The notes below the pieces were generated by a model that saw only the letters and a program-made list of their open reading frames with translations, was not told the origin of the DNA and searched no databases. This document shows, piece after piece, positions 1-64,000 of a DNA stretch of 64,000 nucleotides (position 1 is its first letter; every line of letters starts with the position of its first letter). A program made the position numbers and the translations under genes. The DNA is from Diplosphaera chodatii (taxonomy: Eukaryota; Chlorophyta; Trebouxiophyceae; Prasiolales; Stichococcaceae), in contig JAALGY010000014.1 of assembly GCA_032358165.1 (NCBI GenBank), positions 620,001-684,000 of the forward strand. The letters are read 5' to 3'.

Positions 1-177
1 CATCAGGTGCCATACTGTCAGAGCAGACCAAGAGTTGTCTGGTTGCTTTGTAGCATGTACATGCACATACTGTGCCCGCTCAACAACAAGGCCATCATGC
101 CGCTCATCTGCACAGCAGCTAAATCCTATGGCAGCAGGCACACACGACACACAATAGATTTGTATGTTGCACTGTAG

Positions 178-2447
178 CGACCGGCTGCGGGCGAAGGCAT
201 CGGAGCATGCCATCCTGCTGGCAGAGCCGACCTTCCAGACGCGCGAGGGCCGGGAGGCGGTCGTCTCTGCACTGTTCGAGCAGCAGCAACCGCCGGCGGT
301 CTTCCTTGCACGCAACGCGGTGTTGGCCAGCTTTGCGACAGGGCGGCAGACCTCGCTCGTGGTTGATGCCGGACATGAGGGCACCACAGGTGCAGTTCGA
401 CAACAAAATACATGCGTGAGGTCATGTCCTGTCGGTCTGCGGGAGTTTTGCTGCAACGTGCTTTGGGGTCCTTTGCCCCTGCGGTGCACGGGGATGGTAT
501 CAAGTATGCTTGATGGGGTTGCCGCTGCTGCTGTGGTGGCGGCATGCGATTGCGGTTCTTTCTGTCCACCTCTGCTGGCAAAGCAAGCAAAGCACCCTGA
601 GTGGCGCCTGCCTTCACTTTGCAAGAAAGTGCTGCCATGCGGTGGTGTCCACTTTGAACTGGCTGACTGTTATGCGCCCCTCTGGCACTGCAGTGACAGC
701 GGTGCACGACGGGTTCGCACTGGAAAAGTCTACGGTGCGGTCGCCACTGGGGGGCGCGTTGCTGAACCGCGCCATGGCGGCGTCAGTGCAGAAGAAGGGC
801 GTGCTCATACGCCCACGCTTGTCATTCCGCAGAGCGGAAAGGGCTCCAGGCGTCTGGGAGGTGTGGATTCCGACTCACATCCAACGACGCGTCTCGAAGC
901 CCCATTGCAGTTCATGAAGAGCACAGCTGTCAGTGTGAGCACAACCATGTGTACATGCACATGACACCGCGTCTCAGGCGTACGGCTTCCATCACCCTGT
1001 GGACCTCCACTTCTGTGCAGGTAGAAGACCGGGAGCCCAAGATGACAGACAGCTACAACCAGTGGGGTGTGGAGCAGGTGGCAGGCGACGCAAAGGAGGC
1101 CATCTGCCGCGTGTCAGACTCAGCGTTCGACCCTGGGGAGAACGCCAACATCCCCACCGTCATGTATGAGGTGCGCCGACGCATGCAGTACATGCGGGTG
1201 ATCTGCCAGGCATTGCGCAAGCGCTCAACTGAGACAGGGCGCGTGAGTGTCCACGTATACTGAGCAACCCGTGCGATCTTGCTGGTCGTGCAGCTTCCAG
1301 ACGGCACGCAGATCGAGATCGGGCCGGACCGCTTTGCCGTGCCAGAGGTCTTGTTCACGCCGGTGAGGTTCTCAACACGCTGCAACATGCTCATTCGAAG
1401 AGGTCTGAGCAGGTAGTCACTTATTTCGGAGCCTGATCGATGTGGGCTGTGCATGCTCACCATGGGCTAACGTTGCCATTGCGAGTCTGCAGTCCCTCCT
1501 GTCACGCTTTGGGCTGGAGACCGTGAAGAAGTATGATGGCAGCGAGCTGCAGGGCCTCCCAGGTGCTGCAGGAGTCCTGCTAGCTGCTGAAAAATCATGT
1601 GCTTCCATGCGCACGGCCACATGGCAAGCAGCATTGTCCGGAGCCTGTGCTGACCCCGTGTCCCCTTCCTTCTGCAGCAATGGTAAACGAGGCGATCCAG
1701 AAGTGCGATGTGGATGTACGGCGGGACATGTGGGGCGGCATCGTGCTCACCGGCGGCGGCGCCCTGCTGCCCGGCCTGCGGGAACGCCTGGAGCAGGTGG
1801 GGTCCAGCTGGCAGCCAATGATGCATGTGCTTCTGCATGCATGTGGCATGCCACAGGCCTGTGCCCACATCCGCGCATGCATGCACACACGTTGAAGTGG
1901 CCAAGGCTGGTCTCCTACGCTGGCGTGGTGCTACTTCATGGCAACTCATGCCCATCAGAAGGCTACTTGAGGGACTGCCAGTGCGTGATGCAGTGGCAGC
2001 CTATGCGATTTGTGCTTTCCAGTGTCTGACAGTAAGTGAAAGCAGTCCACCCTGTACGTAGGGCTTGTCGGAGCTTGCGCCCCCCGCATCGCGTCTGAAG
2101 GTGGTGTCCCCCGCCAACAGCACTGAGCGTCGTTTCGCTGTGTGGATTGGTGAGTGATTTCGCTGTGCCAACGCTATGGTGGCTCTCTTGGTGATGTCGT
2201 TTTCTCCTAGTGCGGCTTGTACTTATCTGGTCTGTACCACAGATCGATCGCCAATCAATGCCAGGCGGTTGCGGTGCACAGCAAGAAGGGTGCACGATCC
2301 TGATGGGGCTTGCTGTGCTCAACGATACATGCCATGCGTGCAGGCGGTTCCATCCTGGCGAGCCTCGGGTCGTTCAACCAGATGTGGATGTCAGCCCAGG
2401 AGTATGCAGAGCACGGGCCGGGTCTCATACACCGCAGATGCCCTTGA
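178..2447 (+). CDS. ARP4: Actin-related protein 4 (ARP4/BAF53-like), 5' partial
   Basis: Nuclear actin-fold subunit of SWI/SNF-, INO80- and NuA4-type chromatin complexes (known for the family). The reading joins eight exons: 178-389, 694-860, 1021-1170, 1294-1362, 1493-1562, 1678-1796, 2062-2149 and 2344-2447, each with GT..AG borders and matching phases, giving about 326 residues. The first hundred or so residues of the usual ~430 lie outside the window. Diagnostic stretches are [56 protein letters not shown] and the C-terminal end [13 protein letters not shown] followed by HRRCP and a TGA at 2445-2447. The CDVDIRR-type motif and the 'GGS.LASLG.F..MW' end separate ARP4 from conventional actin. 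No frameshift or missing block is seen in the part present. Bases 1-177 read as intron. Confidence 0.93.
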
Positions 2448-2781
2448 GGGCGGGTCAGAAGCTGCACAAGTAGTAGTATACTCAGAAGATCAGCAGCTTC
2501 ACAGATGCCAGAGCAAAATGTCAACCAGATGATGCGCTGCATCAACAGTCAACAGCAAGCAGGCAGGTGGCTGGGTGCCTTCCGCCTTTCCTGGCGTTGC
2601 CTTTCAGGACATACAACTGTGGGTATAACCCTCGTGACAGCTTTTCCACAACCCTGCCAGGCAGCTCAGCGGAACGTGCTGCGAAGGCATCAATCCGATC
2701 TCAGGCTTCGGCAAGCTAACACTATCAGTGATCCTCAGCGAAATCCAGTCAACCACTGATCAGCCACCCACTGAGCTCAGA
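2448..2781. other. Intergenic spacer between two + strand genes
   Basis: 334 bases holding the ARP4 3' UTR and the promoter/5' UTR of the next gene. I see no coding homology, and no convincing TATA box or poly(A) word. Confidence 0.5.
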
Positions 2782-5700
2782 ATGGCCTCTACGATGACGA
2801 TGAAGCAGAGCCTGCTGTCGCGGCAGGCGTTCACATCCGGATCAGCCCGCCCGGCGCGCCGGCAGCCGCGGACTCTGGTCTGTGCCGCCAAGGTACATGA
2901 TCACACCCCGTATGAGACGGCCGCCTGCCCCATTTATCGTCTCAAACGTGACTGCGGGCGAAGATCAGCCGGTGAACAGGACACGTTGCCCCCGCGACAG
3001 AGACCTCAGACAATGTCCACATTGCCTGCGGTGCACCACACAGGTTATGCTTGCCACCAACAATGCTCCTCACAGGTCGCGCATTGCATTGCGGTACTCT
3101 GTCATCAGACGCCTCATCGCTTGCTGCGCTGATCAGCTGTGTCCACTTGGCAGCAAGTGCAGGCAATGATCTGCCGTCTGCAACATAAGCACACTGCACC
3201 CTTGCGTCTCCAACCACGTTGTGACATTGATGATGCTGCGTGCAGGATGGCCAGGAGCAGCAGACCCCCAAGGTGCGCGCAGTACACCATGCATGTGCCC
3301 GCGGCAGCGCCTGCCAATGCATGCATGGCGCCTTGCTGCATGCTGAGAATTAGAGTTCATATGATCTGTTCACTGTATAGGACCTGGTGATGAAGACCGT
3401 GGGAGCCCTGACTGCCGCTCAGCTGGCACTGCTGCCGCTGTCTGGTGAGTCCACAACATGGATGCAATGCCCGTTGCTCTGCATGGTGCGAGTGCTTGGA
3501 AGCAATCGTGGAAGCAATCGTCCAATTTGTTGATGCTCGCTCAGCAATGCATGTAGCATGCATGCCTGTAGACAGGCGGCGTGGTCTGTTCTGTCTGCCT
3601 GGTGTACGCCCAGGAACCATGGGCGTGTAGTGACCATGATGTGTGCAACCGGTGACAGGCGCTGCGATGGCGCGCGATGTGCCGGCGCGCGGCGAGACCG
3701 CCGTCGAGGGCGCTGTGAAGGCGGGCAAGGCGGCGCAGGAGGCGCTGCCCAAGGGCGCCACCGAGTACAAGACCCGCGAGGACCGCAACGACTCGTGCGT
3801 CGTCCATATTTGCCGCTCACTGTTGTGCTGCGCTTTGCTGGCTCGGTTGTCTTGCACCCGCTCTGCTCGGCTCGGCCTCTGCTTGCGCGCCGACAAGCAG
3901 CAGCAGCAACACACTGCCCGCCCCTTTAGTGACCACGGAGTGCAGCTTTCGTGAACGCCGTGTGTGCACCGGAGTGACTGCAGCCCTGTGTTATCCTGCT
4001 TGCAGGCGGGATCAGGGCCTCCAGGACAAGCTGAGCCTGATCAAGCGGCGCATCAGCCCCGACAACATCCTGAACGACCCCGACATCGAGTCGGGCGGCC
4101 GCCAGAACATCTTCAACGGTTTGGTGGGCACCCCGGTGCGTCTGGAGCGCCGCTGCTGGCCAGCGTGCGTGCATGGTGTCGTGCTGTTTGCCGGCGGTGC
4201 ATGTCCGCTGCTGACAGACTGCCCTTTTGTTGCCGTCATGCTGTCGAAATGCTGTCTATGATATGGTCCGACCGTCAGTGCGAGTCCAGGTTTTCCGACT
4301 CCCTGCTCTTGGCATGGGTTGGTGACCCATGTGCGCTGTCCTGCAGCTTGAGGGTCTGAACCCAGCCACCGCGAGCCCGACCAAACCTGTGTCATTCCGT
4401 GGCGACGCTTTGGTCGCGCCCAGCCTGCAGGTCAACGTCGACTTCGAGCGCGCCGCTGATAAGGTGGGGCATCCTAGCAAAACGTATGTTGTACTCTCAA
4501 TGTGCTGGCCATGTTTGAAAACACACCACAGGGAAATCTGCAAGGGGTAGCAGAGGGGCTGATGTGTCTGCGGCCTGCGGAAACTGCTGCCAAGCCGTGA
4601 GCAAGGTGAGTGTACCTCCCCTCACCCTGCATGTGTCATGCCCCACGAAGGGGCTGCTGCGGTTGGTGGGCAACCCGGTGTCAGAGCAGGATCTGGGGCG
4701 GCGGCAGCCGAACGCCGACCCGCTGGCCCCCGCGCAGGACAAGCTGCCCATTGAGTCACCCAGCTCACCAGGAGACCTGCTTGGCAAGGTGTTTGCAGGG
4801 TCGTTTGCCGTAAGAGCAGGGCAGGATGAAATGCCACAGTGTATGCAGATGCACATGCGTCAGGCGTGAAGATGGCAGCCTGACGGCGTAGGCACATCAC
4901 AGGTGCAAATTGTGACCCAAGAGCGTTGCTGTGATGACGACGGACAGACCCTGTGCTGGCGCTGGCTGCAGGTGCAGCAGGCGGCCAGCAAGGCGGCCAG
5001 CCAGGTGCAGGGTGCGCCCGCTGGTGGTGGCAATGCTGGCACCGACTCCCTGGGCGACAACATCAAGAAGGCCGCCATCACATCCCAGTCCCCAGCTGGC
5101 GCCATCGCCAAGGTGCACCCTTAGCATTCTTCATTGTATTGTGTGCAACCCCTTGCAGACTGCTGGCCAATGGCGTCAGAAATCCAATGTTGCTCTGTAT
5201 GCTGGTCTGCACTGGTCCAGCTGTGTCTTGCCGAAAGCAGTCCACCGAGAGCCGATCTGCTGACTGTGTACACGTGGGTCGCACAGAATCTGGCTGGCAA
5301 GAACCAGGGCAACGTCAGCTTCACGCCTGCGGCCAACATGGTGTTCCAGACCGCCAAGCTGCCCGAGCCGAAGATCGGCGAGCCGCAGCCCGAGCTGAAG
5401 GACGTGCGCACCTCGATTCTTGAGTCATGCTGTGCATCGCCGTGGGGTGCCGCTTGGATCTGCCCTGCAATGCATGACAGGGACGAGCGCTTTACGATGC
5501 CCGTCAGCAGCACGCTTGCTGAGGCATACGACATCCCCTACTGCAGGATGGCGACATGAGCAACGCCTCTTTCCAGGGTCCAGAGGTGTGGTGTCGACTT
5601 GCATGGCATGCATTACATGAGACACCATGTCTACAAGTGAAATGCTACAGTGTCACTGCGTCAGCTGGCTGTTGCTGGATGCTGCAGCTGCATCTGATAT

Positions 5701-6701
5701 GTTGCCGTGTCGTTGCAGAGCAACGAGGGAGGCGTGACGCAGCCCACGACCCGGCCCGACCAGAACCTGAGCGGCAACCCCAAGCGCGGCGGTGACCTGA
5801 AGGTCAGTCGGACTGATGTCCGGAGCGGTCCACATTGTCGCACCTTCCCCAGCGCAGACTTGCCTTCAGCAGGGTGCGCATGCTGCTGGCTGCTGGTGCT
5901 GACGACACTGTTGTCCGATGCAGGATTCGGGCACCGAGTTTGCGGCGCAGAACAAGGGCGAGTTCGACCAGGGCACGCCCGCCCAGACAGGCGCCTCGGT
6001 TGGCGCCCGCGCGGGCGCCAACACACCCAAGGGTGGGGTCTTGACGCCGCCAGCAGGGCCCTGCATCACGTGGCCCCTCTGCATGCTGCTGTCCCCCACT
6101 GCATGCTGCTGAGCACTTGCACGTGGCACTTTGGGCACCGCCCATGCCTTCGTGCTCCCACGACACCATTGCCGTGTCCTGGGCTGTTGCAGCCCTGGCG
6201 CAGCAGAGCCTGCCATCCTATTGGACACTTCCCTGATCATGTGATTCACCACGCGCAGGCATGAACGAACTGCAGAACCCGAAGACGCCCACGCTGCCCA
6301 ACGCTCTGGGCGGTGCGTGCGCATCCAGTGTCCATGAAAATGTCTAACAGCACCCCTCTGAGCATAACCGCTGTGTCGTTGAACAGCACCCCATACATGC
6401 CGACAAGAGCCAGCTGGATCCATCCTGCTGTGCAGGCAAGAACTTCGTGCGCGACGACAACGTGTCGCCCGAGGAAGCTGCAGCCGGCAACATCGCGAAG
6501 GCGCAGCAGAGCTCCGACAACGCCTTCGACAGCATCAAGTGCGCCCCCCTCACACAGCCGCAGGACACACTTGTACACACTGCAACACCATCAGTGCTGC
6601 GCTGTCGTTGGTGGCTGATGCGCCTGCCAGTCGGTCACAGGGGTGGAGGTGCCTGAAAGATCTTGTCCCACTGCTGTTGCAGGAAGGGTCTGGGTCTGTG
6701 A
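2782..6701 (+). CDS. Plastid-targeted LEA-like hydrophilic protein, function unknown
   Basis: I do not recognise a specific family. Exon 1 (2782-2892) begins MASTMTMKQSLLSRQAF, a Ser/Arg-rich stretch without acidic residues and ending near LVCAAK, typical of a chloroplast transit peptide. Exon 2 (3381-3444) adds a hydrophobic run, VGALTAAQLALLPLSG, which exon 3 (3659-3794) completes as GAAMARD; preceded by Lys and ending in A-x-A, this resembles a Sec-type thylakoid lumen signal. The rest is read from exons starting near 4006, 4347, 4650, 4975, 5288, 5720, 5923, 6258 and 6437, ending with 6683-6701 (KGLGL, stop 6699-6701). The mature part is Ala/Gly/Asn/Gln/Lys-rich, lacks Cys clusters and looks disordered, with amphipathic Ala/Lys pieces such as AVEGAVKAGKAAQEALPKGA and VQQAASKAASQVQ reminiscent of LEA proteins. 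The small exon around 4556-4605 is the least certain. A desiccation- or stress-protective role is inference only. Confidence 0.62.
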
Positions 6702-7170
6702 ACAGTCGGCTCGGACGTCGAATCAGCCTTCTGGTCGTCAGGGTTGCGTGCAACCGGTGCACGTGATGGTTTGATTTCTCAGAAGCATGCGAGCCGTTGA
6801 GGAGCATGCGACATTCTTACACCTTGCAAGCTGGGTGCTGCAAGCATTGATGCCGGTGTGCGGTGAGGTGATACAGAAGTGACAGCACAGCAGGGCAGAT
6901 TTGATCTACGCCATGGCTCTCTCAAGAAGCAGACTCCTATACCACAAGCAGCACTCTGCTTCTATCATCATCCACAGCATCTAGCACCACTCTGTACATC
7001 TATGCAATGCATCTATCAGTACCACCACACAGCTGAGTTTCATCCGATTGTCCAGAAAAAACCGCATACTCTTGACAAAGCTCCTGACCGATGCTGCTGC
7101 CCACTGGCTAGAGCCGCCCTGACACTCACTGCTGGATATGGACTTTCACGATACATGTTGGCCGTACCGG
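6702..7170. other. Convergent 3' spacer
   Basis: 469 bases between the stop of the LEA-like gene (+) and the stop of the Dug-type fusion gene (-). It should contain both 3' UTRs. No gene is visible. Confidence 0.5.
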
Positions 7171-10100
7171 TCATGATGAGACAACCTGGTGTAGGAGGCT
7201 ATCGCTGAGCAGATGTTTGATGACATTCTTTCCGGCCAGGAGGTTGTCACGCGAAATGCGTTCATTTGCCAGATGGCATGCATCCGACGCCTGTGCAGCA
7301 CACACAGGATGACATTTGCAGCCTGTACCAGCAGGTACGAAGCAGTCTGGAGCACTGTGAAGACAGTGCCCCAGACACCTGAGCAGATGCAGGGGCGGAT
7401 GTGCCCTGGTGCCGGAACCGCAGCGTCTGCCAAACACGCACAAGCCACCGGCACACTCACGTCACAGCCTGGCAGCATTGCTTGCTGGAATTGACGCCTA
7501 GGCCACGCCTGGCCAGAGTGGACAAACCTCACCTGACCGAAGGGGATGAGCAGTGCATGGGCCCCCAGCTCCTGTTCCAGGGCACTAGCCACCTACGGGA
7601 AAGCAATGCCGAGTCGAAATCATGTGTACATCAATTGTTGCAGTGACAGCAGCCTGCAACCGAAGCTAGTTTTATCGCAGTCTCAGGCCCCTCAGCAAGA
7701 CGGCCAACGACCAGCCAGAGAACTACAAGTGCTGATGTATGATGCCTTGGAATGGCGCAATCCACAGGCGACATGTGCACACCGTGAGGCCTTGAGGCGT
7801 CGTCATGTGCCAGCCCTTGTGCATTTCACACCGATGCAGAAACGCACCTTCGCCATAGCATCTGCAAAGGTGTGCACGTGCTGCATCATCGCAACCCGTG
7901 AAACGGCTGCCCACTCACCGGCATGGTGCCGCCCTCGCGCACGTACAGCGGGGGCCGCCCCCACTGCGCCTCCACCGCCCGCTCCGCCAGGCTGAACAGC
8001 CGCGACGCGGGGTCCGCCTCGTACCAGTCGCCCACGCTGCGCAGCCGCACCGCCACCCGGTTGGCCGAGCGCAGCTTCCGGAACTCGTGCTGCACGTGCG
8101 CCCTGCGGCCCGAGAATATATATATATATATCATATATTAATATACACACCAAAATCGTGCTGGATGTCCTGCAAGGCGGTGGTTAGGTAGAACAATGTG
8201 CCCTGCTGAGGGGTGTCGCACACGGGTGTGGACCTGTTTGACAGCAGCATCTTTTGTGTACGCAACTGTTGTGTGCAGCGTCGAGCACAACAGCTCTCGG
8301 GACGCCCCCGCGCAGGGCCGGAGGTGCTGTACAGCACCGACCAGATGGAGGCCTCATATGAGCAGGCGGCTCGCCTGAACAGCTCGAACAGGCGGCTGGC
8401 GTCCTGGTCGGGCACGAAGCGGATGGAGACGTGGCCGGTGGCGGAGCGGGGGACCACGCTGAAGCGCGTCGGCCCGAAGCGGTAGCCCTCGGCGTCGTCG
8501 GCGTCGCCCGCCGCGGTGTCGTCCCCCACCCGCACGTCCACCACGCTCAGGCTGGGCTCGCACCACCGCGCGCTCAGCAGGTCCCTGAACAGGATGAGGG
8601 CGAAGCTGGCTCATGGTCTGTGCCCTCATGCCCATCCTGTGCGCATGCTGCTTTGCTGTGCGCGGCTGCGGGCGCTGGCTCGAGTCTGAGGCAGGCATGC
8701 AGTTGTGGCGTCGGCACGGCATACAGATACGGTGCAGCGGCATCTGCCGACTGTGTCTTCAATGTCTTCTGGTGCATGCCAGGCCAGATGCGGGTGTCCA
8801 GGCACAGCGCCGCACCGCTGGCTGGTGTTGGAGACGAAGGAGGGCACGCCCAGCGAATCCTGGTACGCCGGCAGCTGGAACTCGTCGCTGGCCTCCAGCC
8901 GGCTGACCGCCGCATCCAGCATCCCCTCCCGCACGCCATCGTAGAACCCCGGCACCTGCAGGTGCACGTGTTGTGACTCCTTGCTGCGCCCGTGGTATTC
9001 TGCACGATCCCTGCTGGCAACTCCTGCGCATGTGCACAGCAGACCCAGACATCGGCTCATTCCAGGATGCGTCTTGGGGCGGCATTGACGGGTGCGGCGC
9101 ACCTGGATGTTGTTGCGGGAGTCGATGAGGGACGCGAGCACCTTGGTCAGGTCGGCCAGCGGCTCGTTGAACACGCCGCCGTCGTTGCCGCTGTGCAGGT
9201 CCCGCTGTGGCCCCGCCACCTGGACGCGGGAAACCGCGGAGACAGTAAGGTTACCCCGTGTCGCGGGGTCGACCCTGGACTTAGACTTCGACGTCGTGAC
9301 AAGCAACCAAGTCAAATCAGCATGGTGTACACAGACGGCACATACTGCTGCGTGTCCACATGTGTGGCGCCTGAAGGTGGACGAGCATCGGCAGCGGCCC
9401 ACCTCGATGGACAGGCTGATCATGCCGCGCATGCCGTAGGTGAGGCAGGGCACGCGCTCGCCCACCCACAGCGTGTTGGAGATGACCACCAGCGACACGC
9501 CCTCGAACCAGCGCTTGTTGCTCCGCAGCACCTGCAGGTGTGCCGGCACAGGCGTCGATGCACGACCGCCGCCATGTCCGACTTGCAGACTGGCATCAAG
9601 CGTGCCACCCCATAGACAGGCTTCCTTACGGGCTTCCAGAATGAAGCCCCATAATGAGACTTTAACGACTTCAGTACCCGTACTGCACGATAACGCAGCA
9701 CTTTAGCACCTCCCGGAAACCTGCCGACCCATTCTCCTCCTCGCCCTCCACCACGAACACGACGTTGCAGGGCAGGCTGCCGGCGGGGCCCGCCACCCCG
9801 GGCCGCCCCTCCCCCAGCAGCTCCTTCACCGCGTACACAAACGCCAGGATGGGGCCCTGCAATGTGACACACGAGTGGCGTGTTTTACGAGGTCAGTATG
9901 AGGGATGTTTGTGCGGCCGCATGGTCGGGTAAGCAACAGTACGAGGGTAGTGTGCAGCAGAGCTGTGACATGAAAGGACTGCAACTGGAGTGATTGCAGA
10001 TGCAACACTGCTTTGAAAGCCCCAGTCCAGATGCAGCCTCAAAAGCCGGTTTGAGGTCAACAAACAGCAGGCGTTCACCTTGTTGTCGGAGGCGCCCCGG

Positions 10101-10908
10101 GCGTAGAAGTAGCCGTCGATGCTGTGCAGCTGGAAGGGGTCAGTCTTCCAGTCCCGCTCCATCGCCGGCTGCACATCGTAGTGCCCTGCCAGGACCACAG
10201 GGCAACAGGCCTGAAGGTAGCTCTCTGTCTCATACACAGAGCAAGCCAAAGCATCGCCTGCATGCCTGTCCGGTAGGGGCACACCCCAGCGGCTGCCAAA
10301 TCAGCTCTGCCGTACCGTAGAAGCAGACGGTGGGCTTGGCGGGGTCGCGGCCGAGGCGGCCGAGCACCACCGGGTTGCGGTCCTCCTGCCCGTGCGCCAT
10401 CTTGATCTCCGCGCCTGCTCCCGCAACAGCAGCATCTCGATGAACTCCTCATTGAGATGCGCCTAAGCAGGTGCTCGGATAGCACGTGACCGTGCATGCA
10501 TGTACCTAGACAGCGTTTCTGTTCCAGATGTGTCCAGGTTGTCCGTGGGATGCCAGCACGGCGCTGTGATGAACCCAGGTTTGACAGCTGCATGGCTAAG
10601 CATGAGCTTCCATACTACAGTGCCGATAGTGTGTTGAGTCTTGTGCCAAACCCTGAGGCCTACAGATCACGGTCACCAAACTTGCCATGTACTGTGATCA
10701 GTATGGTCAAGCGGATGTCGCGCACCCAGCGACTCGAGCAGGGTGCCCAGGAACTTGGCGCCCCGGAAGCAGTCCTCCCGGTGCCCCGGGTCCCGCGACA
10801 CCGTGGCCAGCCGCACAAAGTCCCGCAGCGCCCGCTCCAGCTCACCGCCGATGCGGTCCGGCAGGGCGCCGCCGCCGTCGTCCAGCACCTTCTGCCGCTT
10901 GGCGCCGC
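7171..10908 (-). other. M20-family peptidase (Dug2-like) domain of the fusion
   Basis: Metallopeptidase fold read from exons near 10908-10735, 10420-10320, 10190-10080, 9856-9720, 9538-9403, 9220-9103, 8960-8820, 8595-8395, 8110-7922, 7592-7520 and 7290-7171. Metal-site and catalytic motifs: HYDVQPA (first His and catalytic Asp), RGASDNK (bridging Asp), EGEEENGS (Glu-Glu), LHSGNDGG, and the last His in QASDACHLANER. One usual ligand position reads ISNTLWVG, with Asn where catalytic M20A dipeptidases such as Dug1 or carnosinase have Asp. CLTYGMRGMI and VPGFYDGV fit Dug2 closely. Confidence 0.88.
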
Positions 10909-13900
10909 CTGCAGGCGTGCGAAGGATTGGGTTCAGCAGGCTGGCTCCGTGGCACGGAAGGGGGCGGCGTGAAACAGCGCGGAATAATACAGCCAAGCAT
11001 GCTGCCCAGAACTCCTAGTGTTAGCATCCTCCTGTGTCAGATGCATCCTTCAACTACCTGATTGATGCTGAGAAGGAAACCCATGTCAGCTGCGCATGCC
11101 CTGAGCTGATGGGTGTCAAGATTGGCAAGCCATGCTGGGCCGCTCCTACTTTCAGCTACCTGCTGCATCGAGCACGCCACCCCGATGATTTGATGCCCCG
11201 AGCACTGTGCACAGGCACAGGCACCGCACCCTGCACGACTGCAGCCGAGTCGACGTCCGGCGCCTCCTCGCTGGAGGCGCTGCTGGCGGGCGGCCGTGTG
11301 CGCGCCCGCTGAAAGGGCTCGGCGCTGGCCCACAGCCGGATGACGCCGTCCGACGACCCCGTGATGGTGTACCTGCACACAAGCATAGCTAACGTTTCAT
11401 CAGGCTAAGCACTGGGTCTTTGGTGCAACACAGTGTGCACACCCTTCGGGTCTGCAGCACAGTAGCATATCACCAGCAGATACGTACCTGGAAGTGCAGT
11501 GGTAAATATCGTGCACAAATAGCAGCAGTGGGTGGTGCCATCATGTAAGCGCACTTCTCGGTCATGGCTGCCGACAGGAAAGGGCAGGGCGGCGCGGTTG
11601 GGTCCGCCGCGGAACAGGCGAATACCCGGATGCATGTCCAGCAGCGTGAGCGCCACAGCCGGACGCAGCCATCGGCACTGCAGCAGCACGGGCATTTGGG
11701 CCTCTGGCATAATGAGGGACCCAAGTCATTAAGATGCAAGTAATGTGTCTGCTGGATGCCCTGCGCTGCTGTCGCAACGCAGAAGGAGCTATGCATGCAG
11801 GTTCTTGCATGTGCTCAGTCACCCACAACATCAGGGAACCCCATGTGGGCAGCCAGCGTGCTGTAGGCAGACAGGCACCTGGCGGTGGCGAACAGCACGC
11901 CGAGACCCGGCTCGGGCGGGGGGCTGGGCTCGCGTTCGCCAATTGCGCTGGGTGGCTCGGCCGATGGGTCGCTCAGCCGCAGCCCCGTGATGTGCAGCAC
12001 GTCGTCCTTGTGCCCTGTCAGCGTGCGCCGGCACACCAACGCCTCCATGTCCCACACCCTAGGACAGAATGCTTGTGTTTCCAGTAGGTCCACAATCCAG
12101 ACGGCCACAGCGGCTGACCGTACATGTTCCACAACAATGCCTTGCTGCACCCCAAGTATGTCAGAGGCTGCAGACGTCTCGTGTGACAGAGTACATCCGG
12201 TTTTGCTCGACAAAGTGCTTTGATGATATTGACCTGACGGTGTTGTCACGGCCGCCGCTCAGCAGCAGGTTGTCCATCGCAAACATCGTCAGGATGGCGC
12301 CGCGATGGCCCCGCAGCACGCTGCAGGGACAGTTACTGTCGATTCATGAGTCCTGATGGCAGCTGTTGCAGGCATGACGTCTGCTTGGAAGCTCCAGCGC
12401 AGGGGCCGCCGCATGACACCCGCCAACCTGACGGGCTCCAGGGTCCGGGCCCTCCACACACGGATGGCTGCATCGCCGCCGCCAGAGCACACATACCCGG
12501 TGCAGCGCGCGATCGCGTTGACGCTGCAGCAGTGGCCGTGCGCGGCGTCCGCGACTGCGATGGGGGTCGTCACCATGGGCAGCCCCTGCACCTCAGCAGT
12601 AGGCTTCATGATGTAATGACGGTTGCTTGATATCGTAATGACGGTTGCATACGGCACTATGGGAAGCATTCGGAAGCGACAGTGAGCTGGGACACCCCAC
12701 CTCGAAGCTGAGCGCGTCGAGCTGTGACCCCGGCGCAGGCTGCGTGTGCGCGCTGCGGCTGGCGCACTTTGCGAGCAGGGGCTTCAGGGGCGGCAGCTTC
12801 CAGTGCCCGTCGCGCATCTTGGTGCCAATCACAGCCGCTTCCGCCGCCGTGCCGTCGGCCACGGCCGCAGGCGGCACAGCGCCAGAGGAGGTTGCGTAGA
12901 TGTCCAGGGTGCTGCTGCTGCCGTTCCCCACCTCGCTGGCCCACAGTGTCTCGACACCGCCGCCTGATCCGGATCAGCAGGACAGGTCACTCGCAGCAGG
13001 CATGCGGCAGGCAGCAGTGTTGCTGCTTGCTGGCTTGGCTGCCTTGCATTGGCTGTCTCGCATTGGTCTTTCCCACAGCAAGTGATGCAACCATGAGCAC
13101 CTGGCAGCGTGTCTTCGTCAATCGTGGCGAGCTTGGCTGCTGGTGCACCAGAGGCCGCCGCACCAGAGGGCGCATCCATGATGAGCGGCAGCTTGAACGC
13201 CTGCAGGCCCGTATCCTTCAGTCCCACATACACCGTCTCCTGCAGCCATCACATGAGCACAGTTTCACTTAAGATCACGCGCCGGACAGTGATCAACACT
13301 GTGCACTGCTGCCGGACTGCTGCAGCACTCCCTTGGCGCCTTGGCACGGATGTGTGATGCTGACATGGACACGCGAGGGGGTCTGCGGCGGGAATCCTGC
13401 CGAAGTGCCTACCCGCGGGCCGACACACAGGGAGCAGATCCGACCGCGCTCCCGCGATAGCTCCACCGAGGCCACCGGAGTCAGGCACGGCAATGTCCAG
13501 GCAAACACCCGCCGGCCCTGCATAGAGCATGGCCAGCTTCCAACCGTCAACTGACTCCATCACTTTCCGGCCCGATCCCCTGTGTCAGGAACTCGGCTGC
13601 AACCCTCATACGAAGGCAGCTGCAGGTGATTGCTGAGGCTCATTAGCATAGTGCACAAGTTGAGGCAGCATGGCGAGATGCCGGGGCACAGTGCTGCACA
13701 CGTACCGCAGCAGCGTACAGCCGACCGGCGGCCAGCTCCAGGTGCGCGACGGGCTTGGCGGCCCGCAGCAGTGTGCCCACGCACTTGCACGTCTTCAGGT
13801 CCCACACCTACAATGGACACCCAAGCTCACGAGTCTGCCACATACCTGTGCAGCCTCGTGGATCAAACCTACTGTGACGAGGGTGGTGCAGGTCAGCTGT

Positions 13901-16900
13901 CGGGGTATCTGCTGCTGCTTCTCAGGTGTCCCCAAGCTGCAGTTTACAATGTCTGTAATGCATCTGCATGAAATGCGCTCTACCTTGAGGGTGCCGTCCA
14001 CAGATCCAGAGAACAGCAGGTGGCCACAGAAGACGCGTGCACACAGCACGCTGCCGGCATGACCCGTCAGTCGGTGCTCCTCTGACGTTACCGCCTCTGG
14101 CACCGCTGCATTGTCACTTGCCATCGCACCTGCTTGCATACGGCATCATTCAAGCAAACGCCTTGCAACACATCTCCGCGCTCGACTGCAGCAGATGGAA
14201 TACATGCGCAATCGCACAAGCATCTTCAGGCGAGGTTCACCATTCGACTGTGCTGTGTCAAAGCTGACATGGCGCCGCCTGCGCTTGCGGGGACTGACTG
14301 GCTGTACATCACCACCGCCGTCGCCGCCGTGGCCATTGACCACTGGCAACGTGTCCAGTGACTCAGACGGCATGGCGGCCATCATGGCAGCTGAACTGAG
14401 AGGCGGCAGCGAAGGGCTGTGGCCGTGCTGCTGTCCAAGTGGCAGTGGCGCACCGGTCCAGGGGCGGGCCGAAACATGCACCGACTGGCTGATTGCCTCC
14501 AGGCACCTGTAGTGGAACGTGCGAGGCTATCTGGCGTGGCGTGGACAGGCCAGGTGCAGCTCTTTTAACCCCGATGCTGCAGTCGGTCTGTATGCTCCAT
14601 GTGCTGTTGGTGCAGCCAGACAATTTGGCAGCGAGGTGTGGCAGGGTAGCACCCTGGCGCACGCCATGCCACTGCTTCTGCCACGGGGAGGCACCAGCGC
14701 CATGCAAGAAGCGGCAGCAGATCAACGTACAGCAATACCACAGGGCTGTCACAGTGATGACTCACTGCTGGACTTCCAGCTGCCGGGGGTGCACCCCTCC
14801 GGCTGCCAGTGGCGCCTGCACCACATCCAGCAGCCCGGCCTTGCCGCGGCTGACCACCAGCGCCGTGTTGCGGGGCACCGCCACCTGCGCCAGGGACACG
14901 AGTGCTAGTACACTGTTGCCGCACACACATGTTGTGCTAGATTTGCAGTATTTGCAGGTGAAGGAGGTGTCGCCTGCTATGCTCACACAGCCTACCCAGT
15001 GCCCAGCTGAACCGGTGATGGGCTCGCTGGCGACAAGCACCACCCGACTGCCCCGCTCCCCATATGTGAGCGTGTACTCTGCCTCGTCTGCAGCAGGCAA
15101 AGGCACATCACGAGAAGGCGGCGGCATCATGCCCGGCGCCTGCCGGTGCATGTTGGTGAGTTGAATCAATCCTGAAGAGCATCAGAATCTGCCAAGGTTG
15201 AAGCACCTGCGACGCTGGTTTCTCTTGCTGCGGTGGGTGTGGCTGCCATGCTGGCGCTGTGCTCAGCGGCCTGCGTGCCGCCATTGGTGGCCGCAACATC
15301 TGAGACTCTCCGGAATGCAGCTCCTGTGGGCGAGAAACAAAAAGTGTGCACCGCCGCCACAGACTGATCGTTCATGACGACTACCCGTGCGTGCAATCCT
15401 CTGGCAACCCTTGACTCACTGCCACCCTACTGCACTGCAGCAAACCTCACATCCTGTGCAGCCGATGCTGTGCATCTTTCAGCGAAACAACTGCTTCTTG
15501 CTGAAGATGTGCTATGTACGTTGGTGTCGTCAAGGGGTCGCACCTTCAGCAAAGTACATGGTGGCGGCGGCACATTCATCGCGGTCAACATAGCGGGTGG
15601 CAACCAAACTCTGACCATCTGACACCACAAAATTCAGCAGCGACACCCCTGACGTCTCGCCAGCCTCCTGCTGCACTCTGGTGATGTCCGCCACCGTTGC
15701 CTGTCAGGCGAGCATCGCCTTGTGTCAGAAACGTCCAAAGACGAGGTGCTCACATATGCATCATGACATCATGAATGCAAGCATCAGAGCCAATGCATGC
15801 CATGCGATGCAATGCGGTGATGGAATATAATGGCTGCGGCTGCGGCCCGAAGCGTTTGGGGCCTGATGCGTACCTCTATTGCAGCCAGCAGCTGTGCAGG
15901 CTGCAGCCGCGACTGCAGGTCTGGCAGATTGTTGAGGAAGAGTGCGAATGCGAGTGCTGAGTCCGAGTGGAAGGACTGCACCGTGTTGAACACCTGAGCA
16001 CATACAATGAGCGTGGTCGCCTCTGCTTGGATCTTGTAATGAATTCAGAATCATGTGGCCGTTTGTGCCTTGGATGGTTTGCAGGGTTACGTCTATGCAG
16101 AATGCGCCTCCCACCTGCTCGCTGAGGGTGGCAAGCAGAGTGCGCCGGATGCGCATGAAGTTGGCGATCACCCCATTGTGCATGAACAGGTACATCCCCC
16201 ACTGCAGGGGCAACAGAGAAAGCACATTTTCTCATGCAAAAGCGCAGACCTCACGGTCTTATGCAAAAGCGCAGAAGCTTACACACAAGGAGTTTGTGGA
16301 CCAGTCTGGGCTTGAGCAAGCGACAAACAGAGGGTCTGAAGCCTGACTTGAAAGGGGTGGCAGTTCTGCTCCGACACAGGCATGCCCGGGTAGGCAGCCC
16401 GCACATGTGCAAACACCAGCGGCGAGGTGATCTTGCATGACAGCCGGCCCAGGTTCTCGTTGTTCCTGCACAACGGTGCGCAGTTGGCTCATTGCTTTGC
16501 GCCCGCTCGTGACTTCTCTCAGGCAACAAAGCCAAAGGCGATATTTGAGTAGTCAGCATGACAAGGCAGGCAGCCTGGGGGATCAAGCTCACCAGGCTGG
16601 GGTGATGGAGGTGAAAGTGCAGGGGGTGGGGTCATTACGCGGTGTCGCACCCTCCGGACTGAACCATCCGATGCCAAAGCCATCGCCTGTGGGAAGCATG
16701 CTCATCATGCTGCTGCTGCTGCGCGGTCAGGCGATGCACACAGCGTACACGGCCGGCAGGAGTTGCCCACCATTCAGGTTGCCGTGGGCGAGGTGTTGCG
16801 GCAGGGATGAGTCCATGATCCGTTCCCGCGCATCATACGACTGCAAGTCGACAAACACGCCGTGTTCACGATGCCGCTCAAACGCTGCCAAGTCAACAGC

Positions 16901-17035
16901 CGCAGCAAAGGTCATCAGCGGACCACATGGGCGGTGAGCTCATGTGTGCACCTGTTTGATGATGGAGCGGTCCGGCCACAGCACCACATCCGCCACCAGG
17001 GCCGGCGGCCCAATGTAGGCCATCAGCCGGCACAT
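7171..17035 (-). CDS. DUG3-DUG2: Fused Dug3-like glutamine amidotransferase / WD40 / Dug2-like M20 peptidase
   Basis: In yeast, Dug2 (WD40 plus M20 peptidase fold) and Dug3 (class II glutamine amidotransferase) form a complex that removes the gamma-glutamyl group of glutathione in the cytosol. Here all three modules read in one order on one strand: amidotransferase 17035-14241, WD40 propeller 14129-11230, M20 domain 10908-7171, roughly 1,500 residues over more than 25 exons. The start at 17035 is fixed by MCRLMAYIG, which puts the catalytic Cys at position 2. The amidotransferase/WD40 junction joins exon end 14241 (phase 1) to exon start 14129, giving SNGAMASDN with the frame kept. The WD40/M20 junction joins 11230 to 10908, giving VVQGGAKRQK. 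If the 14241 donor is not used, the first half stops at 14146, seven bases from the ATG at 14139, leaving no room for a separate promoter. The stop is at 7171-7173 after KHLLSDSLLHQVVSS. Two overlapping genes remain the alternative. Confidence 0.87.
8113..8141. repeat. (AT)n microsatellite in an intron
   Basis: A short run of alternating A and T followed by further AT-rich bases, in the intron between two M20-domain exons of the fusion gene. It stands out in otherwise GC-rich DNA. Confidence 0.8.
11230..14129 (-). other. WD40 propeller of the fusion protein
   Basis: At least six blades are readable across exons near 14129-13984, 13809-13708, 13530-13414, 13240-13107, 12967-12701, 12590-12425, 12310-12240, 12058-11885, 11676-11570 and 11372-11230. 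Signature pieces are LTGHAGSVLCARVFCGH with SGSVDGTLKVWDL, SGGGDAAIRVWRA, LRGHRGAILTMFAMDN with SGGRDNTVRVWDM, LTGHKDDVLHITGL, SADGCVRLWR and YTITGSSDGVIRLW. A long insert rich in Ala/Gly/Ser (exon 12967-12701) interrupts the propeller. In yeast Dug2 a WD40 region likewise precedes the M20 domain, so order and content agree. Confidence 0.88.
14241..17035 (-). other. Class II glutamine amidotransferase (Dug3-like) domain of the fusion
   Basis: Ntn-hydrolase domain. Visible active-site elements: Cys2 in MCRLMAYIG (exon 17035-16952), GDGFGIGWFSPEG (exon starting about 16691), VFAHVRAAYPG followed by QNCHPF (about 16460-16350), the oxyanion-hole Asn-Gly in LFMHNGVIANF (about 16205-16150), and SDSALAFALFLNNL (about 15985-15900), corresponding to the conserved Asp in this family. 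The linked order SYDARERIMD ... LNGDGFG, with VASEPITG near 15020, follows Dug3 rather than GlmS, PurF or asparagine synthetase. The domain ends near 14760, followed by a linker of about 90 residues (exon 14512-14241) that is Ser/Pro/Gly-rich and carries a basic PRKRRRRHVSFD patch, possibly a nuclear localisation signal or simply disordered. Confidence 0.88.
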
Positions 17036-18227
17036 GGCGGCGGCCTATCAGACGCCGCAGGCTCCGCGGCGGTCAGTTGTGCATGCTGCCCCTGGCAGGC
17101 TGGCTGCCGCTGACCTGGCGCTTTCTGCAAGTACAGCATGCAGCGCATATTGTCTTTGAACTTGAGATTGTACACACATGCTACCCTAGTACATGAAGGT
17201 TCTGCTGTGATATACAGCAGTAGCGGCAGCAAAGGCCTGCGCAGCCACCGCATGCTGTGGTGCACGTTGGCAGAGCATCCACATGACGCGAGGCGCCAAC
17301 GCATGTACCATGCGCAAAGCAATGGAACAATTGATGTCGTGGCAAGACTGGTGACTCTCGTTGCTGACAGGCGCATTAGGAACCGTGTTGGTGCCCACAC
17401 CTAGGCAGGGGAGGTTGAGCTATGGGCCACGCCCAGTGCTGTTGACTGTCTGAATGGCTTGGCGATTCGGGTGCAGTACCGTTGCAGCCTTTTCGTCAGA
17501 ATTCTGTCCAGCAACAGCCACCTCTAAACTTGGATGCTGCCAAGTCGTGGGTCAGCAATAGGGCAATAACCAATGTAAGCAGCGTGTAGGACGACGATAA
17601 CATCTACTTGAACGTCAGGCTGCATGTATCGAAGATTGAACGTGCGCAAAGTGCTCCTGCAATGTGAGATTCGTCGAAAATGGCCTGATCTCTGATGGGA
17701 GGCACGTGCCCCTGCGGCGGGTTCACATGCTCCAGGGCAGGTGTGGCTAAGTCTGAGGGTCACTGTGTTCACGGGCACTGCACAGGACAGCAGTTGCAGA
17801 GTCGTGCAAGTCAACTCAGCAGGCATCATGCATTTTCTGACTGTTACGTGCTGTGGCAGACAGATTCAAAAGCTGTTGAAGGAATCATAGTCATACACAT
17901 GGCTGCAGTAAATTAGCGGCACTACATACGGCACCTCACAGTGCAGCAACCACAGACCACCTACAGCACCTACAACGCAGCGGCAGTGAGCCACTTTGGT
18001 CACAGAGCATAGCTGCATGCACTTCGTGTCCCTTGTGTCAGCTTACTTGCTGTCAACCTGCAGGAATCGTGCCGCAAGGCTGCTGCTGGACATCAGCCGC
18101 TGTTTCTAGAGTAGTTGGCCAGAGCCTGCACCTGCAGTGCAGCTCCGCGATGCTGACTTGCACATGTCTCTACGGGTTCCGCCACGGCACTGATGCTGGC
18201 CTACACATGTGCATGTGTTCCACTGCA
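17036..18227. other. Spacer: promoter of the Dug-type fusion and 3' UTR of lipase A
   Basis: About 1.2 kb with no recognisable coding region on either strand; the open frames here are short and lack homology. Both neighbours run on the minus strand, so this should hold the fusion gene's promoter and 5' UTR. Confidence 0.5.
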
Positions 18228-21200
18228 TCACAGATGTGAGCGCACCACATCTGGCGGCTGGGAAGCGGCAGGGGTGCGGTACACATTTGCCTGCATTGCA
18301 CACAATGCTGCGAACGAAGTGTCATGTAGTATGTTTACGGTTACTCTCAGGTCTTGTCTCGCTTCATGCTGCTCCTTGTTGTGGTGTAAAGGCATGTACC
18401 TCGTATATGCGGCAGCTGTGGTCTGTCCATGTCAGCTGATCGAAGTCAAAGCCTGGTCGGTCCTGCATCATGCAAACAGCACGTTGTGCCCCATTGGGCA
18501 CACTGCGACGCAGTGCGAGTCTTGACGCTCCCTTCACCTACAGCAGAGGGCAACAGAAACAGGCCACAACTGCAATGCACGGCGTCACCTGCACCATGGT
18601 CGTTGCATTGTTGGTGCTGTTGTAGGGCACCCACCGGCCCCAGGGTGTTGGACTGCACGCAGGCACAGGCGCCAGTGCACCGCATCTCTGGGTGCTGGCA
18701 GCAACTTCCGTACATATCTTGCACTGACACGTGTTGAACACATGTCGTGACATGATATGACGCCTCCTGTTTTACTGGGTTGAAGAGTTCCACATTTAGG
18801 ACGGAGCCAGACGCTTCGGTGTCCACTAGCAGCACCTGAAGTCTTCCAGGGGTGGCAAAGCTGGCACGATGTCCAGCTCGTTGATGAAGCGGTCGCTGCG
18901 GCCCACCAGGAAGTTGAACGCCTGCCAAGAGCATGCACGAGCGCAGGTGTTGCCCCGCGATGCAACGCGGTGCGGCAGGTCCAAACTTCACATCGCTGCA
19001 GCCGGGCTGCAAGTTTGCTGGGTGCAGGCAGCGACGGTGGCTGTTTTGTGACGGTTGCTGCATGGCACATGCACACCTGCCCAAACTGACGGTTGCCGGG
19101 CTGCGGTTCGCCCAGGGTTGTGACATACACATCTGCAGCTGGCCACTGCAGGGCCGCCCACACTCCGGCAATTGAAGCCTGAGGCAGCCACAGGGCAAGC
19201 ATGGTTCTCCGTCCACAATAACAGCCTGCGCCTTGAGGCCTGCCAGATGTGCCTTCGTTCGGAGCTCACTGATGACGGACCCATATTGTAGGTGTAGGTT
19301 TTGTGAATGAAGATTGATCTGAGGATACTGACCAGGGCGCCGCCAAGGCTGTGACCTTCGACTATCACCCGATTGGGCTGGGCACCCCCTGCAGAGGGGC
19401 CAGCAGGCCTCGCTTGTGGCATGACTCTGTCCAAGAATGCCACGGACATTGCTGAAATGCTCTGCATATGTATGCCAGTGCCCCTGCAGCACCTCACCCG
19501 ACAGGTTGGCTAGCACAGCAGATATGTTGTATTGCTGCGATTCTGCATCTTCCGTCAGGGACTGAAAGCTCCTCAGGAAGCCCTGCATACCACATAGCAG
19601 CACACTTCTCCTTCAGCACGTAGTGCCGTTTCTTGGCGGTGACAGTTTATGTTGTTGAGTGAACAAGCTGCCTGATGGATCTCGATGTCGCCAAAGATCT
19701 GATCCAGCGCTGTGTTCGTGTTCGCCTACATGGCACATATATAGAGCCACTGGTCAGTCCTGTTAACTTTTAAACATCTGTTGAAAAGTGTGTGTCTCTG
19801 CAACAACACCATGGGTCCTGCGGCACGTACGTCGTTGAGGAACACTTGAAAATCCTGCATCATCAGGAGGCGCATCAGCAATCAGGGTTTGATCATGCAA
19901 GCAACCATCAACCATGCCAAGGCCATGCTGGCAGTACCTGCGCCCAGTTTTCTCGGGACGTGGAGCCAGGGAACGTTATTGTAGCAACCTGCGGGGACAC
20001 AATACTGCAGACGGATGATGGTGCTCCTGCAGATGCGCTGGCCCATCATTTTGTACGCTATCACAGTGGCACTTTCTACATGTCTGGTGGTGATCTGATC
20101 TCCATGGCAGAGTCCTGCAGGGGGATAGGGCTGTTGACCTTGTTGGCAGCGCCCCATGTCACATGTGCCTGTGCGCCTGTCTCAGGTGCCGGGCCTGCAG
20201 ATCGCATAGAAGTGTGGCTGCAACACCACATGACAAGCCCTGGTTTCTTACTCAAATCTTGTCTTATGCACAGGAACAGACTTCGGGTACCTACACTTTG
20301 AGTGTCAAGCAGGGCGCACCGATGTGGACAGAGCCAGGGGCGATTGCGTTATTTGCTTCGTTGTATGAGTTGCACATCTGCGTGGCTGCTGTGCGCACCT
20401 GCAAATTGCACACGCCGAGCACTTGTGACCTGCTTGGCTCGGTTTCAACATCAAAGCAGGTGGTCGAGAGTGATGTTCTTGACACACGTGTGCTGACAGC
20501 GAATGGCGGCACCTCTTGTCAACTTGCTTGCAAGTAAAGTGTTGACGACATGCACAGGCAGGTGGCAAATGCTGGTGTCCCGCCACACAACAACTCAAAA
20601 AGGTTGACAATCACCTTGCAGATCAACACAGGGCACCCTGTGGCATTGGCACGTGCAGCAGCGGCATCTGCCATGGCAGCGGCATCCAGCGCCTCACTCC
20701 GGTCCCCTCTGGACTCGGCATATGCCCTGCATATATACCAGGAGGATAATCAAGTTCAAGAGCAGGGTATCATGCACTGCAGGCTGTGAAGGATTGCTTT
20801 GTTGTAGAAGCAGATCCAGTAACGTCCGTGCGTGGAGACTCACCGGGCAGTATCAATGATGTCACCCAAGTTGCCGATGGCACCAAATACACCCTGGAGT
20901 GTGGACCCAAGTCGGTCGAAGAAGCCAGACACCCCGTCCTCGCTGGTGCTCCCCACAGTCGGTGCCACTGTGCAGCCATGTGCAGTAGATTGTTAGCCTG
21001 TGCAGTCCTCGACAGTCTGCTGTGACTAACATCAGGCATGCCCATGCAAGATGAATATGCTATGTCGCAGCAGCACTGCCAGACCCACGACAGGCTTGCT
21101 GCCATGCAGAGCATCTGCGGCACTCATCTGCTTGCAGAGCCCGTCTGGTTGAAGTACTCAATGATGCCGCCGACGTACTGTCCCCAGCTCAGGGGCGCCA

Positions 21201-23381
21201 GGCCTGGGTCGGCCTGCACCAGGACAGCCAGTTTGCATGACTGTACAAATGCAGCTTGTACCGCATGCTGTTCACAGTCCTCGGTGCCTGACACTCATCG
21301 GTGGATGGTGACCAGCATACTGTGAGCAGGTACATGTATGTGCAACTGGGGATGCTCAGCTGACCGGCGTCGGCAGCAGGCGCACGAGCACAGCCTGAGG
21401 GTAGGGTGTCGTGGCATTGGTGACGTTCAGGTGACCCTCCAGCGACCACAGCAGTGGCAGGTTGACCAGCTGCTGCAGACTGAATGCGAAGTTGGCGTTG
21501 CCCACCTACACGGTTGGATGTCATGAAGCTGACATGACACGAACAACCGGTCACATAAGCACCACGTGTACATCCCATGGAATGTGCTGCCGCTGGCTGA
21601 AGCAGTAAGTGTTTGCCAGAAGTTGTGAGTATTCTGATCGTGCTGCTGATAGCATTCAGCTAGAGTATTGTCGTAGCCATGTCAGTGCACTCACCGTGGG
21701 AGCGCCATAGGTGATGACGCGCACAACAGCCAGTGGGTAGGCGACGCCCGCCCAAATGCCACACAGCTTGGCTCTCGCACCGCCGTCGCCGTAACCAGTG
21801 CACACCACACGCTGCAGCACCTGCGCATACATCCATGCATGACAGTGGGATGTTGCACCCGCCATGGACACTGCGCTGCACCTGACAAGTGGAGCAGTGC
21901 ACTACATCCCGCCAGCAGCAATGGCAGACTTACAAGAGGTGCCTGAGGTTGTGTTTGTGGTGGTCTCAATACATTCTCAGGAGGGCTATCTTGCAAACAG
22001 TGTCCACCGTCAGCAGGCAGCAAACTGGACGCAAAGCACTACCTGGTTGCTGGACAGGCCAGCGATCACTGCTTCCAGCGGCGGTGCACCCCCTGGCGTG
22101 CTGCTGCCCTGGATCAGTGATATCACGGGGTCGCCCAGCAGTGTCGGGCTCGGGTACGCAGCGTAGAAGTCACCTGCTCGCAACATTTGACATCTCAGGC
22201 ACAAGGTGGACTGGTGACCCGTTTTCACCCCTTGCAAGGCAATGAGCTAGGATGAGATGGCGCAGATAAAGATGGACGGGCTCACCACTCAGGAACGGCT
22301 GCGCCGCGAGAGGCGCAAAACCCGCCTCAGTTGCATTGAGCCCAGGGTCCGACCCATTGGCCTGCACAGCCACAGCAGCCAAGCTGCAGCAGAACACACG
22401 GCCTGCTGGCTCACGAGCGAGTGTGCACTGTTGTGGCACCGTCTTCTGAGAGGATCATCAGCAGGGATTGCATGTCAACACAGGCATGGCATGCGCACTG
22501 AGAATGCCAGGATGGCAGCACCCGTCCTGTTCTGCCAGCTGATGGTCACTGCGCCAGCTGACAGGTTCTGGAACATCGAAGGCTCTGACAGGAAACACCA
22601 CAGTTGAGTCAATAACACTGTCTGTCATCTATAGTGCTGCTCACATGCGTTCAAAAAGCATAGCACTATTGCGGCCCCCAGGTGGCCAGTGTGCACCATT
22701 TGGCACCGCCTGCCCAGCCTGGGCGTATGACAGGTAGTATGCGGCCTACGCAACCAGACGACCATTCGCTCACTGCAGCTGAAGCTCTTATGTGAAGCAT
22801 TCGCCCTGAACTGCAGTGCGCAAAGCGCTGCTGGGGATGAACCAGAGCAAGGAGCAATGACATTCAGTTCAGATGGCCATAGCTTCACCTCCACATTCTT
22901 GTAGGTTATGGGCCGGCCAGTGCCGAGGTTGGTGAGGAGCTGCTGCAGCTGCACGGCATACGGCACAGGCGGCGGCGATGCTGGCGCTGGCGTCTGCGCA
23001 TGAAACCTCAAACCGCTGTCCTACCTGAGACTCCCGCTCCGTATGAGACATGTGTTCATTTGCACCACACTACATGTGCAGCACGTCTAGCTGCATAGGC
23101 ATGCTTACTGCTGCCGGTACCGCTGGTGCAGAGGTTTGCAGTGGGCGACGCAGCACATGAGAGCCTGGGCTTACTGACGCCCTCGGGAAGCGCAGGCTAC
23201 TGTCCTCATGCTTCACGAGGTGTCCAGACTTCCTGGTGCTGGCTGCGTTGCCCTCAACTGCCGCTGTCACAACCGAAGGACCCGACACACCTGAACCACT
23301 GGCGACCAGCAGCAGAAACACTGCTGCGCCGCGTAGTGCAGCCGGCAGCCACCTGTGCACCGCCGATATTGCCGCCATCAT
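18228..23381 (-). CDS. Secreted class 3 lipase A (tandem paralogue)
   Basis: Start at 23381; the N-terminus has a hydrophobic core (LRGAAVFLLLVASGSGVSG) typical of a signal peptide. Domain order: a conserved lead-in VPYAVQLQQLLTNLGTGRP with YKNVE (about 22960-22890), DFYAAYPSPTLLGDPVISL (about 22170-22115), then a degenerate hydrolase-like module with CTGYGDGGARAKLCGIWAG and YGAPTVGNANFAF (about 21810-21470), where the GXSXG Ser is Gly. The C-terminal lipase_3 domain carries the nucleophile motif VIVEGHSLGGAL near 19345-19370, LGEPQPGNRQFGQ, the Asp region ELDIVPALPPLEDF (about 18890-18840) and the His region TDHSCRIYE (about 18430-18410). The last exon reads ANVYRTPAAS and stops at 18228-18230. 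It is an exon-by-exon homologue of the genes at 24028-29647 and 36442-41826. It probably hydrolyses acyl esters outside the cell or in the secretory system; the substrate is unknown. Confidence 0.88.
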
Positions 23382-24027
23382 ATTGTTCTGGACTCAGCAG
23401 AAGATAATACCCTGAAAGGCGCAGACTTTGCTGCTGCAAGACATTCCAGCTGTGGGTAGTTGTTGCCCAGTGTCCAGCTGTCGTCACGCATCGTTTATTT
23501 GTCATGCAATGCATTGGTGGGACAGCTGATGATAGTCAGCAGTAGGTAGGCGGTTGACAGTGTTTGTGGCAATGAGGGCCTGTATGTATATTTTTGATGG
23601 TCTGAGGAAGGAGATTGCATGTTCTTCATGACATATAGTGCGGCTACAAAGGTTATGGATACCATCACAACCATACAGGGAAGCAACAAGCATCAACCGT
23701 GTGACCAACGACATACCTCACGAGTGCATGCACTGCACATACAAAGATGAGGTGAGCAGTGTGGCGCCGCTACCAAACCAAACCCCAAGCCTCCAACAGC
23801 AGGGATCAGCACACGTGCATGCAGCATTGCTTAGTGGTACACACACACACCCTACCCAAATGATCCATGCGTCACCACGGCTACCCGTGACATGGTATTG
23901 ACACCATTGATAAACGGTATCAAGGATCAGCGTATTCTGGTAGCATGGTTGATTGCAACCTCCCGGCTGCAACCATGTCCCTCTCCATGTGCAGCAGTCA
24001 GGAGCCCTCCTGTACCTGCCCTGCCCC
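23382..24027. other. Spacer between lipase A and lipase B
   Basis: About 650 bases upstream of lipase A and downstream of lipase B. No gene seen. A CA-rich stretch occurs near 23830-23855. If the last exon of lipase B runs on instead of ending at 24028, its stop would fall at 23927. Confidence 0.45.
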
Positions 24028-27000
24028 TCAACCCCCAGCATTGTTGTACGCGGCCAGTGCTGCTGCCTGCGCAACAACAGATGTGCCAGGACATTGCTGG
24101 ACGACTGGTATTGCACTCTTTGCATCCGATGCCATGTGCAACCGACATGCGCCATTGGGCAGGAACTGCAGAGCTGCATGACCCCACCGTGTCTGGTGCT
24201 GTCGCAACTGAGCTGCGGTATACATTGGCCTGCAGCAGAACAGCATGACCTATGCTGGTACCAGCTGTAGTCAACGCTGTTAGCTTTAGCCTGTTTGTTT
24301 CCTCTTGACTGCTTCTGCCACATGCTGCCGCCGCCAAGCAAAATGGCCAGTCTAAATGGCAAAATCTCGACGCAGTATTCGTGAGCATGGGCGGGTGGCG
24401 CACCTCGTAGGCACGGCAGCCATGGTCAACCCAGCTGAGCTGTGTGAAAGGCAACTCGGGCCGATCCTGCGGTGCCATTCTGTGCCGTGGGCCCAGATAC
24501 AGCAGCGGACGACATGCACACAGCTGTGGTTCAACACAGGTGTCTCTGTCATCAAGGTTCGTGTATGTCCCATGCCCCAGAGCAGGAAAGCAGGGCCCCA
24601 CCTCAACAATGAATGTCGCATTTGTCGTTGTGTTCGCCTGCGGTCAGAAGCAGCTCACGTGCCGGATCCATCAAATGCTCTGGTTTCAACATGACAGGGC
24701 TACTGCGGTGAATGCTGTACAAGCTGCAGCAGCGCACGGATATCCAACGGCCCCAAGGGGTGGGCGTGAAGTCCGACAGTGGCGGGAACTGCGGCATGGC
24801 ATCAGTGCCCTCCACAATACGCTGCGCCCTGCCCACCACCAGCCTGAATGCCTGCACACCGCAAGTTGCCCAGTTGAAGGACAGCAAGAAAGAGGTGTAC
24901 TCGTATGTACCTGCGTAGTAGAGCGTGGTAGTGGCACACCACTGCTGTTCAGCGCATATGCAGATGCGTTGTCACATGGTACCCGTACGATGCTCACATT
25001 GGACAGCTGCACATTGCCGACTTCAGGCTCGCCCAGAGTGACGACCTGCGCAGGGTCAGCGCACGGCTCAGCAAATCTTGATTTTGTACGCAGTCTAATT
25101 GATGCACACATGCATCAGTTGGGATCGTGGTCTGTTGTTGTGTATCCATGTCTGATGTACAACCTGGACATCTGCTGACGGCCACTGCAGCGCGGCCCAT
25201 ACACCGCCAAGCACTGCACATAAACTTCAGCTGTCAGGGGCCATGCAATAGCGTTGTTGAGCACGGTAGCTAATCATTGGCGTGCAGCAAAATGCAGTAA
25301 ACTTTGCGAAGTAACTGTCAGAATATCCAACCAGCTAAGCCACCGCCCAGGCTATGGCCAGTGCTCACGACCTTTCTTGGGACCTGGCCGTCTGCATTGC
25401 ATTGTCACGCGCTTTCAGCACAGTCAACAGCGGAGCATTGGGATGCAGTCTGCACATCCGCAGCTTCAGGGACAGCATACTGCAGAGGGCATGCACCTGT
25501 GGTGTTCGCAAAGTAGGCACTGATGTTGAGCGAGGCGTTCACGGCAGAGGTGGTCAGAGACTGGAAGTCTTGCAGCAAGCCCTGTGTCAAAATCAGTCAA
25601 TTGCTTGTGTCATACGGTATGAAACTGCTTGCCGGGGCATCGTTGTTGACTGCACAGCGACTCATAGACCATCACACCATCAGAGGGTGCTGCGTCTGTC
25701 AACGTGAGGTGGCACAGGCACACAGCATGCAAAAGCGGCTCACCGCGTGTGCCGTGAGACCAGGGTTTGGGCCGATCTGGAATACCTCCGCCAGCACCGG
25801 CACCAGGTTGGAGGCGTTCAGAAAGTTCCTGTAATCCTGCGCAGCAGCCCATGCTTGTCATGTTTTGTGCATGTCGTATGAAACTGCACATAAGTCAGAG
25901 GCGCGGTAAGCATGTGGGTTCTCTGGTTGGTGCACACAACCACAGCAGGAGGCGCTGTGCAGGCGCACATCAGGCCAGTTGCTGCTGTTGGACCCCTGCG
26001 TCCATGCCAGGGTTGCAACCTGCACAGAGTTAGGGTGTACGCATCAATTTTACAAATAGCAGGGGAATGGCCATGTGTGCCGCTAGAGTTCTTACAGTAC
26101 ATACGCAGCAATGCCAACGAGTCGCCACACATGCAACATCAGCAAGGGCACCTTAGTCGTGTTGTCCCACAAGGCCTGGACTTGTGTGATCTTGCCAGGC
26201 TGTGGCCCTGTAGCAGCAGATCAATTCAGTCGGAGGGGGCGAGATGCACACATGACTTTCTTGATGACATGGCAAAGCTCAAGTCCCCATGACGCTCTCA
26301 GCCCGTACAACACTCAAGTGCTCAACAGGCGTGAGGCGCTTGTAACGCGGGCACCTATTTGTACGCTCCCTGGCCAAATTGCATCAGGTCCTGCAGGGTC
26401 GAACACCGGAGAATGATACTTCGTGTCTCTCGCACAGAACAATGTGGCCCTCCAGTCGGGCAGGGGCATGCCGCTGGCTCATCAGTATGCATGCAATGCA
26501 AGTGATCTGAGAAAAAGATGACCTCCATGGTACGCGTTGCATGCATTAGAGGATGGCTGTCGAGACTGCACCACAGCCATGTTGCGTAAGTACGACTTTG
26601 CGTGCTGTACACAAAGTTCGATAGGCACAAGTGACTGCCCACCAGTGCTACATGTCTGCTGCGGCGATGTGCTGCAATTGCATGCAGTCAGGAGCCTATG
26701 CGGACGTATCACCTTGCAGATCAGGACAGGACAGGGTACTGCAATAGTGCGTGCTGCAGCTGCTTCGGCTTGTGCTGCAGGATCCAGCGCTGATGCAAAG
26801 TCGCCGCCGTAGTTCGTCAGATTGCTGCATGGATGAGAAACAACCATTGCTGCCTAAAACGACTATTGTGTGTCAGCAGAGTCCCTGGCAAATGGAAGCT
26901 GCAGCACTGGAAGCAGTCAGCAGCACTGCGCACGCAAACTGGTCGATGATGCCGCCCAGCACGGTGATGTTGGTGGTAATGTTGGGCAGCAAGAGTGCCA

Positions 27001-29647
27001 GGTTGCCGCCAGTGACCTGCAGCGATGCAGGTGGATAGGTGATTGTGACGTGGCTATGCCTGGCTCCATGGTGACACCCTGCGCAGTGCATAAGCTCTGC
27101 AGCGCAGGCATGCGGCATCCCAAACCGCACGGCGTCAAGCCATGTCCTGGCTGCCACCCCGTGCATGTCCACATATGTGCTTTCCACATGTGCACCTGTG
27201 AGCCGTTGAGAGGCGGTGCCAGGTCCATGGGCGCCCCAGTCACATTGAAGTACTCGATCATGGCAGCCACATATTGGCCCCAGGAATTGGCGGGGATGGA
27301 CGTGTTGGCCTGTAGGTGGCCACAGGGATGCTGCGGAAAGCCTGCCTGGGAATGCTGAAGGTAGCCTGGGTCGGTCCGCTCACTTCAGCGGGCACAAGGC
27401 CGGGCATTGTTGCGCCTGTCACCATCAGCCATGCCATTGATGCTGTTTCTGTCTGTTCAAGAACCTGCCGAAGCTGTGTGATGCGCACCACGGTGGCGGC
27501 GTCAAAGAGCAGGTTGGTCGGCACGCCCCGCTGGTACCCGGGCAGCGTGGTGTTGGTGGCGGCCAGGTCGGTGGAGGTGGTCCACAGCACGGTCAGGTCC
27601 GGCAGCTGCTGCAGCGCGTACTGGAAGTTCTCGTTGCCCACCTGCAGGCGCGCAGGGCTCACAAAGGCGCTCTCCTGATGCTCGCAAGCAAAAACGTGAA
27701 CTGGCTGGCATTGCCCACCGGTGTTGATGCGGCAGGTAGCGCCTAGGTGCATGCATGTGCGTTCTCCAGCAGCTGGCACTCACCACGGGGGCGCCCCACA
27801 CGATGACGCGCACGGGGGCAGCGGGCCACTGGATGGCGGCCCAGATGCCGCACAGCTTGGCGTACGCTCCCCCATTGGAGAAGCCTGTGCAGACTATGCG
27901 CTGCGGCACCTGCGTCAGCAGGACCGACCAGCATGTAGTTGAGAAACGTGACAGAACGACCCGATGCTTGCCATCTGCCACTACCCGTGTACAACACTGG
28001 GCACAAAGCACCCAAGACACCATGGTGCAGCAATGTTTATGCAGTTCTCCAGGCTTACAAGCCATCGTCTGCAAGGTTTCTGGATATGTTTCTGAGAGCG
28101 GCCATGTGGAAGAGATGATTAATCAGCTGTCATGCTGGGTTCTCACAGCAGAGCAGTGGCGCAGAAAGACGCAGGTTGCACCCATCCTGTCGCATTTGGA
28201 AAGACTGTCAACATGAAGAGCAGGCGCAGCCCTCACCAGGCCGCCGGACGTCCGGGAGACCAGGCCGGTGAGCGAGGTGCCAGGCGCCAGGCCGCTGCTG
28301 CCGTTGACGAGCGCCAGGAAGGGGTCCGTCGCCAGGTCGGCGCCAGGGTACGCACCGTAAAAGTCACCTGCAAAGTATGGCTGCACGGCGCAGGGCAGGC
28401 GTCAGCCAAGGTGCAACCTGAGGTAGGTGCAGCAGACCGATGCAGCGCAGCGCTGCTAGCGGGAACCCTGTCTGCTCTGTGTCCACAGCCAGCAGCAGAT
28501 GGCGAGCTTCGTGTGCCTCGCTATCAAGGGGAGAAAATGTGCCTGACCTCCACAGAGGCAGGCGAGAAGCCGACGGTGGTGCTGTTGAAGGATGGCCGTG
28601 CCGGGCTGTGAGCCTGCGGTTGCCATGTGGACATGAGACTGCACTCGGCCGGCTCCGTGTCGGCTCTGAGTGGGGCAGCTGTGTGCTTGGTTGTGCGACA
28701 GGATGCAGAAGTCGAGGTGCCAGTGCATGCACAGTGCACAGTGCACAATGTTGTGTGCCTACTGGGAAGCTGAGGATGGAGGAGTTGGTGACAGGGTCCC
28801 AGGACACCAGCACGGCGCCACCCTGGAGCATCGGCTGCCATACTGATGGCTCTGCAGGTGCAGTGTGCAATGTATCAGATGGCAACCCATTTGCGATTTC
28901 CATAGCCAGCCCGGCATGCAAAGGATATGAGGAAACAGAAGGCAGAAGCCAACATTGACTCACGGTTCGCCACCAGAGCAGAGGCTTGTGCATATGACTG
29001 ATAGGTTGCTGCCTCGAGATTCTTGAAGGAGACTGTTGGGGCAACAGTAGATGGTGTCCAGATGATGGTCGGTGCCAACATAACGGCAGGCTGGTGCAGC
29101 AACCATGCGCGGTGCGCCACTTGTGTGCACTGAAACAAAGCTGACCTGGTCTCCCAGGCTGCGCAGCCGCTGCAAGTGCAGGCTGCAGGATGTTCTGCAG
29201 GCAGTGTGGAAGGTTCAGTCACCAGGTAAGCTGTGGCAGCATTGCGATGTTTGCTGCACCAGTCTGGCAATGCCTGCAGTTTGCAGCCACTCCACACACA
29301 GCCAAGTCTTTCGGCCGTTCGAACAAACCGGTTTGCAGCGGCACAGAGGTTTGTTGCTGCCAGACAAAGCTCACCACGAACGGAACTTGATTCGGAGGCA
29401 GCAACCGAGCTGTCGTCGCCTCCTGCTGCAGCCGCCGAGAGGCAGTCTCGGCTGCTGTGCTGGCAGCCTCGACGCCCCTGATGACAGCCTCTGGCACGTC
29501 TGCCAACAGCCCGCTGGTCACCCAGTCTCCTGTTGCAGGTGCGAAGGACGCCAGCAGCAGCACTGTGATGACTAGGCCGCCGAGCGATCCGCCACTTTGC
29601 ACCATGCTGTGCATCCCAAGCTCTCTAGGCCAGGATTGGCTAGTCAC
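24028..29647 (-). CDS. Secreted class 3 lipase B (tandem paralogue)
   Basis: Candidate starts are 29647 and 29614; the latter puts the hydrophobic segment LGGLVITVLLLASFAPATGD close to the N-terminus as a signal peptide. Lead-in elements are SFKNLEAATYQSYAQASAL (about 29035-28980) and DFYGAYPGADLATDPFLAL (about 28370-28310). The first hydrolase-like module reads IVCTGFSNGGAYAKLCGIWA (about 27900-27845) and WGAPVVGNENFQYALQQLP, so unlike its two sisters it keeps Ser in GXSXG. The second module has VVSTGHSLGGGLAG (about 25370-25325), LGEPEVGNVQLSN, TDAMPQFPPLSDFTP and the His region WVDHGCRAYE (about 24435-24405). It ends with an ANVYRSSVATAP exon (about 24232) and probably AAALAAYNNAGG with a stop at 24028-24030; the last two exons are the least certain. 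Confidence 0.86.
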
Positions 29648-31258
29648 AGCTGCCTCTCTGCAGCTTGCAGTCCTGCAAGTGGCAGCAAAGGCAGTCAGCT
29701 GTTGGTGATGCAGCAGCTGTTGCTGAGTTGGTCCATCCCAGGGAATCTACCCATGCTTTGCAGCCAGCTGCTGCATGCATGCGTTGCCCTCGGTGTGTCG
29801 GTGTACACGACAACGAGCAAACATGCTGCCGCCGACGCCCGCAGCCAACCGCACTTGTCCAGCAAGTGGTCACATACCTGACAGCCTGGCTGCAGCAAGT
29901 AAGGGATGGTACACCTGCTTTGGGGACAAAGTGCTTTGATCGTGCTGCCTGATCATGCATGCTGCTTGCCGCGCTGCAGTTCGACATGCAGCTGGTGTGT
30001 CTGGTGGCTCTTCATGCACCAGCTGGCGTGGGGACACGAGCCGCATGCAGCAAAGCTGCACGGCGTGAGAGCTGCACGGCAGCATCCAGCGTGAAGTCAA
30101 ATGGCAAGCGGGCGCAAACAGCTGCAGCTAGCAGCTTGTGCCCAAGCCAGCGTGGCACCAGCTCTGCCGCCGGCGCATGTGTTGCAACTGCGGTGCGGCG
30201 AGTGCAAGCAGTCAAGCTACGGGTCAGACAGACCCATCGCTACACCGCCAAATCGTGCGGTTGGGGCACCATCGCCATCAGCCTTGATGTCACCGGTATC
30301 CTCAACTACTGATGTGCTTGTTATGATAGAGGTTCTCTAGTGTTAGACATGGATGGACGGCCGGGCACTCACTGCGCAGGCTGGCCCTGCGATGTGTAAC
30401 CGCTCAACAATTTGAGAACGCATTACAAGCTTGCAGCGCTGCGCCTGCTAGCAGGCAGGTCTTCGCCCCTAAACATTCATTGTTTAAATTCTATAATATG
30501 TTAAATACACACTGGTGGAATGCGCAACCTGTCTGCTTCAGCACTCGCTTGCTTTGCTGTTCCAGCGTTCATTACCGATGGCCAGTGAGCGTCCAAACAA
30601 CATTCCATCCTCGGTGTGAAGGACTACTGTATCTGACACGGGGACCACATTGCTTCCGTACTCAATGAGTTGAGAGTCCGTCGAGTTCGCTGGTCTGTGG
30701 GATTACTCCAAGACGAATCACGCTCTGCCAGCACTTCAATTTTCAGTGCAGGCGAGAACTGGCGGTGCAAGGAATGTTAAGTTTGCAGCTATCGAGCGCT
30801 GCGTGAGGGGTCATACCACGCAGGTGTGCAGGCCGCTGCAGGCTATGTGTCATGTGCAGCACGCACGCGTCAGCTTCTTACCGCCCATCGCACGTCTCGG
30901 GCTTGCACAATGCTGCTCATGAACTATAAGACTCAAGACAAGCACTCCTCAGTCTGCTCAGAGACACTGTGTGGGTGCCTGCGCTGCTCTCGTGCCGTAC
31001 CGCATGTATATGCTCGACGGTTTTGCTGTCAACAATGTGCACCGGAGGGCATGCATGCCGCAGCGACCATGCTTGTGCCATTTGAAAATCACGTGCTACA
31101 AGCGCAGCTCATCAATGTGTGCCAGGCCACGAGCTCCCCTAGGTTCCAAGCAAGTGCTGCTGCCAGCTAGCGCAGGCACTACCACACGCCGACGCCGGGC
31201 TAAAGGCTTGTACATCAGCAAGTCCTGACTGTTCTGACTTTTAGTGGTTTGTCAGGCC
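29648..31258. other. Divergent intergenic region
   Basis: 1.6 kb between the start of lipase B (-) and the start of the PA14/proline-rich gene (+), so it should contain both promoters. I see no coding homology. It includes an A+T-richer patch near 30465-30510. Confidence 0.5.
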
Positions 31259-34200
31259 ATGACAGGCCAGCGCGGGGCGATGGGGATGTTGCTGGCGCTG
31301 CTGGTGCTGCTGTGCTGGGTGGGCGCGGCTGCGGCGGGCAAGTCTACGACGGTCTCCATCGCCAAGCTCGCCAGCCGCAGCGATGAAGAGGTGCGCCTGG
31401 GAGTGCAGTCACGTGCAAGCCGCCCTGTTGCGGCACCGTCTGCAACATCTTGGCAGGTCACCACAGGGTGCACGTATGACAGCGTATGCTGCACCATAGT
31501 GTGGCCCCAGTCGTTTAGACTGGCACTGCAGACCTCGCTCACGCGGTAGCCAGATGCAAGCAGCTGTTACCCAACGAAGCCACTGCACACTGTGCGCGGT
31601 GCTGCAACGCGTCCCATTTGCTAAGGTGTTAGTCATCAGTGGCGCCTGGCAGCAACCTCAGAGGCAACGACAACAGCCACCACCTAGGCCGGCAGGCGAT
31701 AACGGCTGTCTAAATGTACGTCTCATCCACCTGTGCCCTGGTGTGTGCCAGGCGGCGGCGCTGCTGCGGCGGTGCGAGCGGATCCCCAGTACCGGCAAGA
31801 CGCGCGGCAAGTGCAGCCTGGTTGAGGCCTACATCGTGAGTAATCATTGCTCTACAACAAAATTGGTTACAGCTGTGTTCCAGTGCCTGCATTGCTGCTC
31901 TCTGTTCACGAAGCTGTAGGAATGTCGGCCCTGAATACTGATTATGTGCTTTCCAGCATTAACCATTTTCAAAAGTGCTGCATGGCGCTGACGTCCTGTG
32001 ACCGGCTGTCTGCATGCAGGCCAAATGCGTCAAGGTGAGGGGACCAGCTGCTTGCTGTGCATCAGGGGACATGGCCGTGAAGCAGTTGCCTCCCGAGAGG
32101 GAGGAACACATGCCATATGTTCCTGCAGTGCAATGTTTCCAGGACTGCCGGCATGCGTTGCCAGCAGCACAGTCAGCCGCCGCTTGGCCCGGACCTGTGC
32201 TGCCTGCTGCACCTGCAGGCACACAACTGGCGCTGCCTGCGCTGCACCTTCAACACCAGCAAGGGCGTCACGGCGGCACAGTCCGTGTGCACCCAGGTCC
32301 GCAGCCCCGGGCTGACCGCGCTGCGGAATGGCGAAGCCGGTGAGCCGCCTCTCGCCCTGAACAACAGCAGTAGCTTCCTGTCGGCACCCGTCCTCTACAC
32401 CAGCTGCTGCTGGACGACCCATCGAACACAGAAACGGTGTACGCACCAGTTTTATCGGGCACACAGTCACCGCATGCAGAGTGGACATTGCCACCCGTGC
32501 GAGAGGTTTGGCAGCTGACAACCGTCACGAGTTGCGCTGCAGTATGCAAGCCGGGCGTCGAGCCGGTGGCGGGCGCCACCAAGCAGCGCCTGCGCAGCTG
32601 CCGGCCCGGCTACGCCAAGGCCGGCTTCGGCAACTTCAAGTGGGCTGCCCTGGCTGCTGGACTGTCTGCTCACACCATGCTTTTGCGTAGCCGCGCCTGC
32701 CTTGGGAGGCTGAGGCGCAGCCTGCGGAGACCCTGCAGTGTAATGGCCGTGTCAGCGCAACAAGTCCCATTTGACGATGACCTGTGGGGTCTGATCGAAT
32801 AGAGCAGCGTCGACGTTGTGCTGTCGTTGTGTACAGGTGCACGCTGTGCTCTAAGCGCAACTACAACTCGCGCATCGGCGCCACCAGCTGCAAGTGAGGG
32901 CACCCTGCAGCGTGGCACAGCCTGTGGCACGGCTGCGATGCAACACGTGCATTTGCTGGTGCAAGGCTGCATGCAGAGTGGCCAGGCAGATCAGACGGGC
33001 TTGTGCTTGGCGGCAGGGTCTGCCCGGCTGGCTACATCATCAACAGGGCGCGGACGACATGCACACGTGAGCATTGCCAACTGCTGGTCTGCTATCGTAT
33101 CACAATTCAGCTGCTGCGTGCTTGGTGTGATATCCTGCATAGCTGCAGCCCCGCAGGGCTGGCGACTGGTGCCTCATGTCGACAACTGACGCAGCTCACT
33201 GTCTGCCTGTTCTGCAGTGGCGCCAAAGAAGCCAACCCCCGGGAAGCCAACTCCAACAAGGCCTCGCGGAAAAAGCCCGCCCCCGAAGCGACCGCCCCTG
33301 AAAAGCCCGCCCACAAGACGCCCACCTCCCAGGAGTCCAGTTATCAGGCCGCCCCCCATGAAGTCGCCCCCCAGCCTGCCACCCAGCCCACCACCACAGC
33401 CTCCCCCAAGCCCACCATCATCACCGCCACCACAGCCTCCCCCAAGCCCACCACCATCACCGCCACCACAGCCTCCCCCAAACCCACCACCATCACCGCC
33501 ACCACAGCCTCCCCCAAACCCACCACCATCACCGCCACCACAGCCTCCCCCAAACCCACCTCCATCGCCACCGCCACAGCCTCCCCCAAGCCCACCGCCT
33601 TCGCCACCACCTCAGCCGCCGCCGCCGCCGACCTGCGCCGGCCTGCGCCAGGACATCTTCCAGCTCAGCAGCAGCATTGAGGCATTTGCGTCAGATAGGA
33701 CCAACGGCTATGAGTCCGGCACCCCATTACCCATCGGCAAAAACTGCACTCTCAACCCGAGCTGCCCGTGAGTGTTATCATATCATTCTGTCCCCAATGG
33801 TGTTTTGAGCCCGGATGCGCTGCATGCTATGTTACATCCTAGCAGCCTGGTCGTGTCTGGTGCTCGTCGGCAGGCCTGCTGGCAGCGACGGGTGCAAACC
33901 ATGGCTGCCACATATGCACACATGGTGCAGACAAGCACTTGAGGTCCTTGCAGGTACGATCCCGCCACGCCAAACATCACGCGGCGGGTGGACCAGCCCA
34001 CCAACGGCTACTGCGACTTTAGCGCCACAGCGCCCTGCGCTCCCGGTGCGCTCCCTCCCGCTCCCTGTAGTGCCAGGCTCAAGAGAGACAGTGATTTGCC
34101 ATGTGCAGCCTGGCCCAGCTGCACATGCACCACAACCCCTGCCTGCTGTGCGAGCAACGCCACAGCGTGTCAAGCACTTGGCAGCTTCCGCGCTGCACTC

Positions 34201-35690
34201 ATGCCCTGCTCATGCGCACTACCCTGTGCCATGCATGTTGCTCCAGCAGGCCTGCAGCCGCCACGGTGGCTGCACAATGAGCTGCGGCTTCTACAGGTGG
34301 TGTCTCAATGGGTGTGTATGCACTGCAGGCGTGCGGGGCGCAAGGGCTAGGCCGTATACTCTCAACCCGGGCAGGAGCTGCCCGGCCAACTACACTGATG
34401 AGTACGGCGGCGGCACAAACCCTGCGCCGGTGGGAGGGAGCGACTTCAACGTGACCGGGCTGACGCGCGATTACATCACCAGGTGAGCACGGTTGTAATC
34501 ACCTGACCTGAAGACCTGGAGCCCCACGACATAAGCCTGCAGGGTGGGTAAACTTGTAGGGTCGGCTAGAGTCAAGTCCACACCACATCGATCCATGGGC
34601 TTGGAAGTGGGCTGGTGACCACGAGAAGATTGTACAGAACCTGGCAACGCTGAGTTATGGGTTGCGGCTGCTGTTGGCGCAGGTGGACTGGTGGGATCAC
34701 CATACCCAAGGATGGCACCTACACGTTTTTGTTGCTGGGGGATGACGGCTGGATCTTGAGGATCGGAGGTGCCCCTTGCAAATACTCCATGCAGCAGCGC
34801 CTCGCCTCCCAACGTTGGCATCGATGCTGCGGCGGCACACGTGATTGTTTTGACCACACACCTCACGAGCGCTGGTTGTGGCCGCAGGCAGCCTCGTCTC
34901 CGAGAACAGCGGCTTCAACGGACCGCTAGATTACCAGGGGGCCACCTTCCCCTTTAATGCTGGCAAGTGCACCAAAGTGTGGCTGCGCTGCTGGCTCTTG
35001 ACACAGCCTGCCGCCCTGCTGTGTTGGGGTGTTGTGCAACGTATGCTGCATGCTGCACGAAGTCAAGGCATGCTGCGTGCAGCTGAATCAATGCCCAGTC
35101 CAGGGTACCCACACGCCACATGTCCCAAACCGCCTGGCTGAAGCACAATAAAACAGCTTGCGCATTGCACCCGCAGGGCCAACCGAGTTTGAACTCCAGA
35201 TGTATCAGTCCACCGATTCCTCGGCGATGGTGCTTCTCTGGTGCGCATAATTTCTCTGTTTTGCAGCGGGTCGCGGGTCGCCCAGCTGCACATCATCGAT
35301 CCGTGGTGGACGTGGTGTGATCTCAACTCTCTGCATCGCTTGCAGGAACTGGAACGGGACGGATATAGATACCACCATCCAAACATGCTCGACACGCCGC
35401 CGCAGCCTCAAGGGCATGACCAACCCAATGGACAACCCAGGTATGCGCACAAGCTACATATCTTCACCTTGTGCCGGCCACAGTAACGGCAGGGCCGTCT
35501 TGTTGTCGTCACTCTATCCTGTGTGCCGTTGCACTCTCGAGACTAATATCAGCACAACTATGAATTGTCCCTCGCCACATCACAATGCCCCAAACCCACC
35601 ATCTGTCGATGTGTAGAGGCCTACTATGACTACCACCCGGTCCCGAAGAACGCATTTTGCACAAACGTAACGCCAAGATTCGCCGGATGA
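31259..35690 (+). CDS. Secreted Cys-rich, (SPP)n, PA14-domain protein (cell-wall/matrix type)
   Basis: Start ATG 31259 (31244 is also in frame) gives a signal peptide, GMLLALLVLLCWVGAAAAG. Exon 1 is 31259-31390, exon 2 begins at 31752, and exon 3 is a 15-base microexon. Cys-rich pieces follow: AKCVKAHNWRCLRCTFNTSK, LRSCRPGYAKAGFGNFKW, CTLCSKRNYNSRIGATSCK and CPAGYIINRARTTC, resembling the CxPG..C..C modules of ephrin-receptor/GCC2-GCC3 type. The exon from 33218 encodes a Lys/Pro-rich then Ser-Pro-Pro segment (likely hydroxyproline glycosylation), followed by CAGLRQDIFQLSSSIEAFA. C-terminal exons carry a PA14-like core, ITIPKDGTYTFLLLGDDGW, with GPTEFELQMYQSTDSSAM. The final exon, 35617-35690, reads EAYYDYHPVPKNAFC with a stop at 35688-35690. 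The likely role is a carbohydrate-binding wall or matrix glycoprotein; this is inferred. Exons between about 34000 and 34490 are less secure. Confidence 0.75.
32020..32034 (+). other. 15-base microexon of the PA14 gene
   Basis: GCCAAATGCGTCAAG (AKCVK) is bounded by ...TGCATGCAG and GTGAGG and is phase 0 on both sides. It links the exon ending EAYI to the exon beginning AHNWRC and contributes one Cys to the first Cys-rich module. Confidence 0.7.
33401..33616 (+). repeat. 36-bp tandem repeat encoding a 12-residue Ser-Pro-Pro unit
   Basis: The word CTCCCCCAA recurs at 33401, 33437, 33473, 33509, 33545 and 33581, an exact 36-base spacing, with only a few substitutions between units. In the coding frame the unit is PPPSPPPSPPPQ with occasional Asn for Ser. 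This is typical of hydroxyproline-rich glycoprotein shafts. Confidence 0.92.
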
Positions 35691-36441
35691 CTGAAAACCT
35701 GGTGATGGTGATTTATTTCAAAGCGCAAATAGTTCCTGTATGTACCTGGGTGCTATCACTTTGCATTCGTTCCTATGTGCATGCGGGCATGTCAACGGCG
35801 TAGTCTGCGCTGTCTACGGAGTTGCGGAGCTCCGCCATGCCTGTTTAAAAGGACATGAAATTTCATGCTTTGGCCATGCTATGCTTGTATACGAAGCCCC
35901 ATCCCAATTCTAGGATAGGCAGCTGATTTGGGAGTCCAAGCTATTGCGTTGATGATTTTCCCGGGTTGAAAGTCACCCAAGCGCAGGACAGGGTATGCAA
36001 AAGATATTCTACCCTCCGCATCTATCTGTCACACACCCGATGTTCCGCGGAGGCCACTACCCAGTAGGTGTACCCGCCCAGAAGTAGATGTCCGTCTTCA
36101 GACTGTGTCCAGAGCATTGGGGTTGCACCACAGCAGGCAGCCAGCAGTGGTGCATGCAGTCGCAGCAGATGTGGACGGATGTTATGCCTGCCTTGCCGGC
36201 TGGACAAGCCGTTCTGTGGTGGATGTTGACTCTGCGTGCTCAGCTGCCACTGCAGGCATGCATGTGTGTTCCACAAGCTCTGCAGAAGTGCAACAACGAC
36301 TGCATCTGACAGCTGGAAGCATGTCTGTCTGTACAGTGACCTGCCTGCTCAGTACTTCGTTGCCAGAAACACACGTCGTCTGCAATCTTGCACCTCAGGC
36401 ATCGGTTCGGACTTCTTCAGGGTTTCATTGGAGCTCGATGT
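35691..36441. other. Convergent 3' spacer
   Basis: About 750 bases between the stop of the PA14 gene (+) and the stop of lipase C (-). It should hold both 3' UTRs and is less GC-rich than the genes. No gene seen. Confidence 0.5.
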
Positions 36442-39400
36442 TCAACAGGCGTGAGCCAGCAGCGCTGCAGCAACGACCGCTACAGAGACCACTGCCGTGC
36501 TCACAGATGTGCGGGCTGCGCTCTGTGGTGCTGGCGCGGGAGCGCTTCCCGCGCCCGTACTGCTTCCACTGCCGGCAGCAGGGCTACCACTGCTGCTGCC
36601 GCTCCCACCGCTGCCCCCTGCTGCACCAGCACCGTTGCTGCCCTCGCCGCCAGACATGCCGCTGCCTGCGCTGGCTGCAAAGCCGACAGCAGAAGCGGCG
36701 CCCGTGGTAGAGTTGACGAGCGCCAGCGTCTGCAGAAACAGATGGCTCGCCCTCTTTGCATGTGCCCTGACAGCCATGAACGGCTGAGCGACAGAGAGTG
36801 CAGGTATGTCACTGCAGCAGAGCGAACAGGCTCACAAGGTTTGCTGGTGCCGTCGTGTACGGCGTACGGTAGATGTTCGCCTCATACAGACGGCAACTGT
36901 GGTCGTCCTGCAGTGCCGTAGGCAGATCAGTCAGCAACGACTTCTGGAGCACAGCTTGGCAGGTGCAACGTCAGGGCACCATGAGGATGTGAGCTGCTGA
37001 GCCAGGAAGCCCTACCCAGTTGTACGCGTCCAGGTCACCCGCCATGGGCCGGTCCTGGAAACAGTTTGATGCTGCGTCAGCCTGACTTGCTGCGGAGGTG
37101 GGCACATGGCAGTGCTCTCCGCCTTGTGCAGCGTCCGCAGTGCAGCACGTGACGAAAGCATGATAATGTTAATGGTCACACGTGTGGTGATGTGGTCTTG
37201 AGAAGCGTCAGAGTGGCGACCATTACAGTGTAAACCCTAAACCCTAAACTCAGACCTGCAGCAGGACGGTGGCGTTGCGGGGGATCCAGCGGCCGTAGTC
37301 CACGGGGGCGTAGCCGTCCAGCGGCGGCAGCGCGGGCACGATGTCCAGCGTGTGCACCGCGCGCTGCTGCCGCCCCACCAGCAGCTTGTACAGCTGCGGG
37401 GCGGGAGAGTTGCGACTGAATTCTTGTGGCCCTGTCCCACGAACTGCCTGCGCCTGCCTCCAGCAGCATGGACAGCCGTGCACACGATCGGAACAGTCGG
37501 TGCAAAACATCTCAGCACAGCAAGCAGGGTCGGCCGCCCAAAACGTCAGCAGTAGTATGGTAGCAGGCTCCCGAGGCTCGGCAGCACCAGGCCTGGGCGC
37601 CACTTGAAGGCGCTGGTGCCTGGCGACGGCTGCTGCTGGTGCCGCCTGCGCTTCGGACCCCCTTCATGCGAGAGCATGAGCCCCTCAGCAGGGAGCCCAC
37701 CTCTGCAAACATGGCGTTGCCGGGCATCGGCGAGCCCAGCGTGACGACCTGCACGTCTGCGGCCGGCCACTGCAGGGCCGCCCAGGCGCCGGCGATCGCC
37801 GCCACGCCGCCGCCCAGGCTGTGCCCACTGATCAGCACCCTTGTCGGCTGCGTGTTGTTGCTGCCTGTGCGGGGGCACCAGCTGCCTCGGGTGAGTGCAC
37901 GCGATAAGGAACCGGAGTCGACCGGGGTGTAACTGAAATGACTCGACTGCACACGTGCCGATGTTATACACAACCATGAATGGTGGACTGAACACTCGGC
38001 AATTGATGCGGCGCCATGACACTGCACACCTGACAGCGTGTTGAGCACCGCAGTGATGTTCTCGCGTGGCACCCTGGCGTTCTCAGTGACGGACTGCAGC
38101 GACTGGAGGAAGCCCTGCGACGTCAGAAGTGCCCCACATGTCAGCTCTGCATCCCTCGTGCTGCATCTGCAGATGCTGGAAGTTTCAGAGAACAGGCAAC
38201 TTGCGGCACAAACAAAACAGCAGTTAAAACAGGGAATGACAAGTTGCAAGTGCTCGTACCGCATGTAGCTGCACGTCTGGGAAGAATTGGTCCAGTGCCG
38301 TGTTTGTGTTCGCCTGCAACCATTGTTTGATGCCATGGGATACCGAATGCCATACGTCTCAACAGGCTGCAGCTATGTCAAAGGTGGACAGGAAGACACG
38401 TTGACACCACATCAGGATGCTGCAGACATGTATGTCAATGCACAGCAGGTCGTCCAACAAATGCTGTAATGTGCTGTGGGTGAGGTCAAGGTTTAGATAC
38501 TGGGGCGGGAGCTCACTTCGTTGAGGTACGCCTTGAAGTCCTGCAGACAGCAAAGTGAGACAAGTGGTGAGCCTAGCACTGCATACAGGTTTTGCAGATG
38601 TTTGCACTGGAACTTGCATACCAATAGCTCAGGTCAACCACAGCAATATGAGCCATAGTCCAGGGCGCACCGTGATCCAGTCCTCCCGCGTGGTGCTACC
38701 CTTGAACACGATGGTGGCGGTGCGTGCGGTGGCGTTCCACGCAACCGACAGCTGCGTGCCCGTGCCGTTCACCGGGCCTGCAAGCGCCACAGATGTCATC
38801 GATGTGCGTGTCACGCCATGACTCGACTGATAGGACAGCCAGGGGTTTCAGATTTGCGCGGCTGGCATCCGAGTGCTAAGAGTTCTCATGTGTCAGTTCA
38901 CCTTGCGCAGGTAAAGCCTGCAGGTGACGGCGGACAAAACACCTGCTCACAGATGCAGATTCAAACAGCAACAATACGCACCAATCTGCACGCTGCCGGG
39001 CGCAATGTTGCCGGTGACGTTGTTGTACACATTGCAGCTGGCGGTGGCAGCTGGCCGCATCTGCAGGCAGCCCACGCAGATGTAGGACAAGCACGAGCAA
39101 AGCATTACTGCAAGAGCAGCGACTGCCGGTGCTGTGACCCGCTGGACAGGCGATGTGGAGGAGCGTGGAGCAACAAGCGGCAAGCTGCCGGCCAGGGCTG
39201 GACCAGGGAACGAGGAGGTGGCAGCACCTTGCACAGCACGGGAGGGCAGCCGGTCGCGTTGGCGCGTGCCGCAGCCGCGTCCCGCACCTGCGCCTCGTTC
39301 AGCGCCTCGTTCTCGTCGCCGCCATAGCCAAAGGACCTGCGCTCCCAACGGGGTCACACACGTGTTCAGTGCAAGGGTGCTGCTGCGTCGATGCAGGTCA

Positions 39401-41826
39401 TGGTGCGACTCGGGTGTGGCAGATTCACATGCAGCTCGCAAAGGCTGGTGTGCACTGCTGACAGACACGCAGCACGCCACCACCCAGCAACCCGGCACAC
39501 ACACACAAAGTCACCGACCAGGCTTTGTGGCATAACAGCAGCTGTGCAGCTGAAAAGCCGGCTCACTGGATGGTGTCCAGTATGTTGCCAAAGTTCTCGC
39601 CGGCGTTGATGAGCCCCGAGGCGACGTCGGTCACATCCTCAAAAAAACCGCTGATGCCACCCTGGTTTTCCTCTCCTGCTCACATGTGAGCAAATGAGCA
39701 AGATGCCTCCATCACTGTGCTCATGTGACGCACAATGTGTATCGCCTCCCACGTTGTGCCGTTGCAGAGCAGCGTGAGGTTGCTAGGTATGGTGTCGGTG
39801 CAGTTTAGCAGTCACCTGGCGCTGCGGTGCTGTTGGACAGCTGCGTGCTGCCGGACGTCGCATTGTAGTACTCGATGATGGCCGACACATACTGGTTCCA
39901 GCTGTTGCGTGCCAGCGTCGTGTTGGCCTGCAAGACAGACCCCAGATGCATCGCCGGAATGTCTGGCATGCCACATCAGCACTCCTGCATCAAGCTCATA
40001 GCACCACAGGACGATGCTCATGCGCAGGCATTCGACCAGAGAGTAGCACGCAGCAGCCAATGGCATCATGCAGACGCTCACTGTCCGCCCATCACAGTGC
40101 TCAGTCCTCACCACGGTGCGGGTGTCGTTCAGCAGGCGCACTTCGTCGGCCGGCACCGCGCCGCTCGCCAGCGTGGCGTTGGTCACGTTCAGGTGGGTGG
40201 AGGTGCTCCACAGGTACGACAGGTCCACCAGCTGCTGGAACGCGAACGCGAACGCCTGGTTGCCCACCTGTCCAGTCACAGCTCCTGTGGAGTCAGGCGA
40301 ACGCCAGTGCCACAGTTGTCGAGCAGGGTGTTGTGGGTTTGGGCATCTGCTGATCGGAGGCGTGGCGTAGCCACCTCCAGCTGATGCTGCACACTATCAC
40401 ATGCCAGAGGCAGACAGGAGGCACCGCCAGGTACGGACATGTGCAACTGACGCACAGTCAGGACAATGCCCATACCAGGGGAATGCAAAGGGCACTTGGC
40501 GAACAGTCGGGACGGTGCCCGTACCGCGGGCGCGCCAAAGGCGATGGAGCGGACTGACGCCGCGGGGTAGGCGACCGCCGCCCACAGGCCGCACAGCTCG
40601 GCCTCCGCGCCGCCATTGCCGTAGCCCGTGCACACGACCCGCAGCGGCTCCTGCGGGGGCCGCGCCGTCAAAATCATTGTTATACCAGGACCACAGGATG
40701 CAGCAGCCCATCGGCTGCACAACAGCGCCACAGCCGGAACCCAGCAGGCAGCCACACTCACCACCCCCTGCTACAGGGTGCAGGGTGGTGATTCTGGACA
40801 TGCAGCGCTCATACCCCCTGGCAGGCTGACACCCCGCACGGCGCGCACCTGGCCGTCCGAAACGTTGGCGATCAGCTGCTGCAGGGTGCGCCCGCCGGCG
40901 GCCGTGCCATTGACCAGGCTGACAAAGGGGCTGTCCACATCGGCGGCGTACGCGCCGGAAAAGTTGCCCTGGAGCAGCGGCGTCACGCTCGCGGGCGCAA
41001 AGCCGGGCTCCGTGGCGTTGAATGCAAGGCTTGACGCGTTGGCCTGCAGGGCAGCGTGCAGGCTGGCATGAGGGAGCGCATGCTATCAGGCAGGGCATGC
41101 TGCCCGCACCCTCTTCCTGCAGCATGCTGCAGGCCAGCTGCCGAATTCAGCCGCAAGCAGCGCGCACGCCACATGTGCATGCTGTGCATGATGCTTGAGA
41201 GGGTCTCCGCACCGCAAAGGCTATGACCGCCGCAGACGACGCATTCTGCCACGCCACCAGGACCGGCCCCGTCTCAATCGACACCAGAACTGACGGCTCT
41301 GCATCGGCAGGGGCGCACAGACAGCTTGCAGCCTGTGCTCACTACAGCTTGGCTGACAATATCGGCTGATGAAGTGCATGAATTTGCTGGTTGCCACCTG
41401 ATTGTAGCCTGTCACACTCAAGCTGGCAGTGCCATGTGCATCACGGGTGCAGCCGCGACCCTCAGCGCATTCATGTGAGGGCACAACTCGCAACAGCAAT
41501 GGAGACACAGGGTTTGTCAGCACATGTCGCCATGGGGCATGTGCACCTGGGGATGCCCGTGCGCCAGCCTGTGCATAGCTCAGGAACCTTGCGGCCTCCA
41601 CGTTCTTGAGGGTCACGGGCCTTCCGGGACCCAGCTGCGACAGCAGGCTGTTGAACTGGGCCACGAACGGCACGTCGCTCGCTGTTGTCGCTGCCTGCAG
41701 CAGGCTGCGACTTGGCACCAGCCGATGCAGCAGGCTGGTAGCTTCTACTGCTGGGCCATGATGCACTGATATAATAAGCACTAGAAGCACTCCCAGACAC
41801 CTTGCATAGGTCTTCGGCGATGACAT
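36442..41826 (-). CDS. Class 3 lipase C with predicted GPI-anchor tail
   Basis: Start at 41826: MSSPKTYARCLGVLLVLIIS, a clear signal peptide. The lead-in is VPFVAQFNSLLSQLGPGRP, LKNVEAARFLSYAQAGA, then FSGAYAADVDSPFVSLVNG. The first hydrolase-like module reads VVCTGYGNGGAEAELCGLWA (about 40640-40580) and GNQAFAFAFQQLVDL, with Gly replacing the GXSXG Ser. The second module has SVAWNATARTATIVFKGST and DWIT (about 38740-38675), HGFLQSLQSVTENA, VLISGHSLGGGVAAIAG (about 37840-37790), LGSPMPGNAMFAE, TLDIVPALPPLDGYAP (about 37355-37305) and DDHSCRLYEANIYRTP (about 36912-36865), so the Ser-Asp-His set is present. The last exon begins TLALVNSTTGAAS, continues as a Gly/Ser/Ala/Pro linker and ends in a hydrophobic stretch, VVSVAVVAAALLAHAC, at the stop 36442-36444. 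This layout predicts GPI anchoring at the cell surface. Confidence 0.88.
37231..37250. repeat. Short interstitial telomere-type repeat
   Basis: TAAACCCTAAACCCTAAACT contains two full copies of the plant/Chlorella-type telomere unit CCCTAAA plus flanking partial units. It lies in an intron of lipase C, a few bases past the donor site of the exon ending ATVLLQ. Confidence 0.85.
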
Positions 41827-42265
41827 ATCGCAAACTTGTTGCTGGCAGCTTTAGATCCTTGGTGCAAGAGAGAGGTGCAGCTTAAAGTCGACGGACGAGG
41901 CGCAACGAAACTGCCAACAAGACAGAGAAATGACAACACTGTAGCTAGGCACAATCAGCGCATTTGCACTCCGTCCCGAAATGCATGTGAGGTTGTGTCG
42001 CATGCGTCTCACGTCAGCTTGATCAGTCGGTTAGTCATGATGAAGCATCAGACCAGCTGGATGGTGACCCCCACCAGGCAGCTGTCGAGGATATCGAGGC
42101 AGACCTACGAACACTACTCATGGTAGGTCAGCTTCTGTTCCAATTATGACCTCCTACACCTTCAGTTCGCGACCAAGGCTTTGCTGCGACCGTGAGGGTG
42201 GGCACGACCAACACCCTTCTCTATGACTGCTGCAGAATGACCGTCATCATGCGCCCAGAAGAACA
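41827..42265. other. Spacer between lipase C promoter and PTST 3' end
   Basis: 439 bases holding the lipase C promoter and the 3' UTR of the starch-targeting gene. No coding signal seen. Confidence 0.5.
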
Positions 42266-44543
42266 CTACTCAATCTGTAGCACATTGTTTGTGGTCCCCG
42301 TTGCATCATCTCGCGTCGGCCAGTGCGGCGCCAGCCGCCACTGCCCGTCCACCAGGAACTTCACGGTGTAGTCACCTGTGCAAGACATGACACTCTGCAT
42401 AAAGAGCAACATCCCTACCATGAACAGGCAGCAAGCTGCATCTGGGGAACATCGATGCAAAAACGCTCTGCCGCTGTGCTGTCTCAAGCAATGCAAGCAT
42501 ATACTGCAGAGTAGGCGACTGTGATGATGCTTGTGGCTCACCTCTGCGGGCGTGCAGGGTTCCCTCGAAGCGGTGGAACACAGAGTCCCCGGCCCCCTCG
42601 GCTGACGACAGCGCCACGCCGCGCGACCAGCCGTCAAAGCTGCCCATCAGCCGCACCTGCACCCATCAGGATAGCCTTCTCACGGGCAGACAGTGCAGGT
42701 CCGAAAGCTACTGGATGACATGCCATGTCATGGTGGTGGCATGAGCCCAAGCTCCTGCAGTGCTCAGGCTGCGAGTTGGCGTCTGCATGGTGCGGCATCC
42801 CTGCTGCTTCGAGTGTGGCGCACCTCTTGTGCACCAGCACCCACCCACACCAGCGGCACCGCCTGGACTGCAGACTCCTCCAGCCTTCGCTGGTGCCGCT
42901 GCAGTTGCTGCAGCAGGTGGCACGCAAGGCACTCAACTATTTGGGAGAGGTGAGTTCATGTCTGCAGCCCAGCCAGCACTGTGGTGCTGCTCCCGTCAAA
43001 CTGTCGATCTGCTGAGTACATTCGCAATGTTCATACTGATCACATTGCAGGCACCTGCTGAAAGCGCGCCAGCGTCTGCGTCAATGCATATGCCTGCGTG
43101 CTGCCGCCACTGCTACCCGCACCCGCATTGCCTGCTGCCAGGCCTGCCTGCAGTGGCAAAAATTCCCAGTTCGCACTTGATTCCTCGACAGCCTGCTGCT
43201 CGTCAACGACCGTGTCCACAGTGAAATGCATCGGCATGGTTCGCATGGCTCCTTCTTGCTCATGCAGCAGACCACCAACATGCCTGCACTCGGTGCTTAT
43301 ATGCACCTGCCGCAGCAGCTGCTGCACTTGCACTCCGGTCTCCGCCAGGCTGGCGGCCGCGGCGCTAACGTCCGCGGAGCGCCCCGCGAGCTCCGCCTCC
43401 AGGTGCGCCACGTAGCGGTTGGCCCGGCTGAGCTGGGACGCCAGGCGGTTGCGCGACGCCACGACCTGCTCGTAGCGCTGCAGGATGCACAAGAAGACAG
43501 GACGGTTCCAAAGGGTCGCACTGGGTATAAGCGAAGAGCCTTGCAGCCGGGTGGATCAACAGTGCTCAGATGCATTGGTGATGAGCTTTGGTCAGGCACC
43601 ACAGTCCAGTGTTGGAGTTACCTGAGCATCGACGGTCTCAGTGCTGCGCTGCACGCGCCGCCTCGTCTTAGGGTTTTTGGGCGGGAAGGCCGGCGCACTT
43701 CCCGCTGCAGGCGCCCAGGCTGCTGGTGCGCTGACGGCCTCCCTCTGCCGTGACGACCGTGCCGCGACCGCCCCCGGGCTGCTGGGTGTTGATTGGCTGC
43801 TGGGCTGAGGCGCTGCTGCTGCTGCGCTGGCTGGTTCAAGCGGTTGCCTTTCGGCTGCTGCTGCCTGTCCATCCGCAGCTTGGTCATGAACCACAGGCTG
43901 CACCGCAGCTGCAGACACTGAGGGCTCCGAAGCTGACGGCTGCTGTTCTGCTGCAATGAAGGGCTGCTGCGCAACTCGCTGCGCTGCCTTTGCTGCCCGC
44001 AGCACTCCTATGCGCTGCTTGGCGACAGCCTGTGCAGGTGGCGCATACAACGTGGTTGCCGCCATGATCGCTAGCAACGGCAATATGTCCTTGGTGTGAA
44101 AATCTGTGCAGGCTGTTGCTGTCATGTCATGCAAGCTGGTGGTCGTTGCGCCGGCACGCGAACAGTCGCTGATTACGTCTGCCCAAAAATACACTCACCA
44201 GCAGACGAGCCTTCTCGCCGGAGGTGGCATCGGGCTGTGCTGCCTCCCCTGCCTCAGCCGCGAGGTCTGCATCGCTCCCTTGCGAGCTGTTGATGGCCTG
44301 CACCGCTTCTGGATGAATGTGTGCAATCCTTGCGGCGCCGCCACCGCTCGCCGCCACAACGACCCGATCGGCGTGACGCCGCTGAGAGCGCGGGCCTGCT
44401 ATGTCTGGTGATGCGGCCGGAGGGTGCTGCTTGGCGGAACCATGCGGCCTGTTGTATGTTGCAAAACTGCCGCTCCAGATGGCATGATGCTCCGCAGCAA
44501 CAAGCCGCATTGCTAACGTCATTATAACAGCGGAAACGATCAC
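42266..44543 (-). CDS. PTST: PROTEIN TARGETING TO STARCH (PTST)-like CBM48 protein
   Basis: PTST proteins are plastid coiled-coil/CBM48 proteins that bring granule-bound starch synthase (PTST1) or initiation factors (PTST2/3) to starch. Exon 1 (44543-44204; alternative Met at 44522 and 44510) is a transit peptide ending near DRVVVAAS. Exon 2 (about 44059-43622) is a low-complexity Ala/Gln/Ser/Pro linker ending STETVDAQ. The exon starting at 43477 is a coiled coil (RYEQVVASRNRLASQLSRAN, then LEAELAG). Exons near 43220 and 42955 lead to VPLVWVGAGAQE. The C-terminal CBM48 reads VRLMGSFDGWSRGVAL, FHRFEGTLHARRG, DYTVKFLVDGQWRLAP and NNVLQIE, with the stop at 42266-42268. The Trp residues of SFDGWS and GQWRLAP are the expected glucan-contact region. 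A single CBM48 after one coiled coil is closest to PTST1; the long linker is unusual. Confidence 0.86.
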
Positions 44544-45023
44544 CTACCCGCAGTTCTTCTGGTTTGCATCAATCATGCTACTGCATGGTTCGTGCTCACC
44601 AGGCAATTCTCGTTGCAGAGCAAGGAGCACCGATCATCTGTTTGCTTTGCCTGATCAAACGCTACCCAGCGACGTGCGCATGGGGGAGCAATCTTAGCCA
44701 CAGAGTCGATGTCTGGACCAGTCAATCTGGCAAGGCAGAGCGCTTGTCATATGTCGCAATGTCGGTCCAAATACAGCCTCGATTGCTGCTGCAGGGTGTG
44801 CTCTTTGCAGCTGCCCCGTGTCTCCGTCCAAGGCACAGGACAGCGGGGCCAGTCTGCAATTGCTGAAGCATCTCAAGCATATTGCACGGTAGCTTGCAGC
44901 CCTCCTCGGGTGCACTGTTGGTGCGCACGTTTGAGAGGCAGACGTGTGGTAGCATACAAGCATCCATTGTGCATCATCAGCGCCTCTCAAGTCGACAGCA
45001 AAGCAGGCAGCAGATCAACCTCA
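44544..45023. promoter_or_regulatory. Putative bidirectional promoter region
   Basis: The PTST-like gene (-) and the membrane-protein gene (+) start head to head within about 480 bases, so their promoters must share this stretch. No TATA box is evident. Part may be 5' exon sequence of the + strand gene: an ATG at 44759 opens a short Arg/Leu-rich, transit-peptide-like frame. Confidence 0.4.
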
Positions 45024-47483
45024 TGTCAGTCAGGCAGGTTGACAGCGATGAGCAGCGACTCCGGGAGCGGGTAGAGCACCTGACCAGCGAGGTGCGATCT
45101 AGCCCTGCTCTGGCCTCTTTAGCAGACACAGGAAGGTGGCTGCGGCATTGGCAATGCAAATATGCATCACTTTAGAAGCTTGTAGCTGGCCTCTGCTGTG
45201 GAGTCACCGTCAAGTGTTGCAAGCAGCTGATGCAACTTGTTTGGCGCATGCCCGCCACCACAATGGCATGCATGTGCGATCCGCTCACATGCATGCAGGA
45301 CCTCGGCATCATGCACGGAGTAGGTTCCTCAGCGATACTCTGGCGTGTAGGTGTCGCGGCTGCAGGGGGAGCTTGGCGATGTGCACAGTGCGGACTACAA
45401 CACGCTCAGGCGTGCGTACGTTTCGCTGGTCCAGCACTTCCGGGCGCTGCAAGTCGAGGCGCAGGTGGCTTGCAGCTCCGTGATTATGCGTACGGTGTGA
45501 TGTTTTGCCGCGATCACATACTGCTTTGCGGCGTGCACATGCTGTTCCCACGAGGTGCCAGCGGCACGAAAGCAATGTCGATGTGCATGCAGCGTGTGCA
45601 CTCTGCGGACTCGCAGATGCTGAAGGCGCACATCAATGCCTTGGACGTTGAGGTGATGAACCCCGACGAGGTCGCCAACGAGGTGCCAACCCTTGCTCAA
45701 ACTGGTGCATTCAGCTTGGTGCATCCTGTTGCCCCACGCCAAGTTGCCTAGCCTGCCTTACTCACATGGGAGGCTTTGCTGGTGTTGTCGAAGCAAAGCA
45801 GTGCATGCGTGCAGCTGACGGCGGTGGCGGCAGTGGCGGCAGTGGCGGTGGCGGCGGGGCGGGTGCTGCGGGGCCGGCGGCTGGCGCCGCTGCGGGTGGC
45901 GGTGTGGGGCGCCGGCGCCCTGCTCCTGGGCTGGCGCTTCACCCACGCTGGCTTCCAGCGCCTGGTGGGCAAACCCTGACGGTCACACTGTCTGTGTTGC
46001 CTGTGCCTTGGGTCGCCCTATGGCACCCTCCCGCCAGCCACTGCATAATCTGCGGTGGACCCTCCATGGTCTTGGTTGTGATTCTGAGCACGGACTCAAA
46101 GATGACCAGCAGCAGCATGCACGATGGTGCAGCGTGTGGCTGTGACATCTTTGTATCTATCTTCTGATCGCTGCCATGATCATCAGTACAAGAGTGGCGC
46201 ATCAGCATGCACAGCATCTGCATAAGGGAGGCATAACTCTGCACATTTGCATGCAGGGCTCGCTGCTGGTGAGCAACAGGCAGCGCAAGCGGCGGCTGCA
46301 GCAGGACTGGGAGACGCTCACGGTGCGCTGATTCTGCAGCCCGGCATGCAGCTGCAGGAGGACTGTCTTTTGCACAGTCTCACTGCCACCTACATTCGAG
46401 CAGCGCTCTTGGCGCGAGTTCATACTGTTGCTGCTCGCCGGCGGTGGGTTGCCGACATCAGCATGAACCGTCCACATGATGTTTGCGTGCAGGAGCGCAT
46501 CCGCATCATGGACGAGCTGACGCGGTGGGAGGGGCAGGACCCCACGCTGCAGCCGCCTGGCCCCTCTGTCCGCGCCCCCTCCTCCGAGGAGGGCTCTGCC
46601 AGCTGGGTGTCTGTCAGGTGGGTGCAGCGCCGCACGCCCTGAAGCGTTGTCCTTTGATGCGGCAGTGACCGTAGGACAGGGGAAGAAACAGGTGTGGTGC
46701 GATGCACGCTGGCCCTGTGCAGCAGCGTCGGCCGCGGCTGGCCGTCTGCCTCGCAGCAGGCCTGCCTGCAGGGCCACAAAGCTGACGGGTGTTAGCGCTT
46801 CCTGATGCAGCCGTGCAGAGGAGGGGGAGGGGCGGGTCAGCTACCCGAAGCCGTACAGCTCGGCGCAGGCGGCAGCCGCCGGACCTGCAGACGAGGATGA
46901 GGGCAGCGTCGCCTACCCGAAGGTGCCCACGCCAGCCACCGTCAAGCTGTGTACCATGTTGATGTTCGCTTACATACGCAGCAGCACTGCAGCATGGGCG
47001 TCACCAGCTGGCACAGCCACTGTGTGGGCAGCACCGGCTGTGCCATCTGGTCGTTCTGCCCCCCCAGTGCTGCACAAACTGTGCTGTCGTGGGTATGAGA
47101 GCGTGCCTGCCAGTTGCTTCATGGGCCGCCCACGCATACCCTTATTTGAGAAGCACTGCCCGCACACGCTGTCTGCCTCGGTGTACATGCCAGTGGTGCC
47201 GATCCAGCATGCGCCGTCCTGCAGAACGCATCACTGCTCGGGCTGCTGGTCATGTGTCTCGTTTGTTTCAAACCCGCAGGTGCGCGCCTCGAAGGACGCG
47301 GAGCAGGAGGGGGAGGTGGCGTACCCGAGTCCGCCCAAGCCGCCGCTGCCGGGCGGCGGCCGCCGCGGCGGCGACGGCGGCCAGCTGCGCACGGCGGATC
47401 TGCCCACCGCGCCGCCGCTGCCGTCGCCGGGGCTGCAGGAGGCGGCGCGGCGGCTGGACCTCGAGCCGGCGCTGCGTGCCTGA
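45024..47483 (+). CDS. Unrecognised coiled-coil/membrane protein with repeated YPKP motifs
   Basis: I do not recognise the family. Exons join in phase 0 from MSVRQVDSDEQRLRERVEHL (ATG 45024) through GELGDVHSADYNTLRRAYV (about 45367-45465), RVHSADSQMLKAHINALDVE (about 45591-45650) and a hydrophobic exon near 45813-45967 with two likely membrane segments (LTAVAAVAAVAVAAG and VAVWGAGALLLGW). Then comes a basic stretch, SNRQRKRRLQQDWETLT (about 46257-46320), followed by ERIRIMDELTRWEGQ (about 46492-46619). The acidic, proline-containing tail repeats GRVSYPKP, GSVAYPK and GEVAYPSPPKPP, and the stop is at 47481-47483. The topology suggests a coiled-coil N-terminus, a membrane hairpin and a disordered C-tail. 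The true start may lie upstream (44759-45024). The shared promoter with PTST hints at a plastid context, but that is weak. Confidence 0.6.
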
Positions 47484-48365
47484 GGGTTCCGAGGGTGCCT
47501 GAGGAAGCCCGCGAGTTGTGTACTGGTCGGCACAGCACCTCGCGGCTGCTGGGGCAAGTCAGAGAGCGCTTGGTGGTCGAGGACAGCAACGAAAGCCGCG
47601 TAGAGAGGCAGACGAGCGAGCGTTGAGGGCCACACGGCGGAGGGAGCGGGCGAGCTCGGTTGCAGCGGACATGAGTGGCTGGGTGTGTGCACAAGTTTGA
47701 GAGACTCGGACTGCACCTGGTGCTGTGTGTGGACAAGACCCCAGCATGACAACACTTGCCAGACAGAGACAGGGTGCACATCATGCTGGTCTCACGTGGT
47801 CAAGAGTGCACCGGTCCCAAGTGAGGTCAACGGTGTACTCGTTCATGTGTGCTACCAGTGCGAAAAGCTCTGCAAGATGGCATGTTGCTTGTGCCCGCAG
47901 CCAACTCTGCAAGAGTGACACGCCAGTACCAAAACCCCAATCCAGATGGAATGGTGCAACATGCGGCAGAATCAGGCTTAGCCACCCCAACTACCAGTGC
48001 TGGCAACTAGCCTTCAAGCCGAGCAGGGTCAGCTGTGCTATCATCCAGCTCACAAGCAGAACTATGCAGAAATGCATCGACATGTTTGCATTATGCAATG
48101 GTGAACCCAGAATGCTGACCCTGCAGTTTGTCCATCTGTTACCGATTCTCTAAGTGGTCTCTGCCAGGTCAACCACGACTGCTCGGTGCCGTCTTGCAAC
48201 TGCTGTCTTCTGGAGGAACCCTTCGTCATCTTCAACAGTCCCCCTTCAAGACAAGGCACGACGATCATGGAGACTCGGGAATGCCAGATGATCTCATGAC
48301 GTTGGAACCGATGCCCCTTCCTTGTAGGACGTTGGCCATAGCATGACTTTCTGGGCGGTAGGCAG
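47484..48365. other. Convergent 3' spacer
   Basis: About 880 bases between the stop of the membrane-protein gene (+) and the stop of the Kazal gene (-). No coding homology is recognised on either strand. Confidence 0.5.
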
Positions 48366-51300
48366 CTACTGGCAGACGCCAGGCTTGTCCGGGGCCCTTG
48401 GGTCGGTCTGCGCAGGCAGCAAGCACAGTATGAGCCGTGCACACCGACGTCTGTTGCACCATGGTGTTGGACCCACACCGCATTCCCGTCATGACCACGC
48501 TTGACATAACCATGCGGCTGTGCCGATGAAGCAAATGATCAAACACCACTGCCTGACAATGCCAGGCACACGGCTCAAGCAACAACAGACGCCTGTCTCA
48601 AGTGTGAGCAGCCATGTACATGGTGTTGGGATGCAGCCGCCACGCAGCGCACCTTGCAGGTCAGGCCGGGCTTGCATGTGGCTGGCTGCGTGCCCAGGGC
48701 TGGGAACCCTCCACACGTTTCACCGGCACCGGATTGTGGGAGCGGCGTGCACACGCCGGGGGCGTCGGCAATCAGCGGGTTGGTCTGTGCAGCACACGAG
48801 ACGTGGTACATGTTTTCTCCCTACTCTGAAGGCACATCCAGCTGCAGATTCGGCAAATTGTTGCCAGCAGCCTCCTGCCGCCTTGGCTGTGCTGTGGACT
48901 GCTGCCAGCCACGCTGCCGGGCAGCTTCACTCTAGTGGCGGTGGCCGGGTCGGTGCACGAGGAGTCGTACCTTGCAGTACAGGCCCTTGGCGCAGGTCGG
49001 AGTGGGGCCCACGCGGAAGCCGCCGCAGGGCTCGCCCTCGCCCACCACCGGGTTGTCATACTGCGGCACACAGCACGGACACGACGGTTGTCAGCCCAAA
49101 CACTGTTCAGAGTCAGCTCATCTCGGGTGACTTCTCACACCATGCGCTTTTGCAGCTGGCGGGGCAGCTCAGCCGCGCTGGCACTTTCCCTTCCCACCTG
49201 GCAGGTGCCAAAGGCATCGGCGATGTCAATGGGCGTTAGGCAGGTCAGGCCCTGGTCGCAGGGGAAACCGGCAAAGCCGCCGCACTTGCCGCCCAGCTGC
49301 AGCGTTTCACCAGTCAGTCAATCCCATCAGCGCACTGATTGAGGTGCTGATCTGTCTGACAGGTGGCACGCTCAGACCACACACAGTGACCAGCACGCTG
49401 CAAGCAGGCTGCCGCAGCTGCAGACGGAGTACTGCAGATGCTCTGCTGCCTGAATATCATCTTAGCAGCGCCACTGCCAGGGAGGTTGAGTGCTGCGCCA
49501 TAGCCAGCAAGCAGGGCAGGCGCACCGCGCCGTCAGCGGGGCCGGGCGCCGGCCTGCAGACGCCCAGCGCGTCGGGCGTCGCCGGCGCGTCGCACACCAG
49601 GCTGGCCCCGCAGGTCTTCCCCGCAATTCCGCCACAGGTGTCGCCCTCCCTGCCCTGGCACTGCAGTTTAAATCAAGTGTGTCTAGGGTTTATCAGCTTG
49701 ACACGGTCAGGTGAAATATCTTTGTCAGTGTATAGCAGGTAGCAGTGTTTGCTAGCTCATGGCAGCCTGGTGGAGTGGATGCAGCGCAGCCTCACCTGGC
49801 CCTTGTAGGCGATGGGGATGCGCTTGCAGCGGGCCTGTAGCACATGAACTGTGAGCGTGGTGCATCAATGGGAGCACACTTGGCAGCAAGGAAAGCGACT
49901 GCATCGGCATCGCGAACCATAGAAACGTTGTGGTTGGTACAGGCGTCGAGCAACGGTTCACCTGGCAGGCCTGCGCAATTCAAACATCCAGCTGTCAGGG
50001 CCACACAAGCACACGTCAAGCATGAACATGACTGGGCATATATGCAGCTGCATAGAGATGTGGCACAGGAGCTCTGTCAAAGCCAGCGGCGCCTGGAGTC
50101 GCTGCATGCAGTGCAGTGCCTCACGTTGCTGTACGTCACGCCGTCGGCGCCGCAGACGGGCGCGTACTGCGCCGTGCACTTGCACAGCGGGCAGGGGCAG
50201 GCGCCCCAGCACCTCACCACAGCCTCTGCGGCGAGGACCATGCCGTCATCGGTGACAGCTGCGCAGCAGTGTCTGCAGCGCTCGAGTTTTACGTGGAACG
50301 TGCATCAGGAGTGTCGTGGACTCCCGCAGGGTATGTGTTCAGGTGCATGCTCACTCTTGCAGGCCGCCTCACAGGTGTTGCCGAACGTTTTGCCATTGGC
50401 GCCGCACACCGGCTTGTAGACCTTGTTGCAGATGCATGTGGCGGCAGCCAGCTTGCGGCCAGCAGTGGTCCGCACTGCATGCAGCAGCAAAGGACGTCAT
50501 AGGGTGCTGGGTACTCGTCAAGAGTGTGGTGCATGCAGCCGCGCCGATTTGCCAGCTGCCGCATCATCTGTTGGACGCTGTCCGGCACCTGGCTGCGTGC
50601 TCGCACCACCGCTGCAGGCGTCCTGCTCCACGATAGTGGCACCCGCGCAGCCGGCCTGGCAGGCGTTGGAGTAGGTCTGGCGCACGCCGTTCTTCACGCC
50701 GCACACCGGCTGGTAGATCGCGGGGCACACGCAGCGCTTGGCCACGCGCAGCTTGCGGCCTAAAGGGCGACAATGTGCCTATGAGCTGCGGCACTGATTC
50801 AGCCGAAGTTCCCAAAACGATCTCTTTCAATCAGGCAGCGCCTCGGTGCATCTGTGTAGCCTGTGACAGCCGGAATCGACATCGCACCTGTGGCGGGGCA
50901 CTCGCCGATGCTGGCCACCTTGACGCCAGCGCACTTGCCACGGCAGGCGTTGGTATAGGTCCTGCCGTTGGCGCCGCAAACCGGCATGACGATGTTCGGG
51001 CAGATGCATGACTTGAGCACGCGGCCGCCGCTCACACCTGCGCATGCATGCACCAAGAACTGCTGTTTGATAATGACGAGTGTTCCGCTTCTGCTTGGAC
51101 TTGACCTGTGCATGCACGTAGGCGGTCAGTCCTCACAGGTGGGAGAGTACAGCAGGATCTCGGAGGCGATCGCACCTGTAACAGCCACAGCTGCATCTGC
51201 CGTTGTGCATGTGAGCAGGACAATCACAGCATCTCCAGATGATAAGGTGCACCAGAGGGGGAGTGGGCGTCTGGCGGCGCTTGCAACACAGTTACAGATG

Positions 51301-51464
51301 TACAAGCTTTGCGAGTGTTCCGTGACGACGAGCAGATGCCAGGCTTTAGGGTGCAGCTGCGCACCGGGGGCCCGCTCCCAGGCGGATGCCTCATCAGGAT
51401 CGCCGGACGCCACGGCGGCCAGCACCGGCGCCAGCGCCAGCAGCAGGATGAAGGCACGCATCAT
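48366..51464 (-). CDS. Secreted multi-Kazal serine-protease-inhibitor-like protein
   Basis: Start MMRAFILLLALAPVLAAVAS (51464) is a signal peptide. Four Kazal-type domains follow, one per exon group: SCICPNIVMPVCGANGRTY (about 51010-50890), CVCPAIYQPVCGVKNG with QTYSNACQ (about 50760-50610), CICNKVYKPVCGANGKTFG (about 50475-50365) and CKCTAQYAPVCGADGVTYSN (about 50195-50130), the last completed by a 9-base microexon and ARCKRIPIAYKGQ (49829-49797 region). The C-terminal part is four or five copies of a short Cys module: GDTCGGIAGKTCGASLVC, GKCGGFAGFPCDQGLTC, GEPCGGFRVGPTPTCAKGL and GETCGGFPALGTQPATCK, each closed by a D-x-GxC piece, the last being APDKPGVCQ with a stop at 48366-48368. Kazal domains in other organisms inhibit serine proteases through an exposed loop before VCG; inhibition here is inferred. 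The protein is probably extracellular. Confidence 0.86.
49962..49970 (-). other. 9-base microexon in the Kazal gene
   Basis: On the minus strand the bases GCCTGCCAG (Ala-Cys-Gln) are bounded by GCGCAG upstream and GTGAAC downstream. Phase 0 on both sides, it joins VTYSN to ARCKRIP and restores the TYSNACQxxC Kazal core that would otherwise lack its Cys. Confidence 0.75.
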
Positions 51465-52561
51465 GCTGCAAGTGATTATACAGCACAAGTTCAGCGCCAC
51501 ATGTGCACGAGGTGATCCCTTCGTAGGCTACGAATCTCGGACAACATATAATCAACGTCTACGATGCAGCTCAGACCGGCCACAGATATGCCTAACTAGC
51601 ACGAACGTTGCACTCATGTCTCGTATTGAACGCATGACACGCCCAAAGGACGGCCAGACGACACCCTGGGCACCCTCAGATGTGTTGCACCTCACCAGTC
51701 GCCTTGTCTGTGCGCCACGGGCGTCCTGCAGTAGCGCGCGGGTTCTCACGCTGCAAGCTCTGTTCGCTATCAGCACATCGTAGGGAAGAGGGATTGTTCG
51801 AAAGGGTGTCAATGGATGCAGAGGTCAGACTGGCTGTGATTAAGACTGCAACGGGGTGATGCGGAAGCTGACAAAACCCTCCACGTGCGGGATCTCAGAC
51901 ACCCGACCGGTGTCGCCGCCGCTGGGCTCGCTCTCGAGCATTGCCGTTGGTTTGCAGGGCAGTCAGACGAGTGATAGTGCAGCAGTGCATGTGCTTGTCA
52001 ACTGTAACCCTGGCCTCTGAATGTACTATGACTTGCATTCTGTTGGGAGTGCTTGCAAGGGCCTGCAGCAGGTTGATGTTGGACCTACTTACTTGCAGGT
52101 GCTGCAACAGCGGCCATGTCAGGCATTGGTCGGTTTGCAAACGTTCAACAGAGCCGCTACCTTTAAGTGTGGTAAGAAAGAAATCGCAAACGTCCAAAGA
52201 GCCACAGCACATACAGACAGAATCATGCCTTGCGTGGCGCAGCAGCGCTCAACATCTGAAACACAGCAGGTACCGTCGATAGCATCAACTGCCACTGCAA
52301 AAGTAACATTACTTGGCGGAAGCACCTCGAGATGTGACACCAATCGACTCTACACTGCCGACTGGGGGGAGCAGGTCGCGAGGGCACAGCTGTACATGTT
52401 TACAGCCCTCTAAACCTGAACCTGCAGGCCACAGGGCTTGTGGGTACAACACAGGCTGCATGTCACGGCGCCACATTCTACAGGCCGGCAGGCTCCCATG
52501 CGCCCATGCCGCACCTACAGCATCGATAGGGTATAGGGACCCCAAATCATGCCCACGTCGC
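51465..52561. other. Spacer: Kazal gene promoter and golgin 3' UTR
   Basis: About 1.1 kb between two minus-strand genes, with no coding homology seen. It is more A+T-rich than the flanking genes near 52150-52320. Confidence 0.5.
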
Positions 52562-52689
52562 TTAGGGCGGCGCGACTAACGCGCCGCCGCGGTGGCGGTG
52601 CGCCGCGCACGACAGCAGGAACAGGTGCAGCAGCAGCAGGTAGGCCGCCGCCCCCAGCCGCGCCCACGGCTGCGCCTTCAGGTACAGCC
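52562..52689 (-). other. Tail-anchor exon of the golgin
   Basis: Acceptor TGTGTGCAG precedes 52689. The exon encodes LYLKAQPWARLG, a hydrophobic span AAAYLLLLHLFLLSCA and a short basic tail (HRHRGGALVAPP) before TAA. Positive residues on both sides and the Arg-Leu plus Tyr-x-x-x-Leu-His spacing match golgin-84/CASP membrane anchors. Confidence 0.82.
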
Positions 52690-52971
52690 CTGCACACACA
52701 GCAGATGCACTCATGCAGCTGGCGACCTCACATAACTGCTTCTGTGGACACGGGGCAACGCGGTGGGATTAGCAGGCGGCAGCACTGGTCAGTTGCCACA
52801 TCGGCGGGATGGCTGCGGCTCGGCACCCAAAGCCCCAAGCATGGCTCTGCCGCTGCAATCTGGCATAATGCATGAGCTCATTTATGGCATACGATGTTGC
52901 CTCCGACTTTTCACGGCCAGCCACTGGCACGCCAGCCCCAAATGCACGCAGCCCCTGAAATTGCCACATGG

Positions 52972-53005
<34 letters not shown>

Positions 53006-56000
53006 AGAGGCCACAGACCCGCGGCGGCGGTGGCGCGGTCCGCGGCCAGCATGGCGGCGTGGGCGCGGGGGGGCGCGGCCCGCAGCGCCGCCACGGAACT
53101 CAGGCCCCGAAAGTCGCGCGGCAGCGGCCTCGCCGCGCTGCCCTGTAGGGAAACAAGGCTTGGCGTCTCGACCGCTGGTGCACTTCTGCGCCACCATAGC
53201 ACGAGGCAACTGCACATGGCATAGGCCCCCTCTGACGCCCATGTTGGACGTCAGGGGCTGCCCATTGCTCGGTGAACAACAACCTGGTGGCAGATGTATG
53301 TGCAGCTTGCAGGGCAGCAAGCCCTGATGCCGTCCCAGATTGCATGTGGCGTCGCTATGCGCAGTGCTCACCTGGTCTGACAGGTCCGCCGCCTCGTCTG
53401 ACAGCGCCGCCTCGGGGTCGTAGGTTGCGGCTCGTCTGTTGCGGCCGCCGGCAGCCTGTGATGCGCAAGCACCCGGGTCAGCTGTCGCTTCAGCAGAGTC
53501 GCAGCTCAGCCCGACCGGGACGTGAAGGCAGTCCAGCGACGGCAGTACTGTGGTGCAGAAAGGTTACCAGCGTGCAAAGGTTACCATGCACACGCTGACG
53601 GGTGGTGCGGATTGCCACAGAGTGCAAGAGCTGGGCTGCAGCGCACCGGGGCGTTGAAGGACGCGGAGACCGCGGAGCTGGCGGAGCCGCTGCTGTGGGG
53701 CTGGCGGGCGGGCGCCTCGGGCAGCGTCACGTCCTGCCCGGGGCGCTGCGCGCCCGGGGAGGGCACCTGCGGCGACACCATGCAGGCAGCGGTCAGGCTT
53801 GCAGCTCAGCTGGGCGCACACACCTGCCAGACATGCACATGCGGCTGCCGGGACGCGTGCTTCATGCTGGGCACACTGTTGCCACAAGCCGGCGGTGCGA
53901 GCATGACCAGCACCAGGAATCCACACTGCTTGCACATGAGGGGCCCCTTGCTGCAGGGCGGTGGGCCGGCCTCACCCCGGCGACTGAGTCCAGTGCGCGC
54001 TGCGCAAGCTCCTGCCGCGCCGCCGCCAGGTCCGCCTCTGCCGTCTGCCGCGCCTCCTGCGTGCCACCTCAGGCTTCAGCCGCAGCAGAGGCTCCAGCTG
54101 AGCCACGGCTTCAAGATCTCAGGCGTTACACTTTGCGGCCTTCGGAGATGAGCGACACAGCAGGTGTACTTCACTGGCATCAAAGGCACCTGTGCAGCGG
54201 TGAGCTCCTGCTGCAGCCGGCCAGCAGCCCCTGTAGTGTCGGCAGCCCGCGCCTCTGCGTCTGCCAGCCGCTGCACGCCCTCAGACGCTGCTTCCGTCGC
54301 TTCTTGCAGCCGCGCCCGTGCGTCTGCCAGCTGCTGCGCCGCCTCTGCCGCGTTGGCCTGCACACCATACCAGAGAGCACATAGTTTGATGCCTGACCTT
54401 CTGCAACGCGACAGCCTAGTTGGCCGCTGCAGGAGCCTATGCAGGTACCAATCAGTGTTGCAGCCAGATGCCAAGCTAGGGTCATATCGCAGGTAGGTCT
54501 ATCCAAGGCAGTGGAGCTGGTGGTCCACGGTTACAGCGGTGAATATAGGAACCAATAACCGTGCAGTACAAGCGGCCAGGGCGACGAATGCCCGGATGCC
54601 CCACCTGCGCCTGCTGCAAGGCCGCCCCCAGGTGCTCAACGCTGGAGTGCAGCTCGGCATTCTCCGCCCGCAGCGCCGCCGCCTCGCTGGCGTCCGCCTC
54701 AGCCGCCTGTGTGGATCAACCAGATGGAGATGCAGACGTCCTGTTCTAGCAGCTTCAGCGCTGCCAACTGGTGCACGTCACAGCAATTCGAGTACATGGG
54801 GCGCTACTGTGCAGCAGTCGTGTAACAACACTTGCAGGAGCGGAGGAAAGAAGCTGTGACCATGCGAGCGGTACCTGCAGCCGGCTCTGCAGCGCGTCTG
54901 CCGCAGCCTGCGCCGCTTCCGCCCGGTCTGCAGCATCCGCAGCCTCACGGCGAGCATCATCAAGCTCCTGCATTGCATCACACATGAACATGCCGACCCT
55001 TGCAGCTACCGGCAGCTGCCTGGTGTGAAACAGGCAGCATGAGCTGAAGGTGGTGGTGATGCCATCTGCACTTCCATTTTCTGCACGTATGCTGTGGTCT
55101 CGAGAGTCCGCAAATGGTGTTGTAAGGACGGCAGGGGCACCTGTTGCAGCGCATCAGCAGCCTCAGCGGCGTCCGCGCGCGCCACATCAGCAGCTTCCTG
55201 CGCTTCCTGCAGCCTGTGCTCCGCCACCTGCAGCCGCTCCTGCAGCCCCCGCGCCTCCTGCTGCGACGCCGCCTGTGCATCCGCCAGCTGCCGCTGCGCC
55301 AAGGCAACCTGTGCACCACAAGAGACACACCATGAGCATCTCTTTCCACCTCTCGGCAGCAACTCGCTGCCGCAATGATGCAACTATGGATCCTGTCAGG
55401 CTGTGGCAACATGAGCAAGGTTACTGAGCCACGCGCCTCCTCATCGGCGTTGGCAGACGCCATGTCGGCAGCCTCCAGCGCCTCCGCAGCCCGCTGCCGC
55501 AGCTCCTCCTTAGCGCCGGCCGCCGCCGCGGCCGCCCGCTCCAGCTCGGCCACCCGCCGCTGCAGCCGCTGGGCATGCTGCTGCGCCTCCGCACCCGCGG
55601 CGGCCTGCCGTCCCAGACCGATTGCCTGCTGCCGCAACTGTACCGCGTCTGCCTCGGCCTCCGCCAGTCGCGCCCCCGCGTCTGACAGTTGCTGCTGTAG
55701 GTCTGCCGCCGCTGCTTGTGCGGCCGCCAGGCGCTCCTCTGTGGCTGCTGCTGCGGCCAGCTCGCCTTCGAGCTCCGACACACGCTGACGCAGCTGCGCA
55801 GCGGCGGCCTCGGCTGCGGCGAGGCTCTCTGCAGCAGCAGCCGCCGCAGCGCCCTGCTGCCGGAGGTCCGCGACCTGCTGCTGAAGGCCTACAGCCTGCT
55901 GCTGCAGCCGCTCGACGTGTCGGCCGGCCTCCGCCTGCGCCTGCCGTGCGTCAGCCGCCTGCTGTCGCAGCGCTGCCGCCTCCTGCTGCAGCGCCTCGGC

Positions 56001-59000
56001 TGCTTCCTTGGCTTCCTGCAACCGCTGCCGCAGCGCCACCGCCTCGCCGGCCTGCTGCTCGGCTGCCGCCAGCCGCTGCTGGGCCTGCTGCTCGCCCGTC
56101 TGTGCAGCCTCCAGTTGCTGGTACAGGTCTGCCGCTGCCGCCTCGTGCCGGCTGCTTATGCTGGCTGCCTCGTCCCTGGCTGCCGCTGCATCTGCCTGCA
56201 TTTCCTCCAGCCGCTGCTGGGCAGCTGCCAGCTGGCCCCGCAGCGCCTCAGCGTCGACCCTGGCGGCCGACGCGCCCGCCTGAGTCGCCTCCAGCTGCTC
56301 CAGGGCCGCCTCGAGCTGCTGCCGCCGGTCCGCCGCTTCCTGCTCAGCCAACTGCCTCTGCTGCAGGGCTGCGTCCAGCTGCTGCTGCCGGTCCACCGCT
56401 CCCGCCTCACCAGTCTCGAGCTGCTGAAGGGCCGCCGCCAGCTGCCGCTGCAGCTCGTGTGCTGCCGAGTCCGGCTGCCGCGCCGCCTCCAGCTGCTGCT
56501 GCGCCGCCTCCAGGTCTGCGAGCGCCGTGCCGAGCTGCTGCTGCAGGCGCGCGGCATCGCTCCTGGCCCCCATGTAATCCGCATCAAACGCCTGCAGCCG
56601 CTGCTGCGCCGCCGCGGCCGCGGCCGCCGCCTGCTGCCGGGCCGACGCCAGCGCGCCGTGCGCCGCTTCCAGGTCCGCCTGTGCTGCTTCCAGCTGCGGC
56701 CGCAGCTCAGCCGACTCGGCCGCCTGCTGCTGCGCCGCCTGCAGCTCTGTGTGCGCAGTTTGCAGCTGGGCCTCTGCATCGGCCAGCCGCTGCTGCAGCT
56801 GCTGGCTGTTACCATCTGCAGCGTCAGCACCGGCCCAGTCGCCGCCGCCATCTGGGGCTGCAGTTCGGCAAGTAGTGATGTCGGATAAAGTGCGGACACC
56901 ATAAAGTTTGAGCAGTATGTCGTCTGTTCTGCAGACTGACATGCCATGCTGCAAAAGCCCACAGGCGGCACTGCGTCAGGGAATAGGAGCAAACACAAAG
57001 GGGCACCTGCCGTCGCCACATGGGCCTCCAGCTCAGCCACGCGCGCCTCCAGCGCAGCCTTGTCTTTCTCGATAGCCTGCAGCGGTGCACGGACGCACAA
57101 TGCGCATCCTGATAACTAGCACAAGTGCACAGTGCTGCATACGGTCCCACAGTCAGAGTGCACGCAATGCCGAGCCTGCTTGGCAGAGAGGACCGAACTG
57201 AAGCTGCCAGAAGTAGCCGTCTCACATTGATAGCAGAAGGGCTTAGCATTTGCGTTTTTGGAACTTGGACTGATGCACACCTTGCCGCGGCGCACGGCCG
57301 CCCGCAGCTTGGCCGTCAGCTCCTCGAGCCGCTTGCCGCTGCCGTCGGGCGTAACGGGGGCCGAGACAGACCCTGTGGTGCGCATCACTCCGGGCGCATG
57401 ACAGGAGGTTGCATGATGCCCGGGAAGCATGCTTGTTGCACAGGTTGCAACAGTCACGTGTCAGTGTCGGACACAGTATCACCATACAGAATGGGTGCAT
57501 CCACACGTCCCACGAGGCATGTACAGCAGCTCAGAACCCATGCAGAAGTTTTATGCTTTTCGATATACAGGCGCCCACCTCGCTTGCCGTCAGGGGTGGC
57601 TGGAGCGCTGGCGGGCAGGGCGGTGGGCACCGGCGGCCCCGCAGCGAGCGCCGCCTGCTGCGCGTGCAGCGCCTCCGCAGCCGCCTCCGCTTCCGTCGCC
57701 CGTGCGGCCGCCGCCGCTGCTTCCTGCTGCGCCAGCAGCCCTGCCTGCACAAGCAGTAGGGTTTGGGTCAGCAAGGTGCCGTGAAGACACGCGATAGCGT
57801 TTCGCCATGCTGCGCATTGTTGTTGCAAAGCAGGAGAGCCTGCTGGACCACAGGATAAACAGCATACAAAGTGTCCAGGACGCGTTGCCATGTGCCCCCT
57901 GCTGGGCTGTGCATCACAACGCCACGACCTTGACTTGGCAACAGCAGCTCTCGGCATCAAGTCGGTCCAAACAGAAGCCATTGCACGCTCACCTGCGTTG
58001 CCTGTGCCAGATCCTGCCGCAGCTGGTCGGCCTGCGCCCGGGCCGCCGCCGATGCCGCCTCGGCGTCGTGCATCGTGGTGCTCTGCTCCAGCTGCTGCTG
58101 CTCCAGGGCCTCAGCCCTCAGCTGAGCGGCCTCCAGCTCGGCGCGGACTGCAGCCATCGATGAACTGCCCAATGGATACCCTTATGCTTATGCAAGGTTT
58201 GACCTGCCATCTGCAGCAGCTGCTGTGTGCTAGCATGGTGCTCATGCAAATAGGTTGCCGACATCAGCTGAGTGACGCATGGGAGAAAGGGCGTGGTTGC
58301 AGGCAGAGCACATGCCGTATTGCTCGGCGGGACAGACCTGCGGTCAGCTCGTCAGTAGCCTGCTGCGCAGCATCCGCATGCATAGCGGCCACGGCCGCGG
58401 CATCGGCATCCCGCGCCGCCAGCTGCTGCTCCAGGGTGGCAGCACGCTGCCGTGCCTCTGCCGCTGCAGCATTCGCTTCTGCAGAACACATTGCTGCTGT
58501 CATGTAGTACTCAATCGCTGTATCGGCATGAACACCCCAGAAACACGACACTCAGCCAGGCACTTTCAGCGGTGTGCTGCATTGCAGAGGGGCAGCAGAG
58601 GGGCCACCTGCAAGCTGCGCCTGCAGCGCGGCGCCCGCTGAGCTGGCTGCGTCGCCGCCGCTGCGGGCCTCCGCAAGATCTGCTTCCGCCCCCTGGAGCC
58701 GCACCTGCAGCGTGGCGGCCTCTGCGGCAGCGGCACACACGTCAGCCAGCTGGGCCCGCAGGTCCTCTGCTTCCTGCTGCGCTGCGGACGCAGCCGCATG
58801 GGCGTCGTCCGCAGCCGCTGCCTGGGTCTCTGCGAGCTGTTCCCGCAGCTCCACAACCGTCTGCTGCGCTGCAATTACATCAGCGCGAGCATCGTCCAGC
58901 TGCAACTGCAGACCGTCTGCTGCCTGCTGCGCTTCTGTTGACGCTGCTTCGGATACTGCGAGCCGTTCCCGAAGCTCCGCAGCAGCCTGCTGCGCTTCTG

Positions 59001-62000
59001 ATGACGCTGCCTTGGATACTGCAAGCCGTTCTCGCAGCTCCGCAGCGGCCTGCTGCGCGGCTGCTGCCGCTGCTTGGGACTCTGCACACTGCGACTGCAG
59101 TGTCTCTGCCGCCTGCTGCGCCGCTGCAGCCACTGACTGCGACTGTGTGAGCTCCTGCTGCAGCGCCTGTGCATCCTGCTGTGCTTCCTGCAGCTGTGCC
59201 TCTGCAGCCGTCAGCTGACTGTGAGCTGCGTGCGCGTCCTGCTGTGCTGCCGCCACCTCGTCGGCTGCTGCATCCGCTGCAGCTGCCCTGTCCGCAGCCA
59301 CACTTGCGGCCGCTGCTTCGGCCACCTTGCTTGCTTGCAGCTGAGCATGCAGCGCCCCAATCTGCATCTCCAAGACAACTGGTTGAGCACATGACCAGCG
59401 TCCTGCATTGTGCATATATCTCAGAACATGTATTGTGTGTGGTCATGACAGTCTTGCGACAAAATCACAAAGGCTATGAGCGCACTTGCGACTGGAAACC
59501 GGCAACGGTATCAGCCAGCTGCTGCTCCAGGGTCGTCGCATGGTCCTGAGCTGCCACCTGCGCGGCACTGGCAACTGCAGCCTCCTGCTGTGCTGCCTGC
59601 ACGCCTGCAGCCTCCGCCCTTGCAGCTGCTATCTCAGCTGCAGCGGCTTCCTGTTCGGCCGCTGCATCTGCTTCCTGCTGCTGCAGCCGCTCCCGCAGCT
59701 CTGCTGTCTCCGCTGCCGCCGCATCGGCAGCTGCTGCCGCCTCTGCTTCCTGCTGCTGCAGCCGTTCCCGCAGCTCTGCTGTCTCCGTCGCCGCTGCGTC
59801 GGCAGCTGCTGCCGCCTCTGCTTCCTGCTGCTGCAGCCGTTCCTGCAGCTCTGCTGTCTCCGCCGCCGCCGCATCGGCAGCTGCTGCCGCCTCTGCTTCC
59901 TGCTGCTGCAGCCGCTCCCGCAGCTCTGCTGTCTGTGCCGACGCCGCATCGGCAGCTGCTGCCGCCTCTGCTTCCTGCTGCTGCAGCCGCTCCTGCAGCT
60001 CTGCTGTCTCCGCCGCCGCCGCATCGGCAGCTGCTGCCGCCTCTGCTTCCTGCTGCTGCAGCCGCTCCCGCAGCTCTGCTGTCTGTGCCGACGCCGCATC
60101 GGCAGCTGCTGCCGCCTCTGCTTCCTGCTGCTGCAGCCGCTCCTGCAGCTCTGCTGTCTCCGCCGCCGCCGCATCGGCAGCTGCTGCCGCCTCTGCTTCC
60201 TGCTGCTGCAGCCGCTCCCGCAGCTCTGCTGTCTCTGCCGACGCCGCATCGGCAGCTGCTGCCGCCTCTGCTTCCTGCTGCTGCAGCCGCTCCCGCAGCT
60301 CTGCTGTCTCCGCCGCCGCCTCCTTGGCAGCTGCTGCCGCCTCTGCTGCCTGCTGCTGCAGCCGCTCCCGCAGCTCAGCTGTCTCCGCCGCCGCCGCATC
60401 GGCAGCTGCTGCCGCCTCTGCTTCCTGCTGCTGCAGGGCCGCCTGCACCTGGGCCAGCTCAGCTTGAGCCGCTGCCAGCTCAGCGCCTGCACCCTGACGA
60501 TCGGCAGCCGAGGCTGCATCCCCTTCTGTGGCTGCAGCCCGCTCCTGCTGCAGGGCCGCCTCAGCAGCCGCCAGCTGCTGTCGTACGCCTTCGAGCTCTG
60601 ACAAGGCGTCCTGAGCTGCTGATGCTGCAGCACGCTCCTGCTGCAGGGCATCCTGCGACTGCGCCAGACGCCGGTGCACATCTGCAAGCTCAGCTGCAGC
60701 GGCCTCCGCAGCTGCAGCAGCTGCCCTGTCCGCAGCCGCACTTGCGGCTGCTGCCTCGGCCGCCCTGCTTGCTTGCAGCTCAGCATGCAGCGCCCCAACC
60801 TGCAACTCTAACACATGTGGTCTAAGCGCATGACCAGGTTCCTGCATTTGTGCACATCACTGCAGAACATGTGTTGAATGTAAGCATGACAGCTTTGCCT
60901 GTAAGAACTTCATACAGGCTACAAAGGGGCGCACTTGCGATTCGAAGTTGGCAGCGTTGTCGGACAGCTGTTGCTCCAGGGTGGCCGCATGAGCCTCTGC
61001 AGCCGCCTGCGCGGCGCTGGCGGCTGCAGCCTCCTGTTGCGCTTCCTGCATGCCTGCAGCCTCCGCCCTTGCAGCTGCAGCGGCTTCTTGTGCGGCCGCT
61101 GCATCTGCTTCCTGCTGCTGCAGCCGCTCCAGCAGCTGCGCTGCCTCCACCGCCGCCGTGTCAGCGGCCGCTGCCGCCTCTGCCTGCTCCTGCTGCAGGG
61201 CCGCCTGCACCTGGGCCAGCTCAGCTTGTACCGCTGCCAGCTCAGCACCTGCAGCCTGACGGTCGGCTGCCGCGGCCGCATCCCCTTCTGTCGCTGCAGC
61301 CCGCTCCTGCTGCAGGGCCGCCTCAGCAGCCACCAGCTGCTGTCGCACACCTTCTAGCTCTGACAGCGCATCCTGAGCAGCCGATGCAGCAGCACGCTCT
61401 TGCTGCAGGGTAACCTCTGACTGCGCCAAACGCTGGTGCACATCTGCAAGCTCAGCTGCAGCGGCCTCTGCAGCTGCAGCAGCCGCCTGCTGCTGTGTCT
61501 GCAACATAGCCTCCGCATCATGCTGCTGCCGTTGCGCCTCTGACAGCTGCTGCTGCACGTCTGCCAGCTGCTGCTGTGTCAGGGCCAGTTTCTCTGCCTC
61601 AGACCCGGCTGCAGATGCTCCCCGCTGCTCACGCTCGGCCAGAGCACCCTGCACGTCCGAGAGCTGCCGCTGCGCCTCTGACAGCTGCTGTTGCGCGTCT
61701 GACAGCTCCACCGCAGCCGCCTCGGCCTTGTAGGCCGCCGCCGCATCACGCTGCGCCGCCTCCGCACCCGCCGCATCCAGCAGCTGCTGCATGTGCATCA
61801 CCTCCTGCTGAGCATCCGATAGCTGGTCCGCTGCTGCCTCTGCTGCTGCCAGCCGGTCCCGCAGCTCGGCTGCTTCTGCCGCGTCCGCCCGCGCCGCCTG
61901 CAGCTGCTGCTGCGCCGACGCGAGATCCGCCTCCAGCACCTCCGCTCGCAGCTGCGCCTCAGCCTGAAGCAAACGCCGCAATTTAGCTTGGACCATCTAC

Positions 62001-64000
62001 TTCATGCCTTGCAGTCCTATACGCTGCCACTTGCTATGCCAACACATCATCCTGACAACAGGTATGTAGAAGCGACAGTGACACAGGCGGCATAGTTGCC
62101 GCGGTGCTGCGCTTGCCTGCTGCTGCTGGAGGCGTGCGCGCTGCTGCGCCAGCTGCGCCTTCAGCGTGGCGGCGGACTCGCGGCTGGCGCGCGCCAGGGC
62201 CTTCGCCTCCGACTCCGCCGCCACCTGCTCCACCTGCCGCATCAGCGCACCAGCCGTCATGACATGACTGGCTTTTGTTCACCGGCCTCAGTAAGAACTT
62301 GGTGATGATGCCTGAATTTGCTGCACGACACAATCAGCGCCTGTGAGATGCTGGCTAGACTTGTCAGCCACTCCAGCCAGCGTCTCACAGCCGGACGATT
62401 ATATTGCGCCAGCCAGAGTCGGGCGCACACTACTCGACTGGCTGGTGACCAGGACTGCACGTTGGGCAGGGTCTGCCAACGGTGTTGCCGACATAACACG
62501 TCACCAAAACAAAAGCGGCGGCACCTTGGCCTGCAGGGTGCTGATGGCCTCCTCCATGCCCTGCAGCTCTGCTTCTGCACTCGCCGCATGAGCCCGCGCC
62601 TCTGCCAGCTCCGCCTCGGCGGCGGACGCGCGCCCCTCGGCGACGGCCACGGCGTCGGCCTGCGCCGCAGCGCCGGCTGCCGCCACGCGCAGCCCGGCAG
62701 CCTCGGCCTCGCTGGCCTGTTCGCAGCACATACCATACTGACTGCACATGAGCACTCGGTACACTGGACGGCGACGTCGGCTGCATTGCAAGTGTCTCGA
62801 TTTGAGGCCCTTGCTATACAGGAGTTGTCACTGCCGCCACCGCACGCAGATTTTTGTCAGTGAGGAAAATATTTCATAGGTCGCCGGCTGTCAGGGCAAG
62901 CCAAACCAGAAGACCCGGCCCTGTGCAGAAGGTCGGGTCAGATGGCGTGCTGGACCTGACAGCGAGCTGAACTAGGAGCAATGTAGTCATTGGCACGACC
63001 TTTGTAGCCATCAGCGAAGATACAGAGCAAGGCGCTGAAGCAGGCCGATGAGGGAACACAGAAGGCCCGTAGAGTCCACCAGCTGAGAGGATTACGCAAA
63101 CTGCAGGCGGAACGAGTGTAAAAGCATGTAGATCAGACACACCAACTTTTCGCTCAACAGGAGTGCATTCTGGAAATGGCCGATATGATACTAAACAGGG
63201 GGTCAGGGACCACTGTGGGGTAGCTATTGCAAAGCACGGAACATTGGTTCGGACCGCCTAGATTTCATTACTTCTGTGAGCAGTGCACCAACAATGCAGA
63301 CCTGGGTGGTACCACACGGAGTGCACTGGGCAGAGACGCGGGGCCTGTAGACGAGGGGAGGCGCACCCGCAGCCGGGCGCGCAGATCGGCCATCTCTTCG
63401 CGCGCGGCCTCCAGCTCGGACTCGGCCACCCGCACGCGCTGCCTGGCCAGCTTGGGCGGGCCGCTGCCGGCAGTGAATAACTGCGCCTGGCAGCGGGAGC
63501 ATGCGCCCGGTCAGCAATGCAGCGAACTTGCCTGTGCTATTGCAAAAATCTGCGACATATGCCCTGGCGTGACCAGACCCTGCGAGCTGTGCAGCCTGAC
63601 ACAGCAGACCGCAGGACCAGCGGTGGCCCGGCCGGCTCCTGGCACTGCTGCTTCCGAGCCAGGCTGCTGGGTAGCTCTTCACCCTGAGGAACTCGGCGGA
63701 GTCAGGTGCAGGTGGTGTGTCATGACTCAGCACAGGGCAGGGCAGCACCCACCGCGTCCCGTGCGCACAGAGCCGCGAGCGCTGCGTCCCGTTCGGCGTG
63801 TGCGGCGGCGGCCTCGGCGGCCGCCTGCGCGGCGTGGCCGCGCAGCAGCTCTGCCGTCTCCCGCAGCGCGGCGGACTCCTCCTGCGCCGCCCCCGCGATG
63901 CTGCGCAGCCGCTGCAGCAGCACACACACACACTCTGAGGCATGATGCCCGTCAGTTCCACCCAACATGCCTATCAAAAGGGAACAGAGAACAGAGACCC
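52562..64000 (-). CDS. Giant coiled-coil golgin with golgin-84/CASP-like tail anchor, 5' partial
   Basis: Golgins tether vesicles and organise Golgi stacks. Nearly every exon on this strand is Ala/Glu/Gln/Leu/Arg coiled coil with conserved acceptors. The main ones are about 63930-63750, 63480-63365, 62715-62520, 62230-62110, 61963-60940, 60808-59487, 59379-58600, 58480-58340, 58155-57995, 57740-57570, 57360-57285, 56860-55430, 55309-55140, 54973-54870, 54705-54608, 54360-54187 and 54060-53970, more than 2,400 residues in the window. The C-terminus has an acidic/proline linker (PQVPSPGAQRPGQDVTLPEA; YDPEAALSDEAADLSDQ) and MLAADRATAAA. It then ends with GLYLKAQPWARLGAAAYLLL and LHLFLLSC before a stop at 52562-52564. 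The pattern L..x.P.ARL....Y..LLHL is the transmembrane tail of golgin-84 and CASP. The N-terminus lies beyond base 64000. Whether everything belongs to one transcript is inferred from uniform content and strand. Confidence 0.8.
52975..53002. repeat. (CAG)n / (CTG)n trinucleotide repeat
   Basis: About nine uninterrupted CAG units on the + strand. On the gene strand it is CTG and lies in the intron a few bases past the donor of the exon ending ADRATAAA. Confidence 0.9.
59671..60495 (-). repeat. 75-bp tandem repeat (25-residue coiled-coil unit)
   Basis: The word CTTCCTGCTGCTGCAG (one copy reads CTGCCTGCTG) recurs at 59671, 59746, 59821, 59896, 59971, 60046, 60121, 60196, 60271, 60346 and 60421, an exact 75-base spacing over eleven positions. 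The encoded unit is ETAELRERLQQQEAEAAAAA followed by DAASA. Between about 59821 and 60270 the units alternate in type (ELQERL with ELRERL), so a 150-bp second-order repeat is nearly identical. The repeat lies inside one golgin exon and does not break its frame. Confidence 0.93.
62716..63364 (-). other. Long intron of the golgin gene
   Basis: About 650 bases without coiled-coil coding between the exons ending near 63365 and starting near 62715, clearly longer than most introns here. No gene is seen inside it on either strand. Confidence 0.5.

Follow-up and report, generated by a model that had tools for sequence, protein, structure and literature searches.

A fused Dug3-like amidotransferase, WD40 and Dug2-like M20 gene in the green alga Diplosphaera chodatii

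The DUG pathway of Saccharomyces cerevisiae depends on two separate proteins, which we take to be laid out as a class II glutamine amidotransferase (GATase) with Cys2 (Dug3p) and a protein with WD40 and M20 modules (Dug2p); the sequences compared in this study were Dug2 and Dug3 of other fungi. The same modules occur outside the fungi in the window, a stretch of 64,000 nucleotides from a contig of Diplosphaera chodatii, in which the Dug3-like part is fused and not a free-standing partner of Dug2. The locus raises the question whether one chain is encoded here instead of the two of yeast, and what such a chain would do.

The fused gene and its second copy

The gene was modelled on the minus strand from an ATG at 17035 to a TGA at 7171 (7171..17035), with 31 exons forming one open frame of 4161 nt (1386 amino acids plus stop). 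The introns, 5704 nt in sum, are GT-AG, bar the donor of exon 28 (8374..8375), which was modelled as GC and has an in-frame GT 6 nt upstream. Pfam matches on the product were GATase_4 (residues 48-227), WD40, Peptidase_M20 (980-1376) and M20_dimer. Exons 1-10 (14766..17035) encode the Dug3-like class II GATase, as judged from the gene model, Pfam and the active-site residues. Exon 11 (14241..14506) starts with a conserved CLEA and continues as a variable linker, based on the alignment of relatives and the comparison of two gene copies. The WD40 propeller is encoded by exons 12-20 (11230..14129; gene model and Pfam) and the M20 peptidase-like module with its dimerisation domain by exons 21-31 (7171..10908; Pfam and alignment to dipeptidases). 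A family search of the genome with GATase_4 returned two weak loci, on contigs C46 and C51, and did not pick up the window gene, which indicates that exon-wise family searches overlook genes in this genome.

A second copy of the gene was found on contig C32 and fits all 31 exons in phase, its placement having been guided by the window model. The two proteins are identical at 1305 of 1382 aligned residues (94%), and the dN/dS over the whole gene is 0.117 (GATase 0.061, linker 0.241, WD40 0.162, M20 0.043). A chance join of adjacent ORFs was ruled out by the phase match in all exons together with this ratio. The preliminary description of the locus had proposed a single gene for a single protein in the order Dug3-WD40-Dug2, and this is supported by the 31-exon frame, the second copy and the homologues; at the level of sequence, a real three-module fused gene in the window is confirmed.

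Both splice junctions on which that description relied, 14241/14129 and 11230/10908, are present and phase-matched in the model. The former delimits intron 11 (14130..14240, 111 nt) between the Dug3-like and Dug2-like parts, as set by the gene model and a count of splice pairs, but its exact ends are not unique: with introns of at least 40 nt, 44 GT-AG pairs of the window keep the frame at this junction, as do 35 of the second copy, some of the alternatives lying at corresponding places in both. The pair 14241/14129 was preferred since it keeps the linker within the coding sequence, and the linker appears to be under constraint at the protein level: between the copies its dN/dS (codons 370-441) is 0.24, a value from small numbers and without a significance test. 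Exon 11 differs between the copies by an in-frame indel of 12 nt.

The description had also argued that two separate genes would have no room for a promoter or poly(A) site. The positions it gave, a stop at 14146 and ATGs at 14139 and 14124, are right (the TGA at 14148-14146 and the ATG at 14139-14137 lie within intron 11), but it overlooked an earlier in-frame TGA in intron 10 (14762..14764), which overlaps the GTGAGT donor of exon 10 and was considered as a possible end of a separate Dug3. This candidate was rejected: the TGA reads as intronic, and the sequence EVQQ/CLEA across the exon junction was matched in 10 of 10 aligned relatives, so that the matter was settled by homology and not by spacing.

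A layout of two genes, or of one bicistronic mRNA, in which the Dug3 frame would end at 14146 and Dug2 would start at 14139, the polypeptides meeting later, is very improbable in our judgement. Intron 11 has a length divisible by three and contains a single in-frame stop, as this arrangement would allow, and the second copy retains an ATG where the window has the one at 14139. Its codon at 14124, however, is Lys and not Met, and its read-through Dug3 frame stops at a codon other than that corresponding to 14146, leaving the Dug3-side stop unconserved; two ORFs, each with conserved start and stop, were thus not found between the copies. TGTAA is the algal poly(A) signal; neither it nor AATAAA occurs between 14762 and 13984, whereas past the stop a TGTAA is present at 6821, and two further TGTAA lie within introns, at 16283 and 13948. 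Polycistronic transcripts are termed prevalent in green algae in PMC11291117, which favours leaky scanning as their mechanism, but here scanning ribosomes would have to bypass 36 ATGs in exons 1-11 (any frame, start included). Moreover, the three modules share one frame in 118 of 120 listed homologues. The fit of the second copy and the apparent constraint on the linker likewise argue against two polypeptides.

Active-site residues and the proposed enzyme

The GATase module contains the site motifs MCRL, HVRAA, MHNG and HSDSA and so keeps the Met1-Cys2 nucleophile and the Arg, Asn-Gly and Asp that presumably serve the Ntn site. Among 125 fused rows, the window included, Asn, Gly and Asp are present in all 125, Arg in 116 (9 gaps) and Cys2 in 77 (48 gaps). 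Bacterial class II GATases show 42-46% identity over the whole domain (query P0062 against the five matches used that carry bacterial names). In contrast to the fused window GATase they are lone proteins of about 285-313 amino acids, and no M20 or WD40 was found in the flanks at 9 of 9 loci (flanks of up to 4000 bases, several shorter).

In the Dug2-like part, WD40 is followed by M20 with a dimerisation domain, as in Dug2. The M20 module is nearest in sequence to CNDP1, CNDP2 and DUG1, and the best fold match for a model of a homologue was Dug1p (4g1p). It has the fold and most active-site residues in common with the M20A dipeptidases DUG1 and CNDP2. These keep an Asp that we take to be a metal ligand, whereas the window has Asn at this place (ISNTLW) and thus lacks their full ligand set, with the module joined to WD40 and GATase. 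In 118 fused rows (window included) the ligand position holds Asn in 110, Ser in six and Asp in two, counts that, like all those for M20, depend on the alignment; it is Asn in 41/41 rows without GATase and Asp in 3/3 dipeptidase chains compared. The window retains the Glu presumed to be the general base, as do 67 of the 118 fused rows. Given the substitution of the ligand Asp in nearly all of the rows with and without GATase, catalysis most likely resides in the amidotransferase; the residues suggest that Dug2 has no peptidase in its M20 half, and the label 'peptidase' given to the module earlier is probably a misnomer.

We think it quite probable that one gene yields one polypeptide, a single-chain counterpart in function of the Dug2-Dug3 complex of yeast. 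In the proposed reaction Met1 is first removed, and Cys2 of the amidotransferase, the N-terminal Ntn module, would then attack glutathione, and probably other gamma-glutamyl peptides, at the gamma-glutamyl amide; Cys-Gly would leave and the glutamyl-enzyme would be resolved by water to glutamate. The M20 module may pair two chains and help to hold the substrate, probably without a working dinuclear peptidase centre, and the WD40 propeller would be a scaffold. A fixed 1:1 stoichiometry of the modules is predicted from the fusion, and a (Dug2-Dug3)2 assembly from the M20_dimer domain. For the yeast complex, glutamate and Cys-Gly are given as products in PMC13398684; substrate, dimer and product flow of the fused enzyme are inferred. 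No DUG1 orthologue was matched in this genome beyond the fused genes, a further difference from S. cerevisiae, and for this reason a separate peptidase is proposed to cleave Cys-Gly, perhaps an M17 leucyl aminopeptidase, a family present in the genome. Families of the GGT, ChaC and 5-oxoprolinase type were matched as well, so glutathione breakdown by the fused enzyme alone is not upheld.

That glutathione is the substrate is an assumption taken from the yeast system. Some GATases matched by the Dug3-like query, among them unnamed bacterial ones, are annotated EgtC, which makes another gamma-glutamyl amide possible. A gamma-glutamyl amidotransferase or amidohydrolase devoted to a non-glutathione substrate, be it a gamma-glutamyl peptide or, as with EgtC, an intermediate of the ergothioneine type, would also agree with the involvement of yeast Dug2p/Dug3p in gamma-Glu-Met degradation, as stated in PMC7617739. 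We regard this as rather unlikely, as the architecture is that of Dug3 plus Dug2 and the bacterial GATases stand alone. An active Cys-Gly dipeptidase in the M20 module, with one chain performing both steps, would account for the missing DUG1 orthologue and fits the DUG1/CNDP2-like fold, the general-base Glu of the window and the Asp at the ligand place in both Closterium rows, three residues before Trp as in dipeptidases. Against it stand the Asn at this place in nearly all other rows and a Gly at the general-base position in 39/118 fused rows and 7/41 without GATase (alignment-dependent), and we consider it quite unlikely. The single-chain counterpart of the yeast complex, with its chemistry in the amidotransferase, remains our preferred reading.

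Distribution and descent of the fused form

The order GATase-WD40-M20, in some cases with only part of a module, was found in 118 of the 120 homologues listed out of 171, in a search that favours fused proteins. The fusion is therefore no peculiarity of this alga. The fused homologues listed include green, red and streptophyte algae, an amoebozoan and Eimeria, and further ones come from transcriptomes which we take for those of choanoflagellates. Unnamed algal and protist entries called 'Glutamine amidotransferase type-2 domain-containing protein' have the module order of the window gene, whose product differs from other fused proteins mainly in linker and insert lengths. P0001 shows 63% identity to it over 99% of the query. 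Its contig and that of P0002 hold 1000 and 998 non-CDS bases, too short for introns such as the 5704 nt of the window, and other fused homologues come from assembled transcripts, by their source names; an annotation artefact is excluded by these cDNA-like contigs and transcripts. The fusion appears, from these sequences, to be an old and overlooked arrangement, shared by numerous green and red algae and by other unicellular eukaryotes.

Trees were built from subsets of 289 sequences (71 family rows with three outgroups, a GATase set of 74 rows, and 42 + 3 rows), and the window groups with green algal fused proteins. Bacterial GATases root the eukaryotic GATase set. A set of 59 rows including the fused ones and, as fungal Dug3, three Zoopagomycota proteins is separated from them with an SH-aLRT of 97 in a quick tree, in which five of 12 'bacterial' rows are so named, the other labels are guessed and no single branch sets off the outgroup. 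Dug2-like rows, fungal ones included, are apart from three DUG1/CNDP dipeptidases with a support of 100. In all three trees the fungi lie apart from the main clade of fused proteins (support 99/99 for its 29 fused rows in the 42 + 3 tree), and the fused proteins of Thecamonas and Planoprotostelium lie at the base, their position without resolution. In AU tests, all fused rows as one clade gave p = 0.037 and all split rows as one clade p = 0.105, values that are only suggestive as the groups were chosen after the trees were seen. Tentatively, and with somewhat more doubt than confidence, the one-chain enzyme could be an early eukaryotic DUG form that predates the divergence of the main groups; the two-gene state of fungi (oomycetes, glaucophytes) would then have arisen by a later split, with the M20 half serving for the most part as a pseudo-enzyme scaffold all along, and the term 'fungus-specific' would apply to the split form only.

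Passages of two papers confine the Dug2/Dug3 route to fungi (PMC7340319; PMC9012958), which the predicted fused proteins of algae and protists contradict, and those of a plant review name only the cyclotransferase and GGT routes (PMC8464934). A literature search on Dug3 with glutathione in Chlamydomonas, or on the combined modules, found nothing. A conserved and constrained fused version, here duplicated, would point to a further intracellular means of recycling the sulphur and nitrogen of glutathione across much of the eukaryotic tree, and would offer structural and enzymological work a one-polypeptide target in place of the yeast complex with its two proteins.

The label 'split' denotes rows whose sequence at hand lacks a GATase stretch of more than 150 amino acids, some of which are probably incomplete. 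The 'split' row of Chondrus carries a GATase remnant, and a GATase piece of Nannochloropsis is named WD repeat protein.

One fused gene and its second copy

The Dug3-like amidotransferase (GATase), WD40 and Dug2-like M20 modules were modelled as a single 31-exon gene spanning minus-strand positions 17035 to 7171 (4161 nt; 1386 amino acids plus stop). Introns are GT-AG throughout except one, where the exon 28 donor (8374-8375, minus strand) was modelled as GC with an in-frame GT 6 nt upstream. The protein contains the Pfam domains GATase_4 (48-227), WD40, Peptidase_M20 (980-1376) and M20_dimer. Both junctions of the preliminary description (14241/14129 and 11230/10908) were found, in phase, and its observation of one fused gene proved right, given the 31-exon frame, a second copy and the homologues.

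The strongest evidence for one gene is the second copy on contig C32, found by searching the genome (85.6 Mb, 55 contigs). With placement guided by the window model, all 31 exons were located in the same phase with usable splice sites, including exon 11 to 12, giving 1383 amino acids without internal stop. The proteins share 1305 of 1382 aligned residues; at the DNA level exons are 85–99% and introns 45–84% identical. The dN/dS ratio (Nei-Gojobori) was 0.117 for the whole gene, 0.061 for the amidotransferase, 0.162 for WD40, 0.043 for M20 and 0.241 for linker codons 370-441, the latter estimated, with no test of significance, from 14.5 synonymous and 11.5 nonsynonymous differences. Based on this ratio and on a length difference of 12 nt, in frame, between the copies, the linker most likely codes for protein.

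The C32 copy (522418 and 521611) likewise has an exon 28 donor modelled as GC with an in-frame GT 6 nt upstream, and its exon 26 donor is GC versus GT in the window. The dS between the copies is about 0.26. Several unrelated genes matched on both members of the contig pairs C12/C32, C7/C18, C46/C49, C10/C37 and C21/C35. This pattern suggests two diverged sets of genes in the genome, from an old duplication or a hybrid.

The preliminary description had argued that separate genes would have no room, with a Dug3-like stop at 14146 and Dug2-like starts at 14139 or 14124. This was incomplete: when the exon 10 donor is ignored, the Dug3-like frame runs into a further TGA at 14764-14762, leaving more than 600 bases before the Dug2-like part. 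Across the boundary of exons 10 and 11, where the window reads EVQQ|CLEA, an EVxxCLEA-like continuation is kept in all ten aligned relatives; this homology closes the gap and argues against a separate Dug3 ending at that TGA. Species differ widely over the remainder of exon 11 (20/89 residues identical with the homologous protein P0001, 10/89 with Coccomyxa), so the donor at 14241 cannot be fixed by species comparison alone. Counting introns of at least 40 nt, the window has 44 frame-keeping GT-AG pairs and the second copy 35; besides 14241/14129, some further pairs lie at matching places in both. With so many alternatives, lack of the exact 14241/14129 pair in reads would not refute the fusion.

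Separate Dug3-like and Dug2-like reading frames at this locus, as in green algal bicistronic loci, are favoured by the ATG that both copies have at the position of 14139. However, the codon at 14124 is a lysine in the C32 copy, and the run-on of exon 11 extends 30 codons before a TGA in the window but only 12 in C32, where it meets a different stop. Leaky scanning, the mechanism proposed for the bicistronic loci in PMC11291117, would need to pass 36 ATGs (any frame, start included). Such an arrangement is thus highly improbable, and a single fused frame is preferred.

Active sites and putative mechanism

In 125 aligned fused sequences, window included, the Asn, Gly and Asp of the GATase site were conserved in all, Arg in 116 (nine gaps) and Cys2 in 77 (48 gaps); truncation or a wrong choice of start may account for the Cys2 gaps. 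The closest relatives of the M20 module are CNDP1, CNDP2 and DUG1. A structural model of the Elliptochloris homologue (mean pLDDT 83.6, pTM 0.73) had DUG1 (4g1p) as best PDB match, presumably through its M20 part.

Ligand and general-base roles in the M20 module were assumed to be those of carnosinase structures. Where dipeptidases have the ligand Asp (ISDNYW), the window protein has Asn (ISNTLW). Among 118 fused sequences including the window, this place holds Asn in 110, Ser in six and Asp in two, and Asn in all 41 sequences lacking a GATase stretch of more than 150 amino acids (split). At the general-base position the fused sequences have Glu in 67 (window included), Gly in 39 and another residue in 12, the split ones Glu in 34 and Gly in seven. 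Conservation at the remaining ligand positions checked ranges from 113 to 118 of the 118. The two Asp sequences are both from Closterium (P0057 and P0109), with the Asp three residues before Trp as in dipeptidases; Ser occurs in four streptophyte (other than Closterium) and two red algal sequences, some of them of presumed source.

The GATase half would thus be the cutting part, while the M20 half would dimerise and position. The yeast complex converts glutathione to Glu and Cys-Gly (PMC13398684) and serves gamma-Glu-Met degradation (PMC7617739); by analogy, glutathione would be a substrate of the window protein.

Glutathione degradation in D. chodatii

The GGT, ChaC, 5-oxoprolinase-type Hydantoinase_B and M17 aminopeptidase families were all matched in the genome, making the fused enzyme one route among several. 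The preliminary interpretation of a fused glutathione route was partly right. The 5-oxoprolinase-type genes lie at C12:576017-580365 and C32:562668-566901, about 47 kb and 39 kb from the fused genes. With yeast DUG1 as query, the four genomic matches fell only in the two fused genes, and the 20 matches of the amidotransferase query only on C12 and C32. The other M20 loci, on C19 and C25, look like the carboxypeptidase-S type, a call presumed from their reading frames. A GATase_4 family search of the genome missed the window gene and produced weak matches at two loci, one on C46 and one on C51, so six-frame exon searches can miss genes.

Distribution and direction of change

A protein search with the window protein gave 171 homologues, of which the best 120 were examined. 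Candidates were limited to 0.55 to 1.75 times the query length, and the 7993 sharing most words were scored; these limits, and three modules outscoring two, favour fused proteins. The GATase-WD40-M20 order was found in 117 of the 120 in a first phmmer pass and in 118 with profiles, some with part of a module only; the remaining two are short, with GATase and WD40 only. The fusion is therefore no peculiarity of this alga.

Named green algal and streptophyte sources of fused proteins include Coccomyxa, Trebouxia, Chlorella, Auxenochlorella, Prototheca, Picochlorum, Bryopsis, Volvox, Chlamydomonas, Raphidocelis, Pedinophyceae, Chloropicon, Cymbomonas, Closterium and Chara. Cyanidium, Gracilaria, Planoprotostelium and Eimeria were also among these 120; the Eimeria brunetti protein (P0120), from an apicomplexan parasite, has a long branch. 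When the M20 part of another homologue, P0062, served as query, 709 matches were obtained; among the best 120, 48 were new, with GATase of more than 150 amino acids in seven, a remnant in one and none in 40, and fused proteins of Thecamonas and Porphyridium were found. EukProt prefixes were taken as Creolimax, Corallochytrium, Mesostigma, Chlorokybus, Spirogloea, Cyanophora and choanoflagellates. Among the matches listed in both searches no source was named as a land plant or animal, which is not proof of absence. Free-standing Dug2-like (WD40-M20) proteins occur in fungi, oomycetes and a genome we take to be of a glaucophyte, free-standing Dug3-like proteins in Zoopagomycota. P0001 and P0002 are 63% and 61% identical to the window protein; with 1000 and 998 non-coding bases, versus 5704 intron bases in the window gene, their source contigs have no room for such introns.

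The fused proteins are already in databases under generic names. PMC7340319 and PMC9012958 state that the Dug2/Dug3 route is restricted to fungi. PMC6351624, on Euglena, assigns 'GSH degradosome proteins' to a single transcript contig, which may be a fused transcript that went unrecognised. No description of a Dug3-Dug2 fusion was found in the literature searched, mostly open-access and seen in part, and an earlier one may exist. What stands out is not a novelty of one alga but a conserved single-chain version, so far overlooked, of a system that the literature assigns to fungi.

M20 and GATase were each placed in a quick tree, and a more careful tree was built from the two combined. In the joined tree 29 fused sequences form one clade (99/99), ten split ones group weakly (80/77), and the base, with fused Thecamonas and Planoprotostelium and split Aphanomyces, is unresolved. 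AU tests of groups named after the trees were seen gave p 0.037 for fused and p 0.105 for split sequences as one clade. The evidence leans towards an early fusion with later splits. In the GATase quick tree the bacterial outgroup, in which five of 12 sequences are named as bacteria, did not fall entirely to one side of any branch. The constant module order is weak evidence of a single origin: the catalytic Cys of an Ntn amidotransferase has to stand at the mature N terminus, which puts this module first in any fusion. P0144 and P0063, taken as Corallochytrium and Creolimax and both supposed holozoans, differ: P0144 is a split Dug2 grouping with fungi (98, M20 quick tree) and P0063 is fused, a contrast that may reflect transfer, loss or long-branch attraction.
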